From Methanohalophilus sp. (lineage in GTDB: Archaea > Halobacteriota > Methanosarcinia > Methanosarcinales > Methanosarcinaceae), in NCBI RefSeq assembly GCF_030156785.1, contig NZ_JASGLW010000012.1:1-52299 (forward strand): a DNA stretch of 52,299 nucleotides, given 5' to 3'. This document shows, one piece after another, positions 1-52,299 of the stretch. A program made the translations under genes and the position numbers. The notes under the pieces are model-generated. The model was not told where the DNA came from and searched no databases. It saw only the letters and a list, made by a program, of their open reading frames with translations. The number at the start of each line of letters is the position of its first letter. Within the stretch, counting starts at the first letter, position 1.

Positions 1-490
1 TTTTCCATTAATTCTGTATCAATACCGAATCAGAATTAATCGAACTGCCATATCACTAGTCAGACAGGAGAATATTGTTCCTGTCTCCATGAATTTAATA
101 TCAGGAGGTGATATTCCCGCATTTTGCGAGGGATGTTGGATAGTAAAGATCATATATAAGGATTTCCGTCCCGAAATTGCGGAACCGAAAAACCACTGTG
201 ACACATGTGCCACACACGACCATCCTATCAGAAGCAGCACTACAACTGCATCATTGTATATAAACTTTGCGTTAAACCTTCATATCCTATTAGCTTACAC
301 GCCCTAAATTATCAGCCTACATCTAGAAAATCCAGTTCTAACTATACCTCATTTTACGAGCCCTTCTGCAGAAAAGACCAGAAGTATAACTCCATGGAGA
401 TCAAAATAACTGCAAAATCAGAACCATGAATAAAAATAGCCTAATACACATCTATTTATAGCAGAAATAATAAAGTAAGGGAAGATTATC
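1..490. other. Leader region upstream of leuA, no firm gene
   Basis: I find no convincing gene here on either strand. The open frames of 70-75 codons lack ribosome binding sites and read like random sequence with scattered Cys, His and Pro. Two archaeal TATA-like boxes point toward leuA: CATATATAAG near 151-160 and TATATAAA at 257-264. A 7-bp hairpin (AGACAGG at 62-68 with CCTGTCT at 80-86) and a perfect anti-16S sequence AGGAGGTGAT at 103-112 are present, but no start codon sits at a suitable distance behind the latter. If the 257-264 box is used, leuA would have a leader of about 200-250 nucleotides, which is long for an archaeal gene. Confidence 0.5.
257..264 (+). promoter_or_regulatory. 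Candidate TATA box for leuA
   Basis: TATATAAA fits the archaeal box A consensus. Transcription would be expected to start about 25 nt downstream, near 288. No start site can be confirmed from sequence, and the CATATATAAG at 151-160 is an alternative. Confidence 0.35.
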
Positions 491-535
491 ATGAATGCGA
501 AGATTGAACTGAGGGATCGCTTTTTACAGCGATGA
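491..535 (+). CDS. Possible 14-codon upstream ORF overlapping the leuA leader
   Basis: An ATG at 491 opens MNAKIELRDRFLQR and stops with TGA at 533-535, one base before the TTG proposed as the leuA start (537). A weak purine-rich stretch (AAGGGAAG) lies upstream. It contains only two leucines, so it is not an obvious leucine attenuator peptide. It might be a short upstream ORF giving translational coupling to leuA, or the true N-terminus of leuA separated by a frameshift: reading on in the leuA frame gives GIAFYSDDLLRDRK just ahead of the conserved part. I cannot decide between these from sequence alone. Confidence 0.25.
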   Translation: MNAKIELRDRFLQR

Positions 536-536
536 T

Positions 537-2036
537 TTGCTTCGGGACCGAAAGATAACCATTTTTGACACAACTCTTCGCGACGGGGAACAAACACCCG
601 GCGTATCCCTTACTCCTCAGCAAAAAATTGATATTGCTTACCAACTCGACAAACTTGGTGTCGATATCATAGAAGCTGGTTTTCCTATTGCATCCGAAGG
701 AGACAGGGAATCGGTACGTTCCATCGCCGCTGCCGGATTGTCGTCAGCAATGGTCTGTGGTTTGGCTCGCGTACTTCCAAAGGATATAGATGCCTGCATC
801 GATGTGGGTGTCGACATGGTGCATACATTTGTATCCACCTCGGACATCCAGAGAATACACACCATCAAAAAGAGCCGGGAAGAAGTATTGGATATGGCAG
901 TAAATGCCGTGGAACTTATTAAAGATCATGGCATCAAATGTATGTTTTCGGCCATGGATGCCACAAGAACTGATCTTGATTACCTGATAGAAATCTACAA
1001 AGCTGTGGAAAATGCCAAATGTGATATTATCAACGTACCCGATACGGTTGGTATAATGTCACCTTCACGCATGTATAACCTTATCAGGAATCTACATAGT
1101 GAAGTCAATATACCCATTGATACACACTGCCACAACGATTTCGGATTGGCTGTTGCTAATACTCTGATGGCAATCGAAGCAGGTGCAAGCCAGGCACAGG
1201 TTACAATTAACGGCATTGGGGAAAGAGCCGGAAACGCAGACCTTGCTGAAACAGTTATGAGCCTGCAATCAATCTACGGGGCAAAAACCAACATCAATAC
1301 AGAATATATTGTGGAAACAGCCCGGCTGGTTGAACGGTACACAGGAATAACTATCTCACCTCACACCCCAATCGTTGGCGAAAATGCCTTTGCCCACGAA
1401 TCAGGCATCCACACTCATGGTGTTCTTCAGAAAAGTGACACTTTCGAACCAGGCATCATGACGCCTGAAATGGTAGGTCATTCCCGGAGAATTGTACTTG
1501 GAAAACATGCAGGAAAACATGCAGTAAGAAGATCGCTTGAATCCATAAACCTTGAACCCACTGACGAGCAGCTCAACCTGATAATTGAAAGGATAAAAGA
1601 AATTGCGGACAAGGGCAAGAAGATAACGGATGCTGATCTTTATGCAATTGCTTTTGCAGTAATGGGTAAGCCCGAGGGAAAACCCGTCATAGACCTTAAG
1701 GAAGTATCCGTAATGACAGGGAACGTCACCACCCCTACTGCTGTGGTGAAAGCTATTGTTGACGGAGAGGAAAGAATAGCTTCAGATGTTGGAATCGGAC
1801 CGGTAGATGCTGCCATGAATGCTGTATATGAAATATCCAGCAAGCATATGGGCATCAAAATCCATGACTTCCGGATAGAAGCTGTAACCGGTGGTTCCGA
1901 TGCTGTTGCAGAAGTAATCATCGGTGTGCAGAATGAGAAAGGACGTATAGTTACCGCAAGAGCGGCAAATGCAGATATTGTCCTGGCCTCCGTAGAAGCT
2001 CTCGTAACAGCTATTAACATGCTTCTCCAAACCTAA
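537..2036 (+). CDS. leuA: 2-isopropylmalate synthase LeuA
   Basis: Condenses acetyl-CoA with 2-oxoisovalerate, the first committed step of leucine synthesis. The 499 residues start with the HMGL-like TIM barrel: FDTTLRDGEQTPG at about residues 9-21, the metal-binding HCHNDFG at about 198-204, and NGIGERAGNADL at about 226-237. A C-terminal LeuA dimer/regulatory domain (about 370-499) makes it full-length and probably feedback-controlled. The proposed start is TTG at 537, because no ATG or GTG lies in frame between the upstream TGA at 510 and the conserved motif. A GAGGG at 511-515 is separated from the TTG by a small hairpin (ATCGC/GCGAT, 516-533). Family relatives are citramalate and homocitrate synthases (CimA, AksA). 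The presence of leuD and leuB 9 kb away supports LeuA, but CimA is not excluded. Confidence 0.88.
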   Translation: MLRDRKITIFDTTLRDGEQTPGVSLTPQQKIDIAYQLDKLGVDIIEAGFPIASEGDRESVRSIAAAGLSSAMVCGLARVLPKDIDACIDVGVDMVHTFVSTSDIQRIHTIKKSREEVLDMAVNAVELIKDHGIKCMFSAMDATRTDLDYLIEIYKAVENAKCDIINVPDTVGIMSPSRMYNLIRNLHSEVNIPIDTHCHNDFGLAVANTLMAIEAGASQAQVTINGIGERAGNADLAETVMSLQSIYGAKTNINTEYIVETARLVERYTGITISPHTPIVGENAFAHESGIHTHGVLQKSDTFEPGIMTPEMVGHSRRIVLGKHAGKHAVRRSLESINLEPTDEQLNLIIERIKEIADKGKKITDADLYAIAFAVMGKPEGKPVIDLKEVSVMTGNVTTPTAVVKAIVDGEERIASDVGIGPVDAAMNAVYEISSKHMGIKIHDFRIEAVTGGSDAVAEVIIGVQNEKGRIVTARAANADIVLASVEALVTAINMLLQT

Positions 2037-2044
2037 GAGAAAGC

Positions 2045-2800
2045 ATGTTTTCTATTATTGACTCCCATTGCCACCTCGATTTCCCTAAATTCAACAAAGA
2101 CCGAGAGGAAGCAATTTCCCGGGCAAGGGAAGCGGGAGTAAAAGCAATGATTAATTCGGGAATAGATTTCAAGACAAACTTATCCAGCATCCGGCTTGCA
2201 GAACAATACAATTTTATATATCCAACTGCCGGTTTGAGTCCTTCCCTTGTATCCACACAGGATGATGAGAGGGTCGGGAAAATCCTGAAACAACTCTCAT
2301 AGCTTGGGGATAAAGTAATCGGGATAGGCGAAGCCGGGCTGGATTACTATCACCACAAAGACAAAAGCCAGCGTCAGAGACAAAAAGAAATATTCAGCAA
2401 GGTCATTGAAATTGCCGATAACCTCGGAAAGCCCCTTGTGATCCACGGGCGTGATGCGGAAGAGGAATGCTTTGAAATGACAAAGAACCTTGAAACCGTT
2501 ATTTTTCACTGCTACGGTGGATCAATTAAAACAATGGAAAAAATAACTGATGCCGGGCATTACATTTCAGTACCTACTCTTGTCTGTTTCTCTGAACACC
2601 ATCGAGATATTGCAAGGAACATCCCGCTTGACCTGATGCTTATCGAGACCGATAGTCCATACCTGTCACCAAGAAAAGGGCGTAATGAACCAGCATATCT
2701 TGTTGATTCTGTTGGAGTAATTGCCAAATTTCGCGATATTTCAGCAGAAGAAGTGGCTACCATTACGACAAAGAACACCAAGAAAGCATTCAAACTATGA
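2045..2800 (+). CDS. TatD-family metal-dependent hydrolase with in-frame UAG (probable pyrrolysine)
   Basis: The TatD family comprises metal-dependent DNases and hydrolases with an amidohydrolase-like barrel. The N-terminal half begins MFSIIDSHCHLDFPKF, with the metal-binding HxH at residues 8-10. It stops at TAG (2300-2302, codon 86). The same frame then continues uninterrupted to TGA at 2798-2800 with the expected rest of the family: VIGIGEAGLDYY, PLVIHGRD, VIFHCYGG and LIETDSPYLSP. Together the halves make 251 residues, the normal family length, with nothing lost at the junction. In Methanosarcinaceae UAG can be read as pyrrolysine, so I annotate one reading frame with Pyl86; a recent nonsense mutation is the alternative. 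The gene begins 8 nt after leuA and is followed closely by the hydrolase gene at 2812. Confidence 0.75.
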
Positions 2801-2811
2801 AGGAGGAAAAA

Positions 2812-3447
2812 ATGGAAGTAACCAAATTCACCACATCACAGTATAGCGCCAATTCATACCTTGTTAACGGGACAATCCTGATTGACACGAGCATCGACAC
2901 GGAAGGTCTGATTAAGTTAATAGAAGAAAAAATCCCGATTGAACAACTTGAACTAATAGTCCTTACACATTGCCATTTTGATCATACGGCTTCTGTGCCG
3001 GAAATTGTGAGGAGAAGTCATGCAAGGGTAGGTATCCACAAAGTTGATGCAAAATGCGTTAGTGACACAGAAAAAAGCGTTGCGTATCTATTCCATAAAG
3101 ATGCACCGGCAATTAACATTGATGAAGTTTATGAAAATGGCGATGTAATCGATATTGGTAATGGGGAAAAACTGGAAATAATTCACACACCCGGTCACAC
3201 AAAGGGAAGTATCTGCCTCTACGAAAGAAAATCAAAAAGTCTCTTTTCCGGGGATACGATCTTTTCTTCGGGAGGAGTAGGGAGAACTGATTTTGAGGGT
3301 GGTTCTGTAGAAGAGCTCACAAAATCAATCGAGAAAATCACAAAACTGGATGTTGAAATACTTTATCCCGGTCACGGCCCCATCACTACCGATAACGCAA
3401 ACCATCACATCCAACTATCACTTCGTGCTTCAAAAGGCATGTGGTAA
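2812..3447 (+). CDS. Metallo-beta-lactamase-fold hydrolase (glyoxalase II-like)
   Basis: A 211-residue protein of the metallo-beta-lactamase fold. The zinc-binding THCHFDH motif lies at about residues 52-58, HTPGHTKGS follows at about 126-134, SGDTIFSSGGVGRTDF near 151-166, and a final PGHGP near 189-193. This pattern is typical of the small glyoxalase II-like thioester hydrolase branch; the substrate cannot be told. The start at 2812 is preferred over an in-frame ATG at 2797 because AAGGAGG lies just ahead of it. The gene follows the TatD-like gene almost without a gap and precedes the radical SAM gene by 9 nt, so the four genes from leuA onward may be cotranscribed. Confidence 0.85.
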   Translation: MEVTKFTTSQYSANSYLVNGTILIDTSIDTEGLIKLIEEKIPIEQLELIVLTHCHFDHTASVPEIVRRSHARVGIHKVDAKCVSDTEKSVAYLFHKDAPAINIDEVYENGDVIDIGNGEKLEIIHTPGHTKGSICLYERKSKSLFSGDTIFSSGGVGRTDFEGGSVEELTKSIEKITKLDVEILYPGHGPITTDNANHHIQLSLRASKGMW

Positions 3448-3456
3448 AGTGAAAAA

Positions 3457-5286
3457 ATGAAACAAACTGATACTAATTACCACCCTCTCCCTATGAGCCT
3501 CAAGGAAATCGCCGCACGGGGTTGGAAACAACTGGACATAATTATTGTCACAGGGGACGCCTATATTGATCACCCTGCTTTTGGAGCTGCAATTATAGGC
3601 AGAGTGCTTGTAGACAAAGGTTTTCGCGTGGGAATCATCGCCCAACCGGCATGGGAAAATACCGAAGACTTCCGCAAACTGGGTAAACCAAAACTATTTT
3701 TTGCCATAACAGCCGGAAATGTCGACTCCATGGTGTCGAATTACACACCATCCCTGAAACCCCGTAAAAAAGACATGTATTCACCGGGCGGCAAGCCGGG
3801 AAAGCGTCCTGACAGGGCTACAATCGTATACTCTAATCGAATCCATGAAGCATACCCCGATGTCCCAATCGTCATCGGTGGGATTGAAGCGTCATTGCGC
3901 CGTTTTGCACATTATGATTTCCAGTCGGATAAAGTACGTCAGTCCCTTCTGGCGGATGCCCCTGCCAATATCCTAATCTTCGGGATGGGAGAATCCCAAA
4001 CAACCGAACTAGCAGAGCGGATGAAAGAAGGAGAAGATATCCACCAGATTCGAGACATCCCAGGCACAATGTGGAAGATATCACCAAAAGAGTGGAGAGA
4101 TCTGCCTCACAAAGATTTCGTTGTATTGCCTTCCTACAGTGAAGTCGCAGATGATGATACAGCTTTTGCAAAAGCCTTTGCAGTCATCCACAGGGAACAG
4201 GATCCTGTTCGAGGAAAAGCACTGGCCCAGCCGCATCCTAAAACCGTTGTAATACAGAATCCTCCGGCAAGACCCCTCTCCCAAGAAGAACTGGATCAAG
4301 TTTATGAACTGCCTTTCACCAGACAACCACATCCATCTTACAAAGAACCAATACCTGCACTGGAAACTGTCAGATTTTCACTTACCACACACAGAGGATG
4401 TTTTGGTTCTTGTTCATTCTGCGCTATTACATACCATCAGGGCCGCATGATCACTTCACGAAGTATTGGTTCGATACTAAAGGAAGCGGAATTGTTTGCC
4501 AGAATGAAAGATTTCAAGGGAATCATTACAGGTGTTGGCGGCCCCACTGCAAACATGTATGGAATGAAATGCAAAAAGTGGGAAAAAGAGGGAGTTTGTC
4601 CTGATAAATACTGCCTATACCCCACTATTTGCCCTTCACTTGATATTGATCATAATGCATCCATAGAACTCCTGACAAAGCTTCGCAAAATATCCGGAAT
4701 GCGCAAAGTTTTCGTAGGATATGGCATCCGCTATGATCTTGCACTTAAAAGTCCGGAATACATCGAATTGTTGTGCAGGCACCACATTAGCGGAAGACTA
4801 ACTGTCGCACCCGAAAGCTATAGCCCGGAAACTACAAGACTTATGAGAAAACCCGAGAGAAAAGTCTTTGAAAAATTTGTTGAGTTGTTTACTAAAATTA
4901 ATAAAAATCTCAATAAAAACCAGTACCTATTGACATACCTAATGTCAGGACACCCTGGAAGTGATTTTAAGGATATGGCAGAAACTGCCGAATACATTCG
5001 GGATACAGGACTTTATACTGAGCAAGTTCAGGATTTTACTCCCACTCCAATGACTGCTTCGACATGCATGTATCATACTGGCATCGATCCTTTTACCGGT
5101 AAGAAGGTGAAGGTCGTAAAAGGAAGAAGGGATAAGAAAATAATGCGTTCGATGCTTCATTACAGGAAACCCAAAAATCATAATCTGGTTTATGAAGGAC
5201 TTCAGAAAGCCGGCAGGCTTGACCTAGTGGGAAACAGCTGGAAATGTTTGATAAGAAAGAAGAAATCTTACTTTGATAAAAAATGA
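3457..5286 (+). CDS. YgiQ-family radical SAM protein (UPF0313)
   Basis: At 609 residues it matches the YgiQ/UPF0313 family in length and order. The N-terminal B12-binding-like region includes DIIIVTGDAYIDHPAFGAA (about residues 27-45) and IGGIEASLRRFAHYDF (about 137-152). The radical SAM cluster motif CFGSCSFC is near residues 313-320. Further conserved stretches are GVGGPTANMYGM and the downstream LTVAPES. A Cys-rich stretch between about residues 370 and 390 may bind another metal site. The role of the family is unknown. The start codon ATG at 3457 has a modest GTGA site upstream; a later in-frame Met is less likely because the conserved N-terminus starts before it. Confidence 0.88.
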   Translation: MKQTDTNYHPLPMSLKEIAARGWKQLDIIIVTGDAYIDHPAFGAAIIGRVLVDKGFRVGIIAQPAWENTEDFRKLGKPKLFFAITAGNVDSMVSNYTPSLKPRKKDMYSPGGKPGKRPDRATIVYSNRIHEAYPDVPIVIGGIEASLRRFAHYDFQSDKVRQSLLADAPANILIFGMGESQTTELAERMKEGEDIHQIRDIPGTMWKISPKEWRDLPHKDFVVLPSYSEVADDDTAFAKAFAVIHREQDPVRGKALAQPHPKTVVIQNPPARPLSQEELDQVYELPFTRQPHPSYKEPIPALETVRFSLTTHRGCFGSCSFCAITYHQGRMITSRSIGSILKEAELFARMKDFKGIITGVGGPTANMYGMKCKKWEKEGVCPDKYCLYPTICPSLDIDHNASIELLTKLRKISGMRKVFVGYGIRYDLALKSPEYIELLCRHHISGRLTVAPESYSPETTRLMRKPERKVFEKFVELFTKINKNLNKNQYLLTYLMSGHPGSDFKDMAETAEYIRDTGLYTEQVQDFTPTPMTASTCMYHTGIDPFTGKKVKVVKGRRDKKIMRSMLHYRKPKNHNLVYEGLQKAGRLDLVGNSWKCLIRKKKSYFDKK

Positions 5287-5341
5287 AAATGGATTTTACC
5301 AGACAAAAATAATGCTTCCATCTCAACAAACTTTCGAGGGG

Positions 5342-6370
5342 TTAGAGTAATTCTACAAGATCAATTACCCTCTTTTTACATACCTGCTCAAGGTTAGAGC
5401 GGCATAGAGGGCATGATGTCACAAGCAATTCAGCTTCATCTGGCATTTCATTGATTCTTTTTTCGGCTATTTTCAGTGAGAGTTCGGGATATCCACGCCG
5501 GACTCCGCCCCCACCGCCACAACAGTGAGAGGTTTCGTGGTGTGATGCCATTTCAACAAGGGTTGTTGCTTTCCTGATCAAATCCCGGGGTGCTTCATAT
5601 ACTCCACCATCACGTCCGAGATGACATGGATCATGGTAAGAAACGATAATATCCTGTTTTTTAATATCCAGTGAATCCACCCTTTCTATCAGAAACTCAG
5701 CCACATGAAGTATTTTTAGATCATCTGGATAGTATTTTCTGAAAGATGCATAGCAACCTGCACATCCGGTGATGATTGTATGTGCTCCCATTTCTCTGAT
5801 CTGCTTAATGTTGTGCTCAATTAGTTTTGATGCATCTGAACCAGTTCTTTCAAGAGGTGATCCACAACATACCTCATCCCTTAGGAGAGAAACGCCATAT
5901 GGTTTTAGAAGCTCAAAAGTCTTTTTTGCAACCTCTGGATAGCGATATGAATTCATACAGCCCACAAAATAAACATACTCTGCCCTTTCAGGAAGGTCTG
6001 GTTCTTCCAGCCAGTGCAAGCGTGATTTTTCCTCGTCAAGAGGATTACCTTTTTCAATCGCAATATCACAGAGTTCTTTATGGACATCTGTCTGCAGACC
6101 TTTTTCCGCAAGATACTTGCGTGCATTTTCAACAATCGAAGGAGGTGCTGCACCTGCGGGACATATTTCTTCGCACAATCCGCATGTTGTGCAGGTAGTA
6201 ATGGTTTTGATGACACTGTCGTCTATTTGCAGGCCTTCAAGAATGCCTTGATAAATCAGAACCCGACCCCTGGCATTTGTGGATTCCCAACCAAGTACCT
6301 CAAAAACCGGACAATATGCCCTGCATGTTCCGCAGTGTACACATTTCAAGACACTACGCATATCAGCCAT
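5342..6370 (-). CDS. Iron-sulfur CCG-domain subunit of a GlcF/LutA-like oxidase
   Basis: A 342-residue Fe-S protein. Two ferredoxin-type motifs, CVHCGTCRAYCP (about residues 10-21) and CTTCGLCEEICP (about 60-71), are followed by two cysteine-rich CCG domains: CCGSPLERTG near 169 and CCGGGGGVRRG near 283, as in HdrD, GlcF and LutA. Its ATG overlaps the TGA of the upstream FAD subunit gene by one base, so the two are translationally coupled. Together they resemble a glycolate or D-lactate dehydrogenase passing electrons to an unknown acceptor. HdrD itself is longer and lacks an FAD partner of this type, so heterodisulfide reductase is unlikely. Confidence 0.85.
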   Translation of the reverse strand: MADMRSVLKCVHCGTCRAYCPVFEVLGWESTNARGRVLIYQGILEGLQIDDSVIKTITTCTTCGLCEEICPAGAAPPSIVENARKYLAEKGLQTDVHKELCDIAIEKGNPLDEEKSRLHWLEEPDLPERAEYVYFVGCMNSYRYPEVAKKTFELLKPYGVSLLRDEVCCGSPLERTGSDASKLIEHNIKQIREMGAHTIITGCAGCYASFRKYYPDDLKILHVAEFLIERVDSLDIKKQDIIVSYHDPCHLGRDGGVYEAPRDLIRKATTLVEMASHHETSHCCGGGGGVRRGYPELSLKIAEKRINEMPDEAELLVTSCPLCRSNLEQVCKKRVIDLVELL

Positions 6371-7749
6371 CAGAAATCCTCCAGTCCGAGTTTTCCGGGG
6401 TTCATAATCCCCTGCGGATCAAGGGCTTTCTTGATTGCAAGCATAACCGGCATAGAAGTAGGATGCTCGAGTTTCATATATTTTCCTCGAGCAGAGCCTA
6501 TTCCGTGTTCTGCAGAAACAGTACCTCCTAATTCAATGGCTTTTCTGTAAATCAGATCTGCAATCCGGAAAAGTTTGTCCCACTCATCTTTATTGAGCAT
6601 GTCAATGCTCATTCCGGTGTGGAGGTTTCCATCCCCGATATGCCCGTAGATCATAATTGGCATTCCGACTTCCTTTGAAATTACACGCACATGTTCGATC
6701 ATCTCCGGTATATGCTTGATAGGTACGCCGACATCCTCTCCAACGTAAACACGATTCCTTTTGGGGTCCAAACGGGTAATAGCTGCACCCACAACTCTTC
6801 TGGCAGCCCACAATTTCTCATTTTCTTCTTCGGTCGAAGCAGCACGTATATCCATTGCAAGATCCTTGCAGACCTCTTTTACGGTACGTACTGCATCTTT
6901 GACAGCCCCCTCGTTACCGTCTACTTCCATCATCAACATGTCTCCTGAATCAGGGAGATCAAGTGATGGATCATAGGCTTTCAGGGCTGTGATTGTAGTA
7001 TTATCAAGAATTTCACATGCCGATGGAATCACACCTGAAGAAAGAGTCCTTACAACCGCTTCCCCAGCTTTACCTAGACTCTCGAAGGTGAGTAATATCA
7101 CCAGACGTGTGCGTGGAAGGGGGTGAATACGGAGAACCACTTCAGTGATAACCCCTAGGGTTCCCTCCGAACCCACCATTAGGGATGTTAAATCATAACC
7201 TGATGCGGTTTTAAGAGTTTTTGAACCCGTGCGTATGATGCTGCCGTCTGCAAGCACAACTTCGAGATCAAGAACATAGCGCAAAGTCGTCCCGTATTTT
7301 ACAGAACGCATTCCACTGCCATTATTTGCAATCAATCCCCCAATGGTACACATCTTGGTGCTTCCTGGATCAGGTGGAAAGAAAAATCCATATGGTTTAA
7401 GGATCTCATTCAGCTTTGTGTGTACAACTCCAGGCTGCAGGGTAACCTGAAGATTATCAATGTCAATATCAAGAATCTTATTCATGCTGCTCATATCAAG
7501 CACGATGCCACCTCTTATTGGGACTGCACCCCCTGCAAGGCCGCTGCCGGCACCCCTCGTAACAACAGGCATGTTTTCTTTCGCAGCAAGTTTCACTATT
7601 TCGCTGATCTCACCGGCTGTTTTGGGTCTTACGATGAAATCAGGCATCCCCTTTTCCTGGGATGCATCACAGGAATAGCAAAGTTTGTCTGATGTGGAAT
7701 CGCTGACATTCTCATTTCCTACTATATCTCTGAGTTCTTGGAGAAACAT
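6370..7749 (-). CDS. FAD-linked oxidase subunit, GlcD/D-lactate dehydrogenase-like
   Basis: A 459-residue flavoprotein of the GlcD/DLD family. The PCMH-type FAD-binding region is visible at about residues 55-90 (VVTRGAGSGLAGGAVPIRGG) and continues through PDPGSTKMCTIGGLIANNGSG. The C-terminal cap domain ends with YGHIGDGNLHTGMSI and SAEHGIGSARGKYM, which hold the conserved histidines near the flavin. With the downstream Fe-S subunit it forms a two-subunit 2-hydroxyacid dehydrogenase; glycolate and D-lactate are both possible substrates. The pair is transcribed divergently from arcS, with about 85 bp between the two start codons. Confidence 0.87.
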   Translation of the reverse strand: MFLQELRDIVGNENVSDSTSDKLCYSCDASQEKGMPDFIVRPKTAGEISEIVKLAAKENMPVVTRGAGSGLAGGAVPIRGGIVLDMSSMNKILDIDIDNLQVTLQPGVVHTKLNEILKPYGFFFPPDPGSTKMCTIGGLIANNGSGMRSVKYGTTLRYVLDLEVVLADGSIIRTGSKTLKTASGYDLTSLMVGSEGTLGVITEVVLRIHPLPRTRLVILLTFESLGKAGEAVVRTLSSGVIPSACEILDNTTITALKAYDPSLDLPDSGDMLMMEVDGNEGAVKDAVRTVKEVCKDLAMDIRAASTEEENEKLWAARRVVGAAITRLDPKRNRVYVGEDVGVPIKHIPEMIEHVRVISKEVGMPIMIYGHIGDGNLHTGMSIDMLNKDEWDKLFRIADLIYRKAIELGGTVSAEHGIGSARGKYMKLEHPTSMPVMLAIKKALDPQGIMNPGKLGLEDF

Positions 7750-7834
7750 ATGTTTTTACCTGCGGTTATTCCATGGTAATATTCCGAGTGGAAGTAGAAA
7801 ACATTTACATCTATATAGTTCTATTCTATGAACC

Positions 7835-9667
7835 ATGAGCAGGTTTTTTGAAGTGCACCAGAGAGACGGAGCCGGAAGAATAGGTACTCTGATGCTTAAA
7901 GATCGCATTATAACACCCACGGTTCTTGATGTACGCCAATTTGGAGATCTGGAAAACAGCTCCATAATCTATCCTGGGAATCTCTGGGGAATGTACAGAC
8001 TGAAAGATACCACTGCCCTGATGGAAGAGATTAGAGAAAAAGCAGGCAAAGACGTATTGATCATATACCCATCAAGAAACTATCCTCCCCAAATATCCGA
8101 AAAATGCGATCTTTCAAAACCAGCCAATGAGAAAATCGAAGGACCTCTGGGCATAGCTTTCAGCGAAGACGACTCTAAATTCCCAAAAGACCTCTATATA
8201 CTGGATGGTGCCGGAACTTTTGATAATAAATCCCGGAAATTGTTTGAGAGAATAGTTGAGATCAGGAAACAAATCCCACCGGATTCTGTTCTTTACGCTC
8301 CGAATATTGGAACCCCGGAAAATATTTCAATGCTCATATTCCTTGGGATTGACGCAGTAGACAACACGAAAGCACTGGTAGCGGCAGGGAGTAATATATA
8401 TTTCACATCCGCAGGGGCATTCCATCTGGACAGTCTCACGGAACTCCCATGTGCTTGTCCTGCATGCAAGGATCACAGCCCTGCAAGCCTGTTGGAACTT
8501 AGAGCCGAAGAGAGAAAAGCACTGCTGGAAATCCACAATAATGCAATTCTTGAATCAGAAATCTCCTTATGTAGGGAAATGATCAGGAAAGGAATCCTCA
8601 GAGAATATGTTGAGGGAAAATGTCGTATCCAGCCATGGCTTACTGCTTTACTCAGACACGCGGACTCCGAATATTATTACATTGAATCCAGAACTCCGAT
8701 ATCCCGAAGAGCAACACTTCTTGCCACGACTTCTGAAAGCCTGACACGCTGTGAAGTGGTGCGTTTTGCAAAACGTATTCAGCAGCGATACATACCTCCT
8801 GAGAAAGATATTCTCCTTTTGCTACCCTGCTCTGCAAAAAAGCCTTATTCAACATCCCTTTCTCATTCCAAATTCATTCGCGCAATGGGAAAGAATCGCA
8901 AGTATGTGCAGGAAATGATACTCACATCACCAATGGGAATTGTACCGCGTGAACTTGAGATTGTATACCCAGCCGCACATTATGATACTACTGTGACCGG
9001 ATACTGGGATGCTGAGGAACGTAAGTGGGTGGAAAGTTGTCTGGAGAATTTCCTGGAGAATCATAATTACAAGCACATAATTGCACATGTTGATGGTGAT
9101 TACAGGGAAATCTGCGAAGATGTTGCCAGAAAAACCGGAATTGAATTTGTTTACACTGCAGAAGATAGTTGTACAGATGCTACTTCACTTAAGAAGCTGG
9201 AAAACACGCTTAATGAGATTGAAACTGAAGGTTTAAGAAAAGGAGACTGGCGCAGGGATACATTAAGAGCAATTGCAGACTACCAATTTGGCTCAGGTGC
9301 CGGGAAACTGCTCGTACAGGAAAGTGATAAAATTAAAGCACCATACCCGAAACACCAGGTTTTTGCGGGCAAGATGCAAGTTACAACCCTTGTACCACAA
9401 TACGGGTCGCTTGCACTGGGTCTTGAAGGTGCAAAACGAATAATTGGAATGAAACGTTATATCGTACATATTGATGACTTTGTTCCTAAAGGCTCAATCC
9501 TTGCACCCGGTATTACTGATGCCGACCCCGACATCCGGCCACTGGACGAAGTTATAGTCGTCGGGAAAAAAGCAATTGGTGTCGGGCGCGCTTTCATGGG
9601 CGGGAAAGAGATGAAAGAATCCGTTCGCGGAGTTGCGGTGGACTTAAGACACGTCAAAAAACTGTGA
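7835..9667 (+). CDS. arcS: Archaeosine synthase ArcS (TgtA2)
   Basis: ArcS converts preQ0 at position 15 of archaeal tRNA toward archaeosine. The 610-residue protein has a TGT-like N-terminal domain including the zinc motif CACPAC near residue 207. It then shows the ArcS-defining PC-x3-KPY-x2-S-x2-H motif (PCSAKKPYSTSLSH) near residue 331, and a PUA domain at the C-terminus (about 530-610). That motif separates it from the true transglycosylase TgtA, which should be elsewhere in the genome. A TATA-like CTATATAG lies about 25 nt before the ATG, suggesting a short or absent leader. The GNAT gene begins 25 nt after the stop, so the two may form an operon. Confidence 0.88.
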   Translation: MSRFFEVHQRDGAGRIGTLMLKDRIITPTVLDVRQFGDLENSSIIYPGNLWGMYRLKDTTALMEEIREKAGKDVLIIYPSRNYPPQISEKCDLSKPANEKIEGPLGIAFSEDDSKFPKDLYILDGAGTFDNKSRKLFERIVEIRKQIPPDSVLYAPNIGTPENISMLIFLGIDAVDNTKALVAAGSNIYFTSAGAFHLDSLTELPCACPACKDHSPASLLELRAEERKALLEIHNNAILESEISLCREMIRKGILREYVEGKCRIQPWLTALLRHADSEYYYIESRTPISRRATLLATTSESLTRCEVVRFAKRIQQRYIPPEKDILLLLPCSAKKPYSTSLSHSKFIRAMGKNRKYVQEMILTSPMGIVPRELEIVYPAAHYDTTVTGYWDAEERKWVESCLENFLENHNYKHIIAHVDGDYREICEDVARKTGIEFVYTAEDSCTDATSLKKLENTLNEIETEGLRKGDWRRDTLRAIADYQFGSGAGKLLVQESDKIKAPYPKHQVFAGKMQVTTLVPQYGSLALGLEGAKRIIGMKRYIVHIDDFVPKGSILAPGITDADPDIRPLDEVIVVGKKAIGVGRAFMGGKEMKESVRGVAVDLRHVKKL

Positions 9668-9692
9668 ATATTAACCCGATTGGAGGATTCCA

Positions 9693-10175
9693 GTGCAAAT
9701 CCGGAATTTTATGGGATCTGATTTTGAGCAAATCATCCAGATTGAAATGGAAGCATTCACCGAGCATAATCCCTACATCTATATGAATTTTTACGAGCTG
9801 AATCCCGAAGGTTTTTTTGTAGCTGAAGAAAGTGGAACCATATACGGATTTGTAATGGGATATCGTAGTGATGAACTCGAAGGACGTATATTTTCCCTTG
9901 CTGTTCGCAGGGATCAGCGCGGAAAGGGAATCGGATCGCGTCTTTTACAAAGGATATTACAGGAATTCCAGCATCAGAATTTGCAATACGCATAGCTGGA
10001 AGTCAGAGAAAGCAACCTTGAAGCAATCGGGCTTTACAAAAAAATGGGATTTTTAGAATGCCGGTACGAAGTTGGATATTATTCTGATGGAGAAGATGCA
10101 GTCGTAATGAAAAAACGCCTGTTACCTACACATCTCCAAAAACCTGATGCCAGAATCATTGGTAATTTTTACTGA
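9693..10175 (+). CDS. GNAT N-acetyltransferase with in-frame UAG (probable pyrrolysine)
   Basis: Starting from GTG at 9693, with GGAGG six bases upstream, the frame encodes a RimI-like acetyltransferase. The acetyl-CoA-binding signature RRDQRGKGIGSRLL is at about residues 72-85. TAG at 9993-9995 (codon 101) interrupts it, and the same frame continues to TGA at 10173-10175 with the canonical GNAT ending LEVRESNLEAIGLYKKMGF. The total is 160 residues, a full-length GNAT domain. The UAG sits immediately before LEVRESN, a position that varies in the family, so a Pyl residue there would be tolerated. I read it as one gene with Pyl101; a nonsense mutation is the alternative. The target substrate is unknown. 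The gene ends flush against the convergent UPF0058 gene. Confidence 0.77.
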
Positions 10176-10451
10176 TCAGCTACATTTTTTGCCTGATTTA
10201 TTTGCAAGCTCCTGCATTCTCACAGAAGTACGCCATGAAGAAGATAACTCATCCTCTGCAATAATAGATGCAAGATGATTCCCGAGAACAAAAATCGCAT
10301 GTTTGTGTTCCGCTTTGCTTCGGTGAATATGAATTGGGCTAATGGCAAGTGAATTGTACTCTTCGAAGTCATGTTCTATACCCTGACTTTCGAGATACTT
10401 CTTAATCTGCGCCATTAAAGTATGCAGCTGTATCAGTTCGTCTTTGTGCAT
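10176..10451 (-). CDS. UPF0058 family protein
   Basis: A 91-residue, largely helical protein starting MHKDELIQLHTLMAQIKKYLE. It has clustered histidines (SPIHIHRSKAEHKHAIF) that could bind a metal. This matches the small UPF0058 family of euryarchaea, whose role is not known. I chose the ATG at 10451, since the frame extends upstream without family-like sequence. Two direct copies of TCGAATTAA lie upstream at 10494-10502 and 10511-10519. Confidence 0.75.
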   Translation of the reverse strand: MHKDELIQLHTLMAQIKKYLESQGIEHDFEEYNSLAISPIHIHRSKAEHKHAIFVLGNHLASIIAEDELSSSWRTSVRMQELANKSGKKCS

Positions 10452-10870
10452 GGTAATACATCCATACCATATCCCTACATTACTCGAATTAATACCGAGG
10501 ATGTGGCAAATCGAATTAAAAAACAAAACGATTATAGCCGAAGACTTAATACTGAATATCAAATGCCTAATACCAAATATACTTTTTGCTATTTATGACT
10601 TTTCAATAATTAGATATTATTTCGTACAATAATCAATAGTCGGAGTCACTGACAATTAAAACAAACCTATCGATTTTACAAAAAAACATTGTGGAAAATT
10701 AGCCAAATTGTATTAGCAAAATGTCATATTTTTAACATCAAAGTTTTAAGTTATAATTCCAGAGAATCGCCCCCCCTAAAGCACCACTATTGCAACGTAG
10801 CAGAAGAGGAGGTTTAACTCGATCTGAAAGCAGACGCAACAGGAATGCAAAGATAAATTAGAGCAGAGGA
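10452..10870. other. AT-rich intergenic region
   Basis: No gene is supported. It holds the promoter region of the UPF0058 gene, repeated TAATAC-AAT motifs near 10546-10580, a run of cytosines near 10770, and a strong GAGGAGG site near 10807 with no ATG, GTG or TTG at a usable distance (only CTG, followed by a stop after ten codons). Confidence 0.4.
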
Positions 10871-10899
10871 TCCAGTGTAAAGTCGTTCAGTTCACTGGA
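10871..10899 (-). terminator. Stem-loop at the end of the small membrane ORF
   Basis: TCCAGTG (10871-10877) pairs exactly with CACTGGA (10893-10899) across a 15-nt loop. It overlaps the stop codon of the 47-residue ORF on the minus strand. There is no clear U-tract, so it may be a terminator or an RNA-stability element. Confidence 0.35.
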
Positions 10900-11035
10900 A
10901 ATCCATATTGATATCGCAAAAGGAGTATTGCTTGGTCCTTGATTTTATGAGTTTAAGTAGCAGAAAGCCAATCAGGCATAGGATCCGCAATAAAATCGCC
11001 GGAAGCAGAATAAAAATAAGCAATAAAGGAAGCAT
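10892..11035 (-). CDS. Predicted 47-residue single-pass membrane peptide
   Basis: The minus strand carries a near-perfect ribosome binding site, GAGGTGAT, three bases before an ATG at 11035. A TATA-like AAATATTTA lies about 40 nt upstream. The ORF starts MLPLLLIFILLPAILLRILC and continues LIGFLLLKLIK before a polar tail ending KSRTKQYSFCDINMDFQ. That is one or one and a half hydrophobic helices with a positively charged C-terminal flank. I do not recognise a family. The initiation signals are stronger than those of several recognised genes here, which is why I call it despite its length. It is transcribed divergently from leuD. Confidence 0.55.
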   Translation of the reverse strand: MLPLLLIFILLPAILLRILCLIGFLLLKLIKSRTKQYSFCDINMDFQ

Positions 11036-11253
11036 TACATCACCTCTATGTACAATTTTCCGCCTCTTTTTATTTCTAAATATTTTTGTTGAAAATCACT
11101 TCGAACACACCTGAACAATCATAACAAGCACACAGAAAGAATTACATACCCCCTAACCTTCCATTCAACTTATGTAATATTAGAATATCTTATTGATCCA
11201 AACAATAGTAGCAACTACAATTTATAATTTATATGAATAATTTCGGTGATAAT

Positions 11254-11736
11254 ATGAAGGGCAAAGCATGGAAATTCGGCGATGACATCGATACTGATGC
11301 AGTCATCCCGGGCAGATACCTTGTAATGAACACACCCGAAGAACTAGCAGTTCATGCTTTTGAAGGAGTGCGTCCGGATTTTGCGAAAAACGTACATGAA
11401 AATGATATTATCGTAGCTGGAAACAATTTCGGATGCGGATCTTCACGAGAACATGCCCCTCTTGCAATCAAGGGATCAAAAGTAAGTTGTGTGATTGCCA
11501 AATCCTTTGCAAGGATTTTTTTCCGCAATGCCATTAACATCGGTGTCCCTCTGCTTGAATGCCCTGAGACTGATCGTATTGAGGAAGGAGACGAACTCGA
11601 TATAGACCTTGCGAGTGGGATTATTAAAAACCTTACTAGAAATGAACAGTACCAGGCAACTCCTTTGCCTGACTTTGTCCGTGAAATTGTTGATGCTGGC
11701 GGACTCATCAAATACACCCGCAAGATTATCGCCTAA
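11254..11736 (+). CDS. leuD: 3-isopropylmalate dehydratase small subunit
   Basis: The swivelling small subunit that, with LeuC, isomerises 2- to 3-isopropylmalate. The 160 residues include [17 protein letters not shown] near the N-terminus and the conserved [14 protein letters not shown] near residues 57-70. Start 11254 is chosen because GGTGAT lies five bases ahead; the ATG at 11233 has no such site. A TATA-like TTTATAATTTATAT is at about 11221-11234. The large subunit LeuC is not in the window. Homoaconitase-type subunits (HacB/AksE) share this fold; direct linkage to leuB and the presence of leuA favour leucine synthesis. Confidence 0.82.
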
Positions 11737-11755
11737 ACTTATAGGAGAATCTTAT

Positions 11756-12883
11756 ATGACACAATATAAAATTCCGGTCCTGCCAGGTGATGGTATTGGT
11801 CCGGAAATCATAGCAGAAGGTAGAAAAGTTATCGATGCAGCCGGAGAGAAATTTGGATTTGACGTTGAATGGATAGAGTACCCGCATGGAGCTGACCATT
11901 ATCTTGAGACAGGGGAACTGATCTCCGAAGATACACTTAAAGAACTTTCAAATTACAAGGCTATCTATCTAGGTTCAATTGGTGATGACAGAATCGCACC
12001 TGGAGTCCTTGAAAAAGGAATCCTGCTTGCTGCAAGGTTCTATTTCGACCAGTATATCAACCTGCGCCCAATTAAACTTCTCGAAGGTGTATGGTGCCCA
12101 CTTAAGGACAAGACTCCTGCAGATATCGACTTTGTTGTAGTCAGAGAAAATACAGAAGACTTCTACATTGGGATCGGTGGAAGGGCAAACAAAGGTATGA
12201 GTAAAGATGTCCTCGAAGTCAACAGGACACTCTATAATGCAAAATTTGGCCTTGATATCGAAACCGACAGCGAGGAAATAGCTTACCAGATAGGCATAAT
12301 CTCAAAGGAAGGCACACAGAGAGTTATCAACTACGCTTTTGAGCTTGCAGAAAATAGAAACAAGCATCTTTCATCCGTTGACAAGGCAAATGTTCTTTCT
12401 GATATCTACGGATTCTGGAGAGAGGAATTCAACAAAATTGCAGAAAAACACCCGGATGTCAAGACCGACTTCAACTTTGTTGACGCAATCACCATGTGGT
12501 TTGTGAAAAACCCCGAATGGTTCGATGTAGTTGTCACACCTAACATGTTCGGAGACATCATCACTGACCTTGGTGCAATGGTCCAGGGAGGTCTCGGACT
12601 TGCACCTGGTGGAAATATCAACCCTGATGGCACCAGTATGTTCGAGCCAATCCACGGTTCAGCACCAAAATATAAGGGTCAGAACAAGGTCAACCCAATC
12701 GCAACCATCTGGGCAGGCGCAATGCTTATCGAACAGCTAGGTGAGAAAGAGGCCGCAGACTCTATCATTGCAGCCATCGAGAAGAACATCCTCGAAGCAA
12801 GGGTCCGGACCTACGACATGGGTGGATCAAACACAACTTCCGATGTTGGTGATGACATCGCAAGGATACTGCTTGAACAGTAA
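11756..12883 (+). CDS. leuB: 3-isopropylmalate dehydrogenase
   Basis: NAD-dependent oxidative decarboxylation of 3-isopropylmalate. The 375-residue protein begins [13 protein letters not shown], has [15 protein letters not shown] near residues 126-140, and the metal/cofactor region [19 protein letters not shown]. It ends with the usual [20 protein letters not shown]. The start follows AGGAGA, 19 nt after leuD. Isocitrate and homoisocitrate dehydrogenases are close relatives, so the leu assignment rests on context as well as on sequence. Confidence 0.85.
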
Positions 12884-12901
12884 AACTCATCACTGCTTTC
12901 T

Positions 12902-12943
12902 GCCTCCACGACTTTTTGGGGGCGGAGAACTTTTCCTTTTTAA
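12902..12943 (+). terminator. Terminator after leuB
   Basis: GCCTCC (12902-12907) pairs with GGGGGC (12918-12923), with one G-U pair, and is followed by the T-rich stretch TTTTCCTTTTT at about 12931-12941. It lies 18 nt after the leuB stop. Confidence 0.6.
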
Positions 12944-13259
12944 GTGCATTATCCATTAATTTGTAAATATAAATCCGCTGTTTCTATAGCATATCCTCCC
13001 ACTAATACATAGAAATCCTCATATTATCGCATACGACGTCCTTTATTTCTTGACATTTGAATTAGTGGAAATTTGCATTCGTGGTCTGCTGCGGTAATAA
13101 CCTTTGCATACTTCATCGGAAGTATTATATAAGATCAATTTGCATGTCATGAGCAAGAGTGTATGGGAAGGATGTAGTAAAAGTATTATAGAACTTTGTA
13201 AATAGTACGTCCGAAAACAAGATCCTTTTGTGACCACCGTATGTTTATGGAGGGTGTAA
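12944..13259 (+). promoter_or_regulatory. Promoter and leader of the tetraether synthase gene
   Basis: A TATA-like TATTATATAAG at 13123-13133 would place transcription start near 13158. A small reading frame starts at ATG 13149 (MSKSVWEGCSKSIIELCK), meets TAG at 13203, and would run on to TAA at 13257-13259, directly against the GTG of the next gene. GGAGGGTG at about 13249-13256 is the ribosome binding site for that GTG. Confidence 0.45.
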
Positions 13260-14747
13260 GTGGAACGCACACAATCGATTTGTCCAGAATGCCTGAAAGT
13301 TGTTGATGCAGAAGTATTTGAAGAAAATGGCAGAATTATGATAGAAAAAACATGCCATGAACATGGAAGGTTCAGGGAAGTATACTGGTCTGACGCCGAA
13401 CTCTATCACAAATTCAAACGTTTTGGAAAAAAAGGAAACGGCATATCCAATCCTATGACAGATGTAAACTCAGGATGCCCAAATGACTGCGGCCTTTGCC
13501 CTAATCATATAACCACAACCCTTCTTGCAAATATAGATGTTACCAATCGTTGCAACCTGAACTGTCCAGTTTGTTTTGCAAATGCAAAGGTTAGAGGAAT
13601 GATTTATGAACCGACTTTTGAGCAGATAGTTGATATGCTCAAAATGTTGAGAGATGAAAAACCCACCCGCTGTTTTTCAGTGCAATTCTCGGGTGGAGAA
13701 CCCACGGTTCGCGATGATCTCCCTGAGATGATTAAAACAGCACAGGAGATGGGGTTTGTCCAGATCCAGATAGCTACCAATGGTGTCAGACTTGCAAAGG
13801 ATCTTAATTACGGCAAAACAATGAAAAATGCCGGGTTACATACCGTATACCTCTCATTTGACGGAGTTCACGAAGAAACCTACCAGACAATGCGTGGATT
13901 CAATGCATTTCCCATAAAACAACAAGCAATCAAAAACTGCAGAGCAGCCGGGCTTACAAGTGTGGTACTAGTACCCACTGTTGTCAGGGGTGTCAATGAC
14001 AATGAAATTGGGGATATAGTCCGCTTTGCATCGGACAAACTTGATGTAATCAAAGGTATCAATTTCCAGCCAGTATCATTTACAGGAAGAATTGATGAAG
14101 AAAGCCGAAACCAGAAACGTTTTACAATTCCAGATCTCATGAAGAATATGGAAGAGCAGACCGATGGCCAGATTCCGGTAGATGCCTGGTATCCGGTTCC
14201 GTTTGTTGTACCTGTATCCCGATTCCTGGAAAAAATACAGCGACGGTATCTTCCTGAATTTACCGTGCATTCACATTGTGGTGCAGCGACCTATGTATTC
14301 ATTGAAGATGGTAAGATCATTCCGATTACTAATTTCATAGATGTAGAAGGATTTATGGAAGTACTTGAGGATGCTACAAATGAACTAAACGGGAAAAGAT
14401 CCAAAGACATGCTAGTTCTTGCAAAGGTTTTGAAGCAGATACCAAGGTTGGTGGATTCTGAGAAGGGACCAAAAAATGTCAACATTACAAAATTACTGAT
14501 GAATGTTATCAAGGATGGCGGAAAGGAAGCCACCCGTCAGTTCCACAGGAACACTTTGTTTCTGGGATCCATGCACTTCCAGGATCCATATAATTTTGAT
14601 TGCCACAGAGTTGAACGTTGTGGAATACATTATGCAACTCCCGATGGCCGGATAATACCCTTTTGCACTTACAACACACTGCATAGGGATGCCGTTGAAT
14701 CAAAATTCCTGCGCCCCTATGAAGGAAAGCCCATGCGAGAAAACTGA
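13260..14747 (+). CDS. tes: Tetraether synthase-like radical SAM enzyme (Tes/MJ0619 family)
   Basis: Tes joins the phytanyl chain ends of archaeol lipids into membrane-spanning tetraether or macrocyclic lipids by radical chemistry. The 495-residue protein has the family layout: an N-terminal zinc-like region (CPECLKV...CHEHGRF), CPNDCGLCPNH near residue 75, the radical SAM CNLNCPVC near residues 95-102, SGGEPTVRDD, and a C-terminal cysteine region with CHRVERCGIH and IIPFCTYN. It starts with GTG after a good GGAGGGTG site and is monocistronic. Other radical SAM enzymes related to MoaA share parts of this, but the order and length fit Tes best. Whether it makes tetraethers or cyclic archaeol cannot be read from sequence. 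Confidence 0.8.
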   Translation: MERTQSICPECLKVVDAEVFEENGRIMIEKTCHEHGRFREVYWSDAELYHKFKRFGKKGNGISNPMTDVNSGCPNDCGLCPNHITTTLLANIDVTNRCNLNCPVCFANAKVRGMIYEPTFEQIVDMLKMLRDEKPTRCFSVQFSGGEPTVRDDLPEMIKTAQEMGFVQIQIATNGVRLAKDLNYGKTMKNAGLHTVYLSFDGVHEETYQTMRGFNAFPIKQQAIKNCRAAGLTSVVLVPTVVRGVNDNEIGDIVRFASDKLDVIKGINFQPVSFTGRIDEESRNQKRFTIPDLMKNMEEQTDGQIPVDAWYPVPFVVPVSRFLEKIQRRYLPEFTVHSHCGAATYVFIEDGKIIPITNFIDVEGFMEVLEDATNELNGKRSKDMLVLAKVLKQIPRLVDSEKGPKNVNITKLLMNVIKDGGKEATRQFHRNTLFLGSMHFQDPYNFDCHRVERCGIHYATPDGRIIPFCTYNTLHRDAVESKFLRPYEGKPMREN

Positions 14748-14827
14748 GTAGTTATTAACTCAATGGACGGTAAGCTGAAATCCCTGTCATGACCGGATTT
14801 TAATATTCAAAGCAGCAGAAATAAATC

Positions 14828-14953
14828 ATGGATTTCGTACTCGAATATGGAGTCGTGCTGGAGAGTCAGCACGGAAAAGCCCGTTTTGTCCACAAGGATG
14901 TAGAAGATCTGCATGAACACAAACAGCTGGCATGTATAAGTTCACATCTTTAA
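14828..14953 (+). CDS. Possible 41-residue ORF of unknown role
   Basis: ATG at 14828 to TAA at 14951 gives a polar, His-rich small peptide beginning MDFVLEYGVVLESQHGKARF. No ribosome binding site is present, but TTTTAATATT at 14799-14808 lies about 20-25 nt upstream, which would suit a leaderless transcript. It abuts the end of nrpR on the other strand. I recognise no family and it may be spurious. Confidence 0.25.
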   Translation: MDFVLEYGVVLESQHGKARFVHKDVEDLHEHKQLACISSHL

Positions 14954-14954
14954 A

Positions 14955-15920
14955 TTAAGGTAAAAACATATCTTCATATTTCATTATTGTTGAAACCGGA
15001 TCGGTATTCACCGGTATACCGGATTCAGCTACCGCAGCTATTGAATTAACCCCTACTGAAACCACAACTCCCACCATACCTGCATCAACCGGAGCACCAA
15101 AAATACTCCCGTTTTCCCCGCCGATTTTAAACATCCCGCTGAGTTCAGATTTTGTGAGAGATTCTAACACGCACTGAGCTTTATCCACTGAAGAAACCGA
15201 AATTGTTCGCATGTTTGCAAGAATCCGCCCAGACCCATTCTCAAGCACATTCAATACCGAAGTGGGCTGTCTGATCAAGAAAATCTTAATCGGATCAATG
15301 GATGTACCTGAATAGGATATCAAATCCAAGAATCTATCAAACTTCCATTCATTAAGCTCTATGACCCCTCCAAAAGCGGGTTTTACCGGAATCCGGTTTC
15401 TTAACAAAATCCCGTCAAAGGTGATACTGCAAAGAGTACCCACCCCAATTTTCCCGGCAGGAACATTCACTGTATGATTATCTTCATCAAAAATAGCAAT
15501 TTTCGGGCTGATTGAAACTTTTGATGACTTTTCGATGATTTCAATGGCATCCTCAAAATAATCCTTGTCAATATAGGAAACATTAACAATTACATTCCCT
15601 TTCCCGGTTTTAGGACTGAAATCAACCTTATAAATAAGGTCTTCGATATGGGTAATTACAAAATCAAGCCTGTCCCCGATGAGAGCTTCTTCCAGTTCCT
15701 CGGCTCCCCGGGGCGTGATTGTCCTCCCATTGTAGCCGTGTTTATACGTAAAACCGCGTTCATCAAGTATCCTCAGATGATACCTGACAGCCCTCTCTCC
15801 CAGCTTGTAGCCCCTGTTGTGAAGCTCATCAGCAATGGCACGAGCCCCAATTGGTCTATCACTTTCATTAATTATGCGCATGATTTCAATCAATTTGCGT
15901 TCAATCTGGGGATCTGTCAT
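14955..15920 (-). CDS. nrpR: NrpR-type nitrogen regulator (winged helix plus NrpR domain)
   Basis: NrpR represses nitrogen-assimilation genes in methanogens and is released by 2-oxoglutarate. The 321-residue protein has a winged-helix domain (about residues 1-70: RPIGARAIADELHNRGYKL, then ERAVRYHLRILDERGFTYK) followed by one NrpR regulatory domain (DUF128) ending near the C-terminal GVNSIAAVAESGIPV. Methanosarcinaceae often split NrpR into a DNA-binding protein with one regulatory domain and a second protein with the regulatory domain only; this fits the DNA-binding partner. I use ATG 15920, which has GGTGAT upstream, rather than the TTG six codons earlier. Upstream palindromes are listed separately. 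Confidence 0.83.
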   Translation of the reverse strand: MTDPQIERKLIEIMRIINESDRPIGARAIADELHNRGYKLGERAVRYHLRILDERGFTYKHGYNGRTITPRGAEELEEALIGDRLDFVITHIEDLIYKVDFSPKTGKGNVIVNVSYIDKDYFEDAIEIIEKSSKVSISPKIAIFDEDNHTVNVPAGKIGVGTLCSITFDGILLRNRIPVKPAFGGVIELNEWKFDRFLDLISYSGTSIDPIKIFLIRQPTSVLNVLENGSGRILANMRTISVSSVDKAQCVLESLTKSELSGMFKIGGENGSIFGAPVDAGMVGVVVSVGVNSIAAVAESGIPVNTDPVSTIMKYEDMFLP

Positions 15921-15964
15921 AGATAATATCACCGGCAAAATTATTCCGTGTACTAACCTATTGC

Positions 15965-16006
15965 CGGTTAACCGCTTAAAAAGTTATTGGAATATCAAAT
16001 ATTTCC
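15965..16006 (-). promoter_or_regulatory. Palindromes and TATA box upstream of nrpR
   Basis: Reading the minus strand, CTTTTTAAG (15975-15983) is a TATA-like element. A perfect 10-bp palindrome CGGTTAACCG (15965-15974) lies directly downstream of it, and a bulged inverted repeat GGA-ATAT...ATAT-TTCC (15989-16006) lies upstream, overlapping the end of the kinase gene. Neither matches the published GGAA-N6-TTCC spacing of the NrpR operator, so the binding protein is unknown. Confidence 0.4.
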
Positions 16007-17671
16007 AGTACGCATGATATACACTACCAAAGCCATCCCAAGAAAACCGGCTGTTAGAAACCCAACCGCACCAATCAACGGCACACCCCAGAGAAATGGT
16101 TCCATCCCAGTCTGAATCACCAAAGAAGAACCAACAATTATTGCAGATATTATGAGACTAAAAGCCAGACGGTTACTGGCAGCATTGATTTCCGCAACAA
16201 TCCTGTCCAATCCCTGATGCTCAAAACGAAGGTTAAGATAACCCCTTTCAGCTATCGATAGCACATGGGACAACTGCAAAGGTGCTTTTTTAAGAAATCT
16301 CTTTGCATACCAGAGATCATTATAAATTCCTTGTGCCATATTGCGGGGCTTCATCCTCTCAAACATTACCTTCCGAGCATATGGTTCCGCAATTGTTGCG
16401 ATATTCAAATCCGGTGAAAGCTGCATTGCAAAGCCGCTTATCGTCATCGTGCCCTTGAAAAGAAGAGCAATATTTGGTGGAATATGGACATGGTATTTTC
16501 TCAGAGTCTTGACCATTTCCCCGAGCATCTCAGCGGTGTCAATCTGTTTGAGGGAACGACCATAATATTTGTTCAACAGGTACTCGTAATCATTCTTCAG
16601 GGATTCAATTCGTACCTCTTCATCAATCATACCAAGATCCTTGAGAACCTCGATATAACGTTGCAAATCACCTCTGGTTATAGCAATCAGGGCATCAAGG
16701 AGATAACCCCGCATTTCAGTAGAAATATGCCCGGACATCCCCATGTCAAGTAATGCAATTCTTCCATCTTGAAGAACAAAAACATTCCCTGAGTGCATGT
16801 CGGCATGGAAAAAACCATCCTCAAAAACTTGTTTCATGAATGCTTCCACACCATACACTGCAACCTTTTTTACATCAACTCCCATCTCTTTAACTTTTTC
16901 AAAATCATCGCACTTGACACCATCAATGAATTCTAGTGTAAGTACTTTTTCACTGCTGTAATCCCAGTAAACACGGGGAATGACAATATGCTTGTTTCCC
17001 CGCATATTTTCCATGAAACGTTCTATATTACGTGCTTCCTGTGTGTAATCTAGTTCTGCATGGATAGAGCGGGAGATTTCATCAACTACACCCACAGGAT
17101 CATAAAGCTTGATTTCCTCAATATGCTCCGCGGCAAAACCGGCAAGACTATACATAATATCCAGATCTGCATCAACTATTTTCCTGATTGCCGGTCTTTG
17201 TATTTTTACCGCCACTTTTTCGCCAGTATACAGTTTTGCACTGTGGACCTGACCGATAGATGCTGCTGCAATCGGTTCCCTGTCAAATTCTGCAAATAAT
17301 TCAGATATGGGCACCCCAAATTCACTTCGGATCCTTGCCTCAACATCTTCAAAAGGAAATGGAGATACACGATTCTGGAGCTTGCTAAGCTCCTTTGCAT
17401 ATTCTTCAGGAACCAGATCCTGACGCATGCTCAAAAGCTGTCCAAATTTTACATATGTGGGACCCAGTTCCTCAAGGGCTTTCCTTGCCCTCTCAGGACT
17501 GCTGCCCACAAAATTCTCAGCCTTCCCAGCCTTTCCAAAACGTGATTTAAAGCGACTCCATGATTGAAGCCCCATCTGATCTACAAAATAGCCAAATCCG
17601 TATTTTACGAGTACATCTACGATCTTTCCATAGCGCTTTACCATGGAATATCGTCGTAATAATCCAACCAT
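15995..17671 (-). CDS. ABC1/UbiB-family atypical kinase
   Basis: A 558-residue ABC1 (UbiB/ADCK) family protein. The family KxGQ motif appears as VKFGQLLSMRQD near residues 74-85, and the Ala-rich loop as AAASIGQVHSAKLYTGEKVAVKIQRP, with the ATP-binding Lys in the last part. DGFFHADMHSGNVFV holds the catalytic HxDxHxxN, and ALLDMGM the DFG-like metal site. Two hydrophobic helices at about 500-555 anchor it in the membrane. UbiB proteins support quinone synthesis in bacteria and mitochondria. Methanosarcinales use methanophenazine instead, so a role in methanophenazine or prenyl-lipid handling is my inference. It lies 28 nt after the phasin-like gene, so the two are likely one operon. Confidence 0.85.
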   Translation of the reverse strand: MVGLLRRYSMVKRYGKIVDVLVKYGFGYFVDQMGLQSWSRFKSRFGKAGKAENFVGSSPERARKALEELGPTYVKFGQLLSMRQDLVPEEYAKELSKLQNRVSPFPFEDVEARIRSEFGVPISELFAEFDREPIAAASIGQVHSAKLYTGEKVAVKIQRPAIRKIVDADLDIMYSLAGFAAEHIEEIKLYDPVGVVDEISRSIHAELDYTQEARNIERFMENMRGNKHIVIPRVYWDYSSEKVLTLEFIDGVKCDDFEKVKEMGVDVKKVAVYGVEAFMKQVFEDGFFHADMHSGNVFVLQDGRIALLDMGMSGHISTEMRGYLLDALIAITRGDLQRYIEVLKDLGMIDEEVRIESLKNDYEYLLNKYYGRSLKQIDTAEMLGEMVKTLRKYHVHIPPNIALLFKGTMTISGFAMQLSPDLNIATIAEPYARKVMFERMKPRNMAQGIYNDLWYAKRFLKKAPLQLSHVLSIAERGYLNLRFEHQGLDRIVAEINAASNRLAFSLIISAIIVGSSLVIQTGMEPFLWGVPLIGAVGFLTAGFLGMALVVYIMRTGNI

Positions 17672-17699
17672 AATCCTATAGGAAAATCACATTTTGGAT

Positions 17700-18023
17700 T
17701 TATTCGTCTTTCTTCAATGCCTCCGCAAGCATCTCTTCAAGCTTTGTGATCTTATCTTCCAGTGCTTTGATTTCTTCCTTTGTAGCAAGTTCGGTTTTCC
17801 CAAAAGTCTCCTTTACCTTGGAAGATATCTTTTCTTCGAGCTCCTCCTGCTGCTTATTCTTCCTTTCAATAAGCTCGGTTACGTATTTCTTCCCCTCTTC
17901 CCGGTTTATTGCCCCACTTTCAATTAACTCCCGGACATATTCATCAATCTTCTCTTCAGTCAATGCATAAACACCAATACCAAAAAGACCTAACTTCTTC
18001 ATGTAATCCACAGGATCTACCAT
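17700..18023 (-). CDS. Phasin-like coiled-coil protein
   Basis: A 107-residue helical protein. The N-terminal segment DYMKKLGLFGIGVYALTEEKIDEYVRELIE is followed by a charged coiled coil with heptad-like Leu/Ile spacing (KEEIKALEDKITKLEEMLAE). The pattern matches the polyhydroxyalkanoate-granule-associated/phasin-like family. There is no sign of polyhydroxyalkanoate synthesis here, and such proteins are often encoded beside ABC1 kinases, as seen directly downstream. A GGAGG site precedes the ATG by about seven bases. Confidence 0.65.
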   Translation of the reverse strand: MVDPVDYMKKLGLFGIGVYALTEEKIDEYVRELIESGAINREEGKKYVTELIERKNKQQEELEEKISSKVKETFGKTELATKEEIKALEDKITKLEEMLAEALKKDE

Positions 18024-18085
18024 AATTTAACCTCCACATACAAGTATGACTTTCAAACTATATAAACAAACATGAACAGAGGGAT

Positions 18086-19807
18086 TTATTCAGAAAGGAT
18101 ATCTTCCAAACACCTGTTGAGATATGTGGCATTGGAAGATTTAATGAACGTGTCACAAACCTTTCTTGCATCCCCATCCGCTTCAATACGATTATTGCGT
18201 ATAAGGATAACCCTGTGAGCCACTTCCCTTACAAAATCCATGTGATGGCTTACAAGCACAATGGTTGTGCCGAGTTTTCGGTTGATGTTTTTCAGAGAAT
18301 TGGTAACATCCCTCAGAGTAACCGGATCAAGATCTCCGAAAGGTTCATCCATCATCAGGATTTCCGGAGATGTTGCAAGTGATACTGCAATATAAGCACG
18401 AACATGTTCTCCGCCACTTATTTCATCCGGTCTTTTGTCAAGAATTTCAATCGGCAAATCCAGTGCCTCAAAAACAGGTTCTGCATATTCTCGCAGATTC
18501 ATATTCACCGGATAAGGGAACAATTTCCCGTAAATGTCTACCCCAAGGCCCATTTTAAAAAGCGAATCCTGCTTCTCATCTTCAGACATGTCTGGAAGCC
18601 TGTATATCGTATCCAACATTTCGTCAGTGATTCCAAGATCAATTGCCCTCTGCCGGGCTTCCTCGATGGCACCCCTGCGTTTAAGTGCCAGTCTGAACCC
18701 AATTTGCTGCCCAATCGTGGAATGCGGAGACAAGGTAAATTCCTGATGCATAATGCTGATTTTACGAAGGACATCCATTCGTTTCTGGCTATAGACCGTC
18801 AAATCTACCCAATCGCCATCATGTGCATAGAGTACCTGTCCTTCTTTGGGAGGGATTAAGGCTTCAAGAATCCGCAAGATAGTGCTCTTGCCAGCTCCGG
18901 AGGGACCTATCAGAGAAACAATCTCCCCTTTATTAATAGAGAATGATATATCTTCCAGATTGAGCACTTCCCCAACCCTTAGAAGATAGTAGCGTTTGGA
19001 TATGTCCTTAGCAGTAATACAGGGTTTGGTTTTATCCAGCGGTGCCAGATCAACTTTAGGGGGCAAACGTTTGAGAAAATGCCTTACAACCAGATCCGGA
19101 TCCCCTTCTTCTGCAACCTTACCCTCATCGATATAAACAAGCCTATCGGCAAGATACAGGTGAACTTCCGGTAAATGTGAAACTACAATAATCGGAATCG
19201 AAAGATGGTTTTTTAGTTGCTTGATAACATCCATAATTTCCTGCTTTGTATCAGGTCCTGTCATGGTCACAGGCTCATCCAAGAGCAGAAGTTTTGGCCG
19301 AGCTGCGAGTTGTCTCGCAAGAATCAAACGTTGTTTTTCCCCACCGCTTAGAGCTCTGGAAAAATGAAGGGCTTTTTCCTCAAGACCTACAAGTCTCAAA
19401 AATACAAGCGCTTCCTCATACAATTCATCGTAATATGGGGAGTCGGGCTCCGGTAGTCCCTCATAGCCCTTCTTCTGGTAATATAGTTTTCTCAGGATAC
19501 TTTCAATTGCCGGACCTGACCAGAGACTGAAGTTGCGCTGGATATGTATTGCAGAATTATGTTGCAGGAATTTTGCCCCTTCTATACCGGAATCAGGGGT
19601 TATTTCCCGTCCGTCAAGTTCTATTGAACCACCATCAAAAGACTCAACACCACGTAAAATACGAAGAAGGGTGGATTTTCCACAGCCGCTTTTGCCTGTG
19701 ATACCCAGGATCTCGCCCTTATTAACAGTTAAATTGATTCCATTTAGAACCTTTTTTACCCCAGATGAGATTTTGTAGGATTTAGAAATATCCTGGATTT
19801 TTAACAT
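18086..19807 (-). CDS. atwA: Methyl-coenzyme M reductase activation component A2
   Basis: AtwA is an ATP-binding protein that helps activate methyl-coenzyme M reductase by driving reduction of its F430 nickel. The 573 residues hold two ABC ATPase domains. The first has Walker A GKSGCGKST near residue 38, signature LSGGEKQRL and Walker B LLLLDEP. The second has GPSGAGKST near residue 300, ISGGEHVRA and LMMDEPFGDLDP. There are no membrane segments, as expected for this soluble A2 protein. I start at ATG 19807, eight bases after GGGGTG, rather than at the GTG that overlaps that site. A tandem-ABC transporter ATPase is the alternative, but length and methanogen context favour AtwA. Confidence 0.85.
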   Translation of the reverse strand: MLKIQDISKSYKISSGVKKVLNGINLTVNKGEILGITGKSGCGKSTLLRILRGVESFDGGSIELDGREITPDSGIEGAKFLQHNSAIHIQRNFSLWSGPAIESILRKLYYQKKGYEGLPEPDSPYYDELYEEALVFLRLVGLEEKALHFSRALSGGEKQRLILARQLAARPKLLLLDEPVTMTGPDTKQEIMDVIKQLKNHLSIPIIVVSHLPEVHLYLADRLVYIDEGKVAEEGDPDLVVRHFLKRLPPKVDLAPLDKTKPCITAKDISKRYYLLRVGEVLNLEDISFSINKGEIVSLIGPSGAGKSTILRILEALIPPKEGQVLYAHDGDWVDLTVYSQKRMDVLRKISIMHQEFTLSPHSTIGQQIGFRLALKRRGAIEEARQRAIDLGITDEMLDTIYRLPDMSEDEKQDSLFKMGLGVDIYGKLFPYPVNMNLREYAEPVFEALDLPIEILDKRPDEISGGEHVRAYIAVSLATSPEILMMDEPFGDLDPVTLRDVTNSLKNINRKLGTTIVLVSHHMDFVREVAHRVILIRNNRIEADGDARKVCDTFIKSSNATYLNRCLEDILSE

Positions 19808-19839
19808 ATTACGCACCCCTTTCGATGTTAAGGATACGC

Positions 19840-20595
19840 TTACTTTTTGATGCTCAAGACAAATTCTTCAATTTTGCCCCTTACATCAGAAGCGTCTTCC
19901 ACTGCTGTGCCTGTAACAATAATATCAGCACCTGCAGCAGCACAAATTGAAGCAGCTTCGCCATCACGAATGCCACCACCAACAATCAGTACAGTGTCAC
20001 CAATTGCCTTCTTGACAGCTCCAATCATCTCCGGAGGAATTGGTGAGTCTGCACCAGAGCCAGCTTCAAGATACACAAAATGCATACCCATGTATTTCCC
20101 GGCTAAAGCGTAGGCAACTGCAAGTTCGGGTTTTTTGCGCGGAATTAAACGTGCATCTCCCACCCAACCCACAGTCCCTCCTGGCTCCACAATGAGGTAT
20201 GCCATGGAAATTGGTTCAATTCCATACTGGTAAACCAGTGGCGCCCCCATTGCCTGATTGGTAGTAATGTAATTAATGTCTCTCGAATTAAGAAGACTCA
20301 TAAAAAAGATACCATCTGCGTGGGCGCTGATTCCACCGGCATTTCCGGGAAAAAGAACAACCGGCACAGTAGTCTTTTCTTTGATAGCCAGAACCGTCAG
20401 GTCGAGCACATTGCCGGCAGCTCCTGTCGAACCACCAACCATAATTGCATCTGTTCCGCCAGCTACTGCTGCAGCGGCGATCTCGGCAGCCTTTTCAGGC
20501 CTCTGAGATGCAGGATCAATTAGTGTCATGTGGGCACATCCGTCCCGTTCTATGACACTATTGAGATATTGCTCAACCTTGGACAGACTGATCAG
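19840..20595 (-). CDS. Geranylgeranylglyceryl phosphate synthase, probable CTG start
   Basis: Makes the first ether bond of archaeal lipids from glycerol-1-phosphate and geranylgeranyl diphosphate. The TIM-barrel features are clear: LTLIDPAS-type start ([15 protein letters not shown]), [17 protein letters not shown] and [11 protein letters not shown]. Using only the first in-frame ATG (20529) gives 229 residues and loses the conserved first helix. Upstream, the same frame encodes [20 protein letters not shown], which belongs to the family, and has no ATG, GTG or TTG before a TAA. A CTG at 20595-20593 lies seven bases after GAGGTGA and overlaps the TGA stop of the L40e gene, in the position where ATGA couplings usually occur. 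I therefore propose translation from CTG, giving 251 residues. Confidence 0.8.
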
Positions 20596-20741
20596 CCTCT
20601 CTTCACCTCTTTATTTTTCACACGGAGATGCTTGTATCCGCATTTCCTGCAGCGTGTTGCCCTCACAGCATTGCGAGCATTGCATTTCATACATATCTTC
20701 TTGTTGAGGATACGTTCCTCTGCTTCTGGGAATCTTGCCAT
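20592..20741 (-). CDS. rpl40e: 50S ribosomal protein L40e
   Basis: A 49-residue zinc-ribbon ribosomal protein, starting [20 protein letters not shown] and containing the four-cysteine pattern CMKC...CRKCG. It ends in a basic tail. AAGGTGG precedes the ATG. Its TGA overlaps the proposed CTG start of the GGGP synthase gene, so ribosomes finishing L40e would be placed to start the lipid enzyme. A TATA-like ATATATTATATT lies about 20 nt upstream of the ATG on the minus strand. Confidence 0.92.
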
Positions 20742-20798
20742 TTTTTCCACCTTAGCAAATATAATATATGATTGATATCGGGCTGGCTACATGTCCTT

Positions 20799-20818
20799 CA
20801 AAACATATAATTGTTTTG
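20799..20818 (-). terminator. Stem-loop between gatB and rpl40e
   Basis: CAAAACA (20799-20805) and TGTTTTG (20812-20818) form a 7-bp stem with a 6-nt loop, 10 nt beyond the end of gatB. It plausibly ends the gatCAB transcript, although no strong U-tract follows. Confidence 0.4.
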
Positions 20819-20827
20819 GAAAGACAC

Positions 20828-22258
20828 TTACCTGTATTTTTCATCTATTTCATGTATCAATAGCTCTCTTACACTTCTTGCGTCTGCACGCCCGCGAGTC
20901 TTCTTCATGACCTGCCCCACAAGGAAATTCAGAGACTTTTCTTTCCCTGCAAGGAAGTCCTGCAAAGCTTCCGGATTTTCTTTAAGGCTTTCTGAGATTG
21001 CCTGTGAAACAATGTCTCCCTCTACCTTAATCAGACCTTTCTTCTCCACAATACTTTCCGGACTTCCTCCCTCATCGAGAATCGTCCTGATGACATCAAC
21101 ACCGCTCTTCTCGGTAATCTTTCCGGATGTCACAAGATCGATTATCTCTACCAGATCTTCAACCTTGAATGCGGATATACCAAGATCTCGGTAATTGAGT
21201 TCACCTTTAAGAATATCAGCAACCCATGCTGCCGCAATCACTGGATCTACTTCCTTTGCTACCGATTCATAGAAATCAGCTACACGGATGTCAGATGTGA
21301 GTGCCTTCGCATGTGTATCGGCAACATTGTAATCGGAAACAAAGCGCTTTCTTCTGGCATCAGGAAGCTCCGGCAGGGTTTCACGAATTCCCTCTACCCA
21401 ATCAGATACTCGAATTGGTACAAGATCCGGTTCCGGGAAATACCTGTAATCGTGCTCTTCTTCCTTGGTCCTCATGGAGATGGTGACACCTCTTGCCTCA
21501 TCGAAGTGCCGGGTTTCCATGACCACGGTTCCACCCCTACGAACAAGGTTTTTCTGCCTCATTATTTCATAAAGCAGTGCTCTTTCAGCCCCCTTATGGG
21601 AAGAAATATTTTTGATCTCGATACGGTCTCCGCCCCCAATGGAAATGTTAGCATCCACCCTCATGGCACCTTCAAGAGTGCCATTAAAAACGTCCAGATA
21701 TTCAAGGATGTTACGCAACTTGTCAAGGAAACGCCTTGCTTCCTTAGGGCTTCTCATATCAGGTTCGGTGACAATCTCAACAAGAGCCATGCCTGATCGA
21801 TTGTAATCAATAAGAGTTCCCTTTGATTTCTCAATGTGACCTATGTGCATAAGCTTCCCGGGGTCTTCTTCCATATGTGCACGGGTAATCCTCACCACGT
21901 GTTCTCCATCCTCACCGTCAATCACAATTTTTCCGTTTCCGACGATAGGAAAGTCATATTGCGTAGTCTGGAAACCTTTCGGAAGATCAGGATAATAGTA
22001 ATTCTTACGATGGAATTGTGTTTGTTCAATAATCTCACAGTTAAGGGCAAGGCCGATTCGGATTGCATATTCAACTGCCTTTTTGTTTAACACAGGCAAT
22101 GACCCGGGAAGTCCCATACATACCGGACAAACGTGGGTATTGGGCTCATCGTTGTGATAATCCGTTGAACAACCGCAGAACAGCTTGCTGTTGAGCTTGT
22201 TGAGCTGGACATGCACTTCAAGTCCTATCATAACACCGTCAGGATTCTCATAGACCAT
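20828..22258 (-). CDS. gatB: Glu/Asp-tRNA amidotransferase subunit B
   Basis: The kinase and tRNA-binding subunit of GatCAB. The 476-residue protein starts GVMIGLEVHVQLNKLNSKLFCGCS, with the zinc site completed by HVCPVCMGLPG. It shows HRKNYYYPDLPKGFQTTQYD, RSGMALVEIVTEPDMRSP and a C-terminal YqeY-like tail domain ending FLVGQVMKKTRGRADA. In archaea that also have GatDE, GatCAB mainly makes Asn-tRNA(Asn). Its ATG directly follows the gatA stop codon, so it is the last gene of a gatC-gatA-gatB operon. Confidence 0.93.
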   Translation of the reverse strand: MVYENPDGVMIGLEVHVQLNKLNSKLFCGCSTDYHNDEPNTHVCPVCMGLPGSLPVLNKKAVEYAIRIGLALNCEIIEQTQFHRKNYYYPDLPKGFQTTQYDFPIVGNGKIVIDGEDGEHVVRITRAHMEEDPGKLMHIGHIEKSKGTLIDYNRSGMALVEIVTEPDMRSPKEARRFLDKLRNILEYLDVFNGTLEGAMRVDANISIGGGDRIEIKNISSHKGAERALLYEIMRQKNLVRRGGTVVMETRHFDEARGVTISMRTKEEEHDYRYFPEPDLVPIRVSDWVEGIRETLPELPDARRKRFVSDYNVADTHAKALTSDIRVADFYESVAKEVDPVIAAAWVADILKGELNYRDLGISAFKVEDLVEIIDLVTSGKITEKSGVDVIRTILDEGGSPESIVEKKGLIKVEGDIVSQAISESLKENPEALQDFLAGKEKSLNFLVGQVMKKTRGRADARSVRELLIHEIDEKYR

Positions 22259-23680
22259 TCAGATCACCTCCCCTGCAGTGTTCATGTGATGATGTGTATT
22301 TTTCTCAAAGGTATATGCAGCCTTAAGAATACCTGCTTCATCAAAGTGTTTCCCTATTATCTGCAACCCGACAGGTAAACCGTCTGCAAGTCCGCATGGA
22401 ACGGATATTGAGGGTACTCCGGAGAGATTGACCGGAACGGTATTAACATCAGAAAGATAAAGAGAGAGCGGATCTTCCATTTTTTCGCCGAGTTTAAATG
22501 CGGGAGAAGGCATTGTGGGTGCCATCATCACGTCAACGTCAGAGAAAGCCCTGTCAAAGTCTTCTTTCACGAGAGTGCGTACCTTGAGAGCCTTCAGGTA
22601 ATACTTGTCATGGTAACCTGCAGAAAGGGCATAGGTTCCAAGAAGAATACGCCTCTGCACTTCCGCCCCGAAACATTCATGCCGGGTCTTTGAAGCCATC
22701 ATGTGCCAGTTTTCTCCTTCTGATCTGGGGCCATACCTTGTCCCATCAAAGCGGGCAAGATTGGAGGAAGCCTCACTCATGGCAATTATGTAGTAAGCTG
22801 CCAATGCGTATTTTGTATTGGGAAGGGATATTTCAGTATAAGTTGCTCCAAGTTCCTCGAATTTCCCGATAGCATCCCACACCTTTTCCTCAACTTTTTC
22901 ATCAATGCCTTCACCAAAATATTCCTTTGGAATACCGATTTTCATACCTGAAACATCGTCTTCCAGACTGCTCCTGTAATTGATATCCCGGTTTACACAG
23001 GTAGAATCTCTGTGATCATAAGTGCCAATGACATCCATCAAAGTTGCAATATCTTCAACACTGTTTGCAAGGGGACCGATCTGTTCAAGGGAGTTTGCAT
23101 AGGAAACAAGACCGTAACGGGACACTCCCCCATAAGTTGGTTTCAATCCTACAACGCCGCAGAAAGCCGCAGGACAGCGTACTGAACCACCTGTATCCGA
23201 TCCAAGTGAAACCGGAGCTTCCCCTGCTGCCACAACAGCAGCACTGCCACCGGATGAACCTCCAGGAACCCGCTCCGTATCCCATGGATTTAAGGTTGGA
23301 CCATAATAACTTGTTTCAGTGGATGTACCCATTGCAAATTCATCCATGTTGACTTTTCCAAGGATGATAGCTCCTTCGGCTTTTAGCCTCTCAATTACAT
23401 GTGCATCGTATGGTGGGACATAGCCCTGCAGAATTTTTGAACCACATGTTGTAGGCATTCCAATTGTGGAAATGTTATCCTTAATAGCAATGGGGACTCC
23501 GGCAAGTGCTCCACCGTTATTGCCTGAATCAATCGCTTTTGCCTGATCCAGCGCATTCTCTGCAACATAGATGAAGCCATTTATGCTGCTTCTCCGTATT
23601 TTTTCAAGATATGAACTGATGACATCTTCAGCGGATGAGTTTGCAATCTTTTCTTTAACCTGTTTAATAGTTTCCGGCAT
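22259..23680 (-). CDS. gatA: Glu/Asp-tRNA amidotransferase subunit A
   Basis: The amidase subunit that releases ammonia from glutamine or asparagine. Its 473 residues contain the Ser-cis-Ser-Lys catalytic set: [10 protein letters not shown] (Lys near residue 68), [14 protein letters not shown] and [14 protein letters not shown]. Length and domain order are normal for the family. It starts 9 nt after gatC. Confidence 0.93.
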
Positions 23681-23689
23681 ATTGCAACC

Positions 23690-23971
23690 TCACATAATTC
23701 TGGGGCCTTTGATGTAGCCTTCCTTCTTTTCAGCTGCATTACGAAGCACTTCTTCCTGCGGAAGAGAAGGTGAAACCTCATCTTCCCTGAACACGTTCAT
23801 CAAATCTGCAACATGGTATGTGGGATCCACGCCGGACGTATCCACTTCATCCAGCTGATTAAAATAATCAAGCACACTACTCAGTTCGGTGGCATATTTC
23901 ACGGCTTCTTCTTCAGTGAGACTTATACGGGAGAGCCATCCGATATGCTCCACTTCCTCCTTTGTGATCAT
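23690..23971 (-). CDS. gatC: Glu/Asp-tRNA amidotransferase subunit C
   Basis: The 93-residue helper subunit that wraps GatA and GatB together. It reads MITKEEVEHIGWLSRISLTEEE, DYFNQLDEVDTSGVDPTYH, and a short C-terminal tail. ATG 23971 is chosen over the start 14 codons upstream because GAGGAACT precedes it and the family starts here. Confidence 0.9.
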   Translation of the reverse strand: MITKEEVEHIGWLSRISLTEEEAVKYATELSSVLDYFNQLDEVDTSGVDPTYHVADLMNVFREDEVSPSLPQEEVLRNAAEKKEGYIKGPRIM

Positions 23972-24373
23972 CGTGAGTTCCTCTGTAATATTAATAATTG
24001 TGATCTCTTGCAACTTAGATAAGTATGTTAATCTTTTCGCCCTGCCATTCGGTAACTCATAAAACTCATATATTTATAAGAGTATTTCGTTTCATTGTGC
24101 TTCGGTTCATGGTATTTTAATAACAGAGAACTCGGAGGGTAAATTGAAAAGATAAAACCAAATACGGCTATTTTCATGGTTCAAATTTTGAACAAATCAC
24201 AAATATAATATGCTTACTTTGAGATACAATTGCCAAAAATAAAAGTAATAAAAACGAACCAAACCTGAAACACTTTTACCCAATCTTTTCTTCTGCACAG
24301 TCAACCTTCAGGGAGATTTTAATTTTCAGCTTCACTGATCCAGCTTATGGGTTCTTATAATGTCGGCCTGATT
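23972..24373. other. Intergenic region between gatC and the FrhB-like gene
   Basis: It holds the gatCAB promoter (CTTATAAATATA at 24069-24080 on the minus strand), which implies a leader of about 75 nt. The remainder up to the end of the FrhB-like gene is AT-rich with no supported ORF. Confidence 0.5.
24069..24080 (-). promoter_or_regulatory. TATA box for gatCAB
   Basis: On the minus strand this reads CTTATAAATATA, a strong archaeal box A. The expected start of transcription is near 24045, about 75 nt before the gatC ATG. Confidence 0.55.
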
Positions 24374-25537
24374 TTACTTTTTCTTATCCCTGCGATTAAT
24401 ACCATACATCTGTACTTTTTTGAGTTTTGCCAGATTCAACACTTTCCCCATCTCCATATCTTTCAGAGGACGTGCCTCAATAAAACAACTGTCAATAGCC
24501 TCTTTTAGTATCTCATATCCTATAACTGAACGTGCGAGAACTGTCGTATACCCCTCAGGACTTCCAACACCCCCAAAACTTATATCTGAGTTCTCAGCAG
24601 CCATATCCGTGCAATATTTGCAGGAACTACTCCTATATTCATCAAATTCCGAGAGAGGATATTTCAGTACCTTCCCTTTTGTTTCAAATTCAAAAAAGCC
24701 CTTGCGGATTTTCATGGCATCAATATCCTTAAGGGAAAAACCATGGTTGCTGGCAAATTCCTTTATTCCATCATAGGAAAAAGTATCCATGCAGAAAAGG
24801 CCAAGACGCAGCACGTTTGCTCTCATGAACTGATGCAGGAATCCTGATGAACTCTTTTGCATCTTGTAAACCGCATCAATATTGCAACTGGGACCTACAA
24901 ATGCAATGCTATGCATACCTTTTTGTATAGAATCCATAAGCCTGCCGATTGTCATACTGTGAGAATAAATACTTCCGGATGATTTTAGCAAATCATCATA
25001 GGATTTGGCCACAATCGCAACGGGTTTCCAGGGTTCAGCCTCTGATTTTGTTGTTACGACCGCACAGTCGATGAGACCCTCCTCCAGAGCATAAGCAAGT
25101 AATGAGGTGACTACACCACCATCCTGCCCCCTGATATCTTTGAGCTTACTGCGGGCAGCATAGGCAAAGCGTATTTTTCCTATAAGATCTTCTTCGGTGG
25201 TGATTGTGCGCGGGCACTGATTATAGCAAACCCCACAACCGTTACACGGACCAACAATACGCGGCTTATCATTTCTCATCTCAATAAATTCACAGCAGGC
25301 AGCACACGCACCACACATGGTACAGATTCCTGGTTTAATGATATCCCTATTCAATTTTCCAAATGATAGCCGCGTTTCCCTATCAATGCTATGTTTAAGT
25401 CTGTCAACACTTTTTTTCATATCCCTGAATGAGCGCATGCATTCGGGTGAACAAAAATAATATTCCTGTTCCCCGTACTCAAACTTGTAAGGCGTGCACT
25501 CCGGAACTTCCTGATCACACACCGGATCCCGTTTCAT
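24374..25537 (-). CDS. YHS domain fused to an FrhB-family F420 oxidoreductase
   Basis: A 387-residue protein. Residues 1-45 form a YHS/TRASH-type metal domain (KRDPVCDQEVPE, then YYFCSPECMRSF). Two ferredoxin motifs follow at about residues 72-110: CTMCGACAACCEF and CNGCGVCYNQCPR. The rest is an FrhB-type F420/FAD-binding domain (GQDGGVVTSLLAYALEEGLID, FVGPSCNIDAVYKMQ, CKYCTDMAAENSDISFGGVGSPEGYTTVLARS). FrhB proteins exchange electrons between F420 and a flavin or Fe-S partner. The YHS head is unusual and suggests metal sensing or delivery. ATG 25537 is preferred to the TTG nine codons upstream. It is divergent from the radical SAM gene at 25908, with a shared repeat in between. Confidence 0.8.
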   Translation of the reverse strand: MKRDPVCDQEVPECTPYKFEYGEQEYYFCSPECMRSFRDMKKSVDRLKHSIDRETRLSFGKLNRDIIKPGICTMCGACAACCEFIEMRNDKPRIVGPCNGCGVCYNQCPRTITTEEDLIGKIRFAYAARSKLKDIRGQDGGVVTSLLAYALEEGLIDCAVVTTKSEAEPWKPVAIVAKSYDDLLKSSGSIYSHSMTIGRLMDSIQKGMHSIAFVGPSCNIDAVYKMQKSSSGFLHQFMRANVLRLGLFCMDTFSYDGIKEFASNHGFSLKDIDAMKIRKGFFEFETKGKVLKYPLSEFDEYRSSSCKYCTDMAAENSDISFGGVGSPEGYTTVLARSVIGYEILKEAIDSCFIEARPLKDMEMGKVLNLAKLKKVQMYGINRRDKKK

Positions 25538-25907
25538 GTCTGTATCTACCTTTTTATTAAACAAAATGATCTTCCTGGCTCATCAGAAAACTAAACATTC
25601 ATAAAAGACTGTTAAATTACTGGCTTAAGAAGTTCTCGCTTTGAAGACTTTTTTCATGCATTTTTCCCCCAATTTATCATGAAAAACAATAACAATCAGT
25701 GACTGTGTACTTGCTTAAATGGAAATATACAATGGACATAACAAATAGGATATTATTAAAAAAATTAGAACGTGGGCGCAATATACCATCTTTTGATCCA
25801 TTATAAAGCGTTTTTTAATATAATTTAAACAAACTTTTCATGCATTTTGCACTTTAAATTAAGCACAATTATTCCCCCTACCAAAATCTATAAGAAAATT
25901 AGTTCAC
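25538..25907. promoter_or_regulatory. Divergent promoter region with a 14-bp direct repeat
   Basis: TTTTCATGCATTTT occurs exactly twice, at 25651-25664 and 25835-25848, one copy toward each flanking gene. A TATA-like ATCTATAAG near 25885-25893 suits the plus-strand gene. A 24-codon ORF at 25732-25806 (MDITNRILLKKLERGRNIPS...) has no ribosome binding site, and I do not call it. Confidence 0.45.
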
Positions 25908-26897
25908 ATGCGTGAATTGATGGACGCCAAAACAAAAGCTAGACTTCTGGAAATTGGAAAAGTCCGGATAGACACCGCCCTTTTGAAAAATTTTACAGTT
26001 CCTACCGCAGGACCTGGAGCTGGAAATTTTGCCTTTTTCTTCCGATCCGGTAACCAACGGGTAAGGCTGGGAATTAGTGAGAACTCTCCGCTCATTGCAG
26101 CCGAAGAAAACGGGGAAATCATAATTTGTGAAAACGATCGGAAAATTGTGCGCGGGAGAATTGAAGAAGAACTTATTCACTGCCCTGATCAGGCTTATGT
26201 CAACCTCACGGAAAAATGCACTTTCGATTGTAAATTCTGTCCTGTTCCGAAGCTTTCGGGAAAAGTGAAATCCATTGAAGAAGTGCTCCATATGATTGAA
26301 AAAGCAAATTCTACTGGTAAAATGAAAGCTATCTCTATCACCTCAGGGGTGGACACAACTGCCGAAAAAGAAGTTGAAAGAGCGATAAGTGTTATCCGAG
26401 AAACAAAAAAATATGGAGTCCCCATAGGAGTCGGAATTTATCCTACAAAAGGATCTACAAGGAGGCTCAAGGAAGCAGGTGCTGATGAAATCAAATACAA
26501 CGTGGAAACTATGGACCGGGATCTTCATGAAAAATTATGCCCGGGACAGCCACTTGAAGAAATACTTGAAGCTCTCCGGGAATCAGTAGAAATATTCGGA
26601 AAGAATCATGTCTGCTCCAATTTCATTATCGGGCTGGGTGAATCCGACGAAAGCGTTGAAAAAGGAATCAAGGAATTAATCGAGATTGGAGTCATTCCTA
26701 TCCTCCGACCTGCAAGCATGCATCCTCTTCGAGAAGGAGAGATTTTTATCGAGCGCCCTTCAGCGGAACGATTACTTCGCTTGACAAAATTCCTTCAAAA
26801 GGAACTTGACAAGACAGACCTTGATGTCGGGGCTTTCAAGACAATGTGTCTTCCCTGCACAGGATGTGATCTCAGTCCATACTATGATCTGGAGTGA
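25908..26897 (+). CDS. Radical SAM protein of unknown function
   Basis: A 329-residue protein. The radical SAM cluster motif is CTFDCKFC at about residues 104-111, and ITSGVDTTAEKE and FIIGLGESDESVEKGI resemble the biotin synthase/HydE branch. A second cysteine set, CLPCTGCDLSPYYDL, lies at the very C-terminus. About 90 residues precede the radical SAM core and include FTVPTAGPGAGNFAFFFRSG. I do not recognise a characterised family and give no reaction. ATG 25908 may be leaderless given a TATA-like sequence about 20 nt upstream; ATG 25920 is the alternative start. Confidence 0.75.
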   Translation: MRELMDAKTKARLLEIGKVRIDTALLKNFTVPTAGPGAGNFAFFFRSGNQRVRLGISENSPLIAAEENGEIIICENDRKIVRGRIEEELIHCPDQAYVNLTEKCTFDCKFCPVPKLSGKVKSIEEVLHMIEKANSTGKMKAISITSGVDTTAEKEVERAISVIRETKKYGVPIGVGIYPTKGSTRRLKEAGADEIKYNVETMDRDLHEKLCPGQPLEEILEALRESVEIFGKNHVCSNFIIGLGESDESVEKGIKELIEIGVIPILRPASMHPLREGEIFIERPSAERLLRLTKFLQKELDKTDLDVGAFKTMCLPCTGCDLSPYYDLE

Positions 26898-27294
26898 AAA
26901 GCCATCGCATCGAAATTTTGAATCGAGATTATGGAAGAAGCGTACTAAATCATCCATAGATATGCATGAAACTTATTTTGAGTTTGCAAATCCGCTGTCA
27001 TCCCTTGAATTTATAAAAATAGTTGCCATGAACATGGTATTAAATCCATAATAGACTTCTGGCTGGAGCACTTTTACGTAATGTAGGAAGATGATGGCGA
27101 TGATACCCCTCTATGAAAATTTGTCATATAGCCCCAATATTGAAGAAATCATCCGATTTATGCAGATGGAAAGCATCAGACGTATTTTGGACCTTGATGG
27201 CAAAATTCACTGAGGTGCAATTAAAAAAACATATGAAAAATGGTCCTAAATATCAGGAAAAGTATTAATAAAGTATATACTATGGATAACCAAG
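26898..27294. other. Intergenic region with possible small ORFs
   Basis: Short frames exist (for example 26962-27051, reading MHETYFEFANPLSSLEF...) but lack initiation signals and may be remnants. AGTATATAC near 27271-27279 is a TATA-like sequence for the next gene. Otherwise I see nothing definite. Confidence 0.35.
27091..27213 (+). CDS. Possible 40-residue ORF
   Basis: ATG at 27091 follows AGGAAG directly, which is too close for a good ribosome binding site. The peptide MMAMIPLYENLSYSPNIEEI... is amphipathic but matches nothing I know. It could be a decayed gene. Confidence 0.2.
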   Translation: MMAMIPLYENLSYSPNIEEIIRFMQMESIRRILDLDGKIH

Positions 27295-27507
27295 ATGAAC
27301 AAAAAATTCAGCGAGATCAATGTTGGTTATGTAATTGCAGTAGGTGCCCTGATTAGCGCGATACTTTTTTACTTCCTCATGGAATATGCAGATAAAGGCG
27401 ATATTGTGATGGTTGTACTGTTGGGTATAGCTATAGGTATAATAGCCATAGTCCTTTCCAAGGTTGTGTCCTACCTGCATTATTATAAACAACTCAAAGA
27501 TTTGTAA
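27295..27507 (+). CDS. Small two-helix membrane protein
   Basis: A 70-residue protein with two transmembrane segments at about residues 11-30 (VGYVIAVGALISAILFYFLM) and 37-60 (IVMVVLLGIAIGIIAIVLSK). A lysine-containing tail follows. The ATG is about 16-24 nt after a TATA-like AGTATATAC, so the transcript is probably leaderless. It is convergent with the nuclease gene, and its TAA lies next to that gene's stop. No family is recognised. Confidence 0.6.
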   Translation: MNKKFSEINVGYVIAVGALISAILFYFLMEYADKGDIVMVVLLGIAIGIIAIVLSKVVSYLHYYKQLKDL

Positions 27508-27508
27508 T

Positions 27509-28495
27509 TCAGCACCCTTGAAGTGCGCCTTTTACTAAATCCATCCATTCACTTACATCCTTAACTTCCACTTTATGGCGGATTATTCCGTTTTCTGCTT
27601 CAAGGAGCACCATTTTTTCTCTGCGGAGAGCACCTGACTTTTCTTTCTCGCATCCTGCAACATTTTTCAGATTAATAGAAAGAGAATGTTCATTATTTTT
27701 CCCGAGGATTACAAACCTGCGTGAAGTCAGTATAACGAACTCTCTGCCGGATTTTTCCATTTTCAAGAGGTGCTCTCCCCGCAGGTATAATGGTCGGAGG
27801 CTTTCAAGAGTGGAATGAAAAGCTTCGTTTTTCAGGGCAACAAAATTTATAATTTCTATATTGTTTCCCCCAATAACCAGAAAAGTCTCATTTGATTCCT
27901 GATGTACTCCCACTATATCCTTCACTTTTACCCGCCTCAAAAGCTCCGATTTTCGGGATAATAAAGATCCTGTGAGTTTTTCAAAATAGAGATGTTCGGC
28001 CGTCAGCGTAATCATGATTTTTGAGCCCTCAAACATAACAAGTTGTCTTCCAATAACAGGCTCCCCATTGACGGCAAAGTCAGCTTTTGGTAGGGATGAT
28101 TTTGAAACACTACTTTCTTCAGGGCAGTAATGATCAAGCATTGTGATCAGTAGCGGACCTTCTATGAGCTTTACATTGTGTTTTGCAGCCTCTTCATGTG
28201 CTTGTTTTGTGAATCTGGAAGTCGTTACAATTATGACACCATCTGCCAACTCACGATATTTGAGACTGCAATACTCACGTACTTCTTTTACGCCCACATT
28301 ATTGCTGTATCGTTTTACCTGAACCAGCCACCTGTGGGACAAACCCACATGTTCAATAGAAACCTCTATATCCACACCTCCATCTTTTGAAGCAGGAGTC
28401 AGGCAGGTTTTGTAACCCATCAAATTGAACAGGTGAGCTACGAGATTTTCAAAATCCTCTGGTTCAAGCTGTCGTAAATAGTGCAGGTCCCACAT
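27509..28495 (-). CDS. Mrr-like nuclease with two PH-like C-terminal repeats
   Basis: A 328-residue protein. Residues 1-120 form an Mrr/PD-(D/E)XK restriction-endonuclease-like domain: LEPEDFENLVAHLFNLMGYK, DGGVDIEVS for the active-site Asp, and WLVQVKRYSNN for the QxK. VIIVTTSRFTKQAHEEA follows. Residues from about 155 to the end carry two similar beta-rich units, MITLTAEHLYFEKL... and VILTSRRFVILGKN..., each ending in an amphipathic helix, as in bacterial PH domains. Mrr proteins cut modified DNA; the PH-like tail suggests membrane or protein tethering, by inference. It starts 4 nt after the zinc-ribbon gene stop. Confidence 0.75.
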   Translation of the reverse strand: MWDLHYLRQLEPEDFENLVAHLFNLMGYKTCLTPASKDGGVDIEVSIEHVGLSHRWLVQVKRYSNNVGVKEVREYCSLKYRELADGVIIVTTSRFTKQAHEEAAKHNVKLIEGPLLITMLDHYCPEESSVSKSSLPKADFAVNGEPVIGRQLVMFEGSKIMITLTAEHLYFEKLTGSLLSRKSELLRRVKVKDIVGVHQESNETFLVIGGNNIEIINFVALKNEAFHSTLESLRPLYLRGEHLLKMEKSGREFVILTSRRFVILGKNNEHSLSINLKNVAGCEKEKSGALRREKMVLLEAENGIIRHKVEVKDVSEWMDLVKGALQGC

Positions 28496-28499
28496 AAAA

Positions 28500-28667
28500 T
28501 CATTCTTCAGCTGTGTAAGAAAGACCGCATTCCGGGCAGGAATACGTAACCAGCTTTACCCCTTTTTTCGTAATACTTGCTGATCTTTCCATCCATGTAC
28601 CACAGGTAACGCACTTTTGATCAAATAATGTGCGGTTTGGAACACTTGCGTCATCCCGATCTCCCAA
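28500..28667 (-). CDS. Small zinc-ribbon protein
   Basis: A 55-residue protein with CVTCGTW and CPECGLSY, a single four-cysteine zinc ribbon. GGAGG lies seven bases before the TTG at 28667, so I prefer that start to the TTG five codons upstream, which overlaps the site. It is cotranscribed with the Mrr-like nuclease. It could act as a small DNA- or RNA-binding partner, which is inference. Confidence 0.6.
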   Translation of the reverse strand: MGDRDDASVPNRTLFDQKCVTCGTWMERSASITKKGVKLVTYSCPECGLSYTAEE

Positions 28668-28821
28668 GACTTTTTCCTCCAATTAAGATTTCGTTATACC
28701 ATGATGGTTGTGTATGCATTACGGACAACCATGCGAACGTTTAAATGCTTTTATTTCGTATAAAATGGTAACTCTATATTAGCAGATATAACTTATGAAT
28801 TAATTGTGGATTGGTGTACAA

Positions 28822-29220
28822 ATGGATGAACTTGAAGAGATCAGGAAAAGGCGGATTGAAGAACTCAAAAAGAAAGTTGAACACACCAATTACCCTACAG
28901 AACCTGTAGAAATAACCGATGCGGATTTCGGGCATTTTGTAGAGAAATATCCGTTAACTGTTATCGACTGCTGGGCACCGTGGTGTGGTCCATGTCGTCG
29001 AATTGCCCCGGTTATTGAAGAACTTGCTAAATCCTTGCAGGGAAAAGTTGTTTTCGGGAAACTCAATACAGATACCAATCATCTGACATCCATGAAATAT
29101 CAGATCTCTGCAATCCCTACACTTCTTGTTTTCCAGAACGGAAACCTTGTTGATCGCATTGTTGGAGCCTTGCCAAAAGAACAAATCGTAGAAAGAATTA
29201 AAACCAAAATTCAAGGTTAA
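28822..29220 (+). CDS. Thioredoxin
   Basis: A 132-residue thioredoxin with the WCGPC active site near residues 53-57. IPTLLVFQNG contains the cis-proline. An N-terminal charged extension of about 35 residues (MDELEEIRKRRIEELKKKVE) is helical and unusual for a minimal thioredoxin. ATG 28822 is preferred over the upstream TTG. The gene ends 3 nt before the marker 14 gene, so the two are almost certainly cotranscribed. Confidence 0.88.
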   Translation: MDELEEIRKRRIEELKKKVEHTNYPTEPVEITDADFGHFVEKYPLTVIDCWAPWCGPCRRIAPVIEELAKSLQGKVVFGKLNTDTNHLTSMKYQISAIPTLLVFQNGNLVDRIVGALPKEQIVERIKTKIQG

Positions 29221-29223
29221 AAC

Positions 29224-30651
29224 ATGACACATAAACCCCGAATTGCACATACTCCATCTGTACGGCTGATTGATCTTAAATCCAAGCCATATTTTATAGT
29301 GGCATCAGTTGAAGTCGGGAATACTACCACAAAATGTATCCTTACTGCAACAAACCTTGAAGAAGGAAAAACTTACCATGTCACTAAGATGGTTAAAATG
29401 ACCCGTGATGTCCGAAAACCAAAGCCAAATGAGACCGTTTTCGGAAAAACACTTACAGAAGTTGAACTTACAAGAGAATCTGTTGCTGAGCTTGTACGGG
29501 ATACTTTGCTTGCAGCGGTTAAAAAAGCCAATCTGGACATTAAAACTGATATTCATTTTGTAGTACGTTCCACAGGAGTTGTGGCAGGTTTTGATAAACC
29601 GGAAGAAGTCGGAGAATTCATAAAGGCTCTTGCCGATGGCTGCCTGCTTGCAGGAGTACCACCTAAAAACATGACCCCCCCTATGTCTATAGACAATATA
29701 CAACAGAAATTCCAGAAATTCAGCAAACTTCATCATGTAATTTTTGACGGTGCAGTTGCAAGCGTATTGCCTCCAACTGGCTCAAGTGGTGTTGAAATTG
29801 TTGCAAATGAGATGGAAGGCGAACTTGCAACCGCAGGCATCAAGGAAGGTTCAAAATGGGTTGACGTAGATTTCCGCAACCCATGTGCTTCAATGGATTT
29901 TGGAACAACCCTTGATGGCAGGATTATCAATGAAGATCAACCTTATGCACGTACAATCGGCAATTTCTGCGGCTATGCGGGGGCCATCCCTGATGCCATC
30001 ATCCGGGGTACCGGCCTTGTAGATCTCGAATTGGGAACCGCACTTGATGTTTTTGACGAAAAGCCTGCCGGAAAGCTCACAATGCTCTTTAAGGGCAACA
30101 AGGTGAAGGAATATGCAAAGCGTATACAGGATTACATAATAATTGAGACTGTTCCTGAGAATGTTAAAAGATACGGCAGTGTTCCTGTAAACCCAAAATC
30201 TGCAAAGGACATCGGAGTCGTATTGATAGGCTGTGATGTGGGAAAAAATGGTTCCGATATGGACAAACTTTCAGAAATAGGCAAGGAGATTTACACTTCG
30301 GAAGGATTGAAAATCCTGTTTGCGGTTATCGATGAAGTGATGTCAGATGTCGTTTACAGACTGGTTAAAGTTGCAAACGATGAAGGACTCCTTTTCCCTG
30401 ACACAACCTTCGGAGTCACTGGAAGAGCAGGAATCACTGGAAATAAGCCCAAGTTGATTCTTGAAAAACTTGATCCACTTATCCCGGGCAACATCGATGA
30501 AAAAGTTGCATTTATTGATGATGGGCTTGCAAGAGGAGCAGCAGTAATGGCACGTTGTATGAATTCACTTGGAACAACATTTAACCCACTTGGAGGACAT
30601 ACCGGCGGCAAGTGCATACTGGCTCAGAGAATGAAGCTACAAAACAAGTAA
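29224..30651 (+). CDS. Methanogenesis marker protein 14
   Basis: A 475-residue protein matching methanogenesis marker 14, an uncharacterised family found with methyl-coenzyme M reductase. The N-terminal VASVEVGNTTTKCILTAT resembles the phosphate-binding loop of ASKHA ATPases, and further glycine-rich stretches (FGVTGRAGITGNKP, DDGLARGAAVMARCMNS) support that fold. ASKHA-type activases repair or charge metallocofactor enzymes. A role in maturation of methyl-coenzyme M reductase or another methanogenesis enzyme is therefore reasonable but inferred. It is paired with a thioredoxin. Confidence 0.8.
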   Translation: MTHKPRIAHTPSVRLIDLKSKPYFIVASVEVGNTTTKCILTATNLEEGKTYHVTKMVKMTRDVRKPKPNETVFGKTLTEVELTRESVAELVRDTLLAAVKKANLDIKTDIHFVVRSTGVVAGFDKPEEVGEFIKALADGCLLAGVPPKNMTPPMSIDNIQQKFQKFSKLHHVIFDGAVASVLPPTGSSGVEIVANEMEGELATAGIKEGSKWVDVDFRNPCASMDFGTTLDGRIINEDQPYARTIGNFCGYAGAIPDAIIRGTGLVDLELGTALDVFDEKPAGKLTMLFKGNKVKEYAKRIQDYIIIETVPENVKRYGSVPVNPKSAKDIGVVLIGCDVGKNGSDMDKLSEIGKEIYTSEGLKILFAVIDEVMSDVVYRLVKVANDEGLLFPDTTFGVTGRAGITGNKPKLILEKLDPLIPGNIDEKVAFIDDGLARGAAVMARCMNSLGTTFNPLGGHTGGKCILAQRMKLQNK

Positions 30652-30664
30652 TTTCAGCTTATTC

Positions 30665-31321
30665 CTATCTTTGAAGAGCTGCTTCCATTTCTTTTTTGTG
30701 GATTTCCGCAGACTTGTGGATACCGCCTTCCTGACCCCGTACAGCCCGACAGGGATATTGCTGAATGAGCAAACCTGCCCTTGCTGGGGCATCTTTAACA
30801 GGGGTCCCAATTATGTTGCTTGCCATGTACCAAGTACTTCCACAAGGGGCTCCCCTAGTTACCCTAACATCTGAAATTTTCCCGTCTGATACCGAGACTT
30901 CAAATTGTGGTATCCCGAATCTAGAGGTAAATGCAAGATTGTACGGGTTTCCCCCTATGGTACAACAGATTTCATCAACTTCTACATGGATTCCACACTC
31001 AGATGCAATTTGTTTCAATTCCAAAATAGGGGCCTTCTGTGCACCACCTGGAACTATCACGGATTTCACACCATGTTTTGCAGCCTCGCGTACTATTTCA
31101 GGAGTGAGATCAGGATGAAGCGAATATGTAATTAGAATATCAGTATTGAATACTTCAGGATTAATATGTAAGGAAGAAAAATATTCTTCTGATTTGTCTA
31201 TGAATTCCGGTAAGTTTGCAGGGATTTCTGCTACAACCACTTCCATAAAAGAATTCCGTCGGATAGTCTCAACGAGTCTTGTGCCGTATTTCCCCCTTAT
31301 TATAACGCCAATATTTGCCAT
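30665..31321 (-). CDS. DUF166 family protein
   Basis: A 218-residue protein of the archaeal DUF166 type. It starts MANIGVIIRGKYGTRLVETI. A central VIVPGGAQKAPILELKQIASECGI leads to conserved cysteines in VDEICCTIGG, GAPCGSTW and YPCRAVRG, which could bind a cluster or metal. The function is unknown. It ends in TAG, the only such stop among about fifty genes here, and that TAG is followed one codon later by TAA. It is convergent with the marker 14 gene. Confidence 0.7.
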   Translation of the reverse strand: MANIGVIIRGKYGTRLVETIRRNSFMEVVVAEIPANLPEFIDKSEEYFSSLHINPEVFNTDILITYSLHPDLTPEIVREAAKHGVKSVIVPGGAQKAPILELKQIASECGIHVEVDEICCTIGGNPYNLAFTSRFGIPQFEVSVSDGKISDVRVTRGAPCGSTWYMASNIIGTPVKDAPARAGLLIQQYPCRAVRGQEGGIHKSAEIHKKEMEAALQR

Positions 31322-31390
31322 AGGAATGGATTTGTACGTAACTGTTTAATATATTATTTCCTAAATGTAGAGAATAGAGGGATTTTATCC

Positions 31391-31519
31391 ATGGAAGAAG
31401 TTGATCAATCCAAAGTGTATTTCAGGTGTACAGTCTGTGATTTTGTGTTTCAGGATGATCCGAACTTTTTTCCCATAATCTGTCCCCAGTGTGGAAGTGA
31501 AGATACCGAACGTATCTGA
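31391..31519 (+). CDS. Rubredoxin-like zinc ribbon protein, 42 residues
   Basis: MEEVDQSKVYFRCTVCDFVF followed by CPQCGSED gives a complete CxxC...CxxC ribbon similar to rubredoxin or RNA polymerase-type ribbons. The length is typical of small archaeal zinc ribbons. It ends 11 nt before the thymidylate kinase ATG and is probably cotranscribed with it. The role is unknown. Confidence 0.65.
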   Translation: MEEVDQSKVYFRCTVCDFVFQDDPNFFPIICPQCGSEDTERI

Positions 31520-31530
31520 GGAAACTGTTG

Positions 31531-32130
31531 ATGAAGGGAAAACTCATTACGCTGGAAGGGATTGACGGAGCCGGAAAAACTACTGTATTGGATTTTCTCA
31601 GGAAACATCCTGTTTTCGGGGAAGCTGTTTTCACAAGGGAGCCCACAACTAACTGGATAGGGATGGCAGTGGAACGTGCAATTCACTCTGAGACCGATCC
31701 AATGGCGGAACTGTTTCTCTTTACAGCAGATCATGCCGATCACGTTGCGAGGGTAATTCGCCCTTCGATAATGGATGGGAAAAATGTAATCTCCGACAGG
31801 TACTACGATAGCAGGATAGCATACCAAACTGTCACGCTTCAGGGAATCCTGGATGATCCTGCGCAGTGGATTCTGAATTTGCATCAGGGATGGACAATCG
31901 AACCTGATCTTACACTGCTGCTTGATCTTGATCCTGCTGTAGCTGTTTCAAGATGCAATTCCCGTGAAGTCCAAACTAAATTTGAAAAAATTGATTTCCT
32001 CAATGAAGTACGAAAAAATTTTCTGGAACTGTCGGAAAAGCAACCCGAAAGGTTCTGTGTAATTGACGCCTCATGGGGCATTGAAGACGTCAAAAAACAA
32101 GTCACACAAGCCCTTACAAACCTCTTCTGA
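31531..32130 (+). CDS. tmk: Thymidylate kinase
   Basis: Phosphorylates dTMP to dTDP. The 199-residue protein has the P-loop GIDGAGKTT near residues 9-17, FTREPTTNW for dTMP binding, DRYYDSRIAYQ, and DLDPAVAVSRCNSR as the start of the lid region. ATG 31531 directly follows an in-frame TTG that I reject. It is somewhat diverged from the bacterial form but typical of Methanosarcinales. Confidence 0.87.
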   Translation: MKGKLITLEGIDGAGKTTVLDFLRKHPVFGEAVFTREPTTNWIGMAVERAIHSETDPMAELFLFTADHADHVARVIRPSIMDGKNVISDRYYDSRIAYQTVTLQGILDDPAQWILNLHQGWTIEPDLTLLLDLDPAVAVSRCNSREVQTKFEKIDFLNEVRKNFLELSEKQPERFCVIDASWGIEDVKKQVTQALTNLF

Positions 32131-32155
32131 TACCATTAAATCAATTTTGTGGGAG

Positions 32156-32180
32156 TTTTCCGGATTTTAAATCCAGAAAA
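32156..32180. terminator. Bidirectional stem-loop between tmk and the 77-residue gene
   Basis: TTTTC and GAAAA form the outer stem around an inner GGAT/ATCC stem, separated by one mismatch. It lies between two convergent genes, with T-rich flanks on both strands, and could end both transcripts. Confidence 0.5.
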
Positions 32181-32182
32181 TT

Positions 32183-32416
32183 TTAGAGATTGTTTTTATC
32201 TGCAAATTCGAGAAGTGCCTGCCCAAGCTCCCTAATATATTTGGGATTTAGGTTGAACCTGCCTCTTTTTTGTCCGGCACGCTCCTTGGCAATCTCAACA
32301 TACTCTTTTTCAAAACGTTCGCTTTTCTCAATGGAAATGGTAAGATACCAGCCACCTCCCATTTTGATTTCGGTAAATGCATTTTCAGGGTCGATTTCAA
32401 GATTTTTATCTGCCAT
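32183..32416 (-). CDS. Conserved small protein of unknown function, 77 residues
   Basis: It reads MADKNLEIDPENAFTEIKMG then GGWYLTISIEKSERF and a helical tail, RELGQALLEFADKNNL. It is a compact alpha/beta protein without cysteines. The ATG at 32416 is preceded by GGAAGG and overlaps the end of the HisA-like gene by 11 bp, indicating translational coupling. I do not recognise the family. Confidence 0.6.
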   Translation of the reverse strand: MADKNLEIDPENAFTEIKMGGGWYLTISIEKSERFEKEYVEIAKERAGQKRGRFNLNPKYIRELGQALLEFADKNNL

Positions 32417-33134
32417 TAAAAATACCTTCCTGTATTGTCTTTAATGAAATATTCCCATTGTGGACCGCGGTTGCAACCAGTGCACCGGAGAGTCCGATGT
32501 CATTAAGTGTCTTTATGTCATCCATATCTTTTACTCCCCCACCCAGCAATAAGTCGTTGTCTGAAAGGCAGACCATTTTTCTAAGCAAATATTTGTCTAC
32601 TCCTCTGGAGGTTCCGACGCCATCCATGTCAAGATAGATTACATCCTTCAAATCAAACGTATTGAGAAGCTCTAGCACTTTTAGGGGGTCTTCAGGCACA
32701 TCTCCGGAGGAAGAAAGAACTTTTCCACCTTTCCTGTCAATGCTTACAATAGTCTTCTTCGGGTATGCTTCAGAAATGCGGGCAATTGTATCCATGGAAC
32801 ACGTTTCTGTTCCCAGTATAAGGTTTCCTGCAAAATCCTCCCACTTGTGGATGTCTTCAAACTTCCGGATACCTATATCAAGCATCGTGGGAACAATTGA
32901 AGCTATTTCATCAATTGCTTCCCTGTTTGCTTCAGGTTGCTCTTCTCCCTGAAGGACATTCAGATCAGCAATGTAGATTTCCTGTGGCTTCAGTGTTCGG
33001 ACCACATCCACCACCCCGGAAGTCTTACATACCTTGCTACTGATGTGTACCGGCATATAATTTCGACGAACTCCTCCCCTAGCATGGACAACGGTACCAT
33101 TATATATGTCTAATACAAAGACAATTCGAAACAT
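32406..33134 (-). CDS. HisA-like TIM-barrel protein
   Basis: A 242-residue protein related to HisA/HisF phosphoribosyl isomerases. It shows VFVLDIYNGTVVHARGG at the start, IYIADLNVLQGEEQPE, a second Asp in VIYLDMDGVGTSRG, and the phosphate-binding LLLGGGVKDMDD. HisA catalytic aspartates are recognisable, yet this paralogue differs from true HisA and lies divergently beside mfnB. A role in a C1-carrier cofactor pathway is possible, but a function cannot be assigned. I take ATG 33134; a TTG two codons earlier is the alternative. Confidence 0.72.
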   Translation of the reverse strand: MFRIVFVLDIYNGTVVHARGGVRRNYMPVHISSKVCKTSGVVDVVRTLKPQEIYIADLNVLQGEEQPEANREAIDEIASIVPTMLDIGIRKFEDIHKWEDFAGNLILGTETCSMDTIARISEAYPKKTIVSIDRKGGKVLSSSGDVPEDPLKVLELLNTFDLKDVIYLDMDGVGTSRGVDKYLLRKMVCLSDNDLLLGGGVKDMDDIKTLNDIGLSGALVATAVHNGNISLKTIQEGIFNGR

Positions 33135-33182
33135 ATTCAAACGGACTACTTAATCTCATCATATAAAAAGAGGCAAGTATAT

Positions 33183-33884
33183 ATGGAGTTGCTCATAAGC
33201 CCTATTAATACAGAAGAAGCTGTTTCTGCATTGCAAGGCGGTGCCGATATTATCGATGTCAAGAATCCTAAAGAAGGATCTCTCGGTGCAAATTTCCCAT
33301 GGGTTATAAAGGATGTAAAGGAAGCAATTGAATCCAAAAAACCTGTTAGTGCAGCATTGGGAGATTTTAACTATAAACCCGGAAGTGCAGCCCTTGCAGC
33401 CTATGGTGCAGCCATGGCAGGAGCAAGTTATGTCAAAATCGGACTCTACGATATCCAAACCGAAGAACAGGCTTTTGACGTCCTTTCCGGAATTGTGAAA
33501 ACTGCATCCCTTATGGAAGAACCTCCAAAGGTTGTTGCCTGCGGATATTCTGACTACAAAAGGATTAATTCAATAAATCCTGCCTTGCTGCCGGCAATTG
33601 GGGCTCGCGCAGGAGTTGACCTTGTGATGGTTGATACAGGGGTAAAGGACGGCGCCTCGACCTTTGAGTTCATGTCAGAGGAAGAACTCATAGATTTTGT
33701 TAACAAAGCACATGAACTGGGGCTTAAAACCGCTATTGCCGGTAGTCTGAAGTTCGAAGATATCCCCATACTCAAGCGGATCAATCCTGATATCATCGGT
33801 GTTAGGGGTATGGTCTGCGGAGGAGACAGGACATCCACAATCAAAAAAGAGCTTGTAGAAGAACTTAAGGCAAAGATATCCTGA
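33183..33884 (+). CDS. mfnB: (5-formylfuran-3-yl)methyl phosphate synthase
   Basis: MfnB builds the furan ring of methanofuran from two glyceraldehyde-3-phosphate molecules. The 233-residue TIM barrel has GGADIIDVKNPKEGSLGANFPW with the Schiff-base Lys and conserved residues, SAALGDF, ASYVKIGLY, and IIGVRGMVCGGDR near the C-terminus. A GAGG site precedes ATG 33183. Methanofuran is the C1 carrier of methanogenesis, which agrees with the rest of the window. Confidence 0.9.
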   Translation: MELLISPINTEEAVSALQGGADIIDVKNPKEGSLGANFPWVIKDVKEAIESKKPVSAALGDFNYKPGSAALAAYGAAMAGASYVKIGLYDIQTEEQAFDVLSGIVKTASLMEEPPKVVACGYSDYKRINSINPALLPAIGARAGVDLVMVDTGVKDGASTFEFMSEEELIDFVNKAHELGLKTAIAGSLKFEDIPILKRINPDIIGVRGMVCGGDRTSTIKKELVEELKAKIS

Positions 33885-34173
33885 TTCCGAAAGTAAATTC
33901 CCAATCATGGGAGTACAAGAGCAGTGATATTGTCGAAATAATCGACAAGAAACACAGATATGTAGTTGTCAGACCTTTGGGTATCCAGAGGATTCCGGAA
34001 AAGATTTTATACGAATGACGGCAACCTTCGCGGAAATGCAGGAATTGGAATAGATGATTTTAGGTATCTATTAAAAAAGCCCGTCCATGCGAAGCAGAGT
34101 ATATCCTGTTGACTACCACACAGCCTATTCATCTTGGGAAGAAGACGAGATGATACAAAAATATTTTAGCTGA
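33881..34173 (+). pseudogene. Frameshifted remnant of a small gene of unknown family
   Basis: Three consecutive frames carry protein-like sequence. Frame one gives SWEYKSSDIVEIIDKK and YVVVRPLGIQRIPEKILYE, ending TGA at 34016. Frame two then gives NDGNLRGNAGIGIDDFRYLL. Frame three gives RSRVYPVDYHTAYSSWEEDE, ending MIQKYFS and TGA at 34171. Each join needs the same kind of shift (one added or two lost bases). No start codon is visible for the first part, so the 5' end is also missing or altered. I cannot name the family. Assembly errors would also give this picture. Confidence 0.5.
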
Positions 34174-34206
34174 AGTAACCTAAATAAAAGGTGTAGGGGT
34201 TGCTCA

Positions 34207-34890
34207 ATGCTAAGACAAAGATTTGTGCTGGATACTACCGGGCTTACAGACCTTCAGGTAAGAGACAGCGTGGGAGCAGACAATGTCTGTGATGGTATGA
34301 AAGAAATTCTTGAACTGATTGCAAAGGCAAGGCTTGATCTTGAGATCAGTTGCTATGTGCCTTTTCCCTCAGTTTATAAAGAACTACGTGAATTTGCATC
34401 TAATAACAACTGCGATAGCGAAGTATTTGCAAAAATTGACACATGGCTTGTAAAGAAGACACCTGACAGGTATGAGGTAAAAATTCCTTCCCGGATTTTC
34501 CATGAGTATGTGGCTTACATGCGGGAAAGGATCGACAAAGGAATGAACGTCGCCGAGGAAGCAATCCGCGATGCTTCTTATAAATGCCTGTTCCTCACAT
34601 CCGAAGCCGAAAATCACAAACAGATTGAGACGGAAATTGAGAGAGAAGTCATTGGTACCATAGTCGGGAAATTCCGCAATAAGTACAGATCAGCGTTGCG
34701 TTATGGAATCCTCGACAGTGCCCCGGATATTGATGTATTGCTTCTTGCCAAGGAACTCGATGCTGCGGTAGTCGCCAAGGATTACGGCATTCAGAAATGG
34801 GCTGAGCAACTTGGCGTGCGTTTTGTTCCTGCAGATACATTTCCCATGATGCTCAAGGAGTACCTCAGTCATGCGGAAGTAAAAAAGTAA
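34207..34890 (+). CDS. RNA-free ribonuclease P (HARP, UPF0278 family)
   Basis: A 227-residue protein of the PIN-like UPF0278 family, formerly called RNA ligase partner, whose members include HARP, the protein-only RNase P that trims tRNA 5' leaders. The N-terminal [12 protein letters not shown] holds the first catalytic Asp. The helical insertion spans about residues 75-165. [26 protein letters not shown] holds the remaining acidic residues. Archaea with HARP usually also keep the RNA-based enzyme, so this may be a supplement. It starts after GGTGTAGGGG. Confidence 0.83.
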
Positions 34891-34891
34891 C

Positions 34892-35734
34892 TTACAGTGA
34901 GGAGCCCGCTACAAATGCAAAAAGTGCCAGGAACATTGCGTACTTAAACCATTTTGAAGATTTTCCTGGGTTGCCGCGAAGGATTGCAAGAATTGCAAAA
35001 ATAAATACAGCATCTGCAAGAACTACAAGGTACAGGTATCCCTCCCCAAGAAGACCCGTGAGATATGGATAAGGGCTTGCAATAATACCTATTATTCCCA
35101 GTGCTGATGCAAGGAACTTTGAAACTTTTTCTCCTGCGACTATTGGAAGTGTCTTAGCCCCTTCCTGCATGTCACCCTCCATGTCCTCAATATCTTTCAC
35201 AATTTCCCGGGCAATTGTCGCAAATGTTGCCAGAAGGAACAGGATAGCCAAGGCATAAACTCCCCCAATACCAAAAACTGCCCCCCCAAAAAGGAATGTG
35301 GAACCTGTGAGGTAACCAACCGAAACATTGCCCACCAGAGGCATGCTCTTGAGGTTTCTTGCATAAAGTACCAGCAGGAAAGAATTGATAATCGCAATTG
35401 CCACACAAACATAGTTAATCCAAAAAGCAAGGAAAATTCCGACTGCAAATAGCAAAAAGGAAAAGTAAAGGGCATTACGAGCTGAAACCCTTCCGGAAGG
35501 AATCGGCCTTTGTGGTCGGTTTATGGAATCAATATGGATGTCATAATAGTCATTTATTGTATTTCCTGCACCTGTTATCAGCACAACTGTTACCATGACA
35601 AGTAATGAATCCATTATCGGGAAGAGGCCGTCTCCTTCCTCAAGGATTCCAAATGTAATCAGGACAGCTATGATAGAGGCAAATGCCGCCATTGCACAAT
35701 TGGATATACGCATCAGTTGCAGGTAAGAATGCAT
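34892..35734 (-). CDS. Digeranylgeranylglyceryl phosphate synthase (UbiA family)
   Basis: Adds the second geranylgeranyl chain to GGGP to form the archaeal lipid core. The 280-residue UbiA-type membrane protein has the first Asp-rich motif NDYYDIHIDSINRPQRPIPSG at about residues 60-80, the second DIEDMEGD near residue 183, and about eight to nine transmembrane helices. UbiA relatives include menaquinone-type prenyltransferases, but the NRPxRPIPSG variant is characteristic of DGGGP synthase. Its stop lies next to the convergent HARP stop. Confidence 0.87.
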   Translation of the reverse strand: MHSYLQLMRISNCAMAAFASIIAVLITFGILEEGDGLFPIMDSLLVMVTVVLITGAGNTINDYYDIHIDSINRPQRPIPSGRVSARNALYFSFLLFAVGIFLAFWINYVCVAIAIINSFLLVLYARNLKSMPLVGNVSVGYLTGSTFLFGGAVFGIGGVYALAILFLLATFATIAREIVKDIEDMEGDMQEGAKTLPIVAGEKVSKFLASALGIIGIIASPYPYLTGLLGEGYLYLVVLADAVFIFAILAILRGNPGKSSKWFKYAMFLALFAFVAGSSL

Positions 35735-35764
35735 GAGCTTATTAACTCCTAAAATTACCCCTGA

Positions 35765-36580
35765 TCACGTGCCCAATTGCAGGGGATTGGATATCTTTTT
35801 CAATGTGGCTATCAATGAAAGAGCTGCAAGATAACTGGTCTTTGGATTGATTGGAGAGGGCACGTTTTCAATACGATTAGTAAAAGATCCAAAATCTCCT
35901 TTTACTGTTATTTCGTGGATATTCCGTGTAATATCCGGATTGGCAAAAATCCGGACATGCGTCTTTTTAAAACCTATTCCCGCAATACTGAGCGTTGCTG
36001 CAACATTGACATTTGCCGGGAATGCCTTTACGGCCTCTGCTGCAGTCCCCTCAAAGATCAGTGTTTTATCTGTGATTGAATCCAGATCAATGTTGTTTTC
36101 AATAATATAAGGTGCTCCTGCAAGCCCTCTTGGTGCTTTCTCAGTCGTGAGGGAAACCGAATCAATTCCTGCAATTGATGCAGACCTGAGACCATCAATT
36201 CCACATATTGCACCTGAAGGCAAGTAGATATTACAACTATTTTCCTTTGCAATCGACAGGACCTCATCAAAAAGTTCGGCATCGACAAATGCCCCAATGC
36301 TTGCAACCAGAACATCACACTTTGCTTTAAGTGCCATGGGTACCACCTCATAAACCGCACTTTGTGATGCGCATTCCACCACCATGTCAACTTCCAAGAC
36401 CATTTCCGGCACATCCAGAACCCGCGGATGTGAATTAACAAGAGAGGCCAAGGCATTTTTCACAGAATCCTCATGCTTATCATATATCGCGTAAAGCTTC
36501 ATTCCTGGAATTGATGTATCCACTGCTTTGCAAATCTCGGTACCAATCGCACCACAACCAACTACTCCAACCCTTATCAT
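35765..36580 (-). CDS. nadX: L-aspartate dehydrogenase
   Basis: Oxidises aspartate to iminoaspartate for NAD synthesis. The 271-residue protein has the Rossmann GVVGCGAIGTEI at its start, VVECASQSAVYE, LPSGAICGIDGLRSA near residue 115, and a C-terminal NPKTSYLAALSLIATLKK. GGAGAATCTT precedes the ATG. It is divergent from nadC with about 110 bp between the start codons; nadA is not seen in the window. Confidence 0.88.
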   Translation of the reverse strand: MIRVGVVGCGAIGTEICKAVDTSIPGMKLYAIYDKHEDSVKNALASLVNSHPRVLDVPEMVLEVDMVVECASQSAVYEVVPMALKAKCDVLVASIGAFVDAELFDEVLSIAKENSCNIYLPSGAICGIDGLRSASIAGIDSVSLTTEKAPRGLAGAPYIIENNIDLDSITDKTLIFEGTAAEAVKAFPANVNVAATLSIAGIGFKKTHVRIFANPDITRNIHEITVKGDFGSFTNRIENVPSPINPKTSYLAALSLIATLKKISNPLQLGT

Positions 36581-36688
36581 AAGATTCTCCTTTTTTAAGC
36601 CCTTGCCAGCAATCGTATTACTATCTGTTTATTGATTCTCTGTTGAAAGCATATAAATCTCTTGAAACATAAATCATTTATTGGTGAA

Positions 36689-37516
36689 ATGATGATCACG
36701 TCGCGTCTGGAAGATTTTATTGAAGAAGATCTGGGTTACAATGATATTTCCTGTACACTTGTGCCTGACAATCCTCAAAAGGCAGTTATTTTTGCAAAGG
36801 AAAAGTGTGTTCTGGCAGGAACAGATATTGCAAAGGAAATACTGGACTATTTTGGAATACAGTATGAGCAACACTTTAATGACGGGGATTTTCTGGGTGC
36901 CGGGGACATTATTTATGACCTTGATGGAGATGCTGTATCCATACTAAGAGCCGAACGCCTTACACTAAATTTCCTCGGACATTTGAGCGGAATTGCGACC
37001 CTTACACGCAAATGCGTGGATATAATTCCAAAGCATTCCAGAACAAAGATTGCCGCCACAAGGAAAACAACACCTGGACTCCGCAAATATGAAAAGCTTG
37101 CAGTTATAGCCGGAGGTGGAGATCCTCACCGTTTCAATCTTTCTGACTCTATTATCATAAAGGACAATCACCGAAATATAATGGGACTGAAAAGTGCCAT
37201 CCTTGAAGCACAAAAAAGAACCAGTTTTACCCAGAAAATAGAAGTGGAAGTTGAGTCTGTTGATGATGCCCTTATTGCCGCAAAAATGAATGTTGATATT
37301 ATCATGCTTGATAATATGAGTCCTGAAGAAATAATTGACACAATCTCTGCACTTCAGGCAGAAGGTTTACGCGAACGTGTGATCATTGAAATATCAGGTG
37401 GGATTTCTCAGGATAACCTAAAAGATTTCGTCGACATCGACGCTGATATTATCTCAATGGGATCCCTTATTCATAAATCTCACTGGATAGACATCAGCCT
37501 TGAAATAAAGAAGTGA
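36689..37516 (+). CDS. nadC: Nicotinate-nucleotide pyrophosphorylase
   Basis: Converts quinolinate and PRPP to nicotinate mononucleotide. The 275-residue protein shows EDLGYNDISCTLVP near the N-terminus, RKTTPGLRKYEKLAVIAGGG with substrate-binding Arg and Lys, and IEVEVESVDDALIA. ATG 36689 (or 36692) is chosen over the TTG at 36662 because the family begins here; GGTGA lies just upstream. A TATA-like CATATAAAT is near 36650, so the leader is short. Confidence 0.9.
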   Translation: MMITSRLEDFIEEDLGYNDISCTLVPDNPQKAVIFAKEKCVLAGTDIAKEILDYFGIQYEQHFNDGDFLGAGDIIYDLDGDAVSILRAERLTLNFLGHLSGIATLTRKCVDIIPKHSRTKIAATRKTTPGLRKYEKLAVIAGGGDPHRFNLSDSIIIKDNHRNIMGLKSAILEAQKRTSFTQKIEVEVESVDDALIAAKMNVDIIMLDNMSPEEIIDTISALQAEGLRERVIIEISGGISQDNLKDFVDIDADIISMGSLIHKSHWIDISLEIKK

Positions 37517-37604
37517 TGACATAAACTTTATATTAAATTCCAATCTTGTATTTAGGCTATAGGCTAACGGAAAAAGAATCCTTAAAGGATGACAGAGGGG
37601 AACT

Positions 37605-38849
37605 ATGTACAGCCCAAAACGGATTACAACAATTTTTCTTTTTGTGATGATACTGTTTACGGTATTCACCGGCATGTCCGCTGCAAAGCAGGTTCTTTTT
37701 GAGGACTATATTAATGAAGGAGATGGATACCAGATAAACAATTACGTTATTGACGTTACTGATGTGTTTCCTTCAGCCGAATATGCCGCATTATATGTCT
37801 ATGAAAAGGATGAGAAGATTCTTGACAAAGGTATGGATATCAATGACACCTTCAGCTTTGAAGTAGACGGAGAAGATGTGGAAGTAAAATTACTAGATAC
37901 GGCATCCGGAGTCCTAAATAAAGCAAAAATTGCTATTACAATAACTGACGATGATGTTGTTTACACAGATGGTGTAGTGGAAGGTGGACACGAAAAAGCA
38001 GATTTTGTCGGAACTCCAAAATTGATTATTACCAAATCTGTCAGCAACCAGAATATCAAAGTCGGTGATACAATTACTGTGACTGTTTCCGTAGAAAACC
38101 GAGGAGATGATAAAGCCACAGAAATCAGGTTTTCAGATGTTCCACCTGAGAAATTCATCCTTGAGGAAACTTTTGTAAGCCAGACTGGAGAAATGACCCT
38201 TGATGTAGGCCAGTCTCAGCAAGTATTTGTATACCGGATTAAAGCTACAGCTCCTGGAGAGTATGTGATTAAGCCCACAACGGCCACCTTCTCAAATGAA
38301 GCCGGGCAGAATTTCCCACAGGCCTCTTCGAACGTAGTAATAGTTACCGTTGAAGGGGACATAAAAACTCCCGACTTACAGTTTTCTGCCACAGCAGGAC
38401 AATCAACTGTCCCGCGAAATGAAAATATTGATTTTACAATACATATCGAAAACACCGGTGAGGGGCCTGCAGAGGCCGTTTCTGTAGAGCTTTTGCTTCC
38501 TGACGGATTGGAATATCAGAAAGGAGATGAAGAAATCGAAGTAATAGGTGGAATTCCAACCATTTACCTGCAATCTTTCGGAGTCCAGCAGGAAAAAGAG
38601 ATTACTTTGACTGCAAAAGCCAAGAGTGTGGGAAGTTATACGATTACCGGGCATTATTCTTACCGTTATGACAACGGAGTTGAAGGCGAGGAAGTAAGCG
38701 GTGAATTCACATCTGGAACAATTACAGTTGAGAAAGGCAGGTTTGATGCCATTCTTGAGCAACCGATCTATGTTTATATAATACCTATCCTTGTAATAAT
38801 AGGAATTGGAGCCTGGATAGTATACAGGCACCGTCAATATCGCTTCTGA
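37605..38849 (+). CDS. Secreted, C-terminally anchored surface protein with CARDB-like repeats
   Basis: A 414-residue protein. A signal peptide spans residues 1-27 (FLFVMILFTVFTGMSAA). An S-layer-like beta domain follows. Then come two related Ig-like units, one starting near 145 (LIITKSVSNQNIKVGDTITVTV) and another near 255, both of the CARDB/NEW3 type with the phrase VENRGD or IENTGEGPAE. A transmembrane helix at about 387-407 precedes a short basic tail. It faces outward and is anchored in the membrane. The CetZ gene begins 21 nt later, so the two are likely one operon. The partner of the ectodomain is unknown. Confidence 0.77.
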   Translation: MYSPKRITTIFLFVMILFTVFTGMSAAKQVLFEDYINEGDGYQINNYVIDVTDVFPSAEYAALYVYEKDEKILDKGMDINDTFSFEVDGEDVEVKLLDTASGVLNKAKIAITITDDDVVYTDGVVEGGHEKADFVGTPKLIITKSVSNQNIKVGDTITVTVSVENRGDDKATEIRFSDVPPEKFILEETFVSQTGEMTLDVGQSQQVFVYRIKATAPGEYVIKPTTATFSNEAGQNFPQASSNVVIVTVEGDIKTPDLQFSATAGQSTVPRNENIDFTIHIENTGEGPAEAVSVELLLPDGLEYQKGDEEIEVIGGIPTIYLQSFGVQQEKEITLTAKAKSVGSYTITGHYSYRYDNGVEGEEVSGEFTSGTITVEKGRFDAILEQPIYVYIIPILVIIGIGAWIVYRHRQYRF

Positions 38850-38870
38850 TAATCAATTTGGAGGAATGGT

Positions 38871-39977
38871 TTGCTTAATATACTTATCATCGGAAATGGC
38901 CAGTGCGGCAATCGTATTCTGGATGCTGTCAATAAAGAAGCATTTGGAGGCAGCGGGAAACTTGCAAAATTCTACTCAAAGCAGAGTTACAAAAGCAATG
39001 TGCAGACACTTGCCATTAACACGGCTGTCAATGATCTGAAAGAGATGAAATACACAAAGGCAAAAGATCGCATTCATATTCCTCATTTGCATGGTGTTGG
39101 TGCCAACCGTAATGTCGGTAAAAAAGTCTTTGAGGAAAACAAAGCCCAAATAATGCGCAATATCGATGAAAGGGGTAGTTTTGATGTAGGATTTGTTATA
39201 ACTTCAGCATCTGGTGGAACTGGATCTTCTTTCACTCCTTCGTTGATAACAGAACTCAAGAAGGAACATGATTTTCCAATCTATGCCATTGTTGTATTGC
39301 CATTCCGTGAAGAAGGGACTCTCTACTTACAAAACGCTGCTTTTTGTCTCCGTGACATCAGGGAAAGTGGAGTTGACGGTATAATTCTTGCCGATAACCA
39401 GTACCTTAAGCAACTTGGCGGTGATGTCCAGTCCGCCTATGATGCTATTAATACTATGATAGCAAGGAGGTTGTTGCTCCTTCTTGATTCACTTGACAGT
39501 GAAATGATGATGGTTACGGATCTTGGTGATTTTAAGACTGTTATGAGTGGTGGAGCAGGAATTGCAACTATTGGATATTATGAAGCAGACCATGCGATGC
39601 CCATAAAATCAGTCATCCAGAAAGCTATTGCGCCCTCCGGCCTATTATTCAATACTGACGTGTACAGTGAAGCAAGCCGTTCAATGATTATTATACGAGG
39701 AGACAAGACATACCTTAGCATCGAGGAAATTTCAGCGGAAGTCGAAAAACTCTCATCCTCAGTAGGTCATGTCTTCAAAGGCATTGTTGTGCGCAAAGGT
39801 GATCTCCCTCGGGTACTTGCTGTTCTTACCCTCGAAACCGCAACCGAACTTGAGAAGCTTTATTCAATAGCTGTGGATGCCATTAAGGAAGAAAAAGCTA
39901 AAAAAGAACGTGTTACTGAAAATAAAGAGTTAGACCGTGCATTTTCACAAATCGATGGTCTTGAGCCTCATTATTGA
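38871..39977 (+). CDS. CetZ-like tubulin/FtsZ superfamily GTPase
   Basis: A 368-residue tubulin-superfamily protein. IIGNGQCGNRI (about residues 5-15) is the first nucleotide-binding loop, and SASGGTGSS (near residue 113) is the tubulin signature that contacts GTP phosphates. It lacks the FtsZ C-terminal peptide and ends in a charged tail, resembling the CetZ/archaeal tubulin group involved in cell shape rather than division FtsZ. It starts with TTG at 38871, six or so bases after GGAGG; no ATG is available in frame. It follows a membrane-anchored surface protein. Confidence 0.8.
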   Translation: MLNILIIGNGQCGNRILDAVNKEAFGGSGKLAKFYSKQSYKSNVQTLAINTAVNDLKEMKYTKAKDRIHIPHLHGVGANRNVGKKVFEENKAQIMRNIDERGSFDVGFVITSASGGTGSSFTPSLITELKKEHDFPIYAIVVLPFREEGTLYLQNAAFCLRDIRESGVDGIILADNQYLKQLGGDVQSAYDAINTMIARRLLLLLDSLDSEMMMVTDLGDFKTVMSGGAGIATIGYYEADHAMPIKSVIQKAIAPSGLLFNTDVYSEASRSMIIIRGDKTYLSIEEISAEVEKLSSSVGHVFKGIVVRKGDLPRVLAVLTLETATELEKLYSIAVDAIKEEKAKKERVTENKELDRAFSQIDGLEPHY

Positions 39978-40105
39978 AAGTTGAAAAACATGGCTGTCAG
40001 AGCCAGCGAGTTGCAGTTGCAAGTTACACATGACGAAAATATGGCAAAAAGACAAATCGTATACTAAGGGATTATAGACGGTAAATTTGTTGGATGAGAG
40101 AGATT

Positions 40106-40549
40106 ATGGATTATCAAGGTGGAAATATTGGACGGGTTTTTGTATTGAGAATAGATCATGGTGATAACGTCCTCGAAGAAATCGAAAAATTTGCCACCGC
40201 AGAAAATATCACTTCTGCTTTTATGTTCATGCTGGGTGCACTTTCAGAGGGAAACGTTGTTGTGGGACCTGAGAAGAACCAGACTCCTCCCACGCCTATT
40301 TGGTTCCGATTTAACAATCCTCATGAAGTTATCGGAATTGGGAATATATTCAAGGAAAATGGCAAAACCAGAATCCATCTTCATGCAGCTCTTGGCAGAA
40401 ATGGCAACACAAGTGCTGGATGCATAAGAGAGAAAAACGAAACATTCATGGTTACCGAGATATTTGTTCTTGAAATTCAAGGCATGCAAGCAGAAAGAAT
40501 TCACGATAAAGAGCGCGGCTTTTCACCAATTTGTTTCAGGAAAGATTAA
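40106..40549 (+). CDS. PPC-domain (DUF296) protein
   Basis: A 147-residue single-domain PPC protein. It shows GRVFVLRIDHGDNVLEEIEKFA near the N-terminus, FMLGALSEGNVV, and HLHAALGRNGNTSAGCI with conserved histidines that may bind metal. It ends in a FVLEIQGM strand. Plant relatives bind AT-rich DNA, whereas the free-standing prokaryotic form is uncharacterised. ATG 40094 is an alternative start four codons upstream. Confidence 0.78.
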   Translation: MDYQGGNIGRVFVLRIDHGDNVLEEIEKFATAENITSAFMFMLGALSEGNVVVGPEKNQTPPTPIWFRFNNPHEVIGIGNIFKENGKTRIHLHAALGRNGNTSAGCIREKNETFMVTEIFVLEIQGMQAERIHDKERGFSPICFRKD

Positions 40550-40955
40550 AGGGTATTAAATTATTGCAGTTCCTTAAATATTTCAATTGTCTTTTTCTGC
40601 TGAAATTCATTTGGTATCTTTGTTTCATGACATTCTACCTATTCTTTCAAGGAACACAAAATAATATTTAGCAGGGCGGACCGCGTTTAAGTGTACTTTT
40701 CTCATCCCAGCTATAATTATTCCCTACTCATAGAAATAAAACATTCAACACTAATCTCCAACTGGCGAAGATTCGCCATCGCCTGATTTACCGGGAAGTT
40801 TGATTATGCCATCAAGTAATCCAACAATAGAAAAAAGATTCTATTTATTAGATTCTATCTATTAATTTGATGATTATTTGTTCTTCATGAGAGGGAAATA
40901 TATTATACAGAGAAATCCTATTATTCATTCTATACAGGTCATAGGGTGAAAAATA
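40550..40955. other. Intergenic region upstream of enolase with a short hairpin
   Basis: TGGCGA (40763-40768) and TCGCCA (40773-40778) form a tight 6-bp hairpin with a 4-nt loop. It lies within a minus-strand stretch (40751-40840) that reads protein-like as GLLDGIIKLPGKSGDGESSP but has no start codon. GGGTGA at about 40945 is the enolase ribosome binding site. TATA-like sequences near 40905 (AAATATATTATA) suit the enolase promoter. Confidence 0.4.
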
Positions 40956-42233
40956 ATGAGCTACATCGGAGAGGAAAGTAGATTTAAGATTGAAAAAATC
41001 CACGCTAGGGAAATTTTAGACTCTCGGGGTAATCCGACTGTGGAAGTTGATGTGTACACTAAAGCGGGTTTTGGAAGAGCAAGTGTACCATCAGGTGCAT
41101 CTACCGGTAGTAACGAAGCTCTTGAATTAAGGGACAATGAAGATGATCGTTACAACGGAAAGGGTGTCCTTGATGCGGTTGATAATGTTAATAGCACAAT
41201 TGCCAGTGAATTGCTAGGAATGGATGTCAGGAACCAGCGTGAAATTGATGACCTGATGATAGCCCTCGATGGAACAGACAACAAGATGACGTTTGGTGCA
41301 AATGCTATTCTTGGAGTCTCCATGGCTGTTGCAAGAGCAGCAGCTGATTCACTGAATTTACCTTTATACAGATATCTGGGAGGAACAAATGCCTTTGCAC
41401 TCCCAATTCCCACAATGAACGTCCTCAATGGTGGAAAACATGCAGGCAATGAACTTTCAATCCAGGAATTCATGATACAGCCAAAAGGTGCAGATACTTA
41501 TTCTAATGCTCTTCGTATGGGAAGTGAAACCTACCATGCCCTTGGAAAAATCCTTGAGGACAAGTACGGTGCATCTGCAACAAATGTCGGTTATGAGGGC
41601 GGTTATGCACCACCGATTGACCTGACTTCTGATGCACTTGATGCACTTGTCAGCGCAATCGAAGAAGCCGGTTATACGGAGTCCGAAATTACTATTGGAC
41701 TTGATGCCGCTGCGTCCGAGTTCTTTGATGGAGAAAATTATTCCATTGATGGCAATCTACTTACACCCGAAGAGCTAACCGATTTCTATCTGGAACTTAT
41801 TGGAACCTATCCTATACTCTCAATCGAGGATCCTTACCATGAAGAGGCTTTTGAGGACTTTGCAAATCTCACAAGTGAAGCATGGGAAACCATTATTGTA
41901 GGAGATGACCTTTTCGTAACTAACGTTTCACGTCTTGCAAAAGGTATAGAAATGAACGCTGCAAATGCACTCCTCCTGAAAGTCAACCAGATCGGAACAC
42001 TTTCTGAAGCCTTTGATGCTGCAACACTTGCTAGTCGCAGTGGTTACAGTGTCATAGTCAGCCATAGATCGGCTGAGACTGAAGATAGTACCATCGCAGA
42101 CATTTCAGTTGCACTTGGTGCTGATTTCATCAAGACCGGAGCACCTGCAAGAGGAGAAAGGACTGCCAAATACAACCAGCTTCTTAGGATAGAAGAAGAT
42201 CTGGGCAATGCTGCAAGATTTGTGCAACTCTAA
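40956..42233 (+). CDS. eno: Enolase
   Basis: Interconverts 2-phosphoglycerate and phosphoenolpyruvate. The 425-residue protein has the family set: AREILDSRGNPTVEVDV at the N-terminus, PSGASTGSNEALELRD, LGLDAAASE-type metal ligand region, SIEDPYHEEAFED, and LLLKVNQIGTL with the catalytic Lys. SHRSAETED and KTGAPARGERTAKYNQLLRI follow. GGGTGA lies before the ATG. The acidic composition agrees with a salt-adapted host. Confidence 0.94.
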   Translation: MSYIGEESRFKIEKIHAREILDSRGNPTVEVDVYTKAGFGRASVPSGASTGSNEALELRDNEDDRYNGKGVLDAVDNVNSTIASELLGMDVRNQREIDDLMIALDGTDNKMTFGANAILGVSMAVARAAADSLNLPLYRYLGGTNAFALPIPTMNVLNGGKHAGNELSIQEFMIQPKGADTYSNALRMGSETYHALGKILEDKYGASATNVGYEGGYAPPIDLTSDALDALVSAIEEAGYTESEITIGLDAAASEFFDGENYSIDGNLLTPEELTDFYLELIGTYPILSIEDPYHEEAFEDFANLTSEAWETIIVGDDLFVTNVSRLAKGIEMNAANALLLKVNQIGTLSEAFDAATLASRSGYSVIVSHRSAETEDSTIADISVALGADFIKTGAPARGERTAKYNQLLRIEEDLGNAARFVQL

Positions 42234-42273
42234 AAAAAACCAAACCGACTGTATGAATTCAAGCACATAAACA

Positions 42274-42308
42274 GGCAGCATATATTCTCCAAAAGGAGAA
42301 ATGCTGCC
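42274..42308 (+). terminator. Strong two-part hairpin after enolase
   Basis: GGCAGCAT (42274-42281) pairs with ATGCTGCC (42301-42308). Inside it TTCTCC (42285-42290) pairs with GGAGAA (42295-42300) around an AAAA loop, leaving a 3-nt bulge. TTCTTCGGTTATTGG follows. This is the most stable hairpin I see in the window, about 40 nt after the eno stop. Confidence 0.6.
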
Positions 42309-42647
42309 TTCTTCGGTTATTGGGGTAGTATTTGCAATAACGGTAATTATATTCTGGTGTCAATTCTGTCCAGGTTTCAGGCAGACCTTATTGACAAAAC
42401 TATTGGGATTTCTCCGCCACATTCGTTTATCTCAAAGATGATAAAGATTTCATCCATTTATCAATCATAACACAACCAGAATCAAGGAAATACCCGAAGT
42501 ATTTCGCACTGGATACGTTTAAGCGTTAAATTAAGTAACTTCATTTATGTGGCATTATTTTCATTTGTTAATCAACCTTTCTTGCATGGAAAATATCCTT
42601 GCCACGCAAGGCATCAAACCTTAATCCAGTAGAATTGATAGTATTAA
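42309..42647. other. Intergenic region between convergent eno and polB
   Basis: Apart from the hairpin at its left edge I see no gene and no repeat of note. Confidence 0.5.
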
Positions 42648-45416
42648 TTAAAAATCAAAAAGGGAACTCTGGCTGTTTGAACCGTTTACCTGTGGTTTCT
42701 CTTCCCTTTCATGGTTTTTGGTAATGAAATTATCACTCTCTTTTGATGCATTTGTAAAATCAAAAAGACCTTTTTGTTTTGAATCATGATCAAGGGTTGC
42801 AACGTCCACACCAAATACTCCAAGAATACGCTCAACAGGAGGTAACATCTGTTTCTGAATATAATAGTCAACATCCAGCTGAATATTGTGTTCTTTTACG
42901 TATTCAGGATCTTCTGCCCTGTCCACAAAAAGCCCTTTGCCAGCAGTAATCACAAAAGGAATCCTTTCACCAATGGGAGGATGGACACCTGTTCGACGCT
43001 TAAGTTTCTCAACAACAGTGAGATGTGGTTGCCTATTTTTGTAACTTGAAGCGCTCTTGGAAAATGATTTTGTCAAAATAAGATCATCCATGATCTCCGC
43101 ATCATGCTGAACATCAAGGTTTCTCACCCTGTTAACTGTTTGGCGAACATGTTCCACTGCCTTTGAAATGTTACCTTCCTTGAGTACATATTCCAAAACC
43201 TGATTCAACATCTTTGAAGTAAGTTCACACCAGTCTCTTCTGACAGTTTCAAGTCCCTTAACTTTTATTTTATCGGTCCAACCCTGTGGCCCTGGTTCAA
43301 AAAGCCATTGTGCATATCGTTTCTTGGCAACAAGAAGCACACGTTTTGCAACTGCCTCGAATTCAAGTTCCATCGGATCGGGGAGTGAAGCCGTTACTAC
43401 CGAAGCTACCTTTTTTCCCACAAGTTCAGAATCCTCAAGGCTGAATTCCTCTTCCGTGAATTCCCTACCTTCAGGAGACATGCAATGGACAAATACACTA
43501 TCAGTATCACCATAAACTACAGAAAGATCAACCAGCCTGTCCTTTGGGGTAATTAAAACCTCGTCTTTGAGGAAAGCCTGACCTTCTCTTAAAACCACAG
43601 TTCCAATTTCATCGCATATGATTTTCTCAGTCCGGGATATGTTTTCCCTTCCAATAGCAGTAACCGAACTGGCCATTTCGAGGCTGTAAAGTCTCGCTCT
43701 TGCGTATCCAGAATAACCATAAAAACTGTTCAGGAGGATTTTCAAGGCGAGCTGTGTAGCGTCCAACACACGGTATTCATTCTCATCAGTGGTTTTTTTC
43801 ATCCGCCTCTTAGTCTCACTTCTCTGAGCCATCAGCTTTTCCAGAACTGTAGGCACGATTCCTTTCTGAATATCAGGTTTCACAAAGCGTGCACCTGTGG
43901 GAGAAGATATGACATCTTCATCATTGTAGTTCCCATCCTCAACTACGGTAGTATAGCACAGGTTATGTGCCATGATAATAGTTGGATAAAGGGATTTGTA
44001 GTCCAGTACAAGGACGTTCTCGTGGAGTCCTTTTTTAGGCTCCAGTACAGCCCCACCCTTGAGACTTTCATTGAGATGACGCCGCTCTGCTGAAGTTTTA
44101 TCGTCGGGTTTTGAGGGTATAACTCTTTTATGTTTACCAAATTCCGTGAGAAGCAGTTGTTCCACCATATTGGTTTGGCCACCACTGACAACATCCTGTA
44201 TGATAGTGCCGCTAACCTGTGAAAGTGCAATGTATTTGTCAAGAAGCTTCAATTCGAGAATCAGTTCAAGTGCCAGTTCCGAATCACGTCTCGCATAATC
44301 CACAAATTTCCTTAATTTTTCCCCATCATCGTTCCAGTGTTCCTCCATTTCATCTGCAGAAACATCTAGTTTTTCCCTTCCAAGAAGTTCCTGGGATACA
44401 TTACGTAATGTATAGCGTTTGAGGCTGAATTGCTGTCTTATGATGGGTAATGTATCCACAACCACACGCCCGGGGATGGAAACCATGGTTTGTGTCCCGA
44501 TCTTGCGGTAGGAAAGGGGTCTTCTGTCTCTGCCTACAGCAGAATCAATATCATGACCACTGTTATTGAGGACCTTTACCCTTTCAGCAATGTAGGGCAC
44601 ATCAAATCCATTGCTATTGTATCCTGTTACTACATCGGGATCATATTTTCTGAATATTTCAAAAAAACGTTTGAGAAGTGTTGCTTCATCGGCACATGCC
44701 TCTACGTCATTATCCATCCCATCTACAGGCTTTGCTATGAGAACAATTGTATCTTTCCCCTCAAAAACAGGATTGAAGGACATGCTTATCATGATAATGG
44801 GGGATCTGTCAGGAGTGGGCATGTTCCCATCTTCAGGAAGACACTCAATATCAAAAGCAAAATATTTGAGATCAGCGGGTGCTTTGCGTTCAGTTTCTTT
44901 CACTTCAAAGAGTTCCAGAATTTCATCACATGCATAACCTGACGGGTTTATTTTCTTACCCTTTCCCTTAAGCCAGCGCATACCGTGAAAATCATTGTCT
45001 ATAAGGTATCTTGTCCTAAACAGGATATCAGCTTCGTACACAGCCTTGACACCGGCTATTTCAGCAATGTCATCCCTTATCTCAGGAACATTTCCCGGAT
45101 CGTGAGTGAACACCTTCAGCATTGGTTTCATTGTTTTCTGGTAGCCTATCGGCTCAAATCGCTGTACAACTTCGACTTTTTTTATTTTTCCAGATTTATT
45201 GGTTAGATTCAGTTTTTCTCTTATTCGTTCAGAAATAACTTCCAGATCATCATCCGTATTAACATAAAAATAAGGCTCAAACCCGGCAACATGACAGCAG
45301 ATGCTCTTCCCATCATCAGTCCTTCCGAAAAGCCTGATTACAGGTCCGGAATCCTGGCGGAAATAATCCGCATCTATTAACTGAAAATGTCTGTCTTCTG
45401 TTGATGTTTGCGCCAT
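42648..45416 (-). CDS. polB: Family B DNA polymerase
   Basis: The replicative or repair family B polymerase, 922 residues. The proofreading exonuclease motifs are visible: FAFDIECLPEDG (Exo I, near residue 185), VTGYNSNGFDVPYI (Exo II) and YARRDSELAL (Exo III). The polymerase motifs follow: LDYKSLYPTII (A), LKILLNSFYGYSG (B) and VYGDTDSVFVH (C). There is no intein. The C-terminus ends SSLFDF, a likely PCNA-interacting peptide (QSSLFDF). ATG 45416 is chosen over an upstream in-frame start; its leader runs from a TATA-like CATATATAC near 45483-45491. Confidence 0.93.
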   Translation of the reverse strand: MAQTSTEDRHFQLIDADYFRQDSGPVIRLFGRTDDGKSICCHVAGFEPYFYVNTDDDLEVISERIREKLNLTNKSGKIKKVEVVQRFEPIGYQKTMKPMLKVFTHDPGNVPEIRDDIAEIAGVKAVYEADILFRTRYLIDNDFHGMRWLKGKGKKINPSGYACDEILELFEVKETERKAPADLKYFAFDIECLPEDGNMPTPDRSPIIMISMSFNPVFEGKDTIVLIAKPVDGMDNDVEACADEATLLKRFFEIFRKYDPDVVTGYNSNGFDVPYIAERVKVLNNSGHDIDSAVGRDRRPLSYRKIGTQTMVSIPGRVVVDTLPIIRQQFSLKRYTLRNVSQELLGREKLDVSADEMEEHWNDDGEKLRKFVDYARRDSELALELILELKLLDKYIALSQVSGTIIQDVVSGGQTNMVEQLLLTEFGKHKRVIPSKPDDKTSAERRHLNESLKGGAVLEPKKGLHENVLVLDYKSLYPTIIMAHNLCYTTVVEDGNYNDEDVISSPTGARFVKPDIQKGIVPTVLEKLMAQRSETKRRMKKTTDENEYRVLDATQLALKILLNSFYGYSGYARARLYSLEMASSVTAIGRENISRTEKIICDEIGTVVLREGQAFLKDEVLITPKDRLVDLSVVYGDTDSVFVHCMSPEGREFTEEEFSLEDSELVGKKVASVVTASLPDPMELEFEAVAKRVLLVAKKRYAQWLFEPGPQGWTDKIKVKGLETVRRDWCELTSKMLNQVLEYVLKEGNISKAVEHVRQTVNRVRNLDVQHDAEIMDDLILTKSFSKSASSYKNRQPHLTVVEKLKRRTGVHPPIGERIPFVITAGKGLFVDRAEDPEYVKEHNIQLDVDYYIQKQMLPPVERILGVFGVDVATLDHDSKQKGLFDFTNASKESDNFITKNHEREEKPQVNGSNSQSSLFDF

Positions 45417-45746
45417 AGAACAACTCACTTTTATCTGAAACAATCAGTCAGTAAAGCCAGCTTTCTTATGTTTTTACTTGTATATATGTCCACTTCTCAA
45501 AATTGAAAATGCCAATCCAATTCATCCAAAAATACTTCTACCTAAAAGAGGAAAAATACGTCAACTGCAAATCAATATAAATAAAATTAATAATCCTATA
45601 TAAAAAATAAGTCTGTTTCATAACTCTTTCTTATACTTTTTCCAGCATAACATGAAACACGTAATATCCAACAATCCCTTTTAAAGCTGCAAGAATAATA
45701 ACCAATGTAACCTTCTCATCATATTGATTATGATATCTTTTTTGGA
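45417..45746. other. AT-rich intergenic region upstream of polB
   Basis: It holds the polB promoter (CATATATAC on the minus strand, about 45483-45491) and otherwise very AT-rich sequence with no ORF I can support. Confidence 0.5.
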
Positions 45747-46736
45747 TTATGTAGCACGGTAATATGAATCATTGCCAGAATTTACCCTGACAATTTTTCC
45801 ACCGTCAACCAATCCTTTAATTATTGGAAAGAGGTCATCTTCATCAATATCAAGAGATTGTCCGATTTGAGCAAAGGTACAGGGTCTTCTAAGTATGAGG
45901 TCGTAGACCTCTTCTATAAGATTTTCGTGCTTTATGGTTGATCTTTTCCTTTTTATGCCTTTTAAGACAAGTCTAACCCGTTTTCTTCCGAATTCTTCAT
46001 CGAACTTCTGTGCTATCTCCTTGAGCCTGTTTTCTGAAACCGGAACGATAAAATCTTCTGCAGGTGGACGACTTATGGTGAGAATTTCTATTTCATCGGG
46101 GTTTATGAACTTGAGAACTTCGATCAGTTTATCAACTTCCTGATCACTGGAATTTGTTGGATATCCGGAATTTGAATCCAGTAACATGACCTCTATTGCA
46201 AGCTTTGGACCACCCGATTTCTTGAGTTCTCTTAACCCTTCGATGATATCATGAAGGTTTATTCCTGATGCTGGCCTGTTAATAGCTTTAAACGTTTTTT
46301 CGTTTCCTGATACCAGTGTAGCAACCACCAAGTCAGCATTTGCAAGGTTCTCTCTGACATCTTTTCTGCCCATGAGGGAAGAATTGGTGATCACGCAGAC
46401 AGGAACATTGATGAGCTTCTTTACCTCAGTTATCATGTCACCCAACCCGAGGTTCAATGTCGGTTCACATGTTCCGGAAAAGGTGATGTAATCAATATCA
46501 TCAATATTGCGATGATAGTGCTCTATACCATCAACAACCTCAGTGCAACTCACTAAGCCTTTGACTTCTTCAGGAGAAGATATTTTTTTATCAACATGTC
46601 CAAGCTGGCAGTAAACACAATCAAAATTACAGTTCTTTCTGGAGGAAGATCTGTGGATGACATCAATGCCCAACGAACGTCCCAATCGTCTGGAAAGTAT
46701 CGGTCCATAGATGATTCTGGATTTTCTTTTTTCCAT
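45747..46736 (-). CDS. Radical SAM protein (COG0731-like) with C-terminal winged helix
   Basis: A 329-residue protein. IYGPILSRRLGRSLGID at the start and CNFDCVYCQLG (radical SAM cluster near residues 36-43) match the UPF0026/COG0731 group. ITFSGTCEPTLNLGLGDMI and VMLLDSNSGYP follow. The last 70 residues form a winged-helix unit (RRPCTFAQIGQSLDIDEDDLF). That combination suggests a radical SAM enzyme with nucleic-acid or regulatory contact. It lies 30 nt after DUF5320 and is likely the last gene of the DUF134 operon. AAGGAACT precedes the ATG. Confidence 0.8.
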   Translation of the reverse strand: MEKRKSRIIYGPILSRRLGRSLGIDVIHRSSSRKNCNFDCVYCQLGHVDKKISSPEEVKGLVSCTEVVDGIEHYHRNIDDIDYITFSGTCEPTLNLGLGDMITEVKKLINVPVCVITNSSLMGRKDVRENLANADLVVATLVSGNEKTFKAINRPASGINLHDIIEGLRELKKSGGPKLAIEVMLLDSNSGYPTNSSDQEVDKLIEVLKFINPDEIEILTISRPPAEDFIVPVSENRLKEIAQKFDEEFGRKRVRLVLKGIKRKRSTIKHENLIEEVYDLILRRPCTFAQIGQSLDIDEDDLFPIIKGLVDGGKIVRVNSGNDSYYRAT

Positions 46737-46766
46737 TAATAGTTCCTTCTTTGATTAAAAAATGGA

Positions 46767-47114
46767 TCAGGAGACATCTCCTGATCTATCTTCATTAAGC
46801 ATCGATTTCAATTGTCCGATGCGTTTAAATATCCATGTTTTTTCTGCTTCAAGAGCATTCAGCTCTTCTTCAAGAAAGGCTTTTTGATAGTCAGTTGTTT
46901 CAGAAGATTGAAAACCCTTGGAGATTGGAACAAAACGGCGTCTTGAAAAGGCTGCCCGCCGTCCCATCATAGGGAAAAATCTGTTTCTTCCACGAGATCC
47001 TGTGCCTGCATGCTTGGACAATACAGGCATATCAAATCCTGAGCAATATCCTGCACCTCTTCCTGTCATTGGACCTCTTCCCAGAGGTCCGGTTCCGTCT
47101 ATTCCCGGCATCAT
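46767..47114 (-). CDS. DUF5320-type glycine-rich protein
   Basis: A 115-residue protein starting MMPGIDGTGPLGRGPMTGRG, with a Cys in AGYCSGFD and a basic, aromatic middle. A C-terminal helix (YQKAFLEEELNALEAEKTWI) probably forms a coiled coil. The N-terminal pattern is typical of DUF5320 proteins found beside metal- or cofactor-related genes. GAGGTG precedes the ATG, and TATA-like TTATAAA is nearby, so it may also have its own promoter. Confidence 0.75.
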   Translation of the reverse strand: MMPGIDGTGPLGRGPMTGRGAGYCSGFDMPVLSKHAGTGSRGRNRFFPMMGRRAAFSRRRFVPISKGFQSSETTDYQKAFLEEELNALEAEKTWIFKRIGQLKSMLNEDRSGDVS

Positions 47115-47157
47115 ACAACACCTCGCTTTTTATAAATCATTTTCAACTACTATGCAA

Positions 47158-47673
47158 TCAAGCTCTTACCATAGGTGAGCCGCATTTCAAGCATTTCACC
47201 TGACTACATGGAACTCCAGGCTGGTGGGGTTGAGTGTTACCACATGATGGGCAACGACAATTCTGGGGGAAGCCACCTCTACCGGCGCCCTGGACATTTT
47301 GTCCACCAAAACCACCTCGCCCCCGACCCTGACCATGGCCACCAACCGGTCCACTACCAGTGGGGCCTGTTCCGTCTCTTCCAGGCATACTATAATTACC
47401 TCCTTCTATCCGTATTGCTTTTCCATTTACAAGTGCGTCAGAAATTTTTTCCAGCGCTTTACGCAAGGTTCGTTGAAAGGTTGACTGATGAATTTGCATC
47501 TTGCAGGCTGCAGCATCCTGTTTCATATTTTCCAGATAACTAAGCCTCAAACATTCCAATTCATCAATGGTTATATTGACTTCCTCGAGATCTTTTAGAC
47601 CAATACCAGATGGCTTGAAATGCCTTATGTTGTGTTCAAAGTCAACCATTCTTCGTTTTCTTGGACGAACCAT
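47158..47673 (-). CDS. DUF134 DNA-binding protein with glycine-rich zinc tail
   Basis: A 171-residue protein. Residues 1-95 form the DUF134 helix-turn-helix: MVRPRKRRMVDF, ITIDELECLRLSYLENMKQD, then AACKMQIHQSTFQRTLRKAL. Then comes a MPGRDGTGPTGSGP motif like the start of DUF5320, a Gly/Arg-rich linker, and a four-cysteine ribbon (CRCPSCGN...CLKCGSPM). DUF134 proteins are thought to be transcription regulators. A perfect palindrome covers its promoter, suggesting self-repression, by inference. Confidence 0.82.
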   Translation of the reverse strand: MVRPRKRRMVDFEHNIRHFKPSGIGLKDLEEVNITIDELECLRLSYLENMKQDAAACKMQIHQSTFQRTLRKALEKISDALVNGKAIRIEGGNYSMPGRDGTGPTGSGPVGGHGQGRGRGGFGGQNVQGAGRGGFPQNCRCPSCGNTQPHQPGVPCSQVKCLKCGSPMVRA

Positions 47674-47674
47674 T

Positions 47675-47696
47675 GTTATGCATTATAATGCATAAC
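47675..47696 (-). promoter_or_regulatory. Perfect 22-bp palindrome at the DUF134 promoter
   Basis: GTTATGCATTA (47675-47685) is followed by its exact reverse complement (47686-47696). It starts one base upstream of the DUF134 ATG on the minus strand. A TATA-like ATATATTTATC at about 47700-47710 sits just beyond, so the palindrome covers the expected transcription start. This is where a repressor would block initiation. Confidence 0.65.
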
Positions 47697-48289
47697 ATAG
47701 ATAAATATATTCCCAATTCATGATGTATATTAAAAAATTATATAATACAAAGATTATTTGCTGCAATGTCCAATCTATTCCATAAAGATATTGGTTGGTA
47801 TTGATTAAGACTTGCCCTTGAAACAAATGTTGAGGATTTCTTGAGATATGTAAAGCAGTCTAAAGAAAAGAAATAATAGTAAGTATTATTCTGAAAACAA
47901 GATTAAGTGCCATCAATTCTGTTACGATAAGATCGGCTTTTATGGTTTTACCCAGACCTTACATCATTCGCTATCAACATTTTAACCCGTTCACTTTTGT
48001 TAAGAGCCATCAGGCACAAGCTGATAGGTTTGTTGGCGCGGATCACCACTGTCAATATTGGCAGCTCTAAACAATTTTCGATTGATATCTGTAGATTTAT
48101 ATACGTCAGAGTCTGTGGCGCACGTTAAGGATGTTATCAGATATAACATAAACGCAGTAAAGATTAAAGAATATTCACTCTTCTTGCCTTACTTTTGAAT
48201 AGGATTAAGCAATATTAAACAAATTATTTATGCCATTCCAAGAGAAAATCATCATCATTGCTATGATAAAAAAGGAAAAAGTATCTTTC
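47697..48289. other. Intergenic region with gene-like fragments
   Basis: I see no intact gene. A plus-strand frame from ATG 47766 reads MSNLFHKDIGWY, then TGA, then RLALETNVEDFLRYVKQSKE, ending TAA at 47874; it may be a decayed gene. A second protein-like run at about 48060-48195 (for example LYTSESVAHVKDVIRYNINA) has no clear start. ATGTTAT (48131-48137) and ATAACAT (48143-48149) form an inverted repeat. T-rich minus-strand sequence at 48262-48289 could end the aquaporin transcript. Confidence 0.4.
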
Positions 48290-49039
48290 TCAAGACACTT
48301 TTTTAACATCTGACACATAATCATAGATTAGCGCTGCTACAAGTGCCCCAATGATAGGTCCGATTAGATATATTGGGAATTGCCACCACAGGTTTTGTCC
48401 GCCTAAGAGTAACTCTGCAAGATATGGGCCAAAGGTACGAGCCGGATTCAGTGATGAACCTGTTATGTTACCTACTACCGTAATATCCGCAGCAACCACA
48501 AGACCGATTGCAAGACCTGCAAACCCTCCTGGGGCTCTTTTATCCACGGCAGTCCCCATAATGGTAAGCATCAGGAAAAATGTTGCCACAGCTTCACATA
48601 ATATTGCTTGTCCATAGCTCACGCCGTCGAACATGGCAGTTGCACCAAGACCGGTTCCAATAGCCCTTGAACCAAATATAGCCACAATGGTGAAGGATGC
48701 AAGACTTGCACCTATGAGCTGGGCTACGATGTAACTGACCATATCCGATGTTTTCATGCGCTTTGTAGCCCACAGTGCAATACTGACTGCCGGATTTATG
48801 TGCGTTCCCGAAATATGTCCGAAAGCATAGATCATTGCCAATACAGCAATTCCAAATGAAATTCCTATTGCAAACCATGCAGCGATATCAATACCTATAT
48901 TGAAAGTATTACCAGGGATCAATGTTGCCCCCTGAGTCAGCAGGACAGTTGTGACAACTGACCCTGTTCCCAGGAAGACCAGTACATAAGTTCCTATCAA
49001 TTCTGCGATGGATCTCTTAAACAGATCCTGTTCTGACAT
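48290..49039 (-). CDS. Aquaporin (MIP family, AqpM-like)
   Basis: A 249-residue channel with six transmembrane helices and the two NPA boxes, GTHINPAVS near residue 80 and SSLNPARTFGP near residue 198. Archaeal AqpM carries water and small uncharged solutes. AGGTGG precedes the ATG. It is downstream of the DUF2193-type gene on the same strand with 50 nt between, so the channel may serve that protein's substrate or osmotic balance; both are inference. A hairpin lies in the gap. Confidence 0.88.
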   Translation of the reverse strand: MSEQDLFKRSIAELIGTYVLVFLGTGSVVTTVLLTQGATLIPGNTFNIGIDIAAWFAIGISFGIAVLAMIYAFGHISGTHINPAVSIALWATKRMKTSDMVSYIVAQLIGASLASFTIVAIFGSRAIGTGLGATAMFDGVSYGQAILCEAVATFFLMLTIMGTAVDKRAPGGFAGLAIGLVVAADITVVGNITGSSLNPARTFGPYLAELLLGGQNLWWQFPIYLIGPIIGALVAALIYDYVSDVKKVS

Positions 49040-49062
49040 AAAACCACCTGCCTGAAAACAAA

Positions 49063-49083
49063 ATGTGTCTCATAGAGACACAT
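49063..49083 (-). terminator. Perfect 9-bp hairpin between DUF2193-type gene and aquaporin
   Basis: ATGTGTCTC (49063-49071) and GAGACACAT (49075-49083) pair around a 3-nt loop. In the minus-strand transcript it is followed by TTTGTTTTC. It could act as a partial terminator, setting different levels for the two genes, or as an RNA-end stabiliser. Confidence 0.6.
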
Positions 49084-49089
49084 CTGTGA

Positions 49090-50565
49090 TCAAACTGCCT
49101 CCGTCCAGTTACAGTAATTGCACTTGTAATCGAAGTAATTTGCTGCACAGAACTTGCAAGTACGTGCCGGTGAATGTGGTTCGGTCTTGTGCAGTGCTAT
49201 AATGTTGGTCAGCATTGTAGCAGTTACGGGTTCACTTGTCAGCAGGCATGGGAAATCAGCCAGACGCATGAGTGCCGAGAAACGAACAGTGATTGCACAG
49301 GCAGGATATGCGTAGCGCTGAGGGTTGTTGAGGACCTCGTTCTTCTCTATAGGGCTAAAATCAATTGGTATGCCTTGGACCATTCCACCCATACCTCTTG
49401 GCTTGTGATCGATGATACGTTCACCCTTTTCGATGAGATCCATAAAGTCAACGTTGTGAAGTTCAGCTGCTGCACCTCTTGTTGGATTGTTAAGCACAAG
49501 GTTGTGGAATCTCTTGACCAACAGGTCATGAACCATCATAGTTGTGAATCCATCCATCCAGAGTATTTTTGTAGTTGCTCCTGCGGCTGCATCTGTTGCA
49601 ATGGTCAGCGGAGAATATTCATTTTTGAACTTGCCCATAGCATTTTTCATGGTCCCGTCCATGACGTCTGTTACAGCATTGATAACTGCCATGACAACAT
49701 CATCTTTTGTCATGTTGAACATCGACTGGGATATGTGATGAGCAACATCTCCAACACCATATGCAGGAACTGTGACGATATTCCCGTAAAAAACATCAGC
49801 ATCCATTGCAGCCCTGATAGTAGGCTTCATTTTTTGCTTATACTGGCTCATGTATTTTTTCACATCAAAAGACGTGTGACCAGCCTCGTCCATTAGTTTA
49901 GCCTGTGCATCCATTGGTGTATCATAAACCATCTGGAGCATTTCAATCTCTTCTTTAACAGCTTCATCGGGTGTCTTACCATTCTCAATTGCCATCTGGA
50001 ACTTGGCACCAATGCCGTATGATGTATTCATTCCCCAGGACTTGGAAGAGAGTATTGCACGCTTGTGTTCTACTGGGATGTCTGTTTGCTGCAGTATCCT
50101 GTTAACAACATTGCTGGTGCTTCCGGGAGAAAAGGCAAAGTCTACCACACATGTAGGGCCATAGAAGCCTGCATATCTTCTGATGGATTCTTTACCTATA
50201 AGTGCCTCTGACCTGCCAATCATGTCAATGAACTTTTCCACTGACTCCCTGAAGGCCGGGTCTTCCTCATACAATATTTCCAATATAGGAGGAGTCTGGT
50301 AATGTTCTACATAAGGATCATCTTCCGGTCTTACAGTATCGGTCAACCCGGAGAGGACTTCATAATGCGTATTTACTGAATTGACATGCAAATCGAATAC
50401 TTCTTTGCACTGATCACCCATTGGCTGCATTTTGTTGACTGCATCTACATAGGGTTTTGCATCCTCTACCTTAAAAGCAGTGCCTCGCTTCTTATTTATA
50501 GTACTTACAACTGCCTTCTGTGCATTCATGGCTTCTGTTGCCATTTTATCATATATTTCTTTCAT
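49090..50565 (-). CDS. DUF2193-type protein of methylotrophic methanogens
   Basis: A 491-residue soluble protein. It shows FYGPTCVVDFAFSPGSTSNV near residue 130, SSKSWGMNTSYGIGAKF, VTVPAYGVGDVAHHISQS and ATDAAAGATTKILWMDGF. It ends in a four-cysteine zinc ribbon, CKFCAANYFDYKCNYCNW. I recognise this as the DUF2193 type and not as MtaB, which it does not resemble at either end. The function is unknown. Two copies of an 11-bp motif flank its promoter, and the aquaporin gene follows it. Confidence 0.7.
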   Translation of the reverse strand: MKEIYDKMATEAMNAQKAVVSTINKKRGTAFKVEDAKPYVDAVNKMQPMGDQCKEVFDLHVNSVNTHYEVLSGLTDTVRPEDDPYVEHYQTPPILEILYEEDPAFRESVEKFIDMIGRSEALIGKESIRRYAGFYGPTCVVDFAFSPGSTSNVVNRILQQTDIPVEHKRAILSSKSWGMNTSYGIGAKFQMAIENGKTPDEAVKEEIEMLQMVYDTPMDAQAKLMDEAGHTSFDVKKYMSQYKQKMKPTIRAAMDADVFYGNIVTVPAYGVGDVAHHISQSMFNMTKDDVVMAVINAVTDVMDGTMKNAMGKFKNEYSPLTIATDAAAGATTKILWMDGFTTMMVHDLLVKRFHNLVLNNPTRGAAAELHNVDFMDLIEKGERIIDHKPRGMGGMVQGIPIDFSPIEKNEVLNNPQRYAYPACAITVRFSALMRLADFPCLLTSEPVTATMLTNIIALHKTEPHSPARTCKFCAANYFDYKCNYCNWTEAV

Positions 50566-51033
50566 ATTAAATTCCCCCTATTAGAAAGATATTCTCAAAA
50601 TAATCAAAATGCTCCGCTCATTAAATTTGGCTTTTAAAGATAATACCCCTACATTAACAATTAAAGCCACACGTAATTTTGAATTATTTTGAGATAACTA
50701 TTAAACGGACTTTGAAATATTTAACTTTTGTGAAATACTCCAAGAGACAGATTTCTAATAATTGATTTCATGTGTCATCGATTAAGAGATGAATCTTGAT
50801 AGTAGCATGTAGTTTTGCAACTTCACCTAAAATGTGTGAGTGAGAGAGAGCAGTAGTAGTGATAACTCATTAATTTAAATTGTTAAAAAGCACATGCATA
50901 TCTTGGAACTACTTAGTCCTAAATCATTTTAGTATATTGACATGGAAGACGTACATTTACTTTAAGAAAAAATGGCCTTTTTGCTGAATCTACTCTTCTA
51001 TTTGAGTAATAAACAACTAAACAAGTAGTAGTA
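50566..51033. promoter_or_regulatory. Promoter region of the DUF2193-type gene with flanking inverted repeat
   Basis: CTCAAAATAAT (50594-50604) recurs as its exact reverse complement ATTATTTTGAG (50683-50693), on either side of a TATA-like CTTTAAAAG (minus strand, about 50631-50639). A GGGGG run precedes the ATG. Between 50700 and the tRNA I see only AT-rich sequence without a gene. Confidence 0.45.
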
Positions 51034-51145
51034 TGCCCGGAGCGTGACTCGAACACGCGACCTCCAGATGTCTCAGGAGACATGGGAGCACCCATTCAGA
51101 ATTACCCTATGAGTCTGGCGCCCCAACCAACTAGGCTATCCGGGC
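51034..51145 (-). tRNA. Elongator tRNA-Met (CAT) with a 38-nt intron
   Basis: On the minus strand the gene folds into a full cloverleaf. The acceptor stem is GCCCGGA/TCCGGGC with discriminator A, followed by a D-arm, an anticodon stem CCAGA/TCTGG with loop CTCATAA, and a T-arm with TTCGAGT. The mature length is 74 nt once the 38-nt intron (51070-51107) is removed; CCA is not encoded. The anticodon is CAT. tRNA-Ile2 with modified CAT is the other possibility, but the canonical position of the intron and overall sequence favour elongator Met. A TATA-like TTTAATATG lies about 25 nt upstream. Confidence 0.88.
51070..51107 (-). other. tRNA intron with canonical bulge-helix-bulge
   Basis: The exon-intron junctions form the archaeal splicing motif: CTCA pairs with TGAG as the 4-bp central helix, flanked by 3-nt bulges TA^G and AC^A, where ^ marks the cuts between positions 37 and 38. 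The anticodon stem forms the outer helix. Confidence 0.8.
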
Positions 51146-51220
51146 ATGTTGCAGGATGTAGGAAGTACATATTCATATTAAAGCATATCGGTTAAAAAAA
51201 AGAATGAGGAGAAGCTTCGG

Positions 51221-51760
51221 TCAGTACCCTGTAGCTTCTGCAAATTCCCTGAGTATGAGTGGATCAGATGTCCCCCCTCTTATATGGAACACATAACTAC
51301 CGTTATTCCAAATATAGGCATAACGCTCAACTTCTTCTCCCTTATTTGTTACATGCCAGACAATACGGGTTACAAAGTGATCATTGATGGATTCTTCAAT
51401 AAACCTGTCACCTTTTGACATTGGCGGAAAAGTTGCTTTGTAGCGAGATACCAGATTTTCAGCATCATCTTCAGAAGGGGTTTCAACTGTGGTCACGTAA
51501 ATATCAAACCCGTCTCCCTTATAAATGCCCTCTGAGGATTCCACGAACTCGGATTCATTGCAGACACCATCGAGAACTTCACCTACAGAAAGCATTCTTG
51601 CTCCGAGATATTCAAATCCTGCTGGGATTTCTTTTAATACAACCACATCGGAAACATCCATTTCACCGGTTTTCTCTTCTCTGTCAGTATCAGTACATCC
51701 GGATACTGCCAGCATCACAAGTGTGAGCGATAACAATAGTGCAATAATTTTTGATTTCAT
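51221..51760 (-). CDS. Predicted lipoprotein
   Basis: A 179-residue protein with a signal peptide (MKSKIIALLLSLTLVMLAVS) ending in the lipobox AVSGC, so the mature protein would begin at Cys22 and be lipid-anchored outside the cell. The rest is a beta-rich domain (IPAGFEYLGARMLSVGE, RYAYIWNNGSYVFHIRGG). The family is not recognised. It lies just after the S-layer gene on the same strand, about 110 nt away. Confidence 0.72.
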   Translation of the reverse strand: MKSKIIALLLSLTLVMLAVSGCTDTDREEKTGEMDVSDVVVLKEIPAGFEYLGARMLSVGEVLDGVCNESEFVESSEGIYKGDGFDIYVTTVETPSEDDAENLVSRYKATFPPMSKGDRFIEESINDHFVTRIVWHVTNKGEEVERYAYIWNNGSYVFHIRGGTSDPLILREFAEATGY

Positions 51761-51824
51761 GGAATCACCTCAAGGAGAAAAGAATATTCAAAACAGTATT
51801 TAAAGTTTATCAGAAAAGTAAGTC

Positions 51825-51860
51825 AAAAAAGAAAAGGCTTAGAAGGGATTATTCCCTTCT
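51825..51860 (-). terminator. Terminator after the S-layer gene
   Basis: AGAAGGGA (51841-51848) and TCCCTTCT (51853-51860) form a perfect 8-bp stem with a 4-nt loop. The minus-strand transcript then runs into a T-rich stretch (CCTTTTCTTTTTTGAC, 51825-51840), the classic terminator layout. Confidence 0.7.
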
Positions 51861-51873
51861 AATTAATTTACGT

Positions 51874-52299
51874 TTAGTTCCTCCTCACGAGGTATGCTAC
51901 TGCAAGAAGACCTGCAACTGCGAAGATTGCTTCAAATCCAGGAACTGGCCATTCATCAGTTGTCTCGTTACCTTCATCCTCCACAGGTGGCTCTTCAGTT
52001 TCATCTGGAGTCTCATCTACTGGAGTTTCAATGGTATCGTTACCTTCTGTTTCGTTGTCAGTTACCTGCTCTTCTTCGTCAGTCTCTTCTTCTTCATCTG
52101 GCTGGGTTGTTTCCTCGCCTTCAATAGTCATTTCGACGAATGGATAATACCTGAGATCAGAGTTGTCAGCAGTCTTGAAGTACATTTCTCCTGCGATGTG
52201 GATAGTCTCATCCTCATCAAGTGAGATGTCATCAGTGTTGTAGTACTTGAGGTATTCTGTAGAACTGCTTTCGGTTCTTTCAAGTTCTCCACGTTCATC
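51874..52299 (-). CDS. C-terminal part of an S-layer-type surface protein (partial)
   Basis: The frame runs off the right end of the window; 141 codons are visible. It begins in a surface domain (RGELERTESSSTEYLKYYNT, DISLDEDETIHIAGEMYFKT, LRYYPFVEMTIEG) of the kind seen in Methanosarcina S-layer proteins. An acidic Thr/Pro/Glu stalk follows, then the PGF-CTERM sorting signal VPGFEAIFAVAGLLAVAYLV and a basic end RRN. PGF-CTERM tails are cut by archaeosortase and lipid-linked. The acidic stalk is low-complexity and likely glycosylated. Confidence 0.8.
   Translation of the reverse strand, partial: DERGELERTESSSTEYLKYYNTDDISLDEDETIHIAGEMYFKTADNSDLRYYPFVEMTIEGEETTQPDEEEETDEEEQVTDNETEGNDTIETPVDETPDETEEPPVEDEGNETTDEWPVPGFEAIFAVAGLLAVAYLVRRN

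Follow-up and report, generated by a model that had tools for sequence, protein, structure and literature searches.

The window analyzed here (52,299 nucleotides) is contig C18 of a 1.55-Mb draft Methanohalophilus genome, which has 19 contigs, is 94.55% complete, and has a gene content that points to a methylotrophic methanogen. On its forward strand, positions 9693..10175 hold a rimI/ard1-type GNAT N-terminal acetyltransferase gene of 160 codons that starts with GTG at 9693, ends with TGA at 10173-10175, and contains one in-frame TAG, here counted as a residue. This TAG (9993..9995, forward strand) is codon 101 and is the proposed pyrrolysine (Pyl) codon. It is directly followed by LEVRESNLEAIGLYKKMGF, as described in the initial annotation together with a normal total length, and the 160-residue frame passes the RimI profile. 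A Shine-Dalgarno-like GGAGG (9682..9686, forward strand) lies 6 bases 5' of the GTG and is likewise found ahead of the GTG in G005, the nearest relative (locus L007). The upstream neighbor is the gene for archaeosine synthase subunit alpha (ArcS; 7835..9667, forward strand; NF040592, 746.5 bits against a cut-off of 440), and the downstream neighbor is a convergent UPF0058 family gene (10176..10562, minus strand; PF01893).

When read through, the rimI product matches the NCBIfam RimI family TIGR01575 over residues 10-139 (96.8 bits, cut-off 86.4), and a PF00583 match covers residues 12-120, across the TAG. The best relative of solved structure, judged by sequence, is archaeal Ard1 4pv6 (E = 7e-20); 4r3k is also an archaeal Ard1. 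In agreement with a GNAT fold, which is marked by motif A and an N..A..LY...GF segment, residues R76, G79, N108, A111, Y115, and G119 are invariant across eight aligned sequences. A model predicted from an eight-sequence alignment has a mean pLDDT of 86.6, shows alternating strands and helices, and places residue 101 within strand 99-105. Based on this predicted model, a 100-residue product would keep just the beginning of strand 99-105 and would end before helix 109-117 and strands 121-126 and 136-142. Judged from these sequence matches, positions 9693-10175 are predicted to encode, if read through, an intact RimI/Ard1-type N-terminal acetyltransferase.

Orthologs of rimI were found in 58 of the 60 genomes searched, this genome included, and the 30 best-matching loci, all within the family, were aligned for comparison of the codon-101 column. 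The gene neighborhood is shared widely, with UPF0058 downstream in all 30 loci and arcS upstream in 25; in four of the remaining five, no arcS was matched within the 1.5 kb inspected, and in the fifth the upstream sequence is just 330 bases long. The codon-101 column is variable: it has Arg in 13 loci, Ser in eight, Thr in four, Lys in three, Gly in one, and TAG in this genome, and TAG is absent from it in the other 29. In G005, in which rimI is 84% identical, the codon is AAA (Lys). Thus, these 30 loci do not show the conservation of an amber codon at one site across species that is seen in methyltransferases with functional Pyl. Strain-specific presence of the TAG had been named in the initial annotation as an outcome that would refute its proposal. 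This outcome applies in part, at the species level (0/29 other loci), but it does not refute decoding, because a species-limited TAG fits neutral drift as well as recent mutation.

The best rimI matches of the 37 family genomes contain two TAG, zero TAA, and zero TGA stops. One of these genomes, the PylS-positive G019, has its TAG at a different rimI residue (residue 81 of its translated match in L024). This TAG sits just after the GIG of the acetyl-CoA motif. Several order-level rimI rows carry TAA or TGA, and G058, in which no PylS reaches the cut-off, shows one TAG in its rimI search row.

A second ordinary gene interrupted by TAG in the window encodes a TatD-family nuclease (2045..2800, forward strand), with the family match read through and the in-frame TAG at 2300..2302 (forward strand), where G005 has GAG (Glu). 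At an E-value threshold of 1e-20, a tatD homolog was matched in 24 of 40 genomes, and the TAG is found in this genome's copy only; in G004, the gene is split over two frames. The presence of a second such gene within 8 kb, as noted in the initial annotation, was thus confirmed. The further argument that this closeness makes random nonsense mutations less likely is weak, and we rejected it as evidence: when six TAG genes were placed randomly in the sampled contigs, two of them lay within 7.7 kb in 42% of the trials.

For a broader view, we sampled 432 kb of this genome (contigs C9, C3, and C18; about 28% of it) and ran translated alignments, in both directions, between it and 1.59 Mb of G005. 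Simple rules underlie the gene models, and the judgment on several dropped rows was made by eye. In the 263 pairs that aligned (222 of them reaching 100 aa), the otherwise intact genes of this genome with a single stop comprised four with TAG and none with TAA or TGA, a count that depends on judging 11 other stops as lying outside intact genes. These four are tatD (GAG in G005), a SAM-dependent methyltransferase (AAG), a ModE-type regulator (GAG), and rimI (AAA). The chance that all four stops would be TAG under this genome's codon usage is 0.010-0.020, and this bias, taken alone, is suggestive rather than strong.

Counting only stops that lie 15 or more residues inside the alignment ends, the alignments of this genome (G000) listed 15, and the 11 that were dropped comprise two TAG, six TAA, and three TGA. 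Four of them were judged by eye, from a break in identity followed by a Met, to be upstream of the likely start (C18:40947 TGA, C9:61312 TAG, C9:225710 TAA, and C9:67608 TGA), and two are antisense to other genes (C9:154149 TAA and 154023 TGA). Three lie in decayed remnants of genes that are intact in G005 (C9:42508 and 42499 TAA, and C18:10860 TAA), and the last two are in 56-residue matches of short ORFs (C9:83686 TAG and 24454 TAA). The reverse comparison (262 pairs) yielded 11 stops in the G005 alignments (one TAG, four TAA, and six TGA). None was placed in an intact G005 gene, a judgment made mostly by eye: three stops precede starts, three are antisense to known genes (one of these checked), and five are in query ORFs of <85 residues.

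Two decayed remnants illustrate a different pattern. One, at C9:42422-42761, derives from a gene intact in G005 and has TAA and frame breaks. The other, at 10779-11062 of the window on the minus strand, also has TAA and frame breaks and corresponds to an intact 200-residue ORF in G005; it is near rimI, yet its break is of a different kind. This genome thus contains decaying genes, but they look different from the TAG-interrupted ones. The dN/dS ratios 3' of the TAG in the four interrupted genes are 0.080, 0.083, 0.045, and 0.090 (rimI being 0.090, with 0.055 before the TAG), compared with a background median of 0.069 and a 90th percentile of 0.138 over 203 pairs; these values span the whole divergence from G005 and cannot date the rimI TAG.

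A codon-bias scan served only to choose candidates, which were then tested by family. It was rejected as a test of TAG enrichment, as same-frame neighboring genes also score for TAA and TGA. Sites with both flanks >4 bits numbered three TAG, eight TAA, and eight TGA in this genome and six, 23, and 22, respectively, in a part of G005, with no enrichment of TAG in either, a result that weighs against the Pyl reading; rimI was outside the 25 best TAG sites. Also found on C9 were a methanol corrinoid protein gene (mtaC) with an in-frame TAG (L064:5475-6275; NF040655, 436.6 bits, cut-off 420) and, 6.4 kb away, a hydantoinase-like gene (PF05378) with an in-frame TAG (L064:12066-14039). The TAG of the latter (C9:212384) falls in a gap of a 51% match in G005, which is under the 55% filter of the pair comparison. 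With these two included, six ordinary genes with an internal TAG are found in the sample.

The genome encodes a tRNA-Pyl (pylT) with anticodon CUA, and PylS (673 bits), PylB, PylC, and PylD are all above the NCBIfam cut-offs in a single cluster; the pyrrolysine cassette (pylT-CUA, pylS, pylB, pylC, and pylD) is thus complete. As a positive control, mtmB with its in-frame TAG is present. Across the 60 genomes, PylS is over the cut-off in 33, namely, 33 of the 37 in the family and none of the 23 outside. The NIKS, YxCxxxF, and GGQ motifs of aRF1 are intact; no alteration of the release factor was seen in these known motifs, an inspection that could miss a subtler change. No PYLIS-like RNA structure beyond that of shuffled sequences was found 3' of the rimI TAG (z = 0.50). 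Reviews state that no RNA element is needed for Pyl decoding, and replacement of the mtmB element is described as having lowered the full-length product. For an amber codon introduced into a reporter in M. acetivorans, 20-30% read-through is given in PMC2933860.

TAG is nearly absent as a terminator in this genome. Only two of 220 orthologous pairs, which include at least one antisense pair, have a gene ending in TAG here. One is pylB (L229:1811-2863), which ends in TAG both here and in G005 and whose frame has its next stop 39 codons on; pylC starts at 2865, and a read-through extension of pylB would overlap it. The pylB genes of M. mazei, M. acetivorans, and M. burtonii are likewise described as ending in TAG (PMC2933860). 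The other is a 218-residue gene in the window (30659-31321, minus strand; TAG at 30665-30667), which has a back-up TAA stop at 30659-30661 after one further codon and a G005 relative that ends in TAA. Furthermore, a pair of 70-residue ORFs is TAG-ended in both genomes. For ORFs of at least 200 aa, TAG closes three of 256 in this genome, and one of these three is the first part of mtmB, which is followed by a 256-codon downstream part. The corresponding counts are 19/1021 in G005, some being internal TAGs, 2/64 in G007, 3/54 in G009, and 2/42 in G017. In G039, the sole sampled genome that has no PylS over the cut-off, TAG closes 10 of 52.

Two genes of G005 extend these observations to single-match genes, based on a comparison of cfbD and ftr in eight genomes of the genus (E = 1e-30 or better). 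The only cfbD match in G005 (L118:18447-19553, minus strand; TIGR03282, 555.7 bits, cut-off 268.4) has a TAG at residue 229, a position occupied by Ser (one) or Glu (six) in the remaining seven genomes of the genus. Its only ftr match (L078:12058-12948) has a TAG at residue 38, and the codon there is CAG in all seven others. The counterparts of these two genes are on C19 and C6, outside the sample, and their TAGs are therefore absent from the reverse count. CfbD is needed for coenzyme F430. The TAG within the sole detected cfbD of G005 is the strongest single hint of UAG read-through in the genus, and TAGs in the only detected cfbD and ftr suggest that Pyl could be essential for growth whatever the substrate. 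Further frames of G005 that were read through encode a Dam-family methylase, a NosD-like beta-helix protein, and a histidine kinase; the frame of the PAS histidine kinase (L120:355-3087, minus strand) has three in-frame TAGs. No NCBIfam match was found for an integrase-like frame of G005.

The suggestion in the initial annotation that Pyl enters ordinary proteins gains support at the genome level from the full pyl cassette, the TAG-only interruption, the selection 3' of the TAG that resembles that of other genes, the near-absence of terminal TAG, and the TAGs in the single-match cfbD and ftr of G005. We consider it very probable that the decoding of amber codons by tRNA-Pyl lets them drift neutrally into ordinary genes, and that the rimI acetyltransferase works, its TAG being a tolerated Pyl codon. 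Under this scenario, a point mutation would have turned rimI codon 101 into TAG. PylBCD would make the pyrrolysine, PylS would load it onto tRNA-Pyl(CUA), and this tRNA would read the TAG. The Pyl-tRNA would compete with a normal release factor at UAG, and a special RNA element would be dispensable. Pyl at residue 101 would have no special chemistry and would be an effectively neutral swap at a variable position, and the TAG may be tolerated owing to sufficient amber suppression and to the rarity of amber stops in the lineage. We infer that the residue inserted is Pyl, that amber decoding is efficient enough at rimI, and that full-length RimI, a predicted N-terminal acetyltransferase, is the functional product.

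A recent nonsense mutation, which would make rimI a young pseudogene or leave a useless 100-residue product with decay still pending, is unlikely in our assessment. It would agree with a TAG in only one of 30 aligned loci, with the normal release factor motifs, and with the decayed remnants present in this genome, and selection measured across the whole divergence cannot date the TAG. Against this, the otherwise intact interrupted genes in the sample have TAG only, whereas the remnants have TAA and frame breaks; the start site and neighbors of rimI are kept; the gene is found in 58 of 60 genomes; and a UAG decoding system is encoded. A sequencing or assembly error at 9993-9995 is very improbable: the draft state of the genome (19 contigs, 94.55% complete) leaves room for errors, and the two-frame split of tatD in G004 could be one, but errors would also yield TAA, TGA, and frameshifts, whereas the intact interrupted genes carry TAG, including cfbD and ftr of G005. 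The least probable alternative is a functional amber switch, with UAG retained to couple acetyltransferase output to Pyl supply and thus to methylamine availability. The meaning of UAG is described as substrate-dependent in Acetohalobium arabaticum (PMC8211752), but even the closest relative has AAA in place of the rimI TAG, and the column is variable.

Full reassignment, in which UAG would always be Pyl in the lineage and the code would have two stops, is compatible with neutral drift into decoded amber codons, and we view it as a rather doubtful extension thereof. TAG ends only two of 220 orthologous genes, one of these with a TAA one codon on, and six ordinary genes in the sample have an internal TAG. 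These counts favor it, but pylB has a TAG end in both this genome and G005, the following stop being 39 codons away; the 70-residue ORF pair is TAG-ended in both genomes; and the known aRF1 motifs are normal and kept, so that UAG may still act as a stop. We tentatively propose, at somewhat under even odds, that amber is in effect a sense codon in the genus, and that rimI, tatD, and the cfbD and ftr of G005 would need Pyl, such that the cassette would be required on any substrate and not only on methylamines. Essential Pyl in the genus is a possible wider point of this work, and the TAGs in cfbD and ftr of G005 offer a clean test case for a 22nd amino acid that is essential to all methanogen growth; the idea was raised earlier for 'Ca. 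Methanomethylophilus alvus' (PMC4153887). For rimI itself, we have a clear case of amber drift into ordinary genes, given a tRNA-Pyl and a TAG that seldom serves as a stop, for which the genome sample brings TAA and TGA as internal controls. Standard gene calling would cut these TAG-bearing proteins short.

This kind of case is already known in such archaea, and rimI is a fresh example. In Methanosarcina acetivorans, the tRNA-His guanylyltransferase Thg1 is reported to carry a Pyl that is not essential for activity (PMC2933860, describing Heinemann et al. 2009). Both rimI and Thg1 are ordinary non-methyltransferase genes with an in-frame amber in one species only, and the rimI genome likewise has a full Pyl cassette, homologs that lack the amber, and a site that tolerates other residues. 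The two differ in protein and organism, and Pyl was physically observed in Thg1, whereas for rimI it is inferred. In 'Ca. M. alvus', 16 Pyl proteins beyond the methyltransferases were predicted (Borrel et al. 2014, PMC4153887), among them a putative acetyltransferase of 162 residues. The same study gives terminal TAG as 1.6% in 'Ca. M. alvus' and about 4-5% in Methanosarcina, and argues for constitutive, possibly essential Pyl in the former (PMC4153887). This resembles the present genome in that many ordinary genes have TAG, but 'Ca. M. alvus' belongs to another order, the Methanomassiliicoccales.

The methyltransferases MtmB, MtbB, and MttB have a conserved Pyl, described as being in the active site, and Pyl was seen by mass spectrometry, with a reported residue mass of 237.3 Da, in the MttB of Methanohalophilus portucalensis (PMC4928046). 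These proteins and rimI would share the same decoding machinery, and mtmB has a TAG in this genome; the rimI site differs in being variable, with the TAG not conserved. Archaea with a 'Pyl code', in which all TAG is pyrrolysine, have reportedly been described by Kivenson et al. in Science in 2025. As in those archaea, TAG here is mostly sense and rarely stop; with a pylB that ends in TAG and normal aRF1 motifs, full reassignment is rather doubtful for the present genome.
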